DNA of 41,833 nt from a virus: IMG/VR virus record IMGVR_UViG_3300033052_000127, positions 1 through 41,833 of that record; one strand, 5' to 3'. A model generated the notes under the pieces. It saw only the letters and a program-made list of their open reading frames with translations. It was not told where the DNA came from and ran no database searches. This document shows positions 1 to 41,833 of this stretch, piece after piece. Each line of letters opens with the position of its first letter. Position 1 is the first letter of the stretch. Both the position numbers and the translations under genes were made by a program.

Positions 1-327
1 ATGTCGAATGAGGAGCGCAAACCTGTGAACCAGCATTTCACCGTAAAGGATCAGGCGAACGATTATCACTGGTCGGTCGCGCGTGGACACCTGCGCCTGT
101 TCCCGAACAAGACCAGTCGCGGCGAATATTACTGGCTTGGCGAGTTTCTCGACCCGCGCGGCATCGTGACGATCATGCGCGAACAAAAGCTGACCCGCCT
201 CGATTACGTGCTGAACGGGACAGCCTATAGCCGGAGCTGGCGCAAACACTTCGGGGACCGGACGCTGGCAAAACTCGCTCGCGCTTTCATCACCGAAATT
301 CAGGAGAAGGACCACCCCAATGACTGA
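1..327 (+). CDS. Hypothetical small phage protein (108 aa)
   Basis: The first ATG is the first base of the window, so the true start could lie upstream; an in-frame GTG at 25 is an alternative. The protein is basic and rich in aromatic residues, with no signal peptide or membrane segment. I do not recognise a family. It overlaps the next gene by 8 bp, which places it in the same tightly packed plus-strand accessory operon that runs to about 3219. Function unknown. Confidence 0.6.
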   Translation: MSNEERKPVNQHFTVKDQANDYHWSVARGHLRLFPNKTSRGEYYWLGEFLDPRGIVTIMREQKLTRLDYVLNGTAYSRSWRKHFGDRTLAKLARAFITEIQEKDHPND

Positions 328-544
328 TACACCGGAACAAGTGGGATGGATGCCGATTGAGACGGCGCCGAAGGATGGGGACTCTTTTCTCGCATTCCAC
401 CCGCGAGAGCGGCGCTATTTCATAGCCTGCTTCGTGCTCGACGGCAGGCTCCACAACCTTTCGGCGAACCGGTGGGGTGAGGCGACCCACTGGATGCCGC
501 TTCCTCCCCCTCCCTCAGGAGACCCAAAATGTCCGAAGAAGTGA
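320..544 (+). CDS. DUF551-type phage protein
   Basis: The 74-residue product has the DUF551 layout: a GWMPIETAPKDG box near the N-terminus (residues 9-20), then a beta-rich middle, and a closing HWMPLPPPP box. DUF551 proteins are common accessory genes of temperate phages and their biochemical role is not established. The start overlaps the previous gene by 8 bp and the end runs 16 bp into the next gene, consistent with translational coupling. Confidence 0.8.
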   Translation: MTDTPEQVGWMPIETAPKDGDSFLAFHPRERRYFIACFVLDGRLHNLSANRWGEATHWMPLPPPPSGDPKCPKK

Positions 545-705
545 AGCATACGGTGGGGCTGATCACCTTCGTCCGCTGCAAGATTTGCGGTGGCGAGTTC
601 GACGAGGGCGAATGGGACGCCGATACCCGCTGCCCCGAGTGTGAAAGCCCTAAGCAAGCGGACGACAAACGACGCGCCGCCCTCTCTCAAGGTGACACGC
701 CATGA
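529..705 (+). CDS. Small zinc-ribbon-like protein (58 aa)
   Basis: An ATG at 529, preceded by a CAGGAGA Shine-Dalgarno, opens a 58-codon frame. Two CxxC pairs (Cys17/20 and Cys35/38) with a 14-residue spacer suggest one zinc ribbon; the C-terminal tail is charged. The stop overlaps the next start as ATGA. Compact ribbons like this are usual for phage DNA- or RNA-binding or polymerase-modulating proteins, but nothing here fixes the target. Zinc binding is inferred from the Cys spacing only. Confidence 0.65.
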   Translation: MSEEVKHTVGLITFVRCKICGGEFDEGEWDADTRCPECESPKQADDKRRAALSQGDTP

Positions 706-938
706 CGCTCATTGCCCCATGCTCCGGCGGCTGCGGCCGTAGCTCGCGCGATGACCCGAACTTTATGTGCGAATATTGTGAGGCGAAGTCCCTCTGGGGT
801 ACTCACCAAAACCAAGGTGATCCAGATTGCTCCATATGTCATGGCACAGGTTCATGGCCCGATGGCGACTATCTCGCTGGCGTCTTCTGGTTGGAGACGT
901 GCCAATGCATGGCCTCGCAAAGAGGCGACACGCCATGA
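702..938 (+). CDS. Cys-rich putative zinc-binding protein (78 aa)
   Basis: The product has nine cysteines, grouped as CSGGC, CEYC, CSICHGTG and CQC. The CxxCxGxG element resembles one repeat of the DnaJ zinc-binding region, but no J domain is present. It is coupled on both sides by 4-bp ATGA overlaps. It belongs to a run of three short Cys-rich proteins (529-1296). The role is unknown; a zinc-stabilised adaptor or regulator is plausible. Confidence 0.6.
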   Translation: MTLIAPCSGGCGRSSRDDPNFMCEYCEAKSLWGTHQNQGDPDCSICHGTGSWPDGDYLAGVFWLETCQCMASQRGDTP

Positions 939-1102
939 CCGACCCTACAAGCCGTGATTTCCTGATCTACTATGCCCACGTTCTGCTCCGGGAAGCGCGC
1001 GCACGGCGTGGCCATAACGTCCAATGGATGATCGACGGAGCAGCAAGGGCGAGGCGTCAGGCTATGGCGCTTCGTCCGGCACAGGGGGAGTTGTTCGCAT
1101 GA
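935..1102 (+). CDS. Hypothetical protein (55 aa)
   Basis: An ATG at 935 overlaps the previous stop as ATGA, and the stop at 1102 overlaps the next ATG at 1099. The product is short and strongly basic in its middle part (REARARRGH, ARARRQ) and predicted mostly helical, which would suit nucleic-acid contact. I know no family. The call rests on the unbroken chain of coupled starts and GC-rich third positions. Confidence 0.55.
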   Translation: MTDPTSRDFLIYYAHVLLREARARRGHNVQWMIDGAARARRQAMALRPAQGELFA

Positions 1103-1296
1103 CCGCAGAGCATCGCGCCCCACTACGATACGCCGGCCAAGTCGGCGTTCCCGGCAAGGGAGAGCGCATTTGCGGACACTGCAACGGCAGTGGTCGAGAC
1201 GATAGCGAGCCGGTCTATCGTAATAGCGGGTGCGACATATGCGAGGGGACTGGCGTTTTGCCCGAGGCTGGCGACCATATCAAGGAGACGGAATGA
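1099..1296 (+). CDS. Small protein with two DnaJ-type CxxCxGxG motifs (65 aa)
   Basis: The 65-residue product carries CGHCNGSG and CDICEGTG, two CxxCxGxG units as in the DnaJ/HSP40 Cys-rich domain, about 20 residues apart. Two such units can form one zinc site. There is no J domain or substrate-binding part, so it is not a chaperone in the usual sense. ATGA-type overlaps connect it to both neighbours. Function unknown. Confidence 0.65.
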   Translation: MTAEHRAPLRYAGQVGVPGKGERICGHCNGSGRDDSEPVYRNSGCDICEGTGVLPEAGDHIKETE

Positions 1297-1457
1297 TGCC
1301 TATTCTGCGTTGCCATGTCGATGATCAAACGATGCAAATTCTTGAGCGCGTCTCAGCCGTAAAGGGACGCACCGTCGAGGAACTGGCAGAGGCCGCAATT
1401 GAAAGCGAGGCGATAGCTTGGCTTTCGGGTTCCAGGAATGAGGAATCTGACCAGTGA
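1293..1457 (+). CDS. Possible ribbon-helix-helix DNA-binding protein (54 aa)
   Basis: Two adjacent ATGs (1293 and 1296) follow an AAGGAGA Shine-Dalgarno. The product begins with a short beta-like segment (PILRCHVDD), then two predicted helices joined by a KGRTVEEL turn. This is the arrangement of ribbon-helix-helix repressors of the Arc/CopG kind. The fold is inferred from pattern and length only. It may be a local regulator of the accessory operon. Confidence 0.5.
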   Translation: MMPILRCHVDDQTMQILERVSAVKGRTVEELAEAAIESEAIAWLSGSRNEESDQ

Positions 1458-1750
1458 CCGACGATCCTAAGCTACAGATGGCGCGGCAAGCATGCGCCAG
1501 TGCCTGCGAAGACCCGGCATGGCGACCAGAGATCATCGCAGGCAAGTGCGACGACTGGCTTGGCGTCCGCGCCGCCCTCGCTGCCATCGAAGAATGCACG
1601 GAGAGAGCGGCTAGGCTGATCGAGGCGACGCAACCGCTCTATTCTGACCAAGGCCAGCTTCTTCGCCCACGGTACGAGGGGAGTAGGGACGGCCTACCAT
1701 ACGCTTCAGCCCTCCGCTCCGGCGACCACCTGAAAGGACCGACCGCATGA
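1454..1750 (+). CDS. Hypothetical protein (98 aa)
   Basis: The frame starts with GTG at 1454, which overlaps the previous TGA, and its last 4 bp overlap the next ATG at 1747. Residues 8-55 look helical and contain four cysteines without metal-site spacing. No known domain is apparent. Start choice follows the coupling pattern of the whole cluster. Confidence 0.55.
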   Translation: MTDDPKLQMARQACASACEDPAWRPEIIAGKCDDWLGVRAALAAIEECTERAARLIEATQPLYSDQGQLLRPRYEGSRDGLPYASALRSGDHLKGPTA

Positions 1751-2106
1751 CCGATGCCCAAGCCCCTGATGTCGTGGTGACGGAGGCGCCAGTTGATGGC
1801 GGGTTCGACGTTGCGAGCGTGGAAGCTGCTGAGACGCTATGGGCCTGCCTGCCACATGGCAGGAAATGGACCAGTCTCGCGACGCATGAAAAGGCGCTGG
1901 TGATCCACACGTTCGCCCGCCTCTCCACCCAATCCGCAAAGCAGGCGAGGATAGAGGAACTGGAAGCGGCGTTGACGCGAGCAGAAAGCGACTTCCACCT
2001 AATCGCTCTGGACAACAGGATAAGCTATCGATTGCAGGGCGATGCAATGAGGGCGCGTGATAACTGCCGCGCCACCCTCTCCAATATCGGGGGCAGCAGG
2101 AAGTGA
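1747..2106 (+). CDS. Hypothetical protein with C-terminal coiled coil (119 aa)
   Basis: The N-terminal part is acidic. Residues about 65-110 form a predicted coiled coil (QARIEELEAALTRAESD). It is linked to both neighbours by 4-bp overlaps. I do not recognise a family; it is a typical small accessory phage protein. No membrane segment or signal peptide. Confidence 0.55.
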   Translation: MTDAQAPDVVVTEAPVDGGFDVASVEAAETLWACLPHGRKWTSLATHEKALVIHTFARLSTQSAKQARIEELEAALTRAESDFHLIALDNRISYRLQGDAMRARDNCRATLSNIGGSRK

Positions 2107-2582
2107 GCGTAACGTTCAACGACCTGCGCTCAATGCGGCCGACGCGAGTCAACGACAAGGTCACGCGGCTGCCAAGCGCCCGCCTCAAGGGCCTTGCGCT
2201 AGCCAGAAACAACGGCCGTGTGGCGTGCGAGTGCCAAGTGCCGATGTCGCGCGCCAATCCTTATCGCAACGGATCGCGGCTCTGGGCTGCGTTCGTGGAC
2301 GCATATCAGGAGACCGAAGCAATGGCAGCGGAATGGAACGAAACAGATCGCGCGCCCTATGACACGCCTGTCGAAGTGCGGACGCTGGATGGCAAGAAAT
2401 TTCGCGCGCGGCTGCTGCGTGATGCCTCCATGACAGAGGATGAGAAACCATGCGATCAGTGGCAGGCCGAAGAGGGCGAGGAATACCCCCCCTGCTGGTC
2501 CGACGGTTCCTGCTGGTCGAGCAACGAGGATGGCAACGTCAGCGATCCGGTTGTTGCTTGGCGCCAATATCGGGAGCAGTAA
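2103..2582 (+). CDS. Hypothetical protein (159 aa)
   Basis: A GTG start at 2103 overlaps the upstream stop. The N-terminal third is basic (MRPTRVNDKVTRL); the C-terminal third is acidic with a Cys/Trp-rich stretch (PPCWSDGSCWSS) and ends in a WRQYREQ tail. No catalytic motif is visible. The change in character between the halves could mean two domains. Its stop TAA overlaps the next ATG (TAATG). Confidence 0.55.
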   Translation: MSVTFNDLRSMRPTRVNDKVTRLPSARLKGLALARNNGRVACECQVPMSRANPYRNGSRLWAAFVDAYQETEAMAAEWNETDRAPYDTPVEVRTLDGKKFRARLLRDASMTEDEKPCDQWQAEEGEEYPPCWSDGSCWSSNEDGNVSDPVVAWRQYREQ

Positions 2583-2908
2583 TGATGGATGATCGCGTGA
2601 TCTATATTCGCTGGTCAGACGATGGCCGGTTCATCCGCAAGTGGGACACCAAGCCCTTCGACGGAGCCGAGCCGATGTATAGCCGCTCTTGGCTGCTATC
2701 AGAGGAAAGGGTGGAGGCTGCGGCAGAAGCGTGCTGGCAAGAGGACGCTATTCGCGCGACGGGAAAGCCACGCCGTGTCCCTTGGGATGAGTGCCAGCCC
2801 GCCGAAAAAGCGAAGTGGCGGCTTATGGCCCGCGCCGCCTCTGCAATCGGTGAGCCATACGAGTTTAGCGGATGGGTTGAGGTAGTGGAGGATGGTCGTG
2901 GAAGCTGA
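2582..2908 (+). CDS. Hypothetical protein (108 aa)
   Basis: ATG at 2582 (or 2585) directly follows the preceding stop. The product is Trp-rich, and the internal box WDECQPAEKAKWRLMARAA resembles a segment I have seen in several small phage proteins without assigned function. It overlaps the next gene by up to 17 bp. Cytoplasmic by composition. Confidence 0.55.
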   Translation: MMDDRVIYIRWSDDGRFIRKWDTKPFDGAEPMYSRSWLLSEERVEAAAEACWQEDAIRATGKPRRVPWDECQPAEKAKWRLMARAASAIGEPYEFSGWVEVVEDGRGS

Positions 2909-3125
2909 GACTGTTGCGAAGGGGCTGAGCGAGGCGCAGAAGCGGTATCTGCGCGAGGCGGTACTCAAGTCGCCGATCTGTGGCTATGACAAGCGATGGA
3001 TGACCTTCCCGCCACCGAACACGCACATGGTGCTGCGTCGTCATGGGCTGGTGGATTGGGGCGGGCAGCTTTCGCCAGTCGGCCTCGAAGTCCGCGACCT
3101 GCTATTGAAAGCCCACAATGCCTGA
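2892..3125 (+). CDS. Hypothetical protein (75-77 aa), possible winged-helix
   Basis: Two starts are possible: ATG at 2892, where the GGAGG is too close, and GTG at 2898, which has that GGAGG at ideal distance; I favour 2898. The sequence contains SEAQKRYLREAVL, then LRRHGLVDWGG, then LSPVGLEVRDLLL, a helix-helix-strand-helix pattern like a small winged helix. This is a weak inference. It overlaps the next ATG at 3118. Confidence 0.55.
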   Translation: MVVEAETVAKGLSEAQKRYLREAVLKSPICGYDKRWMTFPPPNTHMVLRRHGLVDWGGQLSPVGLEVRDLLLKAHNA

Positions 3126-3219
3126 CCTCGACCGCGCAGGCCGCCGCTTTGCCATCCGCTTGGGCTTTGCTCTGGTAGGGGGATTTGTCGTGTTGAGGAT
3201 TATTGCGAACACAACGTGA
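3118..3219 (+). CDS. Tiny single-span membrane protein (33 aa)
   Basis: ATG at 3118 overlaps the end of the preceding gene. The product has a basic N-terminus (DRAGRRFAIR) followed by one hydrophobic stretch of about 18 residues (LGFALVGGFVVLRIIA), suggesting a single transmembrane helix with the N-terminus inside. It is the last gene of the left accessory operon. Function unknown. Confidence 0.5.
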   Translation: MPDLDRAGRRFAIRLGFALVGGFVVLRIIANTT

Positions 3220-3237
3220 ATCTGCTAGGAAAACTGC

Positions 3238-3271
3238 GGCCCAACGGGTGCTACTAACACCGCGCTGGGCC
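3238..3271 (+). promoter_or_regulatory. Hairpin leader upstream of the HNH-AP2 gene
   Basis: GGCCCA (3238-3243) pairs perfectly with TGGGCC (3266-3271), and inside it GGTG (3247-3250) pairs with CACC (3258-3261) around a CTACTAA loop. No T-run follows, so it is not an intrinsic terminator. It sits 26 bp before the preferred ATG of the endonuclease. It may be a translational control element or a structured part of the mobile endonuclease unit. Confidence 0.45.
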
Positions 3272-3297
3272 TAGCCACAATGCAAGGACACTGCACC

Positions 3298-3819
3298 ATG
3301 GATGAGACCATTCTACCAACCCCAGAGAAATTGCGTCAACTGCTCCGGTACGAGCCAGAGACTGGCCACCTTTATTGGCTTCCGAGGGAAGGTGGGCCTA
3401 GAGAGGAGGGGTTTAATACCCTTCGCGCCGGAAAGCGCGCAGGGTTTCCCTTGAGCAACGGCCGCTTGCAGATTTTTGTGATCGGATACAAACTATATGT
3501 CCACCGTGTGGTGTGGGCGATCCACTACGGGGTATGGCCGTCCTACAATATCGACCATGTCAATGGCGACCCTTCCGACAATAGGATTACCAACTTAAGA
3601 GACGTCACTCAGCTAGAGAACGCGCACAACCGAGGCCGTAGCAAAAACAATAAATCGGGTTATGCGAATGTGACTGCTGACGGCAAGAAATGGTTCGCTG
3701 GGTTTAAACACTGCGGACGCCATGTTTTCGTAGGGCGATTTGATAGCCCAGAAGAAGCGAGCAGAGCCGTGCGTTCACGACAGGCGGAACTGGGTTTCAC
3801 TCCCAGGCACGGCTTATAA
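3298..3819 (+). CDS. HNH endonuclease with AP2 DNA-binding domain
   Basis: The product (173 aa from ATG 3298, with AAGGA 9 bp upstream; ATG 3280 would add 6 residues) has an HNH core: HRVVW, then NIDHVNGDPSDNRITNLRD, then ENAHNR. A C-terminal AP2/ERF-like domain follows (KSGYANVTADGKKWFAGF to ASRAVRSRQ). This pairing is typical of free-standing phage homing-type endonucleases, which cut unoccupied target sites and so spread themselves. The gene is more AT-rich in its codon third positions than its neighbours, which suggests separate acquisition. It is the last plus-strand gene before the converging late operon. Confidence 0.9.
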   Translation: MDETILPTPEKLRQLLRYEPETGHLYWLPREGGPREEGFNTLRAGKRAGFPLSNGRLQIFVIGYKLYVHRVVWAIHYGVWPSYNIDHVNGDPSDNRITNLRDVTQLENAHNRGRSKNNKSGYANVTADGKKWFAGFKHCGRHVFVGRFDSPEEASRAVRSRQAELGFTPRHGL

Positions 3820-4084
3820 GGCGGTCATGGATGTGGGCGGGGGTGATTCAAAGGTGAGGGTGCCGTCTTTCCGGCTGTCAGCGCGGCGCCGCGGAGACGT
3901 TTAAGAAGGTTCGCACCGTAGTGCCTTCCCTCTCTCGAACTGGACCTTCGGGGTTGCGCCCCTCGCCAATGTTGGCTGCCCTGTTGCCGAGATCGTTATC
4001 TCCCGCCACGGTCGGGTCTTGCGGTCTTTCGCTCGCCGTCGCGCCATTATCCTATACACTGATAGGGTGGAGGGGGCAAGCGAA
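3820..4084. other. Convergent intergenic region with a 16-bp inverted repeat
   Basis: This gap lies between the plus-strand HNH gene and the last gene of the minus-strand late operon. CCTAT (4051-4055) and ATAGG (4062-4066) form an inverted repeat with a 6-bp spacer. On the minus strand, a -35-like TTGCCC and a -10-like TATAGG lie 17 bp apart. A 48-codon basic minus-strand frame (3901-4047) begins at that point. I cannot tell whether it is translated. No convincing intrinsic terminator was seen. Confidence 0.4.
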
Positions 4085-4372
4085 TCAGCGTGTTTCCGGC
4101 AGAGATTCGGCCCACGCACGAACACCGCTGACCTTCGACGCGCAATCGCCATAGGCCGCGCGCATTGCAAGAAGGTATGCCAGCACGATCCGGTCGCGCT
4201 CAATTCCAGGCGCGGGCAATTCGGGAGCGGCTGGTTCCGCCGAGCATGTCAGCAATTCAGCGGGTGGTCGAACCGCTACCGCCAGTTTTTCCCTTCCGCA
4301 GCTCGCTAAAAGCATCCCGCAAAGGATCGTGGCTATCACGGGCAGCATCGGCAGCCCTCTTGTTACCTTCAT
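4085..4372 (-). CDS. Outer-membrane spanin subunit (Rz1-like lipoprotein)
   Basis: From ATG 4372 the 95-residue product has a short basic N-terminus, a hydrophobic segment and a lipobox LLASC with the lipidated cysteine at residue 25. A Pro/Ala-rich stretch follows (PAAPELPAPG). In lambda-type lysis the o-spanin sits in the outer membrane and joins the i-spanin to fuse the two membranes. The gene starts inside the i-spanin gene in another frame (overlap 4257-4372), the classic Rz/Rz1 arrangement. It is the last gene of the late operon. Confidence 0.8.
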   Translation of the reverse strand: MKVTRGLPMLPVIATILCGMLLASCGREKLAVAVRPPAELLTCSAEPAAPELPAPGIERDRIVLAYLLAMRAAYGDCASKVSGVRAWAESLPETR

Positions 4373-4637
4373 CGATTTCACCCTTCGTCTGTGCGGCCAC
4401 GTCAAGCGCCTTGCCGTCCGCTGTCTTGTCTGCCTTCACAATCGCCTCAGAGGCGTCCCTGATCGCCTGTAGTTCACTGGCGAGCCTGTCAGCCCTTGCA
4501 TCCGCTCTCCACCACAGGAAGGCGAATACAGCCGCCACGATGACGAACAGGCGCCAAGGGTTATCGGTGAAGAACTCCCATGCTTTCAGGAGCAGCTTGC
4601 GGGTGCCTGAGAGCAGGCCGAGTATCCAGATGGGCAT
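4257..4637 (-). CDS. Inner-membrane spanin subunit (Rz-like)
   Basis: The product (126 aa) has one N-terminal transmembrane helix (about residues 28-46, LFVIVAAVFAFLWW) followed by a long periplasmic coiled-coil region (RADRLASELQAIRDASEAI) and a charged tail. This is the i-spanin topology. It acts with the lipoprotein encoded in the overlapping frame at the final outer-membrane disruption step. ATG 4637 was chosen over an in-frame upstream GTG because it sits just downstream of the neighbouring stop. Confidence 0.8.
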   Translation of the reverse strand: MPIWILGLLSGTRKLLLKAWEFFTDNPWRLFVIVAAVFAFLWWRADARADRLASELQAIRDASEAIVKADKTADGKALDVAAQTKGEIDEGNKRAADAARDSHDPLRDAFSELRKGKTGGSGSTTR

Positions 4638-4639
4638 TG

Positions 4640-4840
4640 TCACCACTCCTCGTCGCGGCCGAAGCCAACAGGATTGGGGCTACGAAATATGGAATTGCCA
4701 TCGGCGTCCAGTAGGCCGGTGTCGGTGGCGACATGCTCGTCAACGGTGATGTCAGGCGCAAGCCCGCCGCGCTCGTCATCGAACAGGTCATCACCGCACC
4801 ATCCTTCCGCGCGTGGGCGCTTGCTGAAATAACGGGGCAT
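4640..4840 (-). CDS. Hypothetical protein in lysis cassette (66 aa)
   Basis: The ATG at 4840 overlaps the stop of the upstream holin-like gene (TAATG), so translation is probably coupled. The product is acidic in its middle part and has no membrane segment. No family recognised. Position between a holin candidate and the spanins suggests a lysis-related or simply hitch-hiking role. Confidence 0.5.
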   Translation of the reverse strand: MPRYFSKRPRAEGWCGDDLFDDERGGLAPDITVDEHVATDTGLLDADGNSIFRSPNPVGFGRDEEW

Positions 4841-5214
4841 TATTCGTCTCCGTCTGTTATGTCGCCCTTGCCCGCCTCAATCTCGGCAATGCGCGACTTC
4901 ATGCGGAGGCGATCAGCCCCCCACACGACAAGCCCCAGGATCGTCGCAAAGGATGCCATGATCGCGTTGTTCCAGAACTGTTGCGACAGGACCATCTTGC
5001 CCATGAGCGAGGCAATCTGGACGTTCCCCCGCTGATCGACGAGAACAATGAGCGCGATGTTCTGGAACGAAAGCGAGATGATCCCGCCGAGCATCGCAAG
5101 ACTGAATATCGCGCGCATCTGGATGCGGGACAGGTTGACCAGCGCGCGCAGGGCGTTGCCGATTGCTCGGAACGGGTGGCCGAGCCAGTGGATGAAGGCG
5201 ATGAAGTATCTCAT
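4840..5214 (-). CDS. Holin candidate, two-span membrane protein (124 aa)
   Basis: ATG 5214 overlaps the stop of the lytic transglycosylase gene as ATGA. Two hydrophobic segments are visible: about residues 34-57 (IFSLAMLGGIISLSFQNIALIVLV) and 78-96 (AIMASFATILGLVVWGA). They are followed by a charged cytoplasmic tail (RLRMKSRIAEIEAGKG). Size, two spans, charged C-terminus and position next to the endolysin fit a holin or holin-like pore. Two other membrane proteins in the cassette are alternative candidates. Confidence 0.55.
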   Translation of the reverse strand: MRYFIAFIHWLGHPFRAIGNALRALVNLSRIQMRAIFSLAMLGGIISLSFQNIALIVLVDQRGNVQIASLMGKMVLSQQFWNNAIMASFATILGLVVWGADRLRMKSRIAEIEAGKGDITDGDE

Positions 5215-5786
5215 CTTGCCCAATCCCCCGTTTTCTTGTTCAACCATGTAAGGAACTGCCCGACCGTCTTACCTTTGAGGATCGACGGATTTGCGTTCGT
5301 CGCTGCGGCCCCTGCGATCACGTCCGCCCGCTCGTTGATGTCCGCTCCGATCACCTTGGCCGCCATCCCGGCGCCGAAGAAGTGGGCGGCGTACAGAGAG
5401 GCCTTGTTGATTGGGATGCCCTTCTGCCGCAGGATGGCGGCGTTCTTTTCGGTGAAGGTCTTTGCGCGCGCAAGTTGCTCCTCAACGGGGGGGCGGAGAC
5501 CCCCGAACGCTTGCGTCATATCAGACCCCCACTTGCCGCCCTCTCCTACCCAAGTCGCTCGAATAAACTGGTAAAGACCAGAGGCGCTGGATGATCCCGC
5601 CTTAATATAGGGGCGGTCGCCGCTCTCGATCTTTGACAGCATCGGCCAGTAATCGTCCGGGATATCGGAGGCAGGGGTGACAGATTCTGTCATGCCCAAG
5701 GCCTTCGCGATGGCCGCAATGGTATTCGGCCCGAGCTTCCCGTCAGCCTCTACACCGACATGGCGCTGGATATCCTCTAGCCTCAT
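5211..5786 (-). CDS. Endolysin: lytic transglycosylase-like muramidase with N-terminal PG-binding-like region
   Basis: Residues 1-31 resemble a short peptidoglycan-binding repeat (VEADGKLGPNTIAAI). The catalytic part starts with KIESGDRPYIKAGSSSASGL; Glu54 in IESGD is the probable general acid, and SASGLYQF matches the SLT/lysozyme-like motif. It probably cleaves glycan strands at lysis. No signal peptide is present, so export would depend on the adjacent holin. GGGGGAA precedes ATG 5786. The three genes on its left are holin-like, unknown and spanin. Confidence 0.8.
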   Translation of the reverse strand: MRLEDIQRHVGVEADGKLGPNTIAAIAKALGMTESVTPASDIPDDYWPMLSKIESGDRPYIKAGSSSASGLYQFIRATWVGEGGKWGSDMTQAFGGLRPPVEEQLARAKTFTEKNAAILRQKGIPINKASLYAAHFFGAGMAAKVIGADINERADVIAGAAATNANPSILKGKTVGQFLTWLNKKTGDWAR

Positions 5787-5794
5787 GGTTCCCC

Positions 5795-6091
5795 CTATTC
5801 AGGCGCCGCAATGGGCGCATAAAGCTGCCGACAACTCGGGGTGGTCGCGCAGAGATAGTTGAGCTGGTTCGTCGCATCGTTCACGAAGCGCGCACGGCCT
5901 TTCAGGATGGCCTCATGCGCCTCGCCCCGAGCCTCCACGGCCCTCAACCGGCTTTCCAGAACCTCGGTCGATTGCGCCGCAGACGTCGTGCGATCGATCA
6001 GCGTCATCACCATCGTCGCAACGCTAATCGCTGTCGCCAGACCCAGCGCGATGTCGCGCATCATCGTCGCCTTCTGGCTCGCCTCCGTCAC
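5795..6091 (-). CDS. Small membrane protein with coiled coil (98 aa), holin or antiholin candidate
   Basis: GTG 6091 overlaps the upstream stop and follows AAAGGTGA at a good distance. One transmembrane segment lies at about residues 13-31 (IALGLATAISVATMVMTLI). Next comes a coiled-coil-like region (TEVLESRLRAVEARGEAHEAIL), and the C-terminal part has two cysteines. A single-span protein with periplasmic coil next to an endolysin could be a class III holin or a holin antagonist. This is inferred from topology and place only. Confidence 0.55.
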   Translation of the reverse strand: MTEASQKATMMRDIALGLATAISVATMVMTLIDRTTSAAQSTEVLESRLRAVEARGEAHEAILKGRARFVNDATNQLNYLCATTPSCRQLYAPIAAPE

Positions 6092-6582
6092 CGATGATCA
6101 CCGGTAAAAGGTGAATGAGCAACATGCCGACGAAGCCAATCAGCAACACCCCCGGCAACAATTCCACTGCACCATCCCCCGAGCAAAACAATCATCATCG
6201 CGTCGATTGCAGCCGACGAAAACCAGTAGAGTGCGACAACCGAAGGTGTGCGGGTGAACAGGGCGAAGATCGCATTGAGCATGGCCGAAGCCAGAAACAT
6301 GCCCGCCGCGATCCTCTGGAGGCGGTAAGGCGGAGACGGCGGCGTCAGCAACAGCGGAACCGCCGCCAGCCCGTTGATGATTACCATGCTCTCAAGCTGG
6401 TACGCCGGCCAATGCACGAACGTAGCAAGGCTCAGGAGAAACAGCTGACAGCCGATCATCACCGCCCCGACACGCCGCGACCCTCCCCGGTTCACGGCAA
6501 TGCCGAGCAGCCCCACGAGCATCGTACCCGCCAGAAGCAGCGGGTAGATGATCGAGGCCAAGGCGTAAGCCTGCGCTGGCAT
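6088..6582 (-). CDS. Polytopic membrane protein (164 aa)
   Basis: The product has four to five hydrophobic segments (about residues 8-28, 38-58, 67-82, 92-112 and 120-142) joined by short Arg-containing loops. It overlaps both neighbours by 4 bp. No family is recognised. As it is transcribed after the tailspike and before the endolysin, it could assist lysis or alter the host membrane. It is larger than most holins. Confidence 0.6.
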   Translation of the reverse strand: MPAQAYALASIIYPLLLAGTMLVGLLGIAVNRGGSRRVGAVMIGCQLFLLSLATFVHWPAYQLESMVIINGLAAVPLLLTPPSPPYRLQRIAAGMFLASAMLNAIFALFTRTPSVVALYWFSSAAIDAMMIVLLGGWCSGIVAGGVADWLRRHVAHSPFTGDHR

Positions 6583-6743
6583 CAGCCGGGCTCGCGCGGC
6601 TCAGGTGCGGGCGGCGGAGGCGGAGGCGGCGGACCAGTGCCGTCGTCGAAAGCCTGAACCTCAGGCTGCGCCCGATACCAGTCCCAATAGTTGCGCCACT
6701 CCAGCGCGTCCGCAATGCGGTCCAGACTATCGGCCTTCTTCAT
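6582..6743 (-). CDS. Small protein with polyproline tail (53 aa)
   Basis: ATG 6743 is preferred because AGGAG lies 7 bp upstream; ATG 6749 is too close to it. The N-terminal 35 residues form a charged, Trp-rich helix (DRIADALEWRNYWDWYRAQ), and the C-terminus is a run of eight prolines then PEPREPG. The stop overlaps the next ATG as ATGA. Function unknown; it may be a tail-linked or lysis-linked adaptor. Confidence 0.6.
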   Translation of the reverse strand: MKKADSLDRIADALEWRNYWDWYRAQPEVQAFDDGTGPPPPPPPPAPEPREPG

Positions 6744-6760
6744 CGTCATTCTCCTCTGGG

Positions 6761-8635
6761 TTATGCGACGCGGACCTTGACAGCCGAGCCGGTGCGATAC
6801 TGCTGACCAATCACAATGCCCCCACTGGCAGCCGCCGTGTCATCCGCATAATCCGACAGCGCGATGAACGGCGCGCCGCCCCTGATCAGCTTGGCCCGGT
6901 AATATTCGGCCGCCGCCAAGGGCGCTCGCGTGACAAGCAAAACGTCCCGGTTACGCAGCGCGATATTCCCGGCAGGAAAGCCGTCAACGATGATCCCGCT
7001 GAACGCCGTCGGCCCGGCAGCGGTAAGAGTGACAGAGCCGTTGGCTATCTCGAACTCGACGACATACTGAACGCCGATGGTGCCGTTGCTAAATGCCGAG
7101 AAAGTGCGCGACCCTGAATCGTTCGTGTAGTAATAATGGTTGCAGGCCGTCCCGAGATTATAAGGCGAGATCGCGGTGTTGGACCGTTGATCGACCGGAC
7201 CGTAGTTGTTGGCGTTGTCGAACACACAGTCTGGGGCGATCACGGCCTGAACGACCGCGCTCGATCCCATCTCGATAAGGCCCTTGGACCCGACCAGCCC
7301 GCCAAACTCCGTCGAACTGACCGCGAGCCGCTTCACCACCGCATTCGCCGCCAGCTTGAAGATATAGTCGGCGCGCGCGTTGCAGTTGACCACGCTCTGC
7401 GTCATGCTGAACTTGCCGAAGCTGCTGTGATTGAACACCGCGACACGCTGGTTTGCGAGGGCGGGCGTCGGGCCGTTGTTGTTCAGGTAGAACTGGCTGT
7501 TTGCAACGTTTACCCCTGAACCTTTCCACACATCGAAGGCGCGGGCATTCGTCGTGGTGCCGCCCCTGTCCCCCACCTGATACCGGCTGTTATTGATGAA
7601 GTGGAAGTCGTAGAAGTCGTCGTCGTTCGGATAGCTGGCATTGTAATATTGGGTATCGACCGCAGAGTTGACCCCTAGCTTACATCCGATCTCGCAGTCC
7701 TGAATGTGCGTGTTATCGACGATGGTCTGAATGCCGCCGGTGTTCCAAATGGCGATAGGAACCGGACCGCCCGGCGACACCGCGTAATCCGCCCCGTCGA
7801 AATAGCAGTCGCGGATCGTCGTGCGAACCGGCTGCTCGCTCGTCCCGTCGTTGTTATCGAGGACGATAACCGCCTCTGTAGGAGCCTTCTGGCTGTCCTT
7901 ATAGCGCAGGCGTTCAAGATAGACCTGAAAGCAGCGGCGTACCTTGATATAGGACGAGCCGCTGAAACTCGTTTTGCCGCCGAAGCTGAAATTGCGGAGC
8001 GTGACGTGCTGGGTGATGTCGTTGGCGTCGTTCCCGATCTGAAACAGCGGCCCGCTGCCGGTTGCCCAGATGACGGTTTCGTAATCGCTGTCGCCTTCGA
8101 TCGTTACACCGTCGGTATCGACAACGATTGTGCTGGCAAGGGCGACAGGTCCGCGAAGCCGAATGAATTTTGCGCCGGAAGCAATTGCCGCCTCAAGCGC
8201 GGGTGCATCGTTCGTAGTACCGTCCTCGGCGGCGCCGAAGTCCCTGATATAGACGAAGTCGCGCATCTTGTCGGTCGCGGTGCGCTCAACCGCATCCGCA
8301 CCGCTTTGGATGAAGCCCACCATCTCCCCGCCAGTGGATGAGGAGAGATCGCCCGCATTGACAGAGGGGTCATAGGGGTCGTCGTCCGATACGACAACGC
8401 CGCCGGAAGAGACGACACGCACCCTGAGATCGGATGGATTGGCGTTCGCAAAAATCTCGGGGACCGGCGCGCCAGCATCTACCGTGTAGGGGTTTGCAAG
8501 CGGCGTCGTCAGTCCGGAATCCGAATAGATGGAGACCTTGGTGAGCGAGCCGGTCTGGTAAACACCGATTTCCGCGCCATCGGAAATGCCGTTCGTGTCG
8601 ATGACGCGGTTGGGGATGTATCGAATGCGTGCCAT
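6761..8635 (-). CDS. Tailspike / receptor-binding protein with pectate-lyase-like beta-helix
   Basis: From ATG 8635 the 624-residue product begins with a conserved head- or tail-attachment region (about 1-95, MARIRYIPNRVIDTNG). A pectate-lyase-3-type beta-helix starts near residue 128 (YIRDFGAAEDGTTNDAPALE). The middle is rich in Asn/Gly turns and short beta strands as expected for a parallel beta-helix, and the last 120 residues look like a separate C-terminal domain. Such spikes bind and often cleave surface polysaccharide; I cannot assign catalytic residues. A terminator stands directly upstream (8648-8674), so this gene probably has its own transcript, as gene 9 does in P22. Confidence 0.85.
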   Translation of the reverse strand: MARIRYIPNRVIDTNGISDGAEIGVYQTGSLTKVSIYSDSGLTTPLANPYTVDAGAPVPEIFANANPSDLRVRVVSSGGVVVSDDDPYDPSVNAGDLSSSTGGEMVGFIQSGADAVERTATDKMRDFVYIRDFGAAEDGTTNDAPALEAAIASGAKFIRLRGPVALASTIVVDTDGVTIEGDSDYETVIWATGSGPLFQIGNDANDITQHVTLRNFSFGGKTSFSGSSYIKVRRCFQVYLERLRYKDSQKAPTEAVIVLDNNDGTSEQPVRTTIRDCYFDGADYAVSPGGPVPIAIWNTGGIQTIVDNTHIQDCEIGCKLGVNSAVDTQYYNASYPNDDDFYDFHFINNSRYQVGDRGGTTTNARAFDVWKGSGVNVANSQFYLNNNGPTPALANQRVAVFNHSSFGKFSMTQSVVNCNARADYIFKLAANAVVKRLAVSSTEFGGLVGSKGLIEMGSSAVVQAVIAPDCVFDNANNYGPVDQRSNTAISPYNLGTACNHYYYTNDSGSRTFSAFSNGTIGVQYVVEFEIANGSVTLTAAGPTAFSGIIVDGFPAGNIALRNRDVLLVTRAPLAAAEYYRAKLIRGGAPFIALSDYADDTAAASGGIVIGQQYRTGSAVKVRVA

Positions 8636-8647
8636 GTTTGCCCCATG

Positions 8648-8674
8648 AAAAAGGGCGGCTCGCAATGACCGCCC
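8648..8674 (-). terminator. Intrinsic terminator between ejection and tailspike genes
   Basis: On the minus strand GGGCGGT pairs with GCCGCCC (7 bp, one wobble) around an 8-nt loop, followed by five T. It lies after the 991-codon gene and 13 bp before the tailspike ATG. It would separate or attenuate transcription of the tailspike and lysis genes from the ejection module. Confidence 0.75.
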
Positions 8675-8730
8675 GTTGATGCTATGAAATGTGGATGCTT
8701 CGGATTATCTGGCGGGTGATCGCCTTGGGG

Positions 8731-11706
8731 TTAGCGTGGTTCTACACGCCCACGATTGCCGGTCTCGTCGTCGGCTGCTGCACGACCCGGACTTTTTGAG
8801 AACTGTGCCGCCAGATAGGACTGGAGCTGCTGCGCATCCATCAGGAACGCCTGTTCGCGAGAGGCAATCTTGTTAAGCCGTTCAAAGTAGCGGTTGATGA
8901 CTTCCGGCCTAGTTGTGTTCGGGGTCTGCTTGAGCCACTTGGTGAAGTCGGGATTGAGTAGCAGGCGGGCGCGCCAGCTATTCCCGACCTTTTCCCCCAG
9001 AGAGCGCGCGCCGACCGCTGCCGCCGCGCCGAGGGGCCCGCCTTGGGTATAACCAAATACCCCCAGGATCGTGTCCAGCAGCGAATTGCCTTTTTCTTCG
9101 ACAACCGAGCCGGTGTTGCTGTTGTTGAGCCCCTTCTGGGTCTGTGTCTTGCGGCGCGCGATCAACCTGATATCGCGTAGCGCCTCATAGCCGTCCTTGC
9201 CGAAAACGGTGCGCAAAGTGCGCTCGTTTGCATTTTCGAGGTTCGTGGCGAGCTTCTGCAAAGAGAATTCATCACCGCCGCCGTAATTGTGTAGGATGGT
9301 GGCCGCCGTATCGGCACGTTCCGCATCGTCGAGCGAGGCCCAGATGCGTCCGAAGCCTTCTTCGTCGCCCTTGCTGCCGATTTTCGACATGAGCCGCGTT
9401 GCTGCCTTCTCTGCGTCCAGCGGGTTATTTGGCGTCCCCGTCAGTTCCTTGGCCACCTCACGGCGGAATGCCAAGCGTTCGGCGTGCGACCTATTCGCGC
9501 GGCGAAATGCGCCGACAGCGTTCTTGTTGACGGCCCCCAGCGCTTTTTCGAGATCGGCCGTGGCGGCCTCGTCCACGCCCCCGAACAAGCGATCAGTCGC
9601 GCTTGGATCGAGATTGTTGTCTTTCACTCGCTGACGGATACTTGCACGCAGGGACTGCAACGATTCAACCGACAAACCGGTTTCGGCAATATCAGCGCGC
9701 ATGTCCTGGAGCGCCTTGATCGCCGACGCATTGCCACGAGAGCCAGCCCCTTGCAGGCGAGAGATTTCACCATCGATGTATGCAAGCGTGTCGGCGGCGT
9801 CGGAGCGAGCGCCGGGGGCCATTTTCTCGACCCGCTTGAAGAAAGCAGAGGTTTGGCTTTTGGACACCTCATTCTGACGCTCCATCGCGCTCTGCAACAT
9901 CTTACCGAGTTGCGTTTCGTCGCGCGCGGATGCACCCTCAGGGACTAGCGATGCAAGGCGGTCTTGCGTCGCGTTGATGTCCTCAGCCCTTGCGGACGCA
10001 ACGCGAGGCGCGCCGGTTTTGGTCTTTTCGAGCGCCGCCATCGCGGGCCGCTTGCCCTCAACAGCGTCTGGCAACCGAATAGGTATGCCTTGTCGCTGTC
10101 CCGCCGCGACTACCTCTGCATCCACATTCGGGCGAGTCCGCTCTAGCGCATTTCGAACGACGCCGGTGGCGCGCTGCCCAGCTTGGGTATCGAGTAATGC
10201 ATTCACCACGCGGGGCGCCTGAGAAGCGGCTGCGCCAACCACGGCGCCACCCCCCGCCCCTAGCAAGGCATTAATAGCCGAATCGCTCGCGCCCTGTCCC
10301 TCGCCTGCGCCGGCCAATGCTCCGACACCGGCGCCCTGCCTGATAAATTGACCGATGCCCTCCACGCGTCCGAGGGCGCTACCCGGAACCATAAGGCCGC
10401 CTGCAAGTTCTGGCGCGATGCCGACTTTCTCACGGCTTATTTCCTGCGCCCGGCGAGTTAGATCGCGCTCGCGAGTATAGCCATCCGAGAAACTGCCGCC
10501 GCTGGCGATGTCGTGAATACCACCAGCCACCCCGGCGAGTTCGTCGGACCACCCTAGGGTTATCCCGCGATCCAGTCCGGCGATACCTCCGGTCGCGTAG
10601 TCTCCAAAATTATCGTTTCCTGTGCCCTCAGCTCGAAGTTGCGCATCAAGTTCATCGCGGCGCTGCTGGTCGGTCTTGCTATAATCGACGCCGCCCAAAC
10701 TTCCTGCTTTTGCAGCCGCGATCACCTCTTCGGCATTCGAAAGCCCGCCGAAGCCGCGTGACTTCCACCACGCATCGAGCAATTCTGGAGTGAGGGTTTC
10801 TCGATTTGCGGCGATAAACGCCTGATAATCTCGCTCCTGCTCTGGAGTCAGGCGTTTGCCTTCAACGGGCTCCCCTCCACCATCAATGTCAAAACGAATA
10901 TTATCCATCGTCGCGCCGGGAACCCGCATCGAACCGTTCGGTCCCTCGGGTGGCTGGCCACCGCCTTCCCGTAGGCCAGCGCGCGCTGCCATTTCAGCAT
11001 CGGTGAACCTGCGCCCGCTCACGCCAAAACGGCTTAGATCTTCGCGAAAAGGCGCTCCAAGGTCGGGGCCGATGATATCTTCGACATTGAAGTTGTTGCG
11101 CTGGGCTATGCCAGAAAAGCGTTCACGCTGTTGCTCATATGCCTGACGGCGAGAGCGAGCAGCGTTAATAATCTCGCGGCGAAGATACTGGCGGGTTTGG
11201 GGGTCTAGAACGCCGCCGCCCTCGATCCCGAACTCCTTCTTGTATCGGGCAGCAGCGGATTTGATCATCGACTGGCCAGCCTGCGCCATGCCAACTTCGC
11301 TCTCGCGCACGACCGATTCAGGGTCCATCGCTTTTGCGTAGTCGTAAATCAGCGCCACATCGCCGCTGCCGTCCTCGCCACGCTTAACGGCATTGGCCAG
11401 AGACGTGATGGCAACGCCATAGGTCTTTACCGGGGCAGAGTTGTCGAACTCTTTGCGGTAGTCCTGAACTTGCCCACGCTGCGAGCGGTCTCCGCTTTCT
11501 ATGGAGAGGTTCGTGTTCGTGTTGGCGCGCTGATTCGACTGCGCGTCCTGCTCAACCCTGTACGGGTCTGGCGCTTTCGGTGCGCCGGGAATAAAGCCGG
11601 GTGCGCGCTGGGGCTGCTGCGGCGCCTGATCCAAAGGAACCCACTGGCCACCGCGCAGAACGACCTTCTCGCCGGTCTGCGGGTTCGTGGCGGTTTGACC
11701 TTCCAT
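8731..11706 (-). CDS. Large DNA-ejection / internal virion protein (991 aa)
   Basis: The 991-residue product is largely hydrophilic and helical, with an Arg/Gln-rich region near residues 150-200. Around residues 370-510 lie Gly/Ala-rich hydrophobic segments (GAGVGALAGAGEGQG, GAGGGAVVGAAAS). Long coiled-coil-like segments follow. Length, composition and position between the gp7/gp20-like genes and the tailspike match P22 gp16-type ejection proteins, which leave the virion first and help form a channel across the cell envelope. I see no lytic transglycosylase motif. ATG 11706 has AAGGG 8 bp upstream. The stop is followed by a terminator at 8648-8674. Confidence 0.7.
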   Translation of the reverse strand: MEGQTATNPQTGEKVVLRGGQWVPLDQAPQQPQRAPGFIPGAPKAPDPYRVEQDAQSNQRANTNTNLSIESGDRSQRGQVQDYRKEFDNSAPVKTYGVAITSLANAVKRGEDGSGDVALIYDYAKAMDPESVVRESEVGMAQAGQSMIKSAAARYKKEFGIEGGGVLDPQTRQYLRREIINAARSRRQAYEQQRERFSGIAQRNNFNVEDIIGPDLGAPFREDLSRFGVSGRRFTDAEMAARAGLREGGGQPPEGPNGSMRVPGATMDNIRFDIDGGGEPVEGKRLTPEQERDYQAFIAANRETLTPELLDAWWKSRGFGGLSNAEEVIAAAKAGSLGGVDYSKTDQQRRDELDAQLRAEGTGNDNFGDYATGGIAGLDRGITLGWSDELAGVAGGIHDIASGGSFSDGYTRERDLTRRAQEISREKVGIAPELAGGLMVPGSALGRVEGIGQFIRQGAGVGALAGAGEGQGASDSAINALLGAGGGAVVGAAASQAPRVVNALLDTQAGQRATGVVRNALERTRPNVDAEVVAAGQRQGIPIRLPDAVEGKRPAMAALEKTKTGAPRVASARAEDINATQDRLASLVPEGASARDETQLGKMLQSAMERQNEVSKSQTSAFFKRVEKMAPGARSDAADTLAYIDGEISRLQGAGSRGNASAIKALQDMRADIAETGLSVESLQSLRASIRQRVKDNNLDPSATDRLFGGVDEAATADLEKALGAVNKNAVGAFRRANRSHAERLAFRREVAKELTGTPNNPLDAEKAATRLMSKIGSKGDEEGFGRIWASLDDAERADTAATILHNYGGGDEFSLQKLATNLENANERTLRTVFGKDGYEALRDIRLIARRKTQTQKGLNNSNTGSVVEEKGNSLLDTILGVFGYTQGGPLGAAAAVGARSLGEKVGNSWRARLLLNPDFTKWLKQTPNTTRPEVINRYFERLNKIASREQAFLMDAQQLQSYLAAQFSKSPGRAAADDETGNRGRVEPR

Positions 11707-11709
11707 CTA

Positions 11710-11988
11710 TCAGCCCTTCGGTTCCATGTGGACGTGATCGCCCTCGTTGATGACGTCTTTATCCGGGTTCAGGCGGCGCAATTGCGCGGCGTAAGCCGAC
11801 ATGCTCATCCCCGGCGGCGGAACGCTGTCGCGCCCCAGTGGGCGACCCTGCGCGTCCCGCTTCGTGTGGTAGCTGTTGGCAACACCGCCGACCCTCTTGT
11901 TATGCTCGGGAGATCGATAGCCGCTGGTGATCCGCTCGCCGCTAATACCCCGGAAAGTTACCCGACGCGGTGGGCGTCGGACCTCCAT
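11710..11988 (-). CDS. M15-type peptidase domain ORF, overlapping and +1 to the upstream gene
   Basis: The frame encodes an M15 (D-Ala-D-Ala carboxypeptidase-like) signature: RITSGYRSPEHNKRVGG, then SYH (His41), Asp54, and INEGDHVHMEP (His85/87). These supply plausible zinc ligands and the catalytic base. The domain is shorter than usual at its N-terminus. The only ATG in this frame (11988) lies inside the preceding 242-codon gene with a poor ribosome site. The end of that gene reads through in +1 at TTT-C (about 11953-11956) to give GNF-RGISGERITSG. It may therefore be made as a C-terminal extension by frameshift, or the genes were split by an indel. Likely a virion-associated cell-wall enzyme. 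Confidence 0.6.
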   Translation of the reverse strand: MEVRRPPRRVTFRGISGERITSGYRSPEHNKRVGGVANSYHTKRDAQGRPLGRDSVPPPGMSMSAYAAQLRRLNPDKDVINEGDHVHMEPKG

Positions 11989-12670
11989 CAATCTCAAAGC
12001 CCGGAGGGGGCGGAGGGGCGGCGTTCTGGGCCGCTGCTGCCCTCGCTTGGCGAGACGCCTGAAATGCAGCAATGGCGTCGGGATCGCGCACATTGACCAA
12101 GTCCTGATCGGCCGCGGGCGTCATGTATTTGGGCTCATTCTGGGCGAGCTGGTCCTTTATCATCTTCGACTCAGCAAGGGCCGCCTGTAGAACGCCGGGG
12201 CTATATCGCTCGTATTCTGCCGGAATATCCATGCCGCGAGCCTCGGCTTGGCGCACATATTCCGTCCACGCTGCGGCGCGCTCATTTTCATCTCGCAGGC
12301 TGTTAATCTGCAACGCCGCTTGGCCGATGAAATCCACCGCCTCCACGGCCTTTTTGCGCGTCCCCTCGTCCAGCTTTGCCCATGCGTCCCAATCGATACC
12401 GGCAAGCTCGGTGCGGGCGTTCGGATCGCCCTGAGCGGCCCGCACGCGAACATCGCGCTCATGCTGTGCTGCAAGGGCGTTCTGCTGCTGGCCCTGTATT
12501 TTTAACGCCAACTCGGGATTGAAAGGCGCCAGCTTTTGCGCAATCGCAGGATTGTTCGGATCGGCAAGTAGCGCGTTAAGGGCGGACGACGACGCGCCGG
12601 AACGCAGCCCTTGGGTGAATGCCTGCCCCGCATCGGGGTAATTGAGCCCAAGGCCCCAATTAACTGCCAT
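11942..12670 (-). CDS. Ejection-module structural protein (242 aa), gp20-like position
   Basis: The product starts MAVNWGLGLNYPDAGQAF and is Ala/Gln-rich and mainly helical, with a proline linker near its end (APPPPPGFEIDGGPTP). GGAG lies 7 bp before ATG 12670. Its place between a gp7-like protein and the 991-aa ejection protein corresponds to P22 gene 20, but no sequence hallmark proves this. The last 47 bases overlap the M15 peptidase frame, and a +1 shift would fuse the two. Confidence 0.65.
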   Translation of the reverse strand: MAVNWGLGLNYPDAGQAFTQGLRSGASSSALNALLADPNNPAIAQKLAPFNPELALKIQGQQQNALAAQHERDVRVRAAQGDPNARTELAGIDWDAWAKLDEGTRKKAVEAVDFIGQAALQINSLRDENERAAAWTEYVRQAEARGMDIPAEYERYSPGVLQAALAESKMIKDQLAQNEPKYMTPAADQDLVNVRDPDAIAAFQASRQARAAAAQNAAPPPPPGFEIDGGPTPTASGNFPGY

Positions 12671-12791
12671 TTTTGATCTCCGCGATGCGCTTTTCGATAT
12701 GTTCGCAATTACGCTTCCAGCCCGGCGTGTTCTGGCGAGCCTTTAGCTTGGCTTCCAGCCGCTCGATCTCGGCCTGCTGTTCTTCGGTCAT
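12660..12791 (-). CDS. Small coiled-coil protein (43 aa)
   Basis: ATG 12791 overlaps the upstream stop as ATGA, and the end overlaps the next gene's start by 11 bp. The product is a single charged helix with heptad character (EEQQAEIERLEAKLKARQ and HIEKRIAEIKNGS). Coupling on both sides supports translation. It may be a small assembly factor of the ejection proteins. Confidence 0.55.
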   Translation of the reverse strand: MTEEQQAEIERLEAKLKARQNTPGWKRNCEHIEKRIAEIKNGS

Positions 12792-13678
12792 CAGAAAATA
12801 CCCGGATTGGCTGCGATCACCCGATTGGACGCCGCATAGGGGTTGGAGAAGCTGCTGTTGAAGATGGCCCCGCCCACATTGCCGAGCGCGTTCCCGATAC
12901 CAGCATAGAGACCGGCATTTGCCTGCCCCTTGAGCAGCGCCCCGTTCGCAATCGCGTCTGCCGCGACCTGATTGTTGCCAGAGACAGCATTGGCGTAGCC
13001 GGTCGAGACACCCGCCTGCGCCCCGGCGGCCGAGAGCCCGACACCCTGCTGCGCCATGAGGGCGTTGAGGTAGTTGCCGAACTCGCCGCTCGCGATGTTC
13101 TGGCCGTATTGCAAAGCCGCCTTTGCCGCTGCCCCGCTCTGCCCGACGCCGCGACTTGCATAGCTGTTATCGAGGCTGCGCTGTCCCTCGCCAAAGCGGA
13201 ACTGATAGCCCGTCGAATTGCGGTAGTTGTCGAAGGCGTTCTGATAGGTCTGGGTCGTCTGCTGAGGGGTCGCCGGAAGGGCGGAGTTGGTGACCGCTGG
13301 TTCATTCCCCAGATAGCCCATGCCGATCGTGCGCGGGGCATAGCGACCAGCACCGTCTACCGTGTCGTATAGCGCATTCCACGGCATGACACGGGGCTGC
13401 TGCTGGCCTGTGGGGGCCCCGACAGTCGGGGCCGGTCCGCCAAGGCCCAGCAAGGCATTGATTGCGCTGCTCGCCTGTGTGCCGGTGTTGACGAAAGGCG
13501 AGAGAGTGGCTTTGTTCTGGTTGTAAATCTGCTGCTGGAGCGCGTTATTCTGCGCCGCCGCGTCCTGCTGCGCCTGCGCGGCGGTCTTGGCCGCCTTCTT
13601 GCTGGCGGATGACGAAAGCGCGGCGCCACCGATCGCTCCGGCGCCAGCGATGACGCCGCCGACTACTGCTGCTGGCAT
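12791..13678 (-). CDS. Ejection protein, P22 gp7-like (295 aa)
   Basis: GGAGGGC precedes ATG 13678. The N-terminus is a Gly/Ala-rich hydrophobic segment (VVGGVIAGAGAIGGAALSS). A Lys/Gln/Ala helix with SSASKKAAKTAAQAQQDA and a Gln/Asn-rich region follow. This layout is typical of gp7-type DNA transfer proteins that are ejected with the genome. The rest has many Gly/Ser/Asn and repeated YANA-like segments. It is the first of the three ejection-type genes in transcription order. Confidence 0.7.
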   Translation of the reverse strand: MPAAVVGGVIAGAGAIGGAALSSSASKKAAKTAAQAQQDAAAQNNALQQQIYNQNKATLSPFVNTGTQASSAINALLGLGGPAPTVGAPTGQQQPRVMPWNALYDTVDGAGRYAPRTIGMGYLGNEPAVTNSALPATPQQTTQTYQNAFDNYRNSTGYQFRFGEGQRSLDNSYASRGVGQSGAAAKAALQYGQNIASGEFGNYLNALMAQQGVGLSAAGAQAGVSTGYANAVSGNNQVAADAIANGALLKGQANAGLYAGIGNALGNVGGAIFNSSFSNPYAASNRVIAANPGIF

Positions 13679-13679
13679 A

Positions 13680-14699
13680 TTATGCCCTCCGTTCAAACAA
13701 ATCGTAAGTGACGGGACCGGCACCAAGGTCGATGCGATGCGTCCCTGCGGGCTCAAGGCCCATTCTCAGCGTGAAAGCCTTGACGTTGCGGGCTTCGGGA
13801 TGGACCCGCGTCCAGATGTGTCGTGCCCCGTTGTCGAAAAGAAACTGCTTGCCCCATGCGGCGAACTGCATGGCCCAAGGCCCGCGACCCTCAGGGAGAA
13901 TGAATGTGTGTATCTCGTAGGTATTCGGGGCCGACCAGCAGCACGCAAACCCGCCATGCTCGCCATCGAGAAAGAAATTCTGGTCGTCGGCAACCGCTGC
14001 GCTTAAATCCAACGGGCATTCCGGGTCGCCACCGATAAACGGCCTGATACTCTCGTGATTGACAAGGTAATTGATGCGGTCGGCGTCGAACGTCCGCCTC
14101 ATGGGATATTCCCAACCCCAGGAGGCTCGACATATCTGCCGCCAGTCGGGGGGGGAGGCCGCAGCCGGGGTCGTGACGCTCCCGACAAGGTGCCGGTCGC
14201 CTATCTGCGCCGCCGTCGAAGATGAAGTCGTGGCCTGATAGGTTACCGAACCACCCGCACGGCTCGGCTGGTCGTAGTAGATGAAATAATCCGTCGAGTA
14301 GGAGAGCCCCGTGATGTTGCCAGCCGATACCGAAACACTCACGCCATCCGCATAGACCCGCGTGTGCCCCGAAACGGTCACGGTCACGTCGCTGCCTGCA
14401 TCTACTCCGGTGATCGTCGCACCCGTCACATAGCTGTTCGTGATCGCTGCCGTGGCATTGGCGCTATCGGCTGCGTTCTGGGCCGCCCCCGCCGCCGTGT
14501 CCGCTGCATCCGCCGCGCTCTGGGCCGCCACAGCCGCTGCATTCGCCAAGTCTGCCGCCGCCTGTGCTTGGGCGATAGCGTCGATCTGCCCCTGCAAGTT
14601 CGCGATGACGTTCTGGAAGTTCGCCTGCCACTGCATCGTTGCGCGGCCTTGGCCGTCAACGATGGGGACGCCCCTCTGGAACAGGTCCGGCGTTCTCAT
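13680..14699 (-). CDS. Coiled-coil / GNAT-like fusion, P22 gp14-type (339 aa)
   Basis: The N-terminal 90 residues begin as a tail-fibre-type segment (MRTPDLFQRGVPIVD). They run into an Ala-rich coil in which AA and AD pairs recur (NAAAVAAQSAADAADTAAG). Residues about 90-190 are beta-rich. From about 195 to the end the sequence resembles the acetyltransferase-fold domain found in P22 gp14-type proteins: WEYPMRRTFDADRIN, EIHTFILPEGRGPWAMQFAAW, ARHIWTRVHPEARNVKAFTLRMGL. I infer a virion or assembly protein in which a GNAT-like fold is joined to a fibre-like arm. The stop is 1 bp from the next ATG, and the start overlaps the gp10-like stop. Confidence 0.65.
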   Translation of the reverse strand: MRTPDLFQRGVPIVDGQGRATMQWQANFQNVIANLQGQIDAIAQAQAAADLANAAAVAAQSAADAADTAAGAAQNAADSANATAAITNSYVTGATITGVDAGSDVTVTVSGHTRVYADGVSVSVSAGNITGLSYSTDYFIYYDQPSRAGGSVTYQATTSSSTAAQIGDRHLVGSVTTPAAASPPDWRQICRASWGWEYPMRRTFDADRINYLVNHESIRPFIGGDPECPLDLSAAVADDQNFFLDGEHGGFACCWSAPNTYEIHTFILPEGRGPWAMQFAAWGKQFLFDNGARHIWTRVHPEARNVKAFTLRMGLEPAGTHRIDLGAGPVTYDLFERRA

Positions 14700-16033
14700 C
14701 GCGACCGCCCCCCGCCTGCTGCATTCGCCTCAATTGCCGAAAGCCGAAACCCGACCGGCGCCGTAATCCTGAACTCGAACAACATGCCCGGATCGTCGAA
14801 CATGCCGAGAGCCCGCCATTCAGGACGCTCGCGGTAGGAGCCTTGAGAGCCTAGACTGACCGCTTCCCAGATGCTCCAGGTATTCCCGGCGTCGTTGCTC
14901 GATCGCATCTCGATCAGCGGCTCGGCATAATCCCCCGTCAGATAATCAGTCGTACCGACCTCTGCCGTCAGTCTCAGGTTGTCGATGATCGCGACAGCAT
15001 TCAGCCGTGAACCAGCCCTCAGGCGGCGCTCGAAAACACCATCCGACGTTCCGTAGCCCGAAAGCTCGTAAATCTTCCCCGTCTCGTCGTCGCCAAGCCC
15101 GCGAACAGCACGCCAGTTGTCCCGCCCACAGGATTGCCGCTCGCACCATTCGCGCGTCGTGATGTCGAACAGCATCGTATTGCTGTCATGGCGCTGGGCG
15201 ATGAACTTGTGCCGCTCGTCGGTGACCAGAAAGAGGCTGTGCGTCGTCGAAGCGCGCGAACGCTCCACAATCCCGTCGTCAGAGACCGCTTCCGGCACCT
15301 CGCCGTTGCGGTAGGTGATCCGGTCGTTCCCGATCCAATAGAAGCTGTTGTCGATCGCTACCGCGCAGCCCGTTGCAATGATACCCTGCTCGAACACGCG
15401 AAGCTGGATCGGCGTATAGGGCAAATCCGCGTCACCCGTGGGCGACCAGAACTCCACGCTCTCGGTCCCGAACAGCACGAGACTTCCATCCAGCACCAGA
15501 ATATCGAGCAAGGCGTCCGGCTCGTTCTCTGCCGTCGCAAAATCCAGCGGATCGATGTCGCGCCCGTCACCGATGGCCGAAAAGTACCAGGTATCTGTCC
15601 CTGCGCGCAGGTAGATGAAATAACCAGCCGTGAAAGCAACCTTTGTAACATCGGCCCCATCGGGAAAGTCGATAGCCACAAAGTCGGTGCCGTTGTAGCT
15701 GTACGCCGTTGCCCCGCGCCCGCAGATAACCTCGGTGTCCGATGCAACGATATAGCCGGGGCCAGACCCGTCTACCGAACCAAGTAACGTCGAGCCACGG
15801 TAAAACCCGCTCCTGCTGATCGTGAAGCGGTCGCCGTCGAAAACCCCATCCTTGACCAGCGTGTCATAAATCGGCCCGCTGCCGACCTCGGCAATCTCGC
15901 TCAATTCCTTATGCGACTGCATGACGATGCCGTCTGTTGCCGATTGCTCCACGAACATATTGATGACGGGAAGCTCGGGCAAATTGCCCCTGCTGCGCGT
16001 GTACGCGCCTTTGCCGTACTCAAGGGCGGGCAT
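14696..16033 (-). CDS. Packaged-DNA stabilisation / tail hub protein, P22 gp10-like
   Basis: The 445-residue product begins PALEYGKGAYTRSRGNLPELPVINMFVEQS, as gp10-type tail accessory factors do. It is built of repeating beta strands with short turns (SYNGTDFVAI, WYFSAIGDGRDIDPLDFATAENEPD, LFGTESVEFW). In P22, gp10 joins the gp4 ring to the tail needle and spikes and keeps DNA in the head. The start overlaps the upstream stop by 4 bp (ATGA), as does its stop with the next start. Confidence 0.85.
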   Translation of the reverse strand: MPALEYGKGAYTRSRGNLPELPVINMFVEQSATDGIVMQSHKELSEIAEVGSGPIYDTLVKDGVFDGDRFTISRSGFYRGSTLLGSVDGSGPGYIVASDTEVICGRGATAYSYNGTDFVAIDFPDGADVTKVAFTAGYFIYLRAGTDTWYFSAIGDGRDIDPLDFATAENEPDALLDILVLDGSLVLFGTESVEFWSPTGDADLPYTPIQLRVFEQGIIATGCAVAIDNSFYWIGNDRITYRNGEVPEAVSDDGIVERSRASTTHSLFLVTDERHKFIAQRHDSNTMLFDITTREWCERQSCGRDNWRAVRGLGDDETGKIYELSGYGTSDGVFERRLRAGSRLNAVAIIDNLRLTAEVGTTDYLTGDYAEPLIEMRSSNDAGNTWSIWEAVSLGSQGSYRERPEWRALGMFDDPGMLFEFRITAPVGFRLSAIEANAAGGGRSR

Positions 16034-16629
16034 CAGGCTGGAACCACTACTGCGCTGTTTCGGGCTGGGCCGGTGATCGTCAAATCATCGTTCCTTCCCG
16101 CGCCATAGATGACCCTGTTGTCGTTTCGAGGCGGCCCATAGATTCCGCCGCGCGAATAGATCAGGTTCGCAGCCCCGCCAGTCAGGACAAAGACCCCCGT
16201 CCCTGCCGACAGAACGTAGCTGCCCAAAGGCGTGTAGATCAGGTCTGCATTCTGACCCGTAAGCGCAAATGCACCCACGTCCGCCGAGAGAAGGCGAGAG
16301 GCAAGCAAGCCAGCCGCCTGCCCCGACAGGGTAAAAGAGCCAACGCTTGCTGTTAGCGTAAAATCCCGGAACAGCCCCGCCGCTTGGCCCGTCAGCGTGA
16401 AAGACCCGACCCCCGCGCCGAGCAGTCTGCCGTACAGCAAGCCTGCCGCTTGGCCGGAAAGCGTGAACGTACCCGTGTTGGCGGTCAGCAATCTACCGTA
16501 AAGCAGCCCGGCGGCCTGTCCGCTCAGCGTGAACGTCCCGGTTGATGCTGCCAGCGTGTAGCTGCCAGATGCAGCTACCTGCCCGTCATCCCCCAGCGGT
16601 GCGCCGCCGAGCGGGTAGAACCCAAGCAT
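16033..16629 (-). CDS. Tail-module protein built of 22-residue repeats
   Basis: After a 29-residue N-terminus (MLGFYPLGGAPLGDDGQ), residues 30-162 contain six tandem units of the form TGTFTLSGQAAGLLYGRLLTAN. The first four are exactly 22 residues and the last two diverge. A final segment PPRNDNRVIYGAGRNDDLTITGPARN repeats an RND motif. The units look like short beta hairpins. The repeats are stronger in protein than in DNA, so they are selected rather than newly copied. It lies between the gp10-like gene and an XkdW-like gene; a virion surface or fibre role is likely. No P22 counterpart recognised. Confidence 0.75.
   Translation of the reverse strand: MLGFYPLGGAPLGDDGQVAASGSYTLAASTGTFTLSGQAAGLLYGRLLTANTGTFTLSGQAAGLLYGRLLGAGVGSFTLTGQAAGLFRDFTLTASVGSFTLSGQAAGLLASRLLSADVGAFALTGQNADLIYTPLGSYVLSAGTGVFVLTGGAANLIYSRGGIYGPPRNDNRVIYGAGRNDDLTITGPARNSAVVVPA
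16144..16542 (-). repeat. Six tandem 66-bp coding repeats
   Basis: The repeats code for units with the core FTLSGQAAGLL. Units 1-4 have identical length (66 bp); the fifth carries a 4-residue insertion and the sixth is partial. Synonymous differences between units are frequent. Recombination between units could change the copy number. Confidence 0.8.
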
Positions 16630-16630
16630 C

Positions 16631-16990
16631 CTACATGCTCGCGGCTAGGCGAAAGAGTTCGTCCGCTTGTTCGTCCGTCATGCCAAGGCCGACCGCAGCA
16701 GCCTGCAAGGTCGCGTTTCCTCTTTCGATCGCCAGCGCATATTCCCACTCTTCGGCGGCTTCTTCGTCCAGCGTGCCGACATAGGCGTCAACCGTGGCCT
16801 TGAGCCCGAGATGACGTAGCGCCTTGCGCATCTGGAGAGGAGTGACGCTTTGGGGAACTGGAATAACCGGCGGCCCGAAATACTCCACGATCCTTGCATC
16901 AAGATCGTCGTCGTTGGGCACCGTCAACGGCTTCTTTTCCCCCGTATCGTCGGTGAAGGTGACTGTTCCATCTCGGTTATAGGCAATCAT
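16631..16990 (-). CDS. XkdW-like phage protein (119 aa)
   Basis: The N-terminus is a beta-rich acidic domain (MIAYNRDGTVTFTDDTGE). The C-terminal half has the QSVTPLQMRKALRHLGL and WEYALAIERGNATLQAAAVGLGMTDEQ pattern I associate with XkdW-type proteins next to tail genes in many phages. Their function is unproven; a tail assembly or fibre chaperone role is often assumed. It lies between two tail-module genes and is separated from each by a few bases only. Confidence 0.65.
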   Translation of the reverse strand: MIAYNRDGTVTFTDDTGEKKPLTVPNDDDLDARIVEYFGPPVIPVPQSVTPLQMRKALRHLGLKATVDAYVGTLDEEAAEEWEYALAIERGNATLQAAAVGLGMTDEQADELFRLAASM

Positions 16991-16993
16991 CGG

Positions 16994-17851
16994 TCATGGC
17001 CTGAAATAGAGGACGGGGCAACGCGAATTTGATTCGGTGTCAGCCAGACTGTCACCCGAATAACTGCCGGTCAGCGTCGGCCATGTTCCGAATGTGCCGG
17101 TTTTCACCAGATGGCGCGCATCTGGCGTGTTGGGGCTGGCCGAACCACAGAAATAGTTCAGGGACGCAGGGCCGCCACTGCCGAGAATCACGCGAAAAGC
17201 AGCGGCAGCGGACGCCATGCCACCCGCCCAATACCAACCGCGCTGCAAGTAGAGGGAAAGTCCAGTTGCCCCGACCGCCGCTGCGACAGCGGTGGACAGG
17301 TTACCGCTGTTGTAGATCGGCGCTCCAGTCGGCATCAACGACGTTCTGTCGCAGGCATAGAGGCCGATCTGGCAGTTCTGGCTAGCCTGCGTCGTGGTAA
17401 TCGTACAATAAAGCTCCGACATCGTGGTGTCGCGGTCGATAAAAACCGGGGCGAGGTAGAGACTGCCAGCCGTTACCGCTATTCCGCTAGCCAATGGCAA
17501 CGCCCCGCCCGGATAAAGCGCGTGGTAGCGACCCGATGCGTAACCCGGACGAAGCTCAAGGTCGCGGTCAAGCGGCGAAAAATAAATCTTCGCCGAGCCT
17601 GTCAGGTTGATCGGCGAGTTCGAGTTCGTCGATTTGATGACGTTGCGGGTCAACGTATTTGCCGACGAGTTCCAGATACCCCAACCAATCTCGGAATCGT
17701 TGCCTTGCTCGATTGTGTATGAATAGGCTGCACCATCGACGCCGTCCGCACCGGAGACAGTGAAGAACCCCGCTTCCGCCGTCCCCAGCGTGATCGTGCC
17801 GGTGCCGGTCGTCGATGTCGCGACCTTTACGCGGTTGAGGAGGCCGCCCAT
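16994..17851 (-). CDS. Tail/minor virion protein (285 aa)
   Basis: The product starts MGGLLNRVKVATSTTGTGTITLGTAEAGF, an N-terminus common to minor tail or fibre-like proteins of alphaproteobacterial phages. The rest is Gly/Ser/Thr-rich beta structure (IYFSPLDRDLELRPGY, GWYWAGGMASAAAAF) with no signal peptide. It may form a virion adhesin or tail-surface protein. The ATG at 17851 directly abuts the upstream stop at 17852. Confidence 0.65.
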   Translation of the reverse strand: MGGLLNRVKVATSTTGTGTITLGTAEAGFFTVSGADGVDGAAYSYTIEQGNDSEIGWGIWNSSANTLTRNVIKSTNSNSPINLTGSAKIYFSPLDRDLELRPGYASGRYHALYPGGALPLASGIAVTAGSLYLAPVFIDRDTTMSELYCTITTTQASQNCQIGLYACDRTSLMPTGAPIYNSGNLSTAVAAAVGATGLSLYLQRGWYWAGGMASAAAAFRVILGSGGPASLNYFCGSASPNTPDARHLVKTGTFGTWPTLTGSYSGDSLADTESNSRCPVLYFRP

Positions 17852-18271
17852 TTACGCGACCGTAAGAATGCCGTTGGTGCCGTCGAAATCGACGGTGAAC
17901 GTCTCACCGGCTGCAAGCGTGATCGACGAACCGTAATCCCAATGGCCGATGGTCTCGTCGTTGGCGGCAGTATCATCATAGAGAACCGCGTAACGGAACG
18001 GACCCATGCTACCCGATGCGGTGAAAACAACATCGGTGCCAGTCAACTTGCCCGTCCCTGACGTCTGCGAATAGGCCGTGGACGCCACGGTCGCCCCGCC
18101 AGTCGTGTACCCGTTGCCGTTCGATATCTGGGTGATGTCGGAAAGCTGGTTTACCGTTGAAGCGGTGATCGACGTATTCGACAAAGCCACCTTGAGCGTG
18201 TCGCTGTTCAGATTGAACACCTTGCGCCCGAGGTTTTCGACGAACTTGTTGTGCTTGACAAAGGATGCCAT
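17852..18271 (-). CDS. Virion structural protein (139 aa), beta-rich
   Basis: The sequence starts ASFVKHNKFVENLGRKVFNLNSDTLKVALSN, a pattern found in small structural proteins of phages. The remainder has short Thr/Gly-rich strands and a final FTVDFDGTNGILTVA. It lies next to the gp4-like neck gene, so a neck or tail role is likely, but I cannot name it. Confidence 0.6.
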   Translation of the reverse strand: MASFVKHNKFVENLGRKVFNLNSDTLKVALSNTSITASTVNQLSDITQISNGNGYTTGGATVASTAYSQTSGTGKLTGTDVVFTASGSMGPFRYAVLYDDTAANDETIGHWDYGSSITLAAGETFTVDFDGTNGILTVA

Positions 18272-18280
18272 GTCTCAGCC

Positions 18281-18835
18281 TCAGAAATACACGGCGGTTG
18301 ACGCCGGTTGGGTTGAACCGAACTTGTGGGAAATGCTGCCTTGGAACTGCGCGGCGCGGCGCGAGGTCATCTGGCCGATCTCGGTCCCGAAACCTTCCGC
18401 CAGATAGCTCGCAAGAAGCGCTGAAAGCCCCTCGCTGTCGCGATCCGACAAGGGGGCGGTGTCGTCGAGCGTCAACCCGGTGAGTTCGGTCCAGACGCCC
18501 GTCCAGACCCAATGTCGCCACCCGCCATCGTTGACCGAGATCGCGGCAAGATCGTGCGGCACCCGCGTTCCGCCGTTATCGGTATCGTCAACCGTATCGG
18601 GCAGCGTAATCGTCGCGTCGTCCGCGAAAATCCGTTCGCCGGGCTGCGCGGTGTAATCTTCCGACTTGTAAACATCGGTCAGGCGGCCGAACATGCCGCT
18701 CGTAACCCAGCCGTCGTAAATGCCTTGAAGGGCGAGCATCCCCGCTTCGGACTCCTTCGCAGTCGGATCACGCCCGAGAGCGACGATCCGCGCCTGCTGG
18801 AGCGCGCGCCTGATGATGTCGCGGCAAGTCGGCAT
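18281..18835 (-). CDS. Head completion / neck protein, P22 gp4-like (184 aa)
   Basis: The N-terminal part (CRDIIRRALQQARIVALGRDPTAKESEAGMLALQGIYDGWV) matches the helical start of gp4-type tail accessory factors: two helices with an ARxxAL turn and an LxxIYDGW box. Residues 60-130 are beta-rich and the C-terminal region is helical (LLASYLAEGFGTEIGQM). gp4 proteins bind the portal and start the neck. A terminator-like hairpin lies just upstream (18848-18879), so its expression may be set lower than that of coat. Confidence 0.8.
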   Translation of the reverse strand: MPTCRDIIRRALQQARIVALGRDPTAKESEAGMLALQGIYDGWVTSGMFGRLTDVYKSEDYTAQPGERIFADDATITLPDTVDDTDNGGTRVPHDLAAISVNDGGWRHWVWTGVWTELTGLTLDDTAPLSDRDSEGLSALLASYLAEGFGTEIGQMTSRRAAQFQGSISHKFGSTQPASTAVYF

Positions 18836-18847
18836 GGCTTACCCCTC

Positions 18848-18879
18848 AAAAGAAAGGGGCCAGCCCTAAGGCCAGCCCC
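18848..18879 (-). terminator. Leaky intrinsic terminator after the coat/decoration genes
   Basis: On the minus strand GGGGC pairs with GCCCC, with an inner GC/GC pair flanking a TG-TG mismatch and a CTTAGG loop, and is followed by TTTCTTTT. The imperfect stem suggests partial readthrough. It follows the coat and decoration-type genes, where attenuation of downstream neck genes is useful. Confidence 0.65.
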
Positions 18880-18885
18880 AATGCA

Positions 18886-19299
18886 TCACGGAAGGACGTA
18901 GCCGATCGCCAGGCGGATCGAGCCAGCCTGAGCGCCCGTGGCGTTTGCCTGCAAAGCACCCGTGACCAGCGTTTCTGCGCTGTAGGTATAGAACAGGCCC
19001 GTTGCGGCGGAAGCCGCAGATGCGGTGCCCGCCTGCCCCACGGTCGAAGCCGAGAAGAGGCGGGTTGCGGAACCGCTATCACCAACGTTGATCGTGATAC
19101 CGGTCGCGCTGTCGAGGTCGTCAGCCTCCAAAAGCGCATACAGGATGGTTGCTCCGGCAGGCATCTTGAAGAACTCGATGGTGTCGGAAGTGTCGAGCGA
19201 AGTGTCCACGGCGACTTCCCCGGTTGCGACCTTGAAGTTGCCTCCAAGGCCATTCCCCGGAGCCGAAGCGTAGCGGCGGTTGGAACGATAGGTTGCCAT
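18886..19299 (-). CDS. Putative capsid decoration or minor head protein (137 aa)
   Basis: GGAG sits 8 bp upstream of ATG 19299. The product begins with basic residues, then a beta-rich Ala/Thr/Gly domain (GATILYALLEADDLDSATGITINVGDSG). It lies directly downstream of the major capsid gene and before a terminator, as decoration or head-stabilising proteins commonly do. The function is inferred from position and composition; no family is certain. Confidence 0.6.
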   Translation of the reverse strand: MATYRSNRRYASAPGNGLGGNFKVATGEVAVDTSLDTSDTIEFFKMPAGATILYALLEADDLDSATGITINVGDSGSATRLFSASTVGQAGTASAASAATGLFYTYSAETLVTGALQANATGAQAGSIRLAIGYVLP

Positions 19300-19313
19300 T
19301 TCAGTGTCTCCTA

Positions 19314-20414
19314 TCAGACGTCAGCGGCAGCGCCGAAGAACGCGGTCACGATGCCATGCTGCTTGCCGTTGAAGGCAGCCTTCTTGACACCAATGATCTC
19401 GTCCATGCCGACGGTCGTGCGACGGTTGAGGGTGGGGATATCGCTCTTTTCCGAGCCAGCCTGCGGGCGCTGCGCGTAGGCGATGAAAAGCGCCTGAGTG
19501 CCGCACAGGAACACCGGACGAATGGGGGCCGACGAGCCACCAGCCGTATCGAAGCCCATGGCGTTCGCCCAGATGTCGATTTCCGGCACTTCGCGGTGGA
19601 TGATGCCCTCATAAATGAGATCACCGTCCTGAAAGAGCGGGTTTGCTTCAACGTCACGCGGACGCGCCTCGCGATTGGCCGCCGTCATCGGCGTGTCGCT
19701 CTTAAGGTCGCGGAAGGTGCGCGAGCCATGGAACGCGACGAAATATTCGCGCCCCTGTTCGTCGTTCACCTGAACCGGCGTGATCGCGGGGCTGGCCTGC
19801 ATGGCGAGACGCTTGACGACGCCCATACGAGCGGCGGTGCAGGTCTCGGCTGCATCGACATTGCCAAGGCCCGTCGCCCAGGTTGCCGAATAGCCACCGA
19901 CAGAACCGAAATAGAGCCGGTCCTGATTGGCCGCCGCAAAGGCATTGCGGTTGCCGGTCGTCGCCGATTCATAAAGGACGGTCGTGTCGCCAGTCGTAAC
20001 CACCGACCCGAAAGCGTCGATCAGGTCGTCGCGCAGAAGCTCACCGAAATAGCGGGTGAGGCTTTCCTTCGCGGCGTTCATGATGTCGATTTCAGTACGG
20101 AACGACTGGTTTTTGGTGACAGCTACGCCCTTACCACGGAGGCCGACAGGCACGCCGCAGTTGTAATTGTCTAGCGGGGTTTCGTTGCCGACAATCGGCG
20201 TGTCGCCAAGAACCGGATCGCCGCCCAGCTTGTAGAACAACGGGATATTCAGCGTGTCGCCAGCGCGCTTTTCGAGGTCGGTATAACCCTGAATGATCGC
20301 GTTTGCGCTATTCTTGATGTAACCAGCGAAGCGCGAACGGCGCACATATTCCATGTGTGCCTTGTTGCTCCACTCCTTGCGCTGCGATGCAGTCGCGAGA
20401 ACAAAATCTGCCAT
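19314..20414 (-). CDS. Major capsid protein (N4 gp56 / DUF4043-like)
   Basis: The 366-residue product contains KRAGDTLNIPLFYKLGG, DNYNCGVPVGLRGKGVAVTKNQSFRTEIDIMNAAKESLTRYFGELLRDDLIDAF and FHGSRTFRDLKSD. These are hallmarks I associate with the DUF4043 / N4 gp56-type coat family (HK97 fold). It follows the scaffold and precedes a decoration-type gene. About 415 of these per shell would be expected for T=7, although size cannot be read from the sequence. No N-terminal processing signal is seen. Confidence 0.85.
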   Translation of the reverse strand: MADFVLATASQRKEWSNKAHMEYVRRSRFAGYIKNSANAIIQGYTDLEKRAGDTLNIPLFYKLGGDPVLGDTPIVGNETPLDNYNCGVPVGLRGKGVAVTKNQSFRTEIDIMNAAKESLTRYFGELLRDDLIDAFGSVVTTGDTTVLYESATTGNRNAFAAANQDRLYFGSVGGYSATWATGLGNVDAAETCTAARMGVVKRLAMQASPAITPVQVNDEQGREYFVAFHGSRTFRDLKSDTPMTAANREARPRDVEANPLFQDGDLIYEGIIHREVPEIDIWANAMGFDTAGGSSAPIRPVFLCGTQALFIAYAQRPQAGSEKSDIPTLNRRTTVGMDEIIGVKKAAFNGKQHGIVTAFFGAAADV

Positions 20415-20420
20415 GATTTA

Positions 20421-21128
20421 TCATCCAAACATGGCGTTGGCCTTTTCCTCGTCCGGATTGGACTTAGGCGCCGCACTGCTGTCGCCAGCATTGGGGACGC
20501 TCGCCAAGGACGGAGGTGGGGCTGCCGCCGGTTGAGAGGTCGCAGAGGGCTGAGCCGCTGCCTGCTGGGCAAGGAGGGCCTGCTGGGCCTTCCAAGCCTT
20601 GAACTGAGAGATTTCTTCGGGATTTGCGTCTCCGAGAGCCGCGATGGCCTCTGATTTACGCATTTCTGCGATGACGAAACCGTATGGATCAGACTTGCCA
20701 AAAACTTGCTGCTGGAAACCCGGCGCCGACTGAAATTGAGCGAGCGCCCAAGCCTTTGCGGCCTCGACGGTCTCCACCCCATGCCGCTCGGCGTTCATGG
20801 TCTCCGACAGGTCAAGTTTGACATTCAGGATGCGCGACGAGACCGAAGCGTCATAACCGCTCGGGTCGTCGAACATGTCTACGGGCTGGGGCTGGACAGG
20901 CGCGGGAACATCGCGGAGGCCACGGATTTCGTCCCGTAGCTCCTTGACGACCGCAACTGGCACATAGCCTTCCGGAATGACGGGTTCGGCAGGCGGCGCC
21001 ACGGCCACCGGCTCCACTACTGGCGCGGCCTCTGGCTCAACCGGCTCAGGTGCCGGGATAACCTCAGTCGGCGCAGCATCACTCTTGATGTCCGGCTCGC
21101 CACCGAACAGCCCTTCAACTTCGCTCAT
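20421..21128 (-). CDS. Scaffolding protein (235 aa)
   Basis: From ATG 21128 (GGAG 7 bp upstream) the product has an acidic Pro/Val/Glu-rich N-terminal half (PAPEPVEPEAAPVVEPVAV). A helical middle and a Gln/Ala/Pro-rich C-terminus ending NPDEEKANAMFG follow. Low-complexity acidic ends with a central coil, placed between portal and coat genes, are typical of internal scaffolds that guide procapsid assembly. No protease gene is seen nearby, so it may exit intact as P22 gp8 does. Confidence 0.75.
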   Translation of the reverse strand: MSEVEGLFGGEPDIKSDAAPTEVIPAPEPVEPEAAPVVEPVAVAPPAEPVIPEGYVPVAVVKELRDEIRGLRDVPAPVQPQPVDMFDDPSGYDASVSSRILNVKLDLSETMNAERHGVETVEAAKAWALAQFQSAPGFQQQVFGKSDPYGFVIAEMRKSEAIAALGDANPEEISQFKAWKAQQALLAQQAAAQPSATSQPAAAPPPSLASVPNAGDSSAAPKSNPDEEKANAMFG

Positions 21129-21170
21129 TTCCATACTCCAGTCCGTATCGTGGACATGACGATGCGCCCG

Positions 21171-21207
21171 GACCCCGGCGGCGGGGTCAGTGTTTACGAC
21201 CACTGAC
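21171..21207 (-). promoter_or_regulatory. Two adjoining perfect hairpins between portal and scaffold genes
   Basis: Perfect inverted repeats GTCAGTG/CACTGAC (21186-21207, 8-nt loop) and GACCCC/GGGGTC (21171-21188, 6-nt loop) share three bases, so they are mutually exclusive or stacked. No T-run follows, so they are not intrinsic terminators. They lie in the 93-bp gap upstream of the scaffold start. They may control mRNA stability or scaffold translation. Confidence 0.5.
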
Positions 21208-21221
21208 TGTCGATACGCCCG

Positions 21222-23018
21222 TTAAACCCCGGCGGCGGGTGTCCCTGACTGCATTCCCAGCTTGAAGCCTTCCAAGGCGGGTTTCAGTAGTTCGTTTTGG
21301 GCCTTGGCGGCGGTCAGCGCCGTGTCGGCCTCGGTGTTCTGAATCTCGGCAACAGCAACGCGAGCGGCGATCTCTTGCTGCTGCATCCCCGATTGAGCTG
21401 CTTGCTCGGCGCGCTCGCGGCGTTTCGCCAACAGCTTGCTCTTTTCGGGGATCGACGACACCTCCAATAGATCGTCGAACGGCACTTCTTGCGGGCCATA
21501 TTGGCGCGCCATCTCCGCGAGTATCTGGAACTGCTCCTGCGCGAGATTTGCCGTGTCGGGCACGGCATCGATCATGATATCGACGTCCATCTCGGCAAGG
21601 GCGTTCTCATACCCAAGCACTGGCTGACCGATCTGGACCGACCCGTCGGGCAACAGCATCGATTGAGGCGGACCAAATACCGGCTGATTAATGCCTACAA
21701 AGCTCGGTGCGCCCTCGTCATCGGTCACCCGTACAAAATCGGGAGCGGTCATGAACTGGCGGCAGCGAAGCCATGCCTGCCGATAGATGCCAAGCTCGAA
21801 ACGGCGCAGGCCATTCAGCGACATGGCGCTGTCTGTCATCCCCGCCTGTTGGCGGGCCAACTGAGCGCGCCCCGACGCGCTCGCCGACTGCGAAGCAAGA
21901 ACACTCGGGTTCTGGCCAATGCGCTGCACAAATTCACGCGCCGACTGGAGAAGGTTGAATTGACCCGCTGCAAGGTCAGTGAGCGAGGCGGGCTCCCAAC
22001 CAGCGGGAATCACCCCGGTTGGATCAGACATTTCCTTTCGGACAAGCTCGGCATCGGCTTGATATGCGATTTCCGGGTTGCTCGCGACCGCTTGGCGATT
22101 ACTGAGCATGTGCAGCAGCTTCGATTCACGCTTGTTGATCGCGTCCTGTGGGCTGCGAAGGTCTCGCACCTCGCCATAACGCCGGTTGTCGCGGTCGATG
22201 TAACAGCTTCGGGCCTCAATGGGGCATGAGGGGCGGCCATGCTTGTCATTGTACGGCGACGGACCTGTTTCAAGTATCCCACGGCCCCAAAAGACCGCGC
22301 GATGCCAACCACTCCCCCGCCTGCAATAGATTTCGACGACAAAGACACGGCGCAATTTCGGATCGGCCCACGTCCCCAAAGCCCCTTCCGGTCTATCGGC
22401 GAACGTGTCGCCACCGACGCTTAGGCCCTCAGACCCTTGGTTCAGCGCGCCATCGACATCTTCGGCAGCCTGCGGATAGAGCGCCTTCACCTCGTCGGCG
22501 AAAATCCACTTCGCGATACCCATGTATCGGGCGTCAGAGAAGTCCAGCTTGCGCGAACGCGGGTCGTGGAAAAACTCCTCAAACGGGATTTGCTCGATCA
22601 GGGGGCGATTGTCCGCGTCTACGCCGACGTGGGCCGCGCACGTCCCCTCGACAAAATATGACTTCGCCGAGTGCGTGCGCTGCTCGCTCCAGTCGGCATA
22701 GTCTTTTGCATAGCGCAAAACCTTCGTTGCAACGTCGGCGCTGTCCTCGTCCTGGGGCGTGCGGGGCCATGCCTTGGGGTCACTGTCGCCCTGTTCGAAC
22801 ACGCCGACGAGCCCACGAATGGACAGACGCACCTCGTTGAAATAGGTGGCTGGCTGTTTGCGGCTTTCGAGGATGCGCCGCTCCTCCTCGGTCCACTGGT
22901 AACCGTCGAAATAGTCACGGTCGATGAGGGCTTCCGACCTGTATTCGTCGTTGCTGTCCCTAGCGTCCTCGAAATAGGCCTTCAATTGCTGGTGCGTGAA
23001 GGTCACAGGGTTTTCCAT
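21222..23018 (-). CDS. Portal protein (P22 gp1-like)
   Basis: From ATG 23018 the product has 598 residues. N-terminal hallmarks include LIDRDYFDGYQWTEEERRILESRKQPATYFNEVRLSIRG, typical of P22-type portals, and a conserved core YCRRGSGWHRAVFWG and RSPQDAINKRESKLLHML. Residues about 470-530 resemble the wing/stem part, and the C-terminus has a helical Gln/Ala barrel-like segment (RRERAEQAAQSGMQQQEIAARVAVAEIQN). It forms the dodecameric DNA channel at the packaging vertex. An in-frame GTG at 23048 would add 10 residues. It overlaps TerL by 16 bp. Confidence 0.9.
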   Translation of the reverse strand: MENPVTFTHQQLKAYFEDARDSNDEYRSEALIDRDYFDGYQWTEEERRILESRKQPATYFNEVRLSIRGLVGVFEQGDSDPKAWPRTPQDEDSADVATKVLRYAKDYADWSEQRTHSAKSYFVEGTCAAHVGVDADNRPLIEQIPFEEFFHDPRSRKLDFSDARYMGIAKWIFADEVKALYPQAAEDVDGALNQGSEGLSVGGDTFADRPEGALGTWADPKLRRVFVVEIYCRRGSGWHRAVFWGRGILETGPSPYNDKHGRPSCPIEARSCYIDRDNRRYGEVRDLRSPQDAINKRESKLLHMLSNRQAVASNPEIAYQADAELVRKEMSDPTGVIPAGWEPASLTDLAAGQFNLLQSAREFVQRIGQNPSVLASQSASASGRAQLARQQAGMTDSAMSLNGLRRFELGIYRQAWLRCRQFMTAPDFVRVTDDEGAPSFVGINQPVFGPPQSMLLPDGSVQIGQPVLGYENALAEMDVDIMIDAVPDTANLAQEQFQILAEMARQYGPQEVPFDDLLEVSSIPEKSKLLAKRRERAEQAAQSGMQQQEIAARVAVAEIQNTEADTALTAAKAQNELLKPALEGFKLGMQSGTPAAGV

Positions 23019-24460
23019 GAATCCCCGCCCTCCTTCTTCCTGCGCCACGATGGGCGATGGGGACCGTACCAGCCGGTCTTTTGCTCTGCCTGAGCAATTA
23101 TGGCCGGATGCGCCTGATCGATCGCTCGGCCGATCAGGCTTGCCGTGTCCACGTCGTCGTCATGCTTGCCGGCGGGAAACACGAGAAACTCGCTGAGGTC
23201 GGCACCCGGCTCGAACTTGACCCGCCCGCTTGCTGCCATCGCCTGAAACGATCTTGCCCGTGTCGGCTTGTCAGCCACGCTCGGAAGCCATTCGAGACGG
23301 CAGAATATCCTGCGCTCGCGCATTCTCCGCTTCAACGCGGGCTCGATTGCCTTCTGGATCACCCCGCCCTCGCCGAACCAAGCAAGCGGCTTGTATTTCT
23401 CGATGAGGTTCAGCTTTTCCTCGATCCAGACATCGCTGGTCGATTGAGCCCGCCATCCTGCAACGCGGTAAACCTCGCCCTCCGGTCCAATCCCCCAAAT
23501 GCGATGCACCGTGTAATCGCCGTCGCCATCGGTGACCGCGTAATCGCTTGTCCCGTAGTATCGGACAGCGGGCAACTTATCCCATGTTCCGAACCATGCC
23601 CGCTGGAAGAACGTTCCTTCGTCCGGCTGCGGCTGCTGCTGATACAGCGCAGACCATTCACGCGGGCCAATCGTTGCCTTGATACGTTCAAGCGCCGGGA
23701 CATCGTACCATTCAGGCCAAAGCGCCTCGCCGCTTGCGTCGATTGCCGGAAGGTCCAGCACCGTCCATTGGCCGCCCTCCTCTACGCGGCCATCCTGTTC
23801 GAGCAACCGCCCCGCCAGGTCATCTTCATGCCATCGCGTCTGGATCAGCACGATTGCGCCGCCGGGCATCAAGCGCGTGTAGAAGGTCGAGCGATACCAG
23901 TTCCACACCTTGTCACGCTGTAGCGCGCTGTCGGCCTCTTCCCGATCCTTCAACGGATCATCGATCAACCCGAGATGCGCGCCGCGTCCGGTTGTCGCCG
24001 TTCCGACACCGACCGCGAAATACGCCCCGCCCTGTTCGGTGTTCATGCGATCCGATGCGCGGCTATCCTGACGAAGCCTCACGCCGCGAAACACATCCCC
24101 GAACTCGGGGGACGAGATAATCGCCTTGACCTCTCGCCCGAAGTCATTGGCAAGGTCGCTGTTGTAGCTCGCCGCGATAATCTGCTTGGTCGGGTTGCGC
24201 CCAAGAAACCACGACGGGAAACGCTTCGACGCCTTCTCGCTCTTGCCATGCCGTGGCGGCATGAAAACCATGAGACGGTCGATATCGCCCCGCTCAACCG
24301 CCTCCAGATGGTCGTCCAGTTTTTGCTGGTGGCGCGCGTGAATGTAGGCGGGATGCGTGTAACTAGTGAACGCTGCCAGACTTCTCCGCGCTCTCTCCGC
24401 CCTGATCTCGCTTAGCGTCGGCAGCTTTTGCAATAAGGCCTTCAAGCGCGTCGAGTTCAT
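23003..24460 (-). CDS. Terminase large subunit
   Basis: The product has the ATPase Walker A-like MPPRHGKSE (about residues 67-75) and the Walker B LGLIDD (163-168). The second, nuclease domain contains YYGTSDYAVTDGDGDYTV and a FPAGKHDDDVDTAS box with clustered acidic residues for metal binding. It cuts concatemeric DNA and powers packaging into the prohead through the portal. ATG 24460 is preferred; ATG 24484 would add 8 residues. The start overlaps TerS by about 100 bp, which suggests coupled translation. Confidence 0.92.
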   Translation of the reverse strand: MNSTRLKALLQKLPTLSEIRAERARRSLAAFTSYTHPAYIHARHQQKLDDHLEAVERGDIDRLMVFMPPRHGKSEKASKRFPSWFLGRNPTKQIIAASYNSDLANDFGREVKAIISSPEFGDVFRGVRLRQDSRASDRMNTEQGGAYFAVGVGTATTGRGAHLGLIDDPLKDREEADSALQRDKVWNWYRSTFYTRLMPGGAIVLIQTRWHEDDLAGRLLEQDGRVEEGGQWTVLDLPAIDASGEALWPEWYDVPALERIKATIGPREWSALYQQQPQPDEGTFFQRAWFGTWDKLPAVRYYGTSDYAVTDGDGDYTVHRIWGIGPEGEVYRVAGWRAQSTSDVWIEEKLNLIEKYKPLAWFGEGGVIQKAIEPALKRRMRERRIFCRLEWLPSVADKPTRARSFQAMAASGRVKFEPGADLSEFLVFPAGKHDDDVDTASLIGRAIDQAHPAIIAQAEQKTGWYGPHRPSWRRKKEGGDSWKTL

Positions 24461-24839
24461 TGGCACTAAGGCTGCTGAGGTCATGCCGATGCGTCACCTC
24501 CGCGTTGTAGTTGACATCCAACTTGTCGCCGTAATCCTTCGGCAGCCACTTGCCCGCCAACCTCAAGCGCGTGTCGATGCGAACCCGCTTGTTCGCCACC
24601 TCAACAGCGTCTTTCGTAGGCTCGTCGGCAATGTCCAAGCATTCCTCTGCAAGCGCATGAACGCCTCGCGCGCGCGCCGCGCGGAACCGTCCAGAAAACG
24701 CCTCGTCACTTTCCACCCAGGAATAGACAGAGCTTGTCGAAGGCATTCTAGGATCGCGGCAAATGCGCGTTAGCGGCTCACCTTTCTCAAGGCGCTCCAG
24801 AAGCTCAGCCACTTGGTCATCTTCAAAGACCTTTGGCAT
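24363..24839 (-). CDS. Terminase small subunit
   Basis: The 158-residue product begins with a DNA-binding helix-turn-helix-like region (DDQVAELLERLEKGEPLTRICRDPRMPSTSSVYSWVESDEAF), the hallmark of Sf6-type small terminases. It then has an ARGVHALAEECLDIADE oligomerisation helix and an acidic C-terminus that may contact TerL. It recognises the pac/cos site. The noncoding stretch 24840-25157 directly upstream of its ATG could hold that site. Confidence 0.85.
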   Translation of the reverse strand: MPKVFEDDQVAELLERLEKGEPLTRICRDPRMPSTSSVYSWVESDEAFSGRFRAARARGVHALAEECLDIADEPTKDAVEVANKRVRIDTRLRLAGKWLPKDYGDKLDVNYNAEVTHRHDLSSLSANELDALEGLIAKAADAKRDQGGESAEKSGSVH

Positions 24840-25157
24840 TAGCTATACCTCGTGATTTTACCCGCCGCGCGACAGTGCCGACCGCTTTACCAGCATGAGC
24901 TTATTACGGTGCGTCGGTTGAGGCGCGGCGGGACCGGCGGAAAGGGACACGCCGGAAACGGAAAGGGCCGCCGAGCGGTTAAGCTGGCGACCACGAGGCC
25001 CTCTAAGATGCGGGCCACAAGCCTGATGCGCGGCAGTGAACGTTACACCGTTGGCCCGAACAGAGCAGGAAACCTCGTCGTGACGCAAAGCGCCATGTTC
25101 AATTAATCCGCTTTTGCCTAATTTTTGGGCAGACGTCAAGAGGGCAATCGATAATTT
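24840..25157. other. 318-bp noncoding stretch upstream of terS
   Basis: Both strands carry open frames (for example 24852-25106 plus and 24858-25139 minus), but neither has a credible start or protein-like composition, so I call no gene. GGCCC/GGGCC (24996-25015) forms a short hairpin. AT-rich bases at 25100-25160 include a minus-strand TTGACG as a -35-like element but no matching -10. A 15-bp sequence (24986-25000) recurs exactly at 25275-25289. It could hold the packaging site or a late promoter. Confidence 0.4.
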
Positions 25158-25688
25158 TCAGGCGGCGATTGACCTAAGCGTCTCCACTGCGGCCTCCAGA
25201 TGCTCTTGGTCGCGCTGCGTTGCATCGCCGATAATCAGGCGGTCCAGCCAGCCCGGCCCGTTGTCTGGATAGTCGGCGACCACGAGGCCATAGAAAGCAT
25301 TGCTGGCGAGCGACGTTCTGGAGCCCGCCGACCAAAGGCCATCGAACATACGCTGCTCGCGGCGTCTGGATGATTTCGGATCAGGATCAATGAACATCAC
25401 ACCCCCTCTGGATTGGTTGAGGGGGCACTGAATATCGCCTACAGTGACCCCAGAGCGCTTGTGGCTCTTTTTGAACGCCCTAGCTGCGTCAAGCAAAGGC
25501 TTCGCAGTTGCCTCGTCGCCAAGCAGGCCGGAGCGGTACGCGCGACCGATCGCATCTGCACCATCACTGCCGAACAGCTTGAATCTCGCCTCGACCTTTG
25601 GGGGGCCGCGATCAGGCATGATTATAGGACGCAGCTTCCCTGACTTGTCTCGCCGCCCCGCTTTGCGTGGCCTCCCCGCCTTGCCCAT
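25158..25688 (-). CDS. Hypothetical phage protein with basic N-terminus (176 aa)
   Basis: ATG 25688 has GGAG 11 bp upstream. The N-terminus is strongly basic (GKAGRPRKAGRRDKSGKLR) with an AT-hook-like GRPRK, which suggests DNA contact. The middle contains ARAFKKSHKRSGVTVGDI and the C-terminus is acidic and helical. It lies between replication and packaging genes. No family recognised. Confidence 0.65.
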   Translation of the reverse strand: MGKAGRPRKAGRRDKSGKLRPIIMPDRGPPKVEARFKLFGSDGADAIGRAYRSGLLGDEATAKPLLDAARAFKKSHKRSGVTVGDIQCPLNQSRGGVMFIDPDPKSSRRREQRMFDGLWSAGSRTSLASNAFYGLVVADYPDNGPGWLDRLIIGDATQRDQEHLEAAVETLRSIAA

Positions 25689-25693
25689 GTTTG

Positions 25694-25972
25694 TTAAATC
25701 TCCTCGGTTGTGCTGGCCTTAAGCATCCCGGCCCACACATGCTTAGGCAGGCACGCGGCGGCGCTCGTCCAGCGGTCGGTGCAGCCTTCAGCTTCGAAAA
25801 GCCCAGCCTCCAGCATCGCCTCGGTGGGCTCTCTCGGCACTACTGCGTATCCGGTGTCTGAGATGGCTTTGAGGACGGCGGCGGCGTCGCTCTCGTAAGA
25901 CACCCATCCGCGAAGCTGCGAATTGTGCTCAAGCGCCCGCGCTATCGTCTCGACTATGCTCGCCTCGCTCAT
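25694..25972 (-). CDS. Hypothetical small protein (92 aa)
   Basis: ATG 25972 is chosen for its strong GGAGG 5 bp upstream; the longer frame to 26002 lacks one. The product contains SDTGYAVVPREPTEAMLEAGL and a Trp/Cys segment (TDRWTSAAACLPKHVWAGML). The pattern PREPTEAML is frequent in small phage proteins of unknown role. Cytoplasmic. Confidence 0.6.
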   Translation of the reverse strand: MSEASIVETIARALEHNSQLRGWVSYESDAAAVLKAISDTGYAVVPREPTEAMLEAGLFEAEGCTDRWTSAAACLPKHVWAGMLKASTTEEI

Positions 25973-25988
25973 TCTTACCTCCATTTGA

Positions 25989-26153
25989 TTAGGTGCGGAC
26001 AACGCGCCACGCGATGATGTCGAACGGCTCCCCGCGATCCTGCCAGTTGAGCTGTTTCGCGGAGTATGTGTGCTTGCTGACCTGTCCGTTGCGGAAGCGG
26101 ACTCGAACCTTGTCGGCTTGAGGCGGGCGCCAGTTTGTTGGGTGCCATGTCAT
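25989..26153 (-). CDS. Small phage protein (54 aa)
   Basis: ATG 26153 overlaps the stop of the helicase gene as ATGA. The product is MTWHPTNWRPPQADKVRVR to a DIIAWRVVRT end, with alternating basic residues and a beta-rich pattern (VRVRFRNGQVSKHTYSAKQLNW). It is well conserved in style with phage proteins whose sequence ends in FDIIAWR. Function unknown. Confidence 0.65.
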   Translation of the reverse strand: MTWHPTNWRPPQADKVRVRFRNGQVSKHTYSAKQLNWQDRGEPFDIIAWRVVRT

Positions 26154-27556
26154 TGCTCCAATGCGCGGAACCGGCTGCTGCGAAAGTCGAACGTCACCGG
26201 AACCTCGCCGCGCTTGCCGGGCAGGCCCATGCGAACCTTGTTCACGATGATCTTCGCTTCGTTCACGTCGAACTTGGGCCGGTGATAGGTCAGGCCGTAG
26301 TCAGCCTTGTTTGCCCAATTGGCGCTGCCGCTGATCTCGTACAGACCGGGCGGGCCTTTCGCGCCGCCCTGAGGCTTGGAGGGATGCGCGACCAGCCAGA
26401 AAGCCACGTCGTACTGCTTTGCGAAACGCTTGATGGCGCGAAGGGCGCGCGAGATGTAATCCGTCTCGCTCTCATCCCGTCGGCGCTTGTGTTCGATCTC
26501 GTTCCACGGATCGAGGACGATCATCTTGCAACCGTCACGAACGACCGCGGTGCGCGCATATTCCAGCACGTCCTCCAGCGACATCTCCGCGTCCTCATCG
26601 ACCGATTGGGTGATGATGCGAACGCGCTCGTTGAGCATCCGGTCAACGTCGCTGGTATCCCACTTTGCCAGCTCGTGGGGGCCGCAGCCGATGATCGCCA
26701 TGCGAAGCCCGTTGTGAAGGATCGGCTTCACGTCGGTCTCGAAGCTGCCGATGCACACCGGGAAGTGATTGGCGACGGCGTGGCCGATAACCGCGTTCAT
26801 GAACGTCGATTTGCCCATGTTCGCGTAGCCAGTGACCACAGTCAGCGTGCCGGGGACGATGCGGATATATTCTTCGATGGGGTCCACCCCGACCGAGTAG
26901 GAACGAACCTCGCCGCGTTCCGGGAACTCCGATAGGCTGTAGAGCCCGCGGATCGGGTAGGGCTTGGCTTCGTTGAGCGTCTGGCATAGCCGCTCTGGCC
27001 CCTGCTCCAGCAAAATCTCGTTGAGGTCTTTGGTCGGGAACGGGTACTCGACGAACTTGCAGCGATCGGCGCCAAGCAGGCTCGCGATGTCGGCCGCCAG
27101 ATTTGCTCCGGGCTGGTCCCCGTCGGTGGCGAGGATGAAACCCGCGATCTCGTCAAGCTCGCGAAGGTGCCGCCAGACCCAGTCATACCGCTTCGCGTTC
27201 TCCGGCTCGGCTGTCTGTGAGGCGGGCGCGCCGTTGGGGACCGACACGACGAACCGGAAGCCACACTGGATCGCCGCCAATGCGTCCCACTCCCCCTCGG
27301 TGATGATCACCGTCTGGCCCTTCGCTTCCGCGAGGCAGTCGGCGTTCCACAGCGACAGCGGGGCGTCGGGGTCCATGCGGTGGCGCTTCTCGCCCGTCTG
27401 CCGGTACTTGTGGTTCACCGTCTCGCCCTTGTGAACGTAAGGAACGGTAAGCCAGAAGCCGCCGCCGTCGCGCGTCGTCTGTATCCCCAGCTTTTCCGCC
27501 AGAACCGGATCGAGCCCCCGCGCCGAAAGCCATTCCTGATGCTTGTCGTGAATCAT
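26150..27556 (-). CDS. Toprim primase-helicase (DnaB/gp4-like), lacking in-frame zinc-binding domain
   Basis: The 468-residue product has a Toprim primase core: TEGEWDALAA with Glu87 and ILATDGDQPGANLA with Asp145/147. The RecA-type helicase domain follows, with Walker A GYANMGKST (243-251), Walker B KMIVLDP (344-350) and HPSKPQ around His391. It unwinds the fork and primes synthesis. ATG 27556 has its own GGAG 6 bp upstream. The zinc-binding domain expected at the N-terminus of full-length gp4-type enzymes is encoded in the overlapping frame at 27710, +1 displaced. Full-length protein could be made by frameshift. Confidence 0.85.
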   Translation of the reverse strand: MIHDKHQEWLSARGLDPVLAEKLGIQTTRDGGGFWLTVPYVHKGETVNHKYRQTGEKRHRMDPDAPLSLWNADCLAEAKGQTVIITEGEWDALAAIQCGFRFVVSVPNGAPASQTAEPENAKRYDWVWRHLRELDEIAGFILATDGDQPGANLAADIASLLGADRCKFVEYPFPTKDLNEILLEQGPERLCQTLNEAKPYPIRGLYSLSEFPERGEVRSYSVGVDPIEEYIRIVPGTLTVVTGYANMGKSTFMNAVIGHAVANHFPVCIGSFETDVKPILHNGLRMAIIGCGPHELAKWDTSDVDRMLNERVRIITQSVDEDAEMSLEDVLEYARTAVVRDGCKMIVLDPWNEIEHKRRRDESETDYISRALRAIKRFAKQYDVAFWLVAHPSKPQGGAKGPPGLYEISGSANWANKADYGLTYHRPKFDVNEAKIIVNKVRMGLPGKRGEVPVTFDFRSSRFRALEQ

Positions 27557-27710
27557 TTTCCGCTCCGCTGAATCCGCAATTGTGGCAAAGGAAGACTAGG
27601 CCGCGATCATCACGCGACACGCTTAAGCAGCGGTCTCGCTTGTTCTTGCGGGTGTGGCTGCAAATCGGGCAGATTTGCTTTCCCGTCTTTGTGGGTCTCC
27701 AATTGTGCAT
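27183..27710 (-). CDS. Primase zinc-binding domain ORF, out of frame with the helicase
   Basis: ATG 27710, with GAGG 4 bp upstream, opens a frame whose first 56 residues form a primase-type zinc ribbon: CPIC (Cys14/17) and CHNC (Cys42/45), followed by GFSGAEN. Downstream of about 27545 the frame is only the shadow of the helicase frame, and it has no stop until 27183. A +1 shift near GCG-GAA-AAT-GAT joins it precisely to MIHDKHQEWLSARGL of the helicase. It is either a programmed +1 frameshift, an indel mutation or a sequence error. Its first 100 bp overlap the 3' end of the HNH gene. Confidence 0.5.
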   Translation of the reverse strand: MHNWRPTKTGKQICPICSHTRKNKRDRCLSVSRDDRGLVFLCHNCGFSGAENDSRQASGMAFGAGARSGSGGKAGDTDDARRRRLLAYRSLRSQGRDGEPQVPADGREAPPHGPRRPAVAVERRLPRGSEGPDGDHHRGGVGRIGGDPVWLPVRRVGPQRRARLTDSRAGEREAV

Positions 27711-28203
27711 AAAACCTCGCTATCCGAAGAAGTTCGGAGACATTGGCGTCGGACTTGATCCTATTCGCGCGGTAGCTGACGACGATCACGTTGCCGGACA
27801 CATATCCTTTGGAATTGTCGATGCGGTCCAGACTGGCGCGCGTGTCGCGAATAGCGAGCGAGTGCCCTGCACCATGCCCGAGGCCGTAGGTGAGTTTAAT
27901 CCCGAGGATCGGGCAAAATTCAGGAACCGTGATGTCCGCTTCAGTCAGGGCGAACTCCATCCCCGATTTCTTGCAACGCGCACGAGCCTGAGCGAGCATA
28001 TTGCGGATAGGATCGCGGCGGCGCTTTCCATTCGTGGCGATACGGTTGATGTGGCGGAAACGCTCGCGGTTGGCGTCAATCCACTCCTGATTGCGTTTGC
28101 GGCTGCAAACCTTGCACTCTGCAAACAGGCCGCTTTTCTTCGACGTCTGCCGAAAAAAGGCGTCTTCCGGCTTATCAATCTGGCACGTTTTACAAATTGG
28201 CAT
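27610..28203 (-). CDS. HNH-type endonuclease with N-terminal zinc ribbon
   Basis: The 197-residue product has two CxxC pairs (Cys4/7 and Cys30/33) that form an N-terminal ribbon. The HNH-like core ADITVPEFCPILGIKL (a CPILG box), RASLDRIDNSKGYVSGNVIVVSYRANRIKSDA follows, as seen in phage nucleases. A polar C-terminal tail overlaps the zinc-binding ORF of the primase. Such genes may be mobile or may take part in packaging or recombination; I cannot decide. Codon use is slightly more AT-rich than its neighbours. Confidence 0.8.
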   Translation of the reverse strand: MPICKTCQIDKPEDAFFRQTSKKSGLFAECKVCSRKRNQEWIDANRERFRHINRIATNGKRRRDPIRNMLAQARARCKKSGMEFALTEADITVPEFCPILGIKLTYGLGHGAGHSLAIRDTRASLDRIDNSKGYVSGNVIVVSYRANRIKSDANVSELLRIARFYAQLETHKDGKANLPDLQPHPQEQARPLLKRVA

Positions 28204-28224
28204 TGTCTCAATCCTCAGACCACG

Positions 28225-28872
28225 TCAGCAAAAGCCGGTGAAGGTCGTTTCCGCCTCCCCTTCTTTCTGCCGGTGGACCAGTCTGGAAATGTAGCTGACC
28301 GGATCGACGACCCGATTTACCTGAGCCTCGCCGATAGCGCGGGCGACGAAAGTCTTGTCCCCGCCGACATCCCTGATCCACTTGCCGATGAGCTTGCCGG
28401 GCTCTTTCGAGTGCGGCGCGAGATATGCCTTGGCGTTATCCCAAAACAGAGCATCAGGATCGGGCGTAGCCCCTTCATCTTTAGATGAAGGTATATCCCC
28501 TACACCTACACCTTTATATAGCTGAGCACGTGCTGAGCGCTCGCTGAGCATCTGCTGAGCACGTGCTAGACCCCCATTGCGCTTTTTCAACGACTTATCC
28601 CGCAGCTTGGACAACTCGCTCTCCAACCTGCTATGGAACCAGTTGCTGCAATCGACTTGGAAAAACTCCGAAATTGTCTCGCGAACACGCTTCCATTCGC
28701 GCGGCCCCAGCCCCGCGATACGGGCAAGTTTCCGGTCGTCATTCGGCAGTGGTTGACCACGCTGCCAGTAGTTCATGATGAGCAGGAGATAGGCTCCGTG
28801 CTCCAGCGTCGTCAGGTGCGACGTGTCCGCCTGATAATCGGATATGTATAGGGGTAGATAGGGGGCGGTCAT
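28225..28872 (-). CDS. DUF1376-type replication-associated protein
   Basis: The N-terminal region, PYLPLYISDYQADTSHLTTLEHGAYLLLIMNYWQRGQPLP, is the DUF1376 signature, a winged-helix-like domain of replication-initiator proteins in phages. A Ser/Lys-rich linker follows, and the C-terminal part (DALFWDNAKAYLA, KWIRDVGGDKTFVARAIGEA) resembles a DnaT/helicase-loading type region. It sits beside the helicase and probably acts as origin or helicase loader. The start overlaps the upstream stop by 4 bp. Confidence 0.8.
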   Translation of the reverse strand: MTAPYLPLYISDYQADTSHLTTLEHGAYLLLIMNYWQRGQPLPNDDRKLARIAGLGPREWKRVRETISEFFQVDCSNWFHSRLESELSKLRDKSLKKRNGGLARAQQMLSERSARAQLYKGVGVGDIPSSKDEGATPDPDALFWDNAKAYLAPHSKEPGKLIGKWIRDVGGDKTFVARAIGEAQVNRVVDPVSYISRLVHRQKEGEAETTFTGFC

Positions 28873-29051
28873 GGCAGCCTCGCGAACGCGGCTTGGAAGT
28901 CGCTATGGACCTCGCGCAGCAGTGCGTCGTAATAGGTGTTTTCGAGTAGGAGCGGGTCGGTGTCCGCCGCGCGACGAAGCGCGCAGAATACCTGAAAAGC
29001 CATCTCGGCTTTCCATTCGTCCATGGTGAGGTTGCGGGGCGGGGCTTCCAT
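28869..29051 (-). CDS. Hypothetical small protein (60 aa)
   Basis: ATG 29051 follows the preceding stop (TAAATG) and the stop overlaps the DUF1376 start. The product is helical with a DEWKAEMAFQVFCALRRAADTDP core. No family recognised; by place it may belong to the replication module. Confidence 0.55.
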   Translation of the reverse strand: MEAPPRNLTMDEWKAEMAFQVFCALRRAADTDPLLLENTYYDALLREVHSDFQAAFARLP

Positions 29052-29132
29052 TTACGACTCTAGGCCATGTAGGAAAATGTTCGACAAGGGCCATGTGGCC
29101 TTGACAAACAACTTTCTTTCGTTCCGAGGCAT
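29052..29132 (-). CDS. Very small protein (26 aa)
   Basis: ATG 29132 overlaps the DUF1064 stop as ATGA, and its TAA directly precedes the next ATG. The product is MPRNERKLFVKATWPLSN followed by a short hydrophobic tail. It continues the coupled chain on both sides, which is the only support. It could alternatively be only the coupling spacer between its neighbours. Confidence 0.35.
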   Translation of the reverse strand: MPRNERKLFVKATWPLSNIFLHGLES

Positions 29133-29503
29133 CAAAAACGCTCCTCTTTCCACTCGCCTTTGACGCGCTGGACTGCTATAAACTGGAACGGATATTGAGC
29201 AGCGGCGACCTTGATCTTGACCCGCGCGTCATCGGTCCAGAAACCTTTGATCTCGATCACTTCCAACTCGCCGTTGCGGCGCATGACGAAGAAGTCGGGT
29301 TCATAGAATGTCTTGTCGGCAAGCCTCAGCTTCACGCCCTCAAAGCGATACCAGGCGACGTCACCGGACAGCATGGCGGGCTTGAGAACGCGGTCCTCAT
29401 AAGCCGCTTCCGTCTTGTTCTGGGTTCCCTTGGGCAGCCGACCGAGCGCCCGCATACGGGTGACAGCCTTGACCGCGGCTTTTGGAACGTAAGGCCGGTT
29501 CAC
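29132..29503 (-). CDS. DUF1064 nuclease-like protein (123 aa)
   Basis: The GTG at 29503 overlaps the preceding stop. The product contains NKTEAAYEDRVLKPAM, then a YRFEGVKLRLADKTFYEPDFFVMRRNGELEVIEIKGFW box. This is the PD-(D/E)xK-like pattern of DUF1064: Asp in the PDF segment and the ExK of EVIEIKG. Such proteins are likely small phage nucleases, possibly resolving branched DNA. Assignment is from motif recognition. Confidence 0.8.
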   Translation of the reverse strand: MNRPYVPKAAVKAVTRMRALGRLPKGTQNKTEAAYEDRVLKPAMLSGDVAWYRFEGVKLRLADKTFYEPDFFVMRRNGELEVIEIKGFWTDDARVKIKVAAAQYPFQFIAVQRVKGEWKEERF

Positions 29504-29661
29504 TTCCCCGCCCTCACCGCTTCCACCCGACCTATAAGATCGGGGTGGTTCATTTGACGGGCGATTTCCAAAGCCTTGTCGAGAGGGTCGATGCAGGGCT
29601 TGGAGACGTAACGGACGTGCTCGACCACGAGCGGCTTGCGGGTGAAGGGCCACCAGTTCAT
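29500..29661 (-). CDS. Hypothetical small protein (53 aa)
   Basis: ATG 29661 overlaps the methyltransferase stop as ATGA, and the stop TGA at 29500-29502 overlaps the GTG of the DUF1064 gene. The product is [18 protein letters not shown], then a helix ([17 protein letters not shown]). No family recognised; the couplings support real translation. Confidence 0.6.
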
Positions 29662-30413
29662 GCGGCTGCTCCTTCAATGAAGAGGCCTAATTGGCGGTGC
29701 GCTGCTTCGATGCGCCTACAGGCAAGGTCGAAGAAGCGCGGCTCCCTCTCTATGCCGATGAATGAGCGCCCTGCTTTCACGGCCGCCACACCGGTCGTGC
29801 CAGATCCCATGTATGGGTCGAGCCAGACCCGCACGCTGGTTGCGTCGATAGCGCGTGCTGGCAGCGCTTCCGGGAAGCTGGCAGGGTGATCAGGGTCAGG
29901 CTTTGGCGGAATGCGCCAGACATCGCCCAGCATCGAAGCCTTGAGGTCGCGCAGTAGCCAGTCGGGCTTGGGGTAGAGCAGCACCCATTCGCAGTTCGGA
30001 GAGAATGCGCCGGCGTTACAGTTAAACCCGGAGCCGCGATCCCATATGATAATCTGGCGCAACGGAAGGTCTGCGAAGAACGGCAACCGCAGCACACCCT
30101 TAACGATGCGCGGCTTGTGATTGTAGAAGATGGCTCCGCTGGTCACCCGCCACAGCTCGGTAAGAACCTCGCGCTGCTGACTGCAATATTCGGGATAGGG
30201 CAAATTATCGCCGTCGCCCTCGTACCCATCTGATAGTCGCGCCCACTTGCGGCCCTTTGCGCGCCGAAGCCCACCTTTATGCTCCATGCCCTCGCCGAGA
30301 TTGTAGGGCGGGCTCGTGAAAGTTCCGCCGGCGATGTTGGCGGGCAGCGTCGGCAGCACCTCGCGGCAATCACCTTGGTATAGCGTAGTGCGCCCAATGG
30401 TGATGGCTTCCAT
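29658..30413 (-). CDS. Orphan DNA methyltransferase (N4-cytosine/N6-adenine class beta)
   Basis: The catalytic motif IV reads SPPYNLG (residues 34-40) and the AdoMet-binding motif [14 protein letters not shown] (199-211), comes later, the class beta order. SPPY is most frequent in N4-cytosine enzymes, but N6-adenine activity is not excluded. No restriction endonuclease gene is near, so it is probably an orphan phage enzyme that shields the genome from host restriction or alters expression. A target-recognition region lies between motifs (about 45-140). Start ATG 30413. Confidence 0.88.
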
Positions 30414-30417
30414 CCCC

Positions 30418-30627
30418 TCAGCCCTCCAGCACGTCGATGATGCGACCGCTCTTGATGCTTTGCTGTGAGCGGGCGATGTCGGTAAGGGTCTGGATGCGGG
30501 CGTGAAGTTCGTCCGCTTCGCCTTGCGCGTCCGCTACAGAACTCGCCGCGCCCCATGAGATGAAGCCCGCACCGGCAAGCACGCCGCCGCACAGGCAGGC
30601 CGCGTAGGGCAGATATTCGGTGATCAT
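30418..30627 (-). CDS. Small membrane-anchored coiled-coil protein (69 aa)
   Basis: One hydrophobic segment at residues 6-29 ([22 protein letters not shown]) is followed by a helical, charged tail ([24 protein letters not shown]). The ATG overlaps the upstream stop. Topology resembles Rz-like or small inner-membrane phage proteins, but its early-operon position argues against lysis. Function unknown. Confidence 0.6.
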
Positions 30628-30917
30628 GCTGCGTCCTCCCGATCAGCGGCAAGGCGCATTTCGTGATATTGCTGGGCCTGACCCTTTTCGTATCCGAAGT
30701 TGGGATGCGTCGTGATGTCGTACTCAAACAAGTGCGACATCAGGTGAGCGGCAGCGACATTAGCCTGTTCGTGCGTGGCGCTGATGGCGTCCATGATCGG
30801 CACGGCAATATTGCAATGCCAAGCCCAAGCGTATTCAGGGTCCTCGCGCATCAGGCGCTTGAAAGTAGCCCATGCTGCGAAGGCATCTGTCGGGTGCTCT
30901 GGGTTAGGAGTGCTCAT
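30624..30917 (-). CDS. Hypothetical early protein (97 aa)
   Basis: ATG 30917 has AAAGGA 7 bp upstream and overlaps the stop of the XRE regulator. The sequence has HPTDAFAAWATFKRLMREDPEYAWAWHCNIAVPIMDAIS and HEQANVAAAHLMSHLFEYD. This pattern occurs in several phage proteins of unknown function that I have seen near replication genes. Cytoplasmic; metal binding by its five or more His residues is possible but unproven. Confidence 0.65.
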   Translation of the reverse strand: MSTPNPEHPTDAFAAWATFKRLMREDPEYAWAWHCNIAVPIMDAISATHEQANVAAAHLMSHLFEYDITTHPNFGYEKGQAQQYHEMRLAADREDAA

Positions 30918-31387
30918 GCTGCAATCCTTTCGGCCTTGATGATGAGCGCGTTCATGCAATCGACGGCCGCGCGAAGGTCAGGCAGCATCGCAAGAAGCTC
31001 GCTATGGGTGATTGCCGAACCGCCGGGGCTGTCAGGGGATTGCGCCACGGCAAGGTGGTGAACCGACGCGGAGAGGCTTGGCAGGGCGTCGCGCTCTTCC
31101 GCGACCAGCGGGACGATACGGCCGCCATAGAGGCGTGCCACAGGGTCAAGGGCGGTCGGGCCGAACACCTTGCCCAGCCGCTGGACATAGAGCGGAGAAA
31201 GGTCGTTGCGCTTGTTAGCCGCGTTCGAGATGGTGCCGAGCGACACGTCGATCTTCTCGGCGATATCCTGTAGCGTGACCTCATAGTCGCGCTGGACATT
31301 GAGCAGCACCCGAGCCACCGCCGAGCGATAAGCCGTTTGCTCTTCCACCGTGTTGACGCGCAAGACGTTGAACGCGCGAGACGCCAT
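30914..31387 (-). CDS. XRE-type regulator (CII position, 157 aa)
   Basis: Residues 20-80 contain a helix-turn-helix: VTLQDIAEKIDVSLGTISNAANKRNDLSPLYVQRLGKVFG. The C-terminal half is long and helical with no known domain. GGAG is 6 bp upstream of ATG 31387. Its position as an early gene of the cro-side operon resembles lambdoid cII, and it may activate lysogeny or regulate replication, but the sequence is not CII-like in length. Confidence 0.65.
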   Translation of the reverse strand: MASRAFNVLRVNTVEEQTAYRSAVARVLLNVQRDYEVTLQDIAEKIDVSLGTISNAANKRNDLSPLYVQRLGKVFGPTALDPVARLYGGRIVPLVAEERDALPSLSASVHHLAVAQSPDSPGGSAITHSELLAMLPDLRAAVDCMNALIIKAERIAA

Positions 31388-31389
31388 AA

Positions 31390-31620
31390 CTAGCTCCTAT
31401 GGAAAGGGACGATGAACTCGAAGAGACCGGCGATTGTGCCGGTCCCCGTTTGAATGAAGATGCGCGGTCGGTCGGTGACCTGATCGCGGAAATGATTGCA
31501 GGGCTCGGTGCTTCCCGCGCTTGGCTCTGGAGCAATGAGGTGAATTTCGGGGAGAGCGTCAGTGGGCAACGCTCTCCCCTCCGGCGCAGCGACCAGCGCG
31601 CTCGGGTTGGTGATGGTCAT
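31390..31620 (-). CDS. Hypothetical small protein (76 aa)
   Basis: ATG 31620 overlaps the upstream stop (ATGA). The product is Pro/Ala-rich with few charges and a central hydrophobic-polar alternation (LPEIHLIAPEPSAGSTE). No family or domain. The single gap of 2 bp to the XRE gene suggests one operon. Confidence 0.5.
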   Translation of the reverse strand: MTITNPSALVAAPEGRALPTDALPEIHLIAPEPSAGSTEPCNHFRDQVTDRPRIFIQTGTGTIAGLFEFIVPFHRS

Positions 31621-31784
31621 GAGCCCTTGAACTCCGCATCGGTGTGCGAGCAGAGGACGCGACCGCATTTTGCGCAGCGGGGCATCCGGTCGAGATGACC
31701 GACCGATATGCGAACATCGACGCCGCCAATGCGGTGGCTCGCCAGCGTGTATCCGCCGCGCGGTTGATCCGGCGCGGGCTTCAT
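31617..31784 (-). CDS. Small zinc-ribbon protein (55 aa)
   Basis: ATG 31784, with GGGGTG upstream, opens a 55-codon frame. Near the C-terminus it has RCAKCGRVLCSH, a CxxC and a CxH pair (Cys37/40/45, His47), which suggests a compact zinc site. The stop overlaps the following ATG. The start lies 15 bp from the plus-strand ATG of the gene at 31799. DNA or RNA binding is plausible; Com-like translation regulators have a similar size. Confidence 0.6.
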   Translation of the reverse strand: MKPAPDQPRGGYTLASHRIGGVDVRISVGHLDRMPRCAKCGRVLCSHTDAEFKGS

Positions 31785-31798
31785 GCCAGACACCCCGA

Positions 31799-32068
31799 AT
31801 GGACTACGCAGTCTCCAGAGCGAAGGCAGAGCATTTCTTCACGCGCACGATCCTCCATGACCTCATGGTGGAATCCTGCCTGCGAAAGGACGATCCGCTC
31901 GCTGCCGTCGATGAGCGCGCCAAGCGGAAACTCGAAGCCCTCGACCACATCGGCGAAACCATGGAAGATCAGTTGTTCAGTCAACTCGCCCTCCACGAAC
32001 TCGAAACGTTCTGGTCAGGCGTCCGCAAAGACGTTGAATTTTACGTCGAAAGAGGCTGGGAGCCGTAG
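31799..32068 (+). CDS. Helical hypothetical protein (89 aa), antisense within the minus operon
   Basis: The ATG at 31799 lacks a clear Shine-Dalgarno, yet the 89-residue product is highly protein-like. It starts MDYAVSRAKAEHFFTRT, then helices (LMVESCLRKDDPLAAVDERAKRKLEAL, ALHELETFWSGVRKDVEFYVERGW) with amphipathic spacing. Third-position GC is higher than on the opposite strand. A minus-strand frame (31781-31996) with exactly opposed codons is also open. I favour plus. A moron with its own promoter, or a regulator, is possible. Confidence 0.5.
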   Translation: MDYAVSRAKAEHFFTRTILHDLMVESCLRKDDPLAAVDERAKRKLEALDHIGETMEDQLFSQLALHELETFWSGVRKDVEFYVERGWEP

Positions 32069-32152
32069 CCGCGTAACTTCCCTCGATGAAGGAAAGCTCG
32101 CTCTCGGCGAGGCTGCGCGCCAGATCGCGCTCTTGTTCCCCCCGCTCCATTG

Positions 32153-32320
32153 CTATGCAGCCGTGGATTGGGCAGCGATGCGTTCGACCTCGGCGCGGCG
32201 CTCGTCAGGGATGCGTTTGCGTAAAAACCACCCTTGGACCGTCGTATGATTTCGATGGCCCAGCTTGCGAGCCGCAGGGCGAATGCCGCCGAGGCGCTCG
32301 AGAAGTTCGATGTCGGTCAT
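32153..32320 (-). CDS. Cro-like / YdaS-type regulator (55 aa)
   Basis: From ATG 32320 the product reads TDIELLERLGGIRPAARKLGHRNHTTVQGWFLRKRIPDERR, a helix-turn-helix of the small Cro/YdaS (carph-isopro-like) class: a GG turn, PAARKLG, TTVQGW recognition region, then RIP. It is divergent from the CI gene and shares the operator region 32325-32400. Cro-type proteins compete with CI to set the lytic choice. The gene has a weak Shine-Dalgarno. Confidence 0.75.
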   Translation of the reverse strand: MTDIELLERLGGIRPAARKLGHRNHTTVQGWFLRKRIPDERRAEVERIAAQSTAA

Positions 32321-32324
32321 TCCG

Positions 32325-32400
32325 TATGCGTACACACTTTGCGTACATCATTCAAGCCCAATTTGTACGCAACTGACGACGTAGATTGTGGACGTACGCC
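32325..32400. promoter_or_regulatory. cI-cro operator cluster (GCGTAC half-sites)
   Basis: Four GCGTAC/GTACGC elements occur between the divergent cro and cI genes: 32328-32333, 32341-32346, 32365-32370 and 32394-32399. TTGCGTACA (32339-32347) and TGTACGCAA (32364-32372) are exact inverted arms. TATGCGTACAC at 32325-32335 recurs exactly in the second cluster (33712-33722). This is the expected place for CI/Cro binding and for the two early promoters, whose -35/-10 boxes I cannot define with confidence. Confidence 0.7.
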
Positions 32401-32416
32401 AACGCATAATGTGGGG

Positions 32417-33124
32417 ATGGCAGACGAATCTACCGGCGAGCGCCTGAAGCGTATTCAGGAGCGCTCAGGACGCTCTTATGCGGAGATCGCAAAGGCGGCG
32501 GGATTGGCTGGCCGATCTTCGGTGCAGCGCTATTTCAGCCCCGAGTTTGACGGTCTGCTATCGGTGACGGTCGCGAAGAATCTGGTGGCAGGCCTCGCTG
32601 GCACAAACATCGACCCAAATGAGATTTGGGAACTGGCCGAGCCGATGCCCAATGTCGCCCCTGCCCCAACGGCACGCCTTGAGACTGACAAGCGAGACTT
32701 GCCAATCTACGGCACCGCTTTGGGCGCGCCGATCGAGTTTGATGGCGTGGCCGTCGAGCAGACGGAGCTACATATGTCGGAAGTGATTGACCGCTATCGT
32801 CGGCCTTCGGCCTTGCGAGGCAGACCAGACGCCTACGGTGTGTATATCCAAGGCTCGTCTATGGCGCCGAGGTTTCAGGAGGGCGAGGTCGCGTTCGTCG
32901 ATCCCAAGCGCCCGCCGCAAGTCGGTGATGACGTGCTGGTTTTTCTTGTGGGCCCAGAGGACGATGGCGAGCGCATGACTGCCTGTCTCATCAAGCGCCT
33001 GGTGAGACGCACCGCCGACTATATCGAGCTGGAGCAATTCAACCCCGGCCAAGCGTTCAGGATCGAACGCGGGCGCGTGTCAAAGGTTCACCGCGTGATC
33101 CCTTGGGCGGAACTACTCGCTTAG
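32417..33124 (+). CDS. CI-type repressor with S24 peptidase-like domain (235 aa)
   Basis: The N-terminal helix-turn-helix lies at residues 8-60 (ERLKRIQERSGRSYAEIAKAAGLAGRSSVQRYF). The C-terminal domain has the LexA/S24 fold with the catalytic Ser148 in QGSSMAPRF and Lys193 in LIKRLVRR. It holds lysogeny by binding the flanking operators. RecA-driven self-cleavage could induce the phage, but I see no clear Ala-Gly cleavage pair in the linker (80-115), so induction by cleavage is uncertain. ATG 32417 is preceded by GTGGGG. Its stop overlaps that of the convergent gene. Confidence 0.88.
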   Translation: MADESTGERLKRIQERSGRSYAEIAKAAGLAGRSSVQRYFSPEFDGLLSVTVAKNLVAGLAGTNIDPNEIWELAEPMPNVAPAPTARLETDKRDLPIYGTALGAPIEFDGVAVEQTELHMSEVIDRYRRPSALRGRPDAYGVYIQGSSMAPRFQEGEVAFVDPKRPPQVGDDVLVFLVGPEDDGERMTACLIKRLVRRTADYIELEQFNPGQAFRIERGRVSKVHRVIPWAELLA

Positions 33125-33303
33125 TCGCACTCGATTTCGTTGATACCAGCCCACATCCAAGGGTCGCTGCAAATTTCCTCGCCGTCTTTCGTGATGGACC
33201 ATCCCAAAAGATAGCCACTATCGCCGATCAGTTGAGCGGCAGCGACGGGAAGCGCGGCAGCGATAGCAACGCCGGTTGCGAGGCCCACGAAAAATTTACG
33301 CAA
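33121..33303 (-). CDS. Small exported protein (60 aa), TTG start
   Basis: TTG 33303, with AGAGG 8 bp upstream, is the best start. The product has a basic N-terminus, a hydrophobic signal-like segment (FFVGLATGVAIAAALPVAAA) with AAA-Q as a likely cleavage point, and a mature part with two cysteines (ICSD and IECD) that could form a disulfide. It directly follows the upstream exported gene and converges with cI, overlapping by 3 bp at the stops. A surface or periplasmic lysogenic-conversion role is plausible. Confidence 0.55.
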   Translation of the reverse strand: MRKFFVGLATGVAIAAALPVAAAQLIGDSGYLLGWSITKDGEEICSDPWMWAGINEIECD

Positions 33304-33304
33304 G

Positions 33305-33607
33305 TTAGTAGCCTCTGGGCTTTGACAGCGGCTTCGGCGGCTTGGGCGGGGTGTAAGTTTGAGGCTTATACTGGTATGGCTGCACTCGGGGCGGCGCGTA
33401 TGGGTCAACCGTCCCCTGCCGCCCCGTGTAGGGATTGTAGTTCGGCGAGGTCGAGTAGTTGTCCAGCGTCGTACTGTTCGGCGAGGTCTTGTAATGGCCC
33501 TGCACATAGGTTCCGTCTGATTTGACATAGGGCTTGACGTAGGTGTCCCTCGCGTCAGCCACGCCCGAAACGAAAACGCTGGCAGCTATCAGAATGGCAA
33601 GCTTCAT
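33305..33607 (-). CDS. Exported Tyr/Pro-rich protein (100 aa)
   Basis: GGGGA lies 6 bp before ATG 33607. A clear signal peptide (MKLAILIAASVFVSGVADA) is followed by repeated Tyr/Pro/Thr motifs (YVKPYVKSDGTYVQGHYKT, YSTSPNYNPYTGRQGTVDPY) and a Pro/Lys-rich tail. This matches a widespread family of small secreted proteins in proteobacteria whose function is unknown. It is adjacent to the second operator cluster and expressed from the lysogenic side, so it is a moron candidate. Confidence 0.75.
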   Translation of the reverse strand: MKLAILIAASVFVSGVADARDTYVKPYVKSDGTYVQGHYKTSPNSTTLDNYSTSPNYNPYTGRQGTVDPYAPPRVQPYQYKPQTYTPPKPPKPLSKPRGY

Positions 33608-33660
33608 AAGATATCCCCTTCCCGGCCATTGTAAGAAATAGGGAGTACATTTCATACGTT

Positions 33661-33722
33661 TAGCGATCGTACGCATTTAGTGTACGTTTTTTGCTTGCAA
33701 GGGCGTACGTATATGCGTACAC
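33661..33722. promoter_or_regulatory. Second operator cluster upstream of the rightward early operon
   Basis: Sites GTACGC (33669-33674), TGTACG (33681-33686), GCGTAC (33703-33708) and GCGTAC (33715-33720) lie in the gap between the divergent exported gene (minus) and the pentapeptide gene (plus). TATGCGTACAC (33712-33722) is identical to 32325-32335. Both directions of transcription could be repressed by CI from here, like lambda OL/OR. A -10-like TATATG is at 33710-33715. Confidence 0.7.
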
Positions 33723-33767
33723 CGTCTCCAGACAGGGCAACACCGTTGCCGAGTTTGGAGATGGAAG

Positions 33768-34337
33768 ATGGCGGTCAGCAAGACGCTTGAGAAGTTCGAG
33801 GTAAGGAACCGCTTCACCAACGCGGTCCAGTTCACCGCAGAGATCGGCGTCACCCCCGGCATGACCTACAGCGTCAAGCTGGGTCTGGCGGTCAAGTGGG
33901 CGGTCAAAGCGCGTGCCAACCTCGCGGATGCCAACCTCGCGGGTGCCAACCTCGCGGATGCCAACCTCGCGGATGCCAACCTCGCGGGTGCCAACCTCGC
34001 GGATGCCAAAAATGCTGACCTCGCTATCGCTCGGACCCGCATTTTGCCCGACGGCGATATCATCGGCTGGAAGAAGTGCCGAAACGACGTGATCGTCAAG
34101 CTGCGCATCCCTGAGGACAGCCCGCGCTCGCATGCCTTCGGTCGCAAGTGCCGCGCCAAGTTCGCTGACGTGCTGGAAATCTTCGGCGCCGACAAGGCTG
34201 TGTCCAGTCACGATCCCAAGTTCACCTACACCGCTGGCGAGCGCGTCGAAGCGCTCAATTGGTCGGACAGTTGGGAAGAGGAATGCGCTGGCGGCGTGCA
34301 CTTCTTCATCAGCCGTCTCGAAGCGGAGGCCTACTGA
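33768..34337 (+). CDS. Pentapeptide-repeat protein with DUF5758 C-terminus (189 aa)
   Basis: GGAG lies 7 bp before ATG 33768. After a 47-residue N-terminus the product has six units ANLAD/ANLAG (residues 50-79), then a DUF5758-type domain: GWKKCRNDVIVKLRIPEDSPRSHAFGRKCRAKFADVL, GGVHFFISRLEAEAY. DUF5758 is found after pentapeptide repeats in phages, with unknown role. Pentapeptide stretches fold as a right-handed beta-helix that can imitate DNA. The first gene of the rightward early operon under the second operator, so it is likely made at once on infection. Confidence 0.8.
   Translation: MAVSKTLEKFEVRNRFTNAVQFTAEIGVTPGMTYSVKLGLAVKWAVKARANLADANLAGANLADANLADANLAGANLADAKNADLAIARTRILPDGDIIGWKKCRNDVIVKLRIPEDSPRSHAFGRKCRAKFADVLEIFGADKAVSSHDPKFTYTAGERVEALNWSDSWEEECAGGVHFFISRLEAEAY
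33915..34004 (+). repeat. Six tandem 15-bp repeats (pentapeptide coding)
   Basis: Units of GCCAACCTCGCGGAT or GCCAACCTCGCGGGT start at 33915, 33930, 33945, 33960, 33975 and 33990. They differ only at base 14, so recent expansion at the DNA level is likely. Copy number can probably change without frame loss. Confidence 0.95.
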
Positions 34338-34633
34338 TGAGCGCCCTCACCACCCACAACGCAGCAACCCGCGCGTTCAAGGCTGACCAGCTTGCGAGCG
34401 TCCGAAAAGCCAGCGCGCACATCGACGGCACGGCCTACACGGCATTGCGTATCGTGCAGCGCGAGGTTCTGGAAACCGCCCTGCGCTATCGCAACACCCG
34501 CCACGCGTGGGGCGTGAAGGAAGCGCAGCCGCACAAGGTTGCCCTATTCGCTCTGCTGCGCGTCCGCCGCGAGCTGCGCGACGCATACCCCGGCGCCAAG
34601 CCCTACTGGCAGGCAATGGGAGAGGTCGCATGA
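34337..34633 (+). CDS. Hypothetical protein (98 aa)
   Basis: The ATG overlaps the preceding stop (TGATG). The product is helical and basic (DQLASVRKASAHIDG, RYRNTRHAWGVKEAQPHKVALFALLRVRREL), with no clear domain. The basic C-terminal helix could bind DNA. Function unknown; coupled to both neighbours. Confidence 0.55.
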   Translation: MSALTTHNAATRAFKADQLASVRKASAHIDGTAYTALRIVQREVLETALRYRNTRHAWGVKEAQPHKVALFALLRVRRELRDAYPGAKPYWQAMGEVA

Positions 34634-34950
34634 GCACCTTACCATCACGGATCGACGAGATCTATTACGCAATCAACTCGCTTGATCAAGCCGCTGAGCG
34701 CATCAGCTATCTCGGCGGTGTCGATAACTACGACCGTGCAAAGGAGATGCGCCGCGTCGCTCGCGAGGCGATGCTTCAATACAACGCCATCTCTGCCGCG
34801 CTCCCCCGTTTGCGTGCGCTCGAAAACGCTGCGTCGCGCGAATACGATAGCTATGTCACCAGAAATCGGGAGCCTGAAAGCTGCACATGCTTTCTTAGCG
34901 CCCCATGCTCCTTCTGCACCAGCGAAGTCGTCGAAGGAATGCCAGCATGA
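34630..34950 (+). CDS. Hypothetical helical protein (106 aa)
   Basis: ATG 34630 overlaps the preceding stop as ATGA. The first 75 residues are helical (RIDEIYYAINSLDQAAERI), then a Cys-rich C-terminus (SCTCFLSAPCSFC) that could bind a metal. No family recognised. Confidence 0.55.
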   Translation: MSTLPSRIDEIYYAINSLDQAAERISYLGGVDNYDRAKEMRRVAREAMLQYNAISAALPRLRALENAASREYDSYVTRNREPESCTCFLSAPCSFCTSEVVEGMPA

Positions 34951-35015
34951 GCAACTACTTCGTGGAGCAGGTGCGCGGCGACTATCGGGTTATGCAGATG
35001 GGGGCGGGACGGTGA
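34947..35015 (+). CDS. Very small protein (22 aa)
   Basis: ATG 34947 overlaps the upstream stop as ATGA, and the stop overlaps the next GTG (GTGA). The product is SNYFVEQVRGDYRVMQMGAG. Support comes only from the two couplings; it may mainly link translation of its neighbours. Confidence 0.35.
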   Translation: MSNYFVEQVRGDYRVMQMGAGR

Positions 35016-35206
35016 CCGGCGGCGCGCGCACCATGATCCGCTGCTTTGAAAGCGTGATGGCAGACACGCCCATTGCCGACCGCTGGGACGCTCCAGAGAT
35101 CATCACGAACCGCTGCATCGCTGTCGATAGCGACAGGATAACCGACATGACCGCTGACGAATGGGATGCATTTGTCGCGGAGAAATATGGGGAGAAACCG
35201 GCATGA
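35012..35206 (+). CDS. Hypothetical small protein (64 aa)
   Basis: GTG 35012 overlaps the preceding stop, and its stop at 35206 overlaps the next ATG. The product ends in an acidic segment (DMTADEWDAFVAEKYGEKPA). It has two cysteines, no membrane segment and no known domain. Function unknown. Confidence 0.5.
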   Translation: MTGGARTMIRCFESVMADTPIADRWDAPEIITNRCIAVDSDRITDMTADEWDAFVAEKYGEKPA

Positions 35207-35328
35207 ACGCCTTCAACCATCACCGCCGCTTCGCCCAGCCCCTCACCGGCTATCGAGCCCACTGGTCACTGTACATCATGGCCTTCGGGTTGGCTGTTAT
35301 CCTTACTGTTGTGGGAGTTTCGTCATGA
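35203..35328 (+). CDS. Small single-span membrane protein (41 aa)
   Basis: The N-terminal 20 residues are basic and His-rich (MNAFNHHRRFAQPLTGYRAH), followed by a transmembrane helix at about 23-40 (LYIMAFGLAVILTVVGVS). ATG overlaps on both sides (ATGA). The role in the recombination operon is unknown. Confidence 0.5.
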   Translation: MNAFNHHRRFAQPLTGYRAHWSLYIMAFGLAVILTVVGVSS

Positions 35329-36029
35329 CTGCGCTGCCCAACCTCGCGAAAGTCGCGACCGCCGATCTTGTTGAGAACATCGGCACCGGCAACTTCAAGG
35401 CCAGCTATATCAACTGGTCGCGTACCGTCCACCTGCTGCGCGAACATGCGCCGGGATGGGAGCCTGAAATCGTCCTCAATGCGAACGGCGAGGTTCTTCA
35501 CCGCGCGCCGGTAGGGGCTTTCATGATGCTCCGCTTCCGCAACGGGGAGCGCGTCACCGAGGCGATCCCGCAAGCCGTGATGGACAACCGGAACGCCGCG
35601 ATCCCGTTCGAGCGCATCACCGCCCGCGACATTACCGACACGCACCGGCGCGGTATCTGTCTCGCGGCTGCCATGACCTTCGGGCTCGCCTATGAACTGT
35701 GGGCGAAAATGCCGCTCGAAAAGGGCTTCGCAGACAACGACACCGACGAGCCGAACCGCCAGACCGGAAAGAAGCTGGACGGCAAATATACCAGCATCAC
35801 AGGGCTTGAAAAGGCGATCAAGGTGTTTGCCGTCGAGATGGGCAAGGTCGTAGATATGAACGAATGGTATGTGCTGAAAAACGCGCACGCCGATCTTCTG
35901 GCACAGGCCGAGCGCGATCATCCCGACTGGTGGAATGGCTGGCAGGGTCAGCCGGACGGCTTCACGCCGCTGCGCCGCCGTATCGAGCTTCTGGAAGCGC
36001 AGCTTGCGGAGCAGGAGGCGGCGGAATGA
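35325..36029 (+). CDS. Single-strand annealing protein, Sak/DUF1071-like
   Basis: From ATG 35325 the 234-residue product has INWSRTVHLLREHAPGWEPEIVL, then PVGAFMMLRFRNGERVTEAIPQAVMDNRNAAIPFERITARDITDTHRRGICLAAAMTFGLAYELWAK. This resembles the Rad52-like Sak/DUF1071 family that anneals single strands for phage recombination. An AMTFGLAYELWAK motif ends the core. A charged C-terminal region may bind partner or SSB. It is not a RecT/Bet by motif. NinB and HNH genes follow, which fits a recombination module. Confidence 0.75.
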   Translation: MTALPNLAKVATADLVENIGTGNFKASYINWSRTVHLLREHAPGWEPEIVLNANGEVLHRAPVGAFMMLRFRNGERVTEAIPQAVMDNRNAAIPFERITARDITDTHRRGICLAAAMTFGLAYELWAKMPLEKGFADNDTDEPNRQTGKKLDGKYTSITGLEKAIKVFAVEMGKVVDMNEWYVLKNAHADLLAQAERDHPDWWNGWQGQPDGFTPLRRRIELLEAQLAEQEAAE

Positions 36030-36193
36030 CCCTCGCCGAACGCGCCCGCATGGCAACCGCTGTTCGTCAGCAAAAGCGGATCGCTCGCCAGCGCCAGCTC
36101 AACGAGCTTTGCGCCGCCGGGGTGAACCTGAAACGCGCCGCGTACATGGTGGGCTGGTCCTACCGTAGCGCGCGCCGGTGGAGGGATGCGTGA
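36026..36193 (+). CDS. Small helix-turn-helix-like protein (55 aa)
   Basis: GGAGG is 7 bp upstream of ATG 36026. The product is basic, with AAGVNLKRAAYMVGWSYRSARRWRDA near the C-terminus, an HTH-like segment of 25 residues. The stop overlaps the next ATG. It may be a DNA-binding helper; the family is not recognised. Confidence 0.55.
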   Translation: MTLAERARMATAVRQQKRIARQRQLNELCAAGVNLKRAAYMVGWSYRSARRWRDA

Positions 36194-36534
36194 TGCTTCC
36201 TCGTCGTATTCCGAAACAGCCCAAGCGCGCCAGTCGGTGGCGGTCGCAAGCTCACTGCAATTTCGTGCGCTCGCATGAATGCAGCAAGGGGTGCGGCGGC
36301 CGACCGATCGAGGTTGCGCACGTCCGTATGGGTAGCGGGGCAGGCCTCTCACAAAAGCCCGACGACTGGCGCACGGTGAGCCTTTGCCGTGACTGCCATG
36401 TCGAACAGCATCGGGTCGGGGAAGCGACATTCTGGCGTGGGATTGACGTTGAAGCGCTCATCGCGGCTTTCAACGCTGCCAGCCCGCGCGCCGCACAAAT
36501 CCGAGACGCTCAGCGGGAGCGCGAACATGCATAA
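36193..36534 (+). CDS. HNH-type nuclease (DUF968/Ref-like)
   Basis: From ATG 36193 the product of 113 residues has HCNFVRSHECSKGCGGRPIEVAHVRMGSGAGLSQKPDDWRTVSLCRDCHVEQHR. This is an HNH core with Cys ligands (Cys27, 35, 39, 70, 73) and the CHVEQH final histidines. It resembles DUF968 and Ref-type recombination nucleases of phages. Between a Sak-type annealing protein and NinB, a recombination role is likely. Confidence 0.75.
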   Translation: MLPRRIPKQPKRASRWRSQAHCNFVRSHECSKGCGGRPIEVAHVRMGSGAGLSQKPDDWRTVSLCRDCHVEQHRVGEATFWRGIDVEALIAAFNAASPRAAQIRDAQREREHA

Positions 36535-36913
36535 GATCACCCTTGTCGGCGGCGAGCAGCGCCAGCGCGCACAGAAACTCATCCTGCGAGCCCCTGACGG
36601 CTATGTCGTGACCTTGAGCGAACCCAAGCGCTCCCGCGAGCAGAATGACCGCATGTGGGCCATGCTGACCGACATAAGCCATCAAAAGCCTATGGGCCGG
36701 ATGCACACCCCCGACGACTGGAAAGCAATCTTCATGAACGCCTGCGGTTGGGAATGCCAATTCCTGGAAGGTCTCGACGGTCGCCCGTTTCCGCAAGGCT
36801 TCCGCAGCTCGCAAATGACCAAGCGCCAGATGAGCGCGATGATCGAATACATGCTGGCCTTCGGGGCCGAACACAACATCCGCTGGTCGGAGCCGCAAAC
36901 TCTGGCCGCCTAG
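36527..36913 (+). CDS. ninB: NinB-family recombination protein
   Basis: The 128-residue product contains SEPKRSREQNDRMWAMLTDISHQ, then HTPDDWKAIFMNACGWECQFLEGLDGRPFPQGFRSSQMTKRQMSAMIEYMLAFG. This matches the lambda NinB/Orf layout (EQNxxxWxxLxDIS and the TPxDWK box). NinB/Orf works as a recombination mediator that assists strand loading at SSB-bound DNA. The gene overlaps the HNH gene by 8 bp. It is the last gene of the recombination set before a noncoding hairpin. Confidence 0.85.
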   Translation: MHKITLVGGEQRQRAQKLILRAPDGYVVTLSEPKRSREQNDRMWAMLTDISHQKPMGRMHTPDDWKAIFMNACGWECQFLEGLDGRPFPQGFRSSQMTKRQMSAMIEYMLAFGAEHNIRWSEPQTLAA

Positions 36914-36943
36914 CAATTCTCAACGCCCCGCGAGCGGCACAGC

Positions 36944-36987
36944 CCCGCCGGTCCAGCTCGCACCGATTGCCCCCTTGGACCGGCGGG
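36944..36987 (+). promoter_or_regulatory. 12-bp perfect stem hairpin after NinB
   Basis: CCCGCCGGTCCA (36944-36955) is perfectly inverted by TGGACCGGCGGG (36976-36987) across a 20-nt loop. The stem is very stable but has no T-run on either strand. It lies in the 88-bp gap between NinB and the next start, 14 bp before that ATG. It may be an RNase III site, a translation block, a site for a regulator or a replication-related element. Confidence 0.6.
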
Positions 36988-37001
36988 AAAGGGATAGAAC
37001 G

Positions 37002-37358
37002 ATGGAAGCTCAGAATAACGACAGCCTCACTAGCGACTTCTTTACGGGCATACTCGACGAGAACCGTGAGAAGGTCCGCGCCGCCGTTCGCGACACGCTT
37101 CTCGAAAGCGTGAAGCAGCAATTCAAATGGGAGGTGCCAGAGGCGATCCGCAAGGAAGTTTCGGACTTCATCGCGACCGAAGTCATTCCTGACGTTCGCG
37201 CCGAGCTGATGAAGAACAAGGCTGCGTTCGTGGATGCCGCGACAGAGATCGCCAAAGCTGCGCCCATCGAATTGGCGAAGGCAATGCAGCAGAAGGTCGC
37301 AGAGAACCTGACCGATTCGTGGAAGCTGAAAAAAGTGATCGAGGATCTTGTGGCATGA
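37002..37358 (+). CDS. Hypothetical helical protein (118 aa)
   Basis: The start is 14 bp beyond the long hairpin, with AAGGG upstream. The product is mostly acidic helices with lysine patches (ENREKVRAAVRDTLLESVKQQFKWEVPEAIRKEVSDFI, LMKNKAAFVDAATEIAKAAPIELAKAM). No domain is recognised. Its stop overlaps the next ATG. Confidence 0.55.
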   Translation: MEAQNNDSLTSDFFTGILDENREKVRAAVRDTLLESVKQQFKWEVPEAIRKEVSDFIATEVIPDVRAELMKNKAAFVDAATEIAKAAPIELAKAMQQKVAENLTDSWKLKKVIEDLVA

Positions 37359-37840
37359 ACCGCCTTCTCCAAGCGCTCGGCCTTATGCGGGTGTCAGAGC
37401 ATGAGAGGACCTGCGTGTCTTTGCGCAGGAGCCTGTTCGACAGCGAGCAGAAGCGCATCCTCTGGCAGGGTCAATCCAACGAGATGACCGCCAAATTCAA
37501 GAAGGCCAACACCGACCTCGCTGCGGCGAGGGAGGAGATTACGAAGCTTACTGACGAACGCGACGAGGCCCTAGCCGGACCTTGGCCGAAATGGGCATCC
37601 GATCTTCTCGACATCGTTCGCGAATACACCGGGCCGTGCCCAGAGGACGGATGGGAAGGTGTCGATCTGCCCGAGGAAATGCGCGTTTGGCTTGAGGGTT
37701 ATCGCGACGAAATGCAGCGAACAGGTGGCGTGAAGCGCATAGAGATGGACGAATGGGAATCCTTGAAGGCCGACGCACTCGCCATGCGCCGCAAGAGGGA
37801 GAGGGAGAGGGATCGTAGGAAGGGGAAGGTCAATGGATAA
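37355..37840 (+). CDS. Hypothetical protein with coiled coil (161 aa)
   Basis: Residues 40-75 form a coiled coil (SNEMTAKFKKANTDLAAAREEITKLTDERDEAL), then a Trp/Pro-rich segment (PWPKWASDLLDIVREYTGPCPEDGWEGVDLPEEMR) and a basic tail (RRKRERERDRRKGK). No known family. The basic tail could bind nucleic acid. ATG overlaps the preceding stop as ATGA. Confidence 0.55.
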   Translation: MNRLLQALGLMRVSEHERTCVSLRRSLFDSEQKRILWQGQSNEMTAKFKKANTDLAAAREEITKLTDERDEALAGPWPKWASDLLDIVREYTGPCPEDGWEGVDLPEEMRVWLEGYRDEMQRTGGVKRIEMDEWESLKADALAMRRKRERERDRRKGKVNG

Positions 37841-38291
37841 GGGCGCTTCGCCTACGGCGAGCGGGACGACGCAAGTCGAGCCGGTTCCCGTCTCGCCCCT
37901 TCGGGCTTCCGTCCCTAACGCGGGAGACGACCCTCTTTTGGTTGATGGGAAATTGTTCCAGCCTGCCAGTTATGATGGAAAGCCTCGCCACCTATCCCGA
38001 CAGCACAAGGATATGTTCGCGTCCTTTGTTGAACCGATTTGGGAACGGCTGGAAACCATGCCTAACGACGAGCTGTGGGGCGTGATCGAGGCATGCCGGA
38101 GCGTTTCGCCCATAAACTGCGCGTGGTCCGACTATGCGATGGCGAAAATTTTGCATGACGTGGCAGTGTGGGATTTGAGCAACCGCCTTGCTGCGCAAGC
38201 GATCGAAGCCCGTAGGGCGGAAACCGGAACGGGTTCCGTTCACGAGAGCGCGGTGGCCGAAGGCCATGCGCCCAAAGGAGACCACCCATGA
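37833..38291 (+). CDS. Hypothetical protein (152 aa)
   Basis: AGGGGAAGG precedes ATG 37833. The product has a low-complexity Ser/Pro N-terminus, a central region (SRQHKDMFASFVEPIWERLETMPNDELWGVIEACRSVSPINCAWSDYAMAKILHDVAVWDLSNRL) with helical pattern, and an acidic C-terminus. It overlaps both neighbours. Family unknown. Confidence 0.55.
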   Translation: MDKGASPTASGTTQVEPVPVSPLRASVPNAGDDPLLVDGKLFQPASYDGKPRHLSRQHKDMFASFVEPIWERLETMPNDELWGVIEACRSVSPINCAWSDYAMAKILHDVAVWDLSNRLAAQAIEARRAETGTGSVHESAVAEGHAPKGDHP

Positions 38292-38422
38292 CCCACCCAG
38301 AGCCCTACATAGTCTCCCGTCTAATCCGCACAGAGTATCTGCATCGTGAATTTCCTGTGCTGGTAGCCCGCGTCAAACAGGCAAAGAGAATGCGCGAGCG
38401 CTGGGGAGGTGGACGTGGATAG
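38288..38422 (+). CDS. Small basic protein (44 aa)
   Basis: ATG 38288 overlaps the preceding stop as ATGA. The product is basic and helical (YIVSRLIRTEYLHREFPVL, VKQAKRMRERWGGGRG). It overlaps the next start by 8 bp. No family recognised. Confidence 0.5.
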   Translation: MTHPEPYIVSRLIRTEYLHREFPVLVARVKQAKRMRERWGGGRG

Positions 38423-38693
38423 TCTCATCGAACGGATCGAGCTTCGCATGACCTGCGGCGCCTGCCCCGAGCAATATGACGCATTCCTCGACGGCGAACA
38501 GGTCGGCTATCTTCGCCTCCGTCACGGCTGGTTCCGCGTCGATTTCCCTGATTGTGGAGGCGAGACGATCTATCAGGCCAGCCCGATCGGTGATGGCATA
38601 TTCATGGATGAGGAGCGCGAAAGATATCTCCTCAAAGCCAAAGAGGCAATCGCCGCCGCCCTCAAAGCAAGGACTCTTCCCCATGACAGATAA
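38415..38693 (+). CDS. Hypothetical protein (92 aa)
   Basis: GTG 38415 is chosen because GGAGG is 5 bp upstream; GTG 38409 is too close to it. The product has a CGACPEQYDAFLDGEQVGYLRLRHGWFRVDFPDCGGETIYQA core typical of many phage small proteins without function. The C-terminus is helical. It ends near a 13-codon frame that leads into the next gene. Confidence 0.6.
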   Translation: MDSLIERIELRMTCGACPEQYDAFLDGEQVGYLRLRHGWFRVDFPDCGGETIYQASPIGDGIFMDEERERYLLKAKEAIAAALKARTLPHDR

Positions 38694-38720
38694 GGCACCC
38701 ATTTATGCCGGGGACGAGAG

Positions 38721-39008
38721 GTGACGTTCCAATCCATCGCCTCGAAATATCGCCGCGCGCTTCGCAACCAGACCGGCGCGACGTTCACGATAGACCAGCT
38801 TCGCGAAATGGCCGGCGCCGGTATATTGGAACGAATAGCACATTTGGAAGCCGAAGAACTATGCCCCGCGAAACCTCGCCCTACGTCGTCGGAGACTACT
38901 GGCTCGACAAAAGGCGCGACGGCGCCTCCCCGGACGTCTGGCAAATTGCCTACTATCACGAGCGAAAGCGGACCATCGTTTATCGCAGCACTCGGAAGCG
39001 CGAGATAG
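38721..39008 (+). CDS. Hypothetical protein overlapping integrase (95 aa), excisionase candidate
   Basis: GTG 38721 overlaps the stop of a 13-codon frame. The first 57 residues (TFQSIASKYRRALRNQTGATFTIDQLREMAGAGILERIAHLEAEELCP) are helical and HTH-like. After the integrase start at 38861 the remaining codons are Ser/Thr/Pro-rich and look like a shadow of the integrase. A small basic HTH protein next to the integrase may be an excisionase or int regulator. This is positional inference. The overlap of 148 bp is unusual. Confidence 0.5.
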   Translation: MTFQSIASKYRRALRNQTGATFTIDQLREMAGAGILERIAHLEAEELCPAKPRPTSSETTGSTKGATAPPRTSGKLPTITSESGPSFIAALGSAR

Positions 39009-40075
39009 ATGAGGCCAAGCCCATCCTTCACGCCTTCGCGGCCCTGCAACAGGCGAAAGGCCGACAGGACGAGAATGCCTTGGTCGCCCCGCACCTCGTT
39101 CTCTACTGGCGCGAGCGCGGAGCAGTCGCAGTCAACAACGACCAGACCAGCCGCAGCCTGCGCACGTTCGCCGCGTTCCTGTGCCAGGATGAAGTCGGAG
39201 CGGGCGCGGTGATCGCCGATCTTCGCCCCGCCCTGTTCGACCGTTTCCGTAAGTGGCGGATGGCGCCCCATGCCTTCGCGATCGATTGGGAAGGCGAGCA
39301 TTACGAATATTCAAGCGCCGGGGTGAGCGGAGATACCGTGGACCGGATGATAACGGACGTGCGCTCGGCAATCAATCACGCCGAAGCCAACGGACGCATC
39401 CCGTTCGCGCCGAAGATCAAGCGCATCGAGGCGGAGCATCGCAGTCCGCCGAAAGAGCGCATCCTGACCGAGGACGAGCTGGCGAGCATATTCTGGTATG
39501 CACGACGCCATTCACCGTCGCTGTTCCGCTTCGTGGCGCTCCAGATGGCGACCAGCGTCAGGCCGATGGCTGCCCGCGTGTTCGACCCCTCGGCGCAATT
39601 CAATCCCCGCTTCAACCTGATCGACCTCCAGCCGCAGGAATCGGCGCGGACGAAAAAGCGCAACGCGATCATCCCGGCTATCAGGCCGATGCGGGTGATC
39701 CTGAAACGATGGATCGCGGACGGCAGCCAACCGTGCCGCGACCCGCGCACGGCATGGCGGACGATGCGTACCGCGCTCGGGCTCGGCATGAACGTGGAGC
39801 CCAAGACGATCCGCTATACCATCGCCACATGGTGCTACGAGGCCGACGTGCCGACGCGGCAGATAGAGGAGATGCTGGGCCACTCTTCCGACGACAGCCT
39901 CAAGGCGGTGTCGAAGCGTTATGCGAAATATCGCCCCGACAAGCTGGCTGCAATCGTGGCCGCGCTGTCCACCATCTGGCTGGATACGAGTCGGCGAGCC
40001 AAAAAGTTCGGCGCTGTCCATTCGCTGACCATCGGTAAGCGTGGAGGCGCAACAAGGGTTGACTATATTGGCTGA
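38861..40075 (+). CDS. int: Tyrosine-type site-specific integrase (404 aa)
   Basis: The C-terminal catalytic half has Arg234 (TSVRPMA), a likely beta-hairpin Lys266 (ARTKKRN), Arg318 in KTIRYTIATW, His341 in MLGHSS and nucleophile Tyr354 in SKRYAKYRPD. The first His of the canonical HxxR is Lys315 here. The N-terminal half includes an arm/core-binding region (residues 60-190). It integrates the phage into the tRNA-Thr gene just beyond its stop. ATG 38861 is chosen; an upstream in-frame extension to 38705 lacks ribosome-site support. It overlaps the previous gene. Confidence 0.92.
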   Translation: MPRETSPYVVGDYWLDKRRDGASPDVWQIAYYHERKRTIVYRSTRKREIDEAKPILHAFAALQQAKGRQDENALVAPHLVLYWRERGAVAVNNDQTSRSLRTFAAFLCQDEVGAGAVIADLRPALFDRFRKWRMAPHAFAIDWEGEHYEYSSAGVSGDTVDRMITDVRSAINHAEANGRIPFAPKIKRIEAEHRSPPKERILTEDELASIFWYARRHSPSLFRFVALQMATSVRPMAARVFDPSAQFNPRFNLIDLQPQESARTKKRNAIIPAIRPMRVILKRWIADGSQPCRDPRTAWRTMRTALGLGMNVEPKTIRYTIATWCYEADVPTRQIEEMLGHSSDDSLKAVSKRYAKYRPDKLAAIVAALSTIWLDTSRRAKKFGAVHSLTIGKRGGATRVDYIG

Positions 40076-40103
40076 AAGGCCTAGTGTTTCTGGGCGTTTT
40101 TAG

Positions 40104-40150
40104 TGGTGCTGCTGGAGAGGATTGAACTCTCGACCTCACCCTTACCAAGG
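40104..40150. other. Candidate attachment core (attR) in the tRNA 3' half
   Basis: The integrase stops at 40075 and the tRNA 3' end begins at 40104, so the attR core probably includes the tRNA 3' part. The matching attL must lie left of the window: I found no second copy of the T-arm or 3' acceptor sequence near position 1. Boundaries are inferred. Confidence 0.55.
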
Positions 40151-40178
40151 GTGCGCTCTACCACTGAGCTACAGCAGC
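40104..40178 (-). tRNA. tRNA-Thr (anticodon GGT)
   Basis: The minus strand folds as a full tRNA: acceptor GCTGCTG/CAGCAGC, D arm GCTC-AGTGGTA-GAGC, anticodon stem CACCC/GGGTG with loop TTGGTAA (anticodon GGT), 5-nt variable loop AGGTC, T arm GAGAG-TTCAATC-CTCTC, discriminator A and an encoded CCA (40104-40106). It reads ACC/ACT. Its 3' end faces the integrase, as for phages that insert at tRNA 3' ends and restore the gene. Confidence 0.97.
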
Positions 40179-40220
40179 GTCCGGGGCGCCCGGGAACGCC
40201 TGTTCGCGGGGCAGGCGCGG

Positions 40221-40249
40221 CCTATGGCGGGGCGGCCTTCGCCTGTCAA
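40221..40249 (-). promoter_or_regulatory. Promoter for tRNA-Thr
   Basis: On the minus strand a consensus -35 TTGACA (40244-40249) and a weak -10 CATAGG (40221-40226) are 17 bp apart, about 45 bp upstream of the tRNA 5' end. A weak -10 with a strong -35 is common in alphaproteobacterial housekeeping promoters. Confidence 0.6.
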
Positions 40250-40294
40250 GGTGCGAGACTTGACGCCGGGTCGATTTCCCCGCATCGCCGCCGC

Positions 40295-40423
40295 GTGAGC
40301 AAGCCGCCCTCCCCCGCCGACCTCGAACGCGAGCGCCGCCTCGCCGAGGCGCTCCGCGCCAACCTGCGCAAACGCAAGGCGCAGGCTCGCGAAGCCAGTC
40401 CCGATACGCCGCCTAAAGACTGA
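40295..40423 (+). CDS. Small conserved hypothetical protein (42 aa), host
   Basis: GTG 40295 opens a 42-residue frame with a basic, Ala/Arg/Glu-rich helix (ERERRLAEALRANLRKRKAQAREA). I have an impression of similar short proteins in sphingomonads near such loci, but I cannot name a function. It is on the chromosomal side of the tRNA. Its end overlaps the DUF1905 gene's end by 11 bp (convergent). Confidence 0.5.
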   Translation: MSKPPSPADLERERRLAEALRANLRKRKAQAREASPDTPPKD

Positions 40424-40727
40424 CGGTCACCGTCACATCGTCGCCTTCAACGATCCCTTCGACCTTGCGCACCGCAGCCTTGACTGGCAGCAACCAGCCG
40501 CCGCTTTCCTTGTGGGGAAACACCGATGTGCTCCAGATCGTGTCGCCGACCGTCGCGCGTACCTTGGCCGATCCGAAGCCCTTACGGCCATCGAGCCATT
40601 GCCCGCTAATCGCCGCGAGCCTTATTCCATCGGCGACGTCGCCCGAGATAGTGACGAAAAACCACGCCGCTGGCGCGGTCGCCGACTGCCAGCGCCAAAG
40701 CCGCGTCGTGACGGTGAAATGCTCCAA
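40413..40727 (-). CDS. DUF1905 protein (104 aa), host
   Basis: The product reads AAWFFVTISGDVADGIR, RKGFGSAKVRATVGDTIWSTSVFPHKESGGWLLPVKAAVRKVEGI. This matches the DUF1905 pattern, a beta-barrel-like small domain of unknown function common in bacteria. It sits 5 bp from the peptidyl-prolyl isomerase gene, in the same direction and likely in the same operon. Chromosomal. Confidence 0.8.
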   Translation of the reverse strand: MEHFTVTTRLWRWQSATAPAAWFFVTISGDVADGIRLAAISGQWLDGRKGFGSAKVRATVGDTIWSTSVFPHKESGGWLLPVKAAVRKVEGIVEGDDVTVTVSL

Positions 40728-40732
40728 GGCGG

Positions 40733-41749
40733 CTATTTCGCTTCGACCGGCCGGATCGGAACGGGAATGTTGCAGATATCTGCGCCGCCCGCCGGACGAA
40801 TGAAAAAGGGATCGCGCCGGTTTGCACGCGCATCGGCATAGCGCGCAAAGCTGTCGCTTTCGGTCGAAAGATATTCGAAGCGCGGCTGGTCTGAGGGTGG
40901 CAGTTCGGTTGCAATGCGAATCGACGCAATTCCAACGCGTTCCTTCTCATCCTCATAGAATCCGAGAGCCCCCGTCCCCCGCGGCAGGCTCGACAAGTGC
41001 TCGATCCCGCTGATCACGCGGCCGACGACGGCGATGTTGCGGTCGAGATGGCGCGGCGCGTGACCGATGACGGCGTAGAGTTCGGCGCCCGACCCGGTAT
41101 CAGGAGACAGATTGCGGCCTACGCCGACCATGCCGTAGCAATGAACGGGCCAGACGCCGTTGCCTCCAGCCACAGGCCATCCCGCAACAAAGCCTTGAAA
41201 ATCGGAATAAGGGTCGACCTTCGTTCGCATATCAGGAGCATAGATCATCGGCGGGCTGGTTTTCCGCTGCGTCTGTACAAGCTGCCTTAAGCGCTCTTTG
41301 CTGCGATGCATGGCCTCGATCATGGGCATCACCAACGCCATATCGTGCACCGTGTAATCGCTTTCTGAGGGTGTACCCAGTCCTGCGGGCAGCGGCTTTG
41401 CCTTTGCTACGTCTTCGCCGTTCGCATCACCCCATTGCACGACATAATTGTCCTGCACCCGGTTGACGCTCGTCCCGTCCCACCAATGCGCGGCGGCGAG
41501 CTTGCGGATATTGCCGATCCAGCCCCGGCTGAAGGGCGCGGGCATAAGCTGGATGACGACGCGCCGCGGCTTGCCCTTCGCATCGGGGGCAAGGTCCATC
41601 ACGAGCAGATCGGAAGGTGCGATGGCGATCCAATCCGTCGCAGGCGCGGCGGCCGCAATTTCGCCCGGCGACGGGATCGGTGCGGGTTCCTCGGCATAAG
41701 CGGGAAGGACGAGCGAAGCGGCGGCGGCGGCCAGAAGCAGGTGTCTCAT
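40733..41749 (-). CDS. Secreted cyclophilin-type peptidyl-prolyl isomerase, host
   Basis: From ATG 41749 the product has a signal peptide (MRHLLLAAAAASLVLPAYA), then a cyclophilin-like domain: RVVIQLMPAPFSRGWIGNIRKLAAAHWWDGTSVNRVQDNYVVQWGD, WPVHCYGMVGVGRNLSPDTGSGAELYAVIGHAPRHLDRNIAVVGRVISGIEHL. The VQWGD and GSGAELYAVIG segments correspond to the FMVQGGD and NGSQFFI segments of cyclophilins, so catalysis is probable but altered. It is periplasmic and helps protein folding. The longer frame reaching 41833 has no ribosome site. It lies outside the prophage. Confidence 0.85.
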   Translation of the reverse strand: MRHLLLAAAAASLVLPAYAEEPAPIPSPGEIAAAAPATDWIAIAPSDLLVMDLAPDAKGKPRRVVIQLMPAPFSRGWIGNIRKLAAAHWWDGTSVNRVQDNYVVQWGDANGEDVAKAKPLPAGLGTPSESDYTVHDMALVMPMIEAMHRSKERLRQLVQTQRKTSPPMIYAPDMRTKVDPYSDFQGFVAGWPVAGGNGVWPVHCYGMVGVGRNLSPDTGSGAELYAVIGHAPRHLDRNIAVVGRVISGIEHLSSLPRGTGALGFYEDEKERVGIASIRIATELPPSDQPRFEYLSTESDSFARYADARANRRDPFFIRPAGGADICNIPVPIRPVEAK

Positions 41750-41833
41750 GCGACGTGTCTGCCACGCCCAATCGGCTTGCGAAAGACCCGCCAAGCGATT
41801 AGGGCGCGCGTTCCAGTGCGAATTGGATAGCAC

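Follow-up and report, generated by a model that had tools for sequence, protein, structure and literature searches.

The question raised by this locus is whether two groups of half-sites placed on either side of a cI-like gene are the operators of an immunity region of the lambda type. The window, i.e., the whole stretch of DNA that was analysed, is 41,833 bp long, corresponds to one virus record of IMG/VR and has a G+C content of 61% overall and approximately 48% in each of the two intergenic stretches that bear the half-sites. Near its end, a tRNA-Thr(ggt) gene (40104-40178) adjoins the integrase gene and is likely the attachment site, and the last gene is a peptidyl-prolyl-isomerase-like host gene (a label given by eye), the best matches of which are 74% identical and come from the family of Sphingomonas sp. 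PP-CE-1A-559. Thus, the tRNA gene and the host-like end gene mark the window as a prophage with host flank, and the host is most likely a sphingomonad. Pentapeptide, annealing-protein and integrase genes belong to the rightward early operon, which begins with a pentapeptide repeat plus DUF5758 gene (33768-34337, plus strand) and includes a gene for a Sak-type single-strand annealing protein (35325-36029, plus strand) that was recognised from domain and PHROG matches.

The cI-like gene (32417-33124, plus strand) encodes a repressor of 235 residues with an HTH (GRSSVQRYF) and a Peptidase_S24 domain, and matched the PHROG 4 repressor at 1e-21 across residues 4-230. The Peptidase_S24 match (7e-9) was above cut-off while the HTH_31 match (1.6e-4) was below that of Pfam (22.3 vs 27 bits). 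The catalytic pair S148 and K193 was invariant in nine relatives. The region expected for S24 self-cleavage (residues 96-106, approximately) reads YGTALGAP and is devoid of an Ala-Gly or Cys-Gly pair; seven better-aligned relatives have [ML]G there, and SOS inducibility of the prophage is judged uncertain from these residues. Sequence searches of PDB for the CI family gave no useful match and no solved structure. A cro-like gene of 56 codons lies on the opposite strand (32153-32323, minus strand), and its product, with recognition helix HRNHTTVQGW, gave weak YdaS and P22_Cro Pfam matches below cut-off and was 56% identical to a Cro encoded at the same place in relative L115. Between cI and the second group of half-sites are genes, convergent with cI, for two small proteins of 60 residues (33121-33303, minus strand; PHROG 37095, 8e-17) and 100 residues (33305-33607, minus strand; PHROG 29674, 2.8e-12), the export of which was judged by eye from the N-terminus. 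The same slot holds unrelated exported or lipoprotein-like genes in other relatives and is empty in L145 and L148.

The first-pass annotation had counted GCGTAC or GTACGC four times in each cluster. This count was correct for the cluster between cI and cro, where exact copies start at 32328, 32341, 32365 and 32394, and too high for the cluster ahead of the rightward operon, where exact copies start only at 33669, 33703 and 33715 and the fourth element is a half-site with one mismatch (GTGTACGT, approximately 33681-33687). The hexamer was not enriched in the window as a whole (17 seen vs 16.1 expected) and was therefore dropped as evidence in itself. Its clustering did depart from chance, in that two groups, each of at least three hexamers within 75 bp, arose in one of 500 shuffles. 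As had also been claimed, the 11-mer TATGCGTACAC is common to both clusters, at 32325 and 33712, and is found nowhere else in the window. Its orientation is opposite relative to the two promoters and it was rejected as the functional unit. Since GTAC is self-complementary, a pair of neighbouring half-sites forms a dyad, and the 17-bp dyad GTACRC-N5-GYGTAC has exactly two copies in the 41.8 kb window (32330-32346 and 33669-33685), one to each cluster, whereas none of 500 shuffles contained even one copy. The functional unit is this dyad and the shared 11-mer is a by-product of it.

Because the dyad pattern was drawn up after the sites had been seen, a fair test called for a matrix derived from other phages only. 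With a matrix trained solely on relatives, the best match in the window was 33669-33685 (18.9), followed by 32330-32346 (16.5) and by a further site in the second cluster, 33682-33698 (14.3); the second-best score never exceeded 13.7 in 500 shuffles.

When these sites were placed against promoters, the main operators of both groups were found to lie between -35 and -10 boxes. The dyad O_R1 (GTACACACTTTGCGTAC, 32330-32346, matrix 16.5) is within the spacer of a predicted Pcro (32327-32355, minus strand), made up of a -35 TTGAAT (32355-32350), a 17-bp spacer and a -10 TACGCA (32332-32327); this is a weak consensus match that coincides in position with TTGACA-N17-TACATC of L148 and L149. A probable weak operator, O_R2 (TCAAGCCCAATTTGTAC, 32352-32368), has its centre 22 bp from that of O_R1 and corresponds in position to CAACGTNGAAANCGTAC, which is the second operator in L148/L149 and lies at a centre-to-centre distance of 23 bp there. 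The fifth-best matrix match (7.8-7.9) is a possible O_R3 (GTAGATTGTGGACGTAC, 32381-32397), and a candidate -10 of the cI promoter, CATAAT (32405-32410, plus strand), was read from the sequence; as it ends 7 bp ahead of the cI start codon (ATG), the cI mRNA is possibly leaderless.

In the second group, the dyad GTACGCATTTAGTGTAC (33669-33685), with the best matrix score in the window, has a half-site in common with the next operator, GTACGTTTTTTGCTTGC (33682-33698), which aligns with GTACGTTTTTGGTTTGA of L149. A 16-bp dyad, O_L1 (GTACGTATATGCGTAC, 33705-33720), aligns with GTACGTTAAATGCGTAC of L149 and is within the spacer of a predicted P_L (33695-33723, plus strand; -35 TTGCAA, 17-bp spacer, -10 TACACC), where L149 has TTGACA-N17-TACACC. 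A possible outer half-site (GTACATTTCATACGTTT, 33645-33661), the fourth-best matrix match (8.75), overlaps a predicted leftward promoter of the exported genes (33655-33628) for which the scanner score was at about chance level. O_R would thus hold one strong and one or two weak sites and O_L three sites, two of them overlapping. Pcro and P_L are predicted promoters that were missed by a generic promoter scanner and recognised solely by comparison with relatives, and it is only through this comparison that their -35 boxes, which match the consensus poorly in the window, are credible. The leader of the P_L transcript would form a hairpin (33722-33764, plus strand; -30.4 kcal/mol, z -6.5), the 3' arm of which carries GGAG before the first gene; five relatives (L145-L149) have a hairpin at this position too, a strong one in most of them but a weak one in L145 (z -1.2). 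A Shine-Dalgarno-like GGAG in or near the 3' arm was noted in several among the window and these five relatives.

Relatives were gathered by scans with the annealing protein and the helicase and by a two-row CI alignment. Single-protein CI scans of viral and genome contigs gave no relatives, and an S24/HTH profile run across the first loci gave only four CIs. One candidate for comparison, L065, was discarded; its helicase is 91% identical, but it does not have this CI and little aligns beyond the helicase. Close relatives by CI HTH numbered ten (L115, L145, L147, L148, L149 and L163-L167, with a host copy of L147 excluded). The window and eight relatives, in all of which the recognition helix of CI reads SS[VI]Q-x-Y or nearly so, formed a set of nine records, and in each of these the densest CGTAC windows were at -90 to -50 from cI and at 0.75-3.15 kb past the cI start, although in L164 the first three half-site windows tie. 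The half-sites are thus conserved on both sides of cI. Only partial clusters were seen in two of the 11 close-HTH records (L166 and L167). Class-level matches with much weaker HTH similarity (L185-L189, 1e-12 to 1e-15) contained no clusters and were treated as a group apart, a split that was made after the clusters had been seen.

Results obtained with leave-one-out matrices pointed the same way: every one of the nine records had a main site at one or both of the positions, and a site was found at both in the window, L115, L145, L148, L149 and L164; the matrix was weak in L147 and L165 and found the downstream group only in L163. At Pcro, all nine records have a TTGA-type -35 followed by a 17-bp spacer with the dyad, and most have a -10 resembling TACAYC. 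The distance from this -35 to cI is 38-41 nt in the relatives as against 62 nt in the window. At the far cluster, most of the nine records have comparable promoters ahead of the rightward operon, and a second, weaker site 22-23 bp away, centre to centre, was present in several.

The connection between the half-site word and the DNA-reading domain of the repressor was evident from relatives in which the two domains of CI have parted. Thus, L148 and L149 have kept the HTH and the GTACG word while the C-terminal domain has diverged (27-28% overall identity), whereas L117 and L150 have kept the C-terminal domain, carry another HTH and do not have the GTACG word. In L117 (record G1008), the 37 kb contain CGGCAGATATGCCG at two positions only, 15205 and 16576, i.e., 1371 bp apart and flanking cI, and in L150 GTGCGCTAGACGCAC is found 25 bp after cI. 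Similarly, L113 (5445-6634) and L116 (4962-6154) have a cI that is flanked by GTGCG-N5-CGCAC dyads, with the second group approximately 1.15 kb from the cro-cI group, past cI and a lipoprotein-like gene. The CI helix is SSVQ in GTACG phages as opposed to RTTATK in L113/L116, and the Cro recognition segment changes from TTVQGW in the former to STVKSW in the latter. Relatives with another HTH therefore keep the layout and change the word, which indicates that the motif follows the DNA-reading domain of the repressor. Because the Cro helix changes along with the word, Cro probably reads the same sites as CI, a correlation drawn from few independent cases. The two-sided frame is thus common to the lineage, and word and HTH are swapped together, a pattern that heteroimmune phages would be expected to show.

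In agreement with the first-pass annotation, which had proposed an arrangement resembling OR/OL, the clusters flank cI in nine records, lie at predicted divergent early promoters and change word with the HTH on both sides, which would be expected if a single repressor reads both clusters; the cI region is very probably an OR/OL immunity region of the lambda type that has an operator specificity of its own. The architecture is already known and the family of operator specificity is new. The sites, their places in the predicted promoters, their two-sided conservation and the covariation of word and HTH come from sequence and comparison. As to mechanism, a CI dimer would recognise the 17-bp dyad through its GTACG half-sites, and the main operator of each group would fill the spacer within an early promoter of the sigma-70 type, leftward for Pcro and rightward for P_L. 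With its operators in these spacers, bound CI would exclude RNA polymerase from both promoters and keep the prophage silent. Neighbouring dimers, with centres 22-23 bp apart, may cooperate, Cro may compete for the operators of CI through its similar recognition helix, and CI tetramers or octamers may bridge both groups into a loop.

Two explanations would place the origin of the clusters outside the immunity system. According to one, they are an effect of chance or of composition in AT-richer intergenic DNA, as might be thought from the low G+C content of both stretches and from the unremarkable number of hexamers in the window. The probability of this is negligible given the shuffle tests, the scores from the held-out matrix and the recurrence of the clusters in nine records, and the relatives already refute it; moreover, CGTAC/GTACG is rarer in the window than simple composition predicts (40 seen vs approximately 90 expected), as it is in other full-length relatives. 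According to the other, the motif is that of a host regulator, the operators of which the phage has borrowed, a reading that draws on strict dyads dispersed outside the cI-like locus in two genomes of one genus, 15 in G113 and four in G322. Against it, the strict dyad was absent from all 60 genomes drawn from the family and from five other members of the genus, and in each of G113 and G322 a single HTH of this type was found, that of a phage-like CI; borrowing from the host is thus very improbable. A reversed control pattern occurred 0-5 times per genome in the same 60 genomes, so that the gap may partly reflect a general shortage of GTAC. The first-pass annotation had named equal abundance of the motif elsewhere as an outcome that would refute its reading; this outcome was not seen, with no further dyad in the window and none in the 60 family genomes.

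The dispersed sites of G113 and G322 (five strict dyads in the latter, including one close to the cI-like gene of that genome) are in promoters of approximately 20 short intergenic units (L190-L208, L212-L223). The units are laid out as TTGACA-N3-(GTACGY-N5-RCGTAC), then GGCTCTTTCTCA, then a conserved tail, ATCATCAAGTTCGTTTCTGGTGTTTTTTT, with a T-run. In G113, TTGAC was just upstream of 14 of the 15 sites, and most were followed by GGCTCTTTCTCA and the tail, which occurs in 21 copies in this genome and in none of 200 other family genomes. An upstream dyad matching at least nine of ten half-site bases accompanied nine of the 12 tails examined in G113, and the units had no Rfam match. The same genome contains a CI relative with both clusters (L163, 6366-7100) in an apparent prophage remnant beside host-like genes. 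It is conceivable, if rather unlikely, that in this one sphingomonad genus a phage-type CI kept in a remnant resembling a prophage now serves as chromosomal regulator of dispersed intergenic units; control by an unrelated regulator, or an element spreading with its own promoter, is as likely for the units of G113.

Two further readings concern which protein acts at the sites and how. Cro might be the main protein that reads the sites, or Cro and CI might each read them in a different order, with the second group serving for shutdown of P_L by Cro late in infection as opposed to repression by CI in lysogeny. That the [ST]TVQGW helices of Cro change with the word, to STVKSW with GTGCG in L113/L116, would fit such a role, but the CI helices covary too (SSVQ vs RTTATK) and both clusters are kept in L163 and L164, where no Cro-like ORF was recognised; a predominance of Cro is accordingly somewhat unlikely, and the two readings are compatible in any case, as lambda employs both proteins on one operator set. 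The groups might also be bridged by CI into a DNA loop of approximately 1.4 kb, which would strengthen repression and tune cI expression. The separation of approximately 1.37 kb in the window (0.8-3.2 kb in relatives) makes looping plausible, since it is within the range of 0.63-2.3 kb of proven loopers (PMC8053113), and each group has at least two operators and the repressor an S24 domain. Spacing varies among relatives, however, both promoters could be repressed without a loop and no sign of tetramers or octamers was seen, and by analogy with these phages looping is a tentative proposal to which we would give slightly less than an even chance. The repressors of lambda (2.3 kb), HK022 (approximately 0.7 kb) and phiKO2 (approximately 0.63 kb) all loop OL/OR in a published assay (PMC8053113).

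Compared with known systems, the immunity region of the window resembles that of phage lambda in several respects: cI and cro are divergent and separated by operators, a further operator group lies past cI at the other early promoter, the operators are dyads of 17 bp, and accessory genes stand between cI and this further group. In lambda, this last position is occupied by rexAB. The window differs from lambda in its GTACG half-site, the shorter separation of its groups, its mirrored strand order, accessory genes that point against cI and the want of a clean set of three operators at O_R. The closest named phage relative by S24 C-terminal domain is the C repressor of Rhizobium phage 16-3 (approximately 34% over residues 76-228), for which no BLAST match was obtained across the CI HTH. 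Phage 16-3 likewise has two operator groups, and its operators have ACAA/TTGT half-sites, different from those of the window. Nothing on Sphingomonas repressor operators or on phage 16-3 operators was found among the papers searched. HK022 and phiKO2 also have two operator groups that flank the repressor gene, 0.6-0.7 kb apart (PMC8053113), but their hosts are enterobacterial, and looping, demonstrated for both, is a proposal for the window.

These results define the immunity operators of a sphingomonad prophage family, from which immunity groups should be predictable from sequence. The words GTACG, GTGCG and CGGCAGATATGCCG, each with a matching HTH swap on one conserved frame, form a natural specificity series and would provide a test set for the CI/Cro recognition code, in which Cro TVQ goes with GTACG and Cro TVK with GTGCG. 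They also extend the OR/OL two-group design, possibly with looping, to phages outside the enterobacterial lambdoid group for which looping measurements exist.
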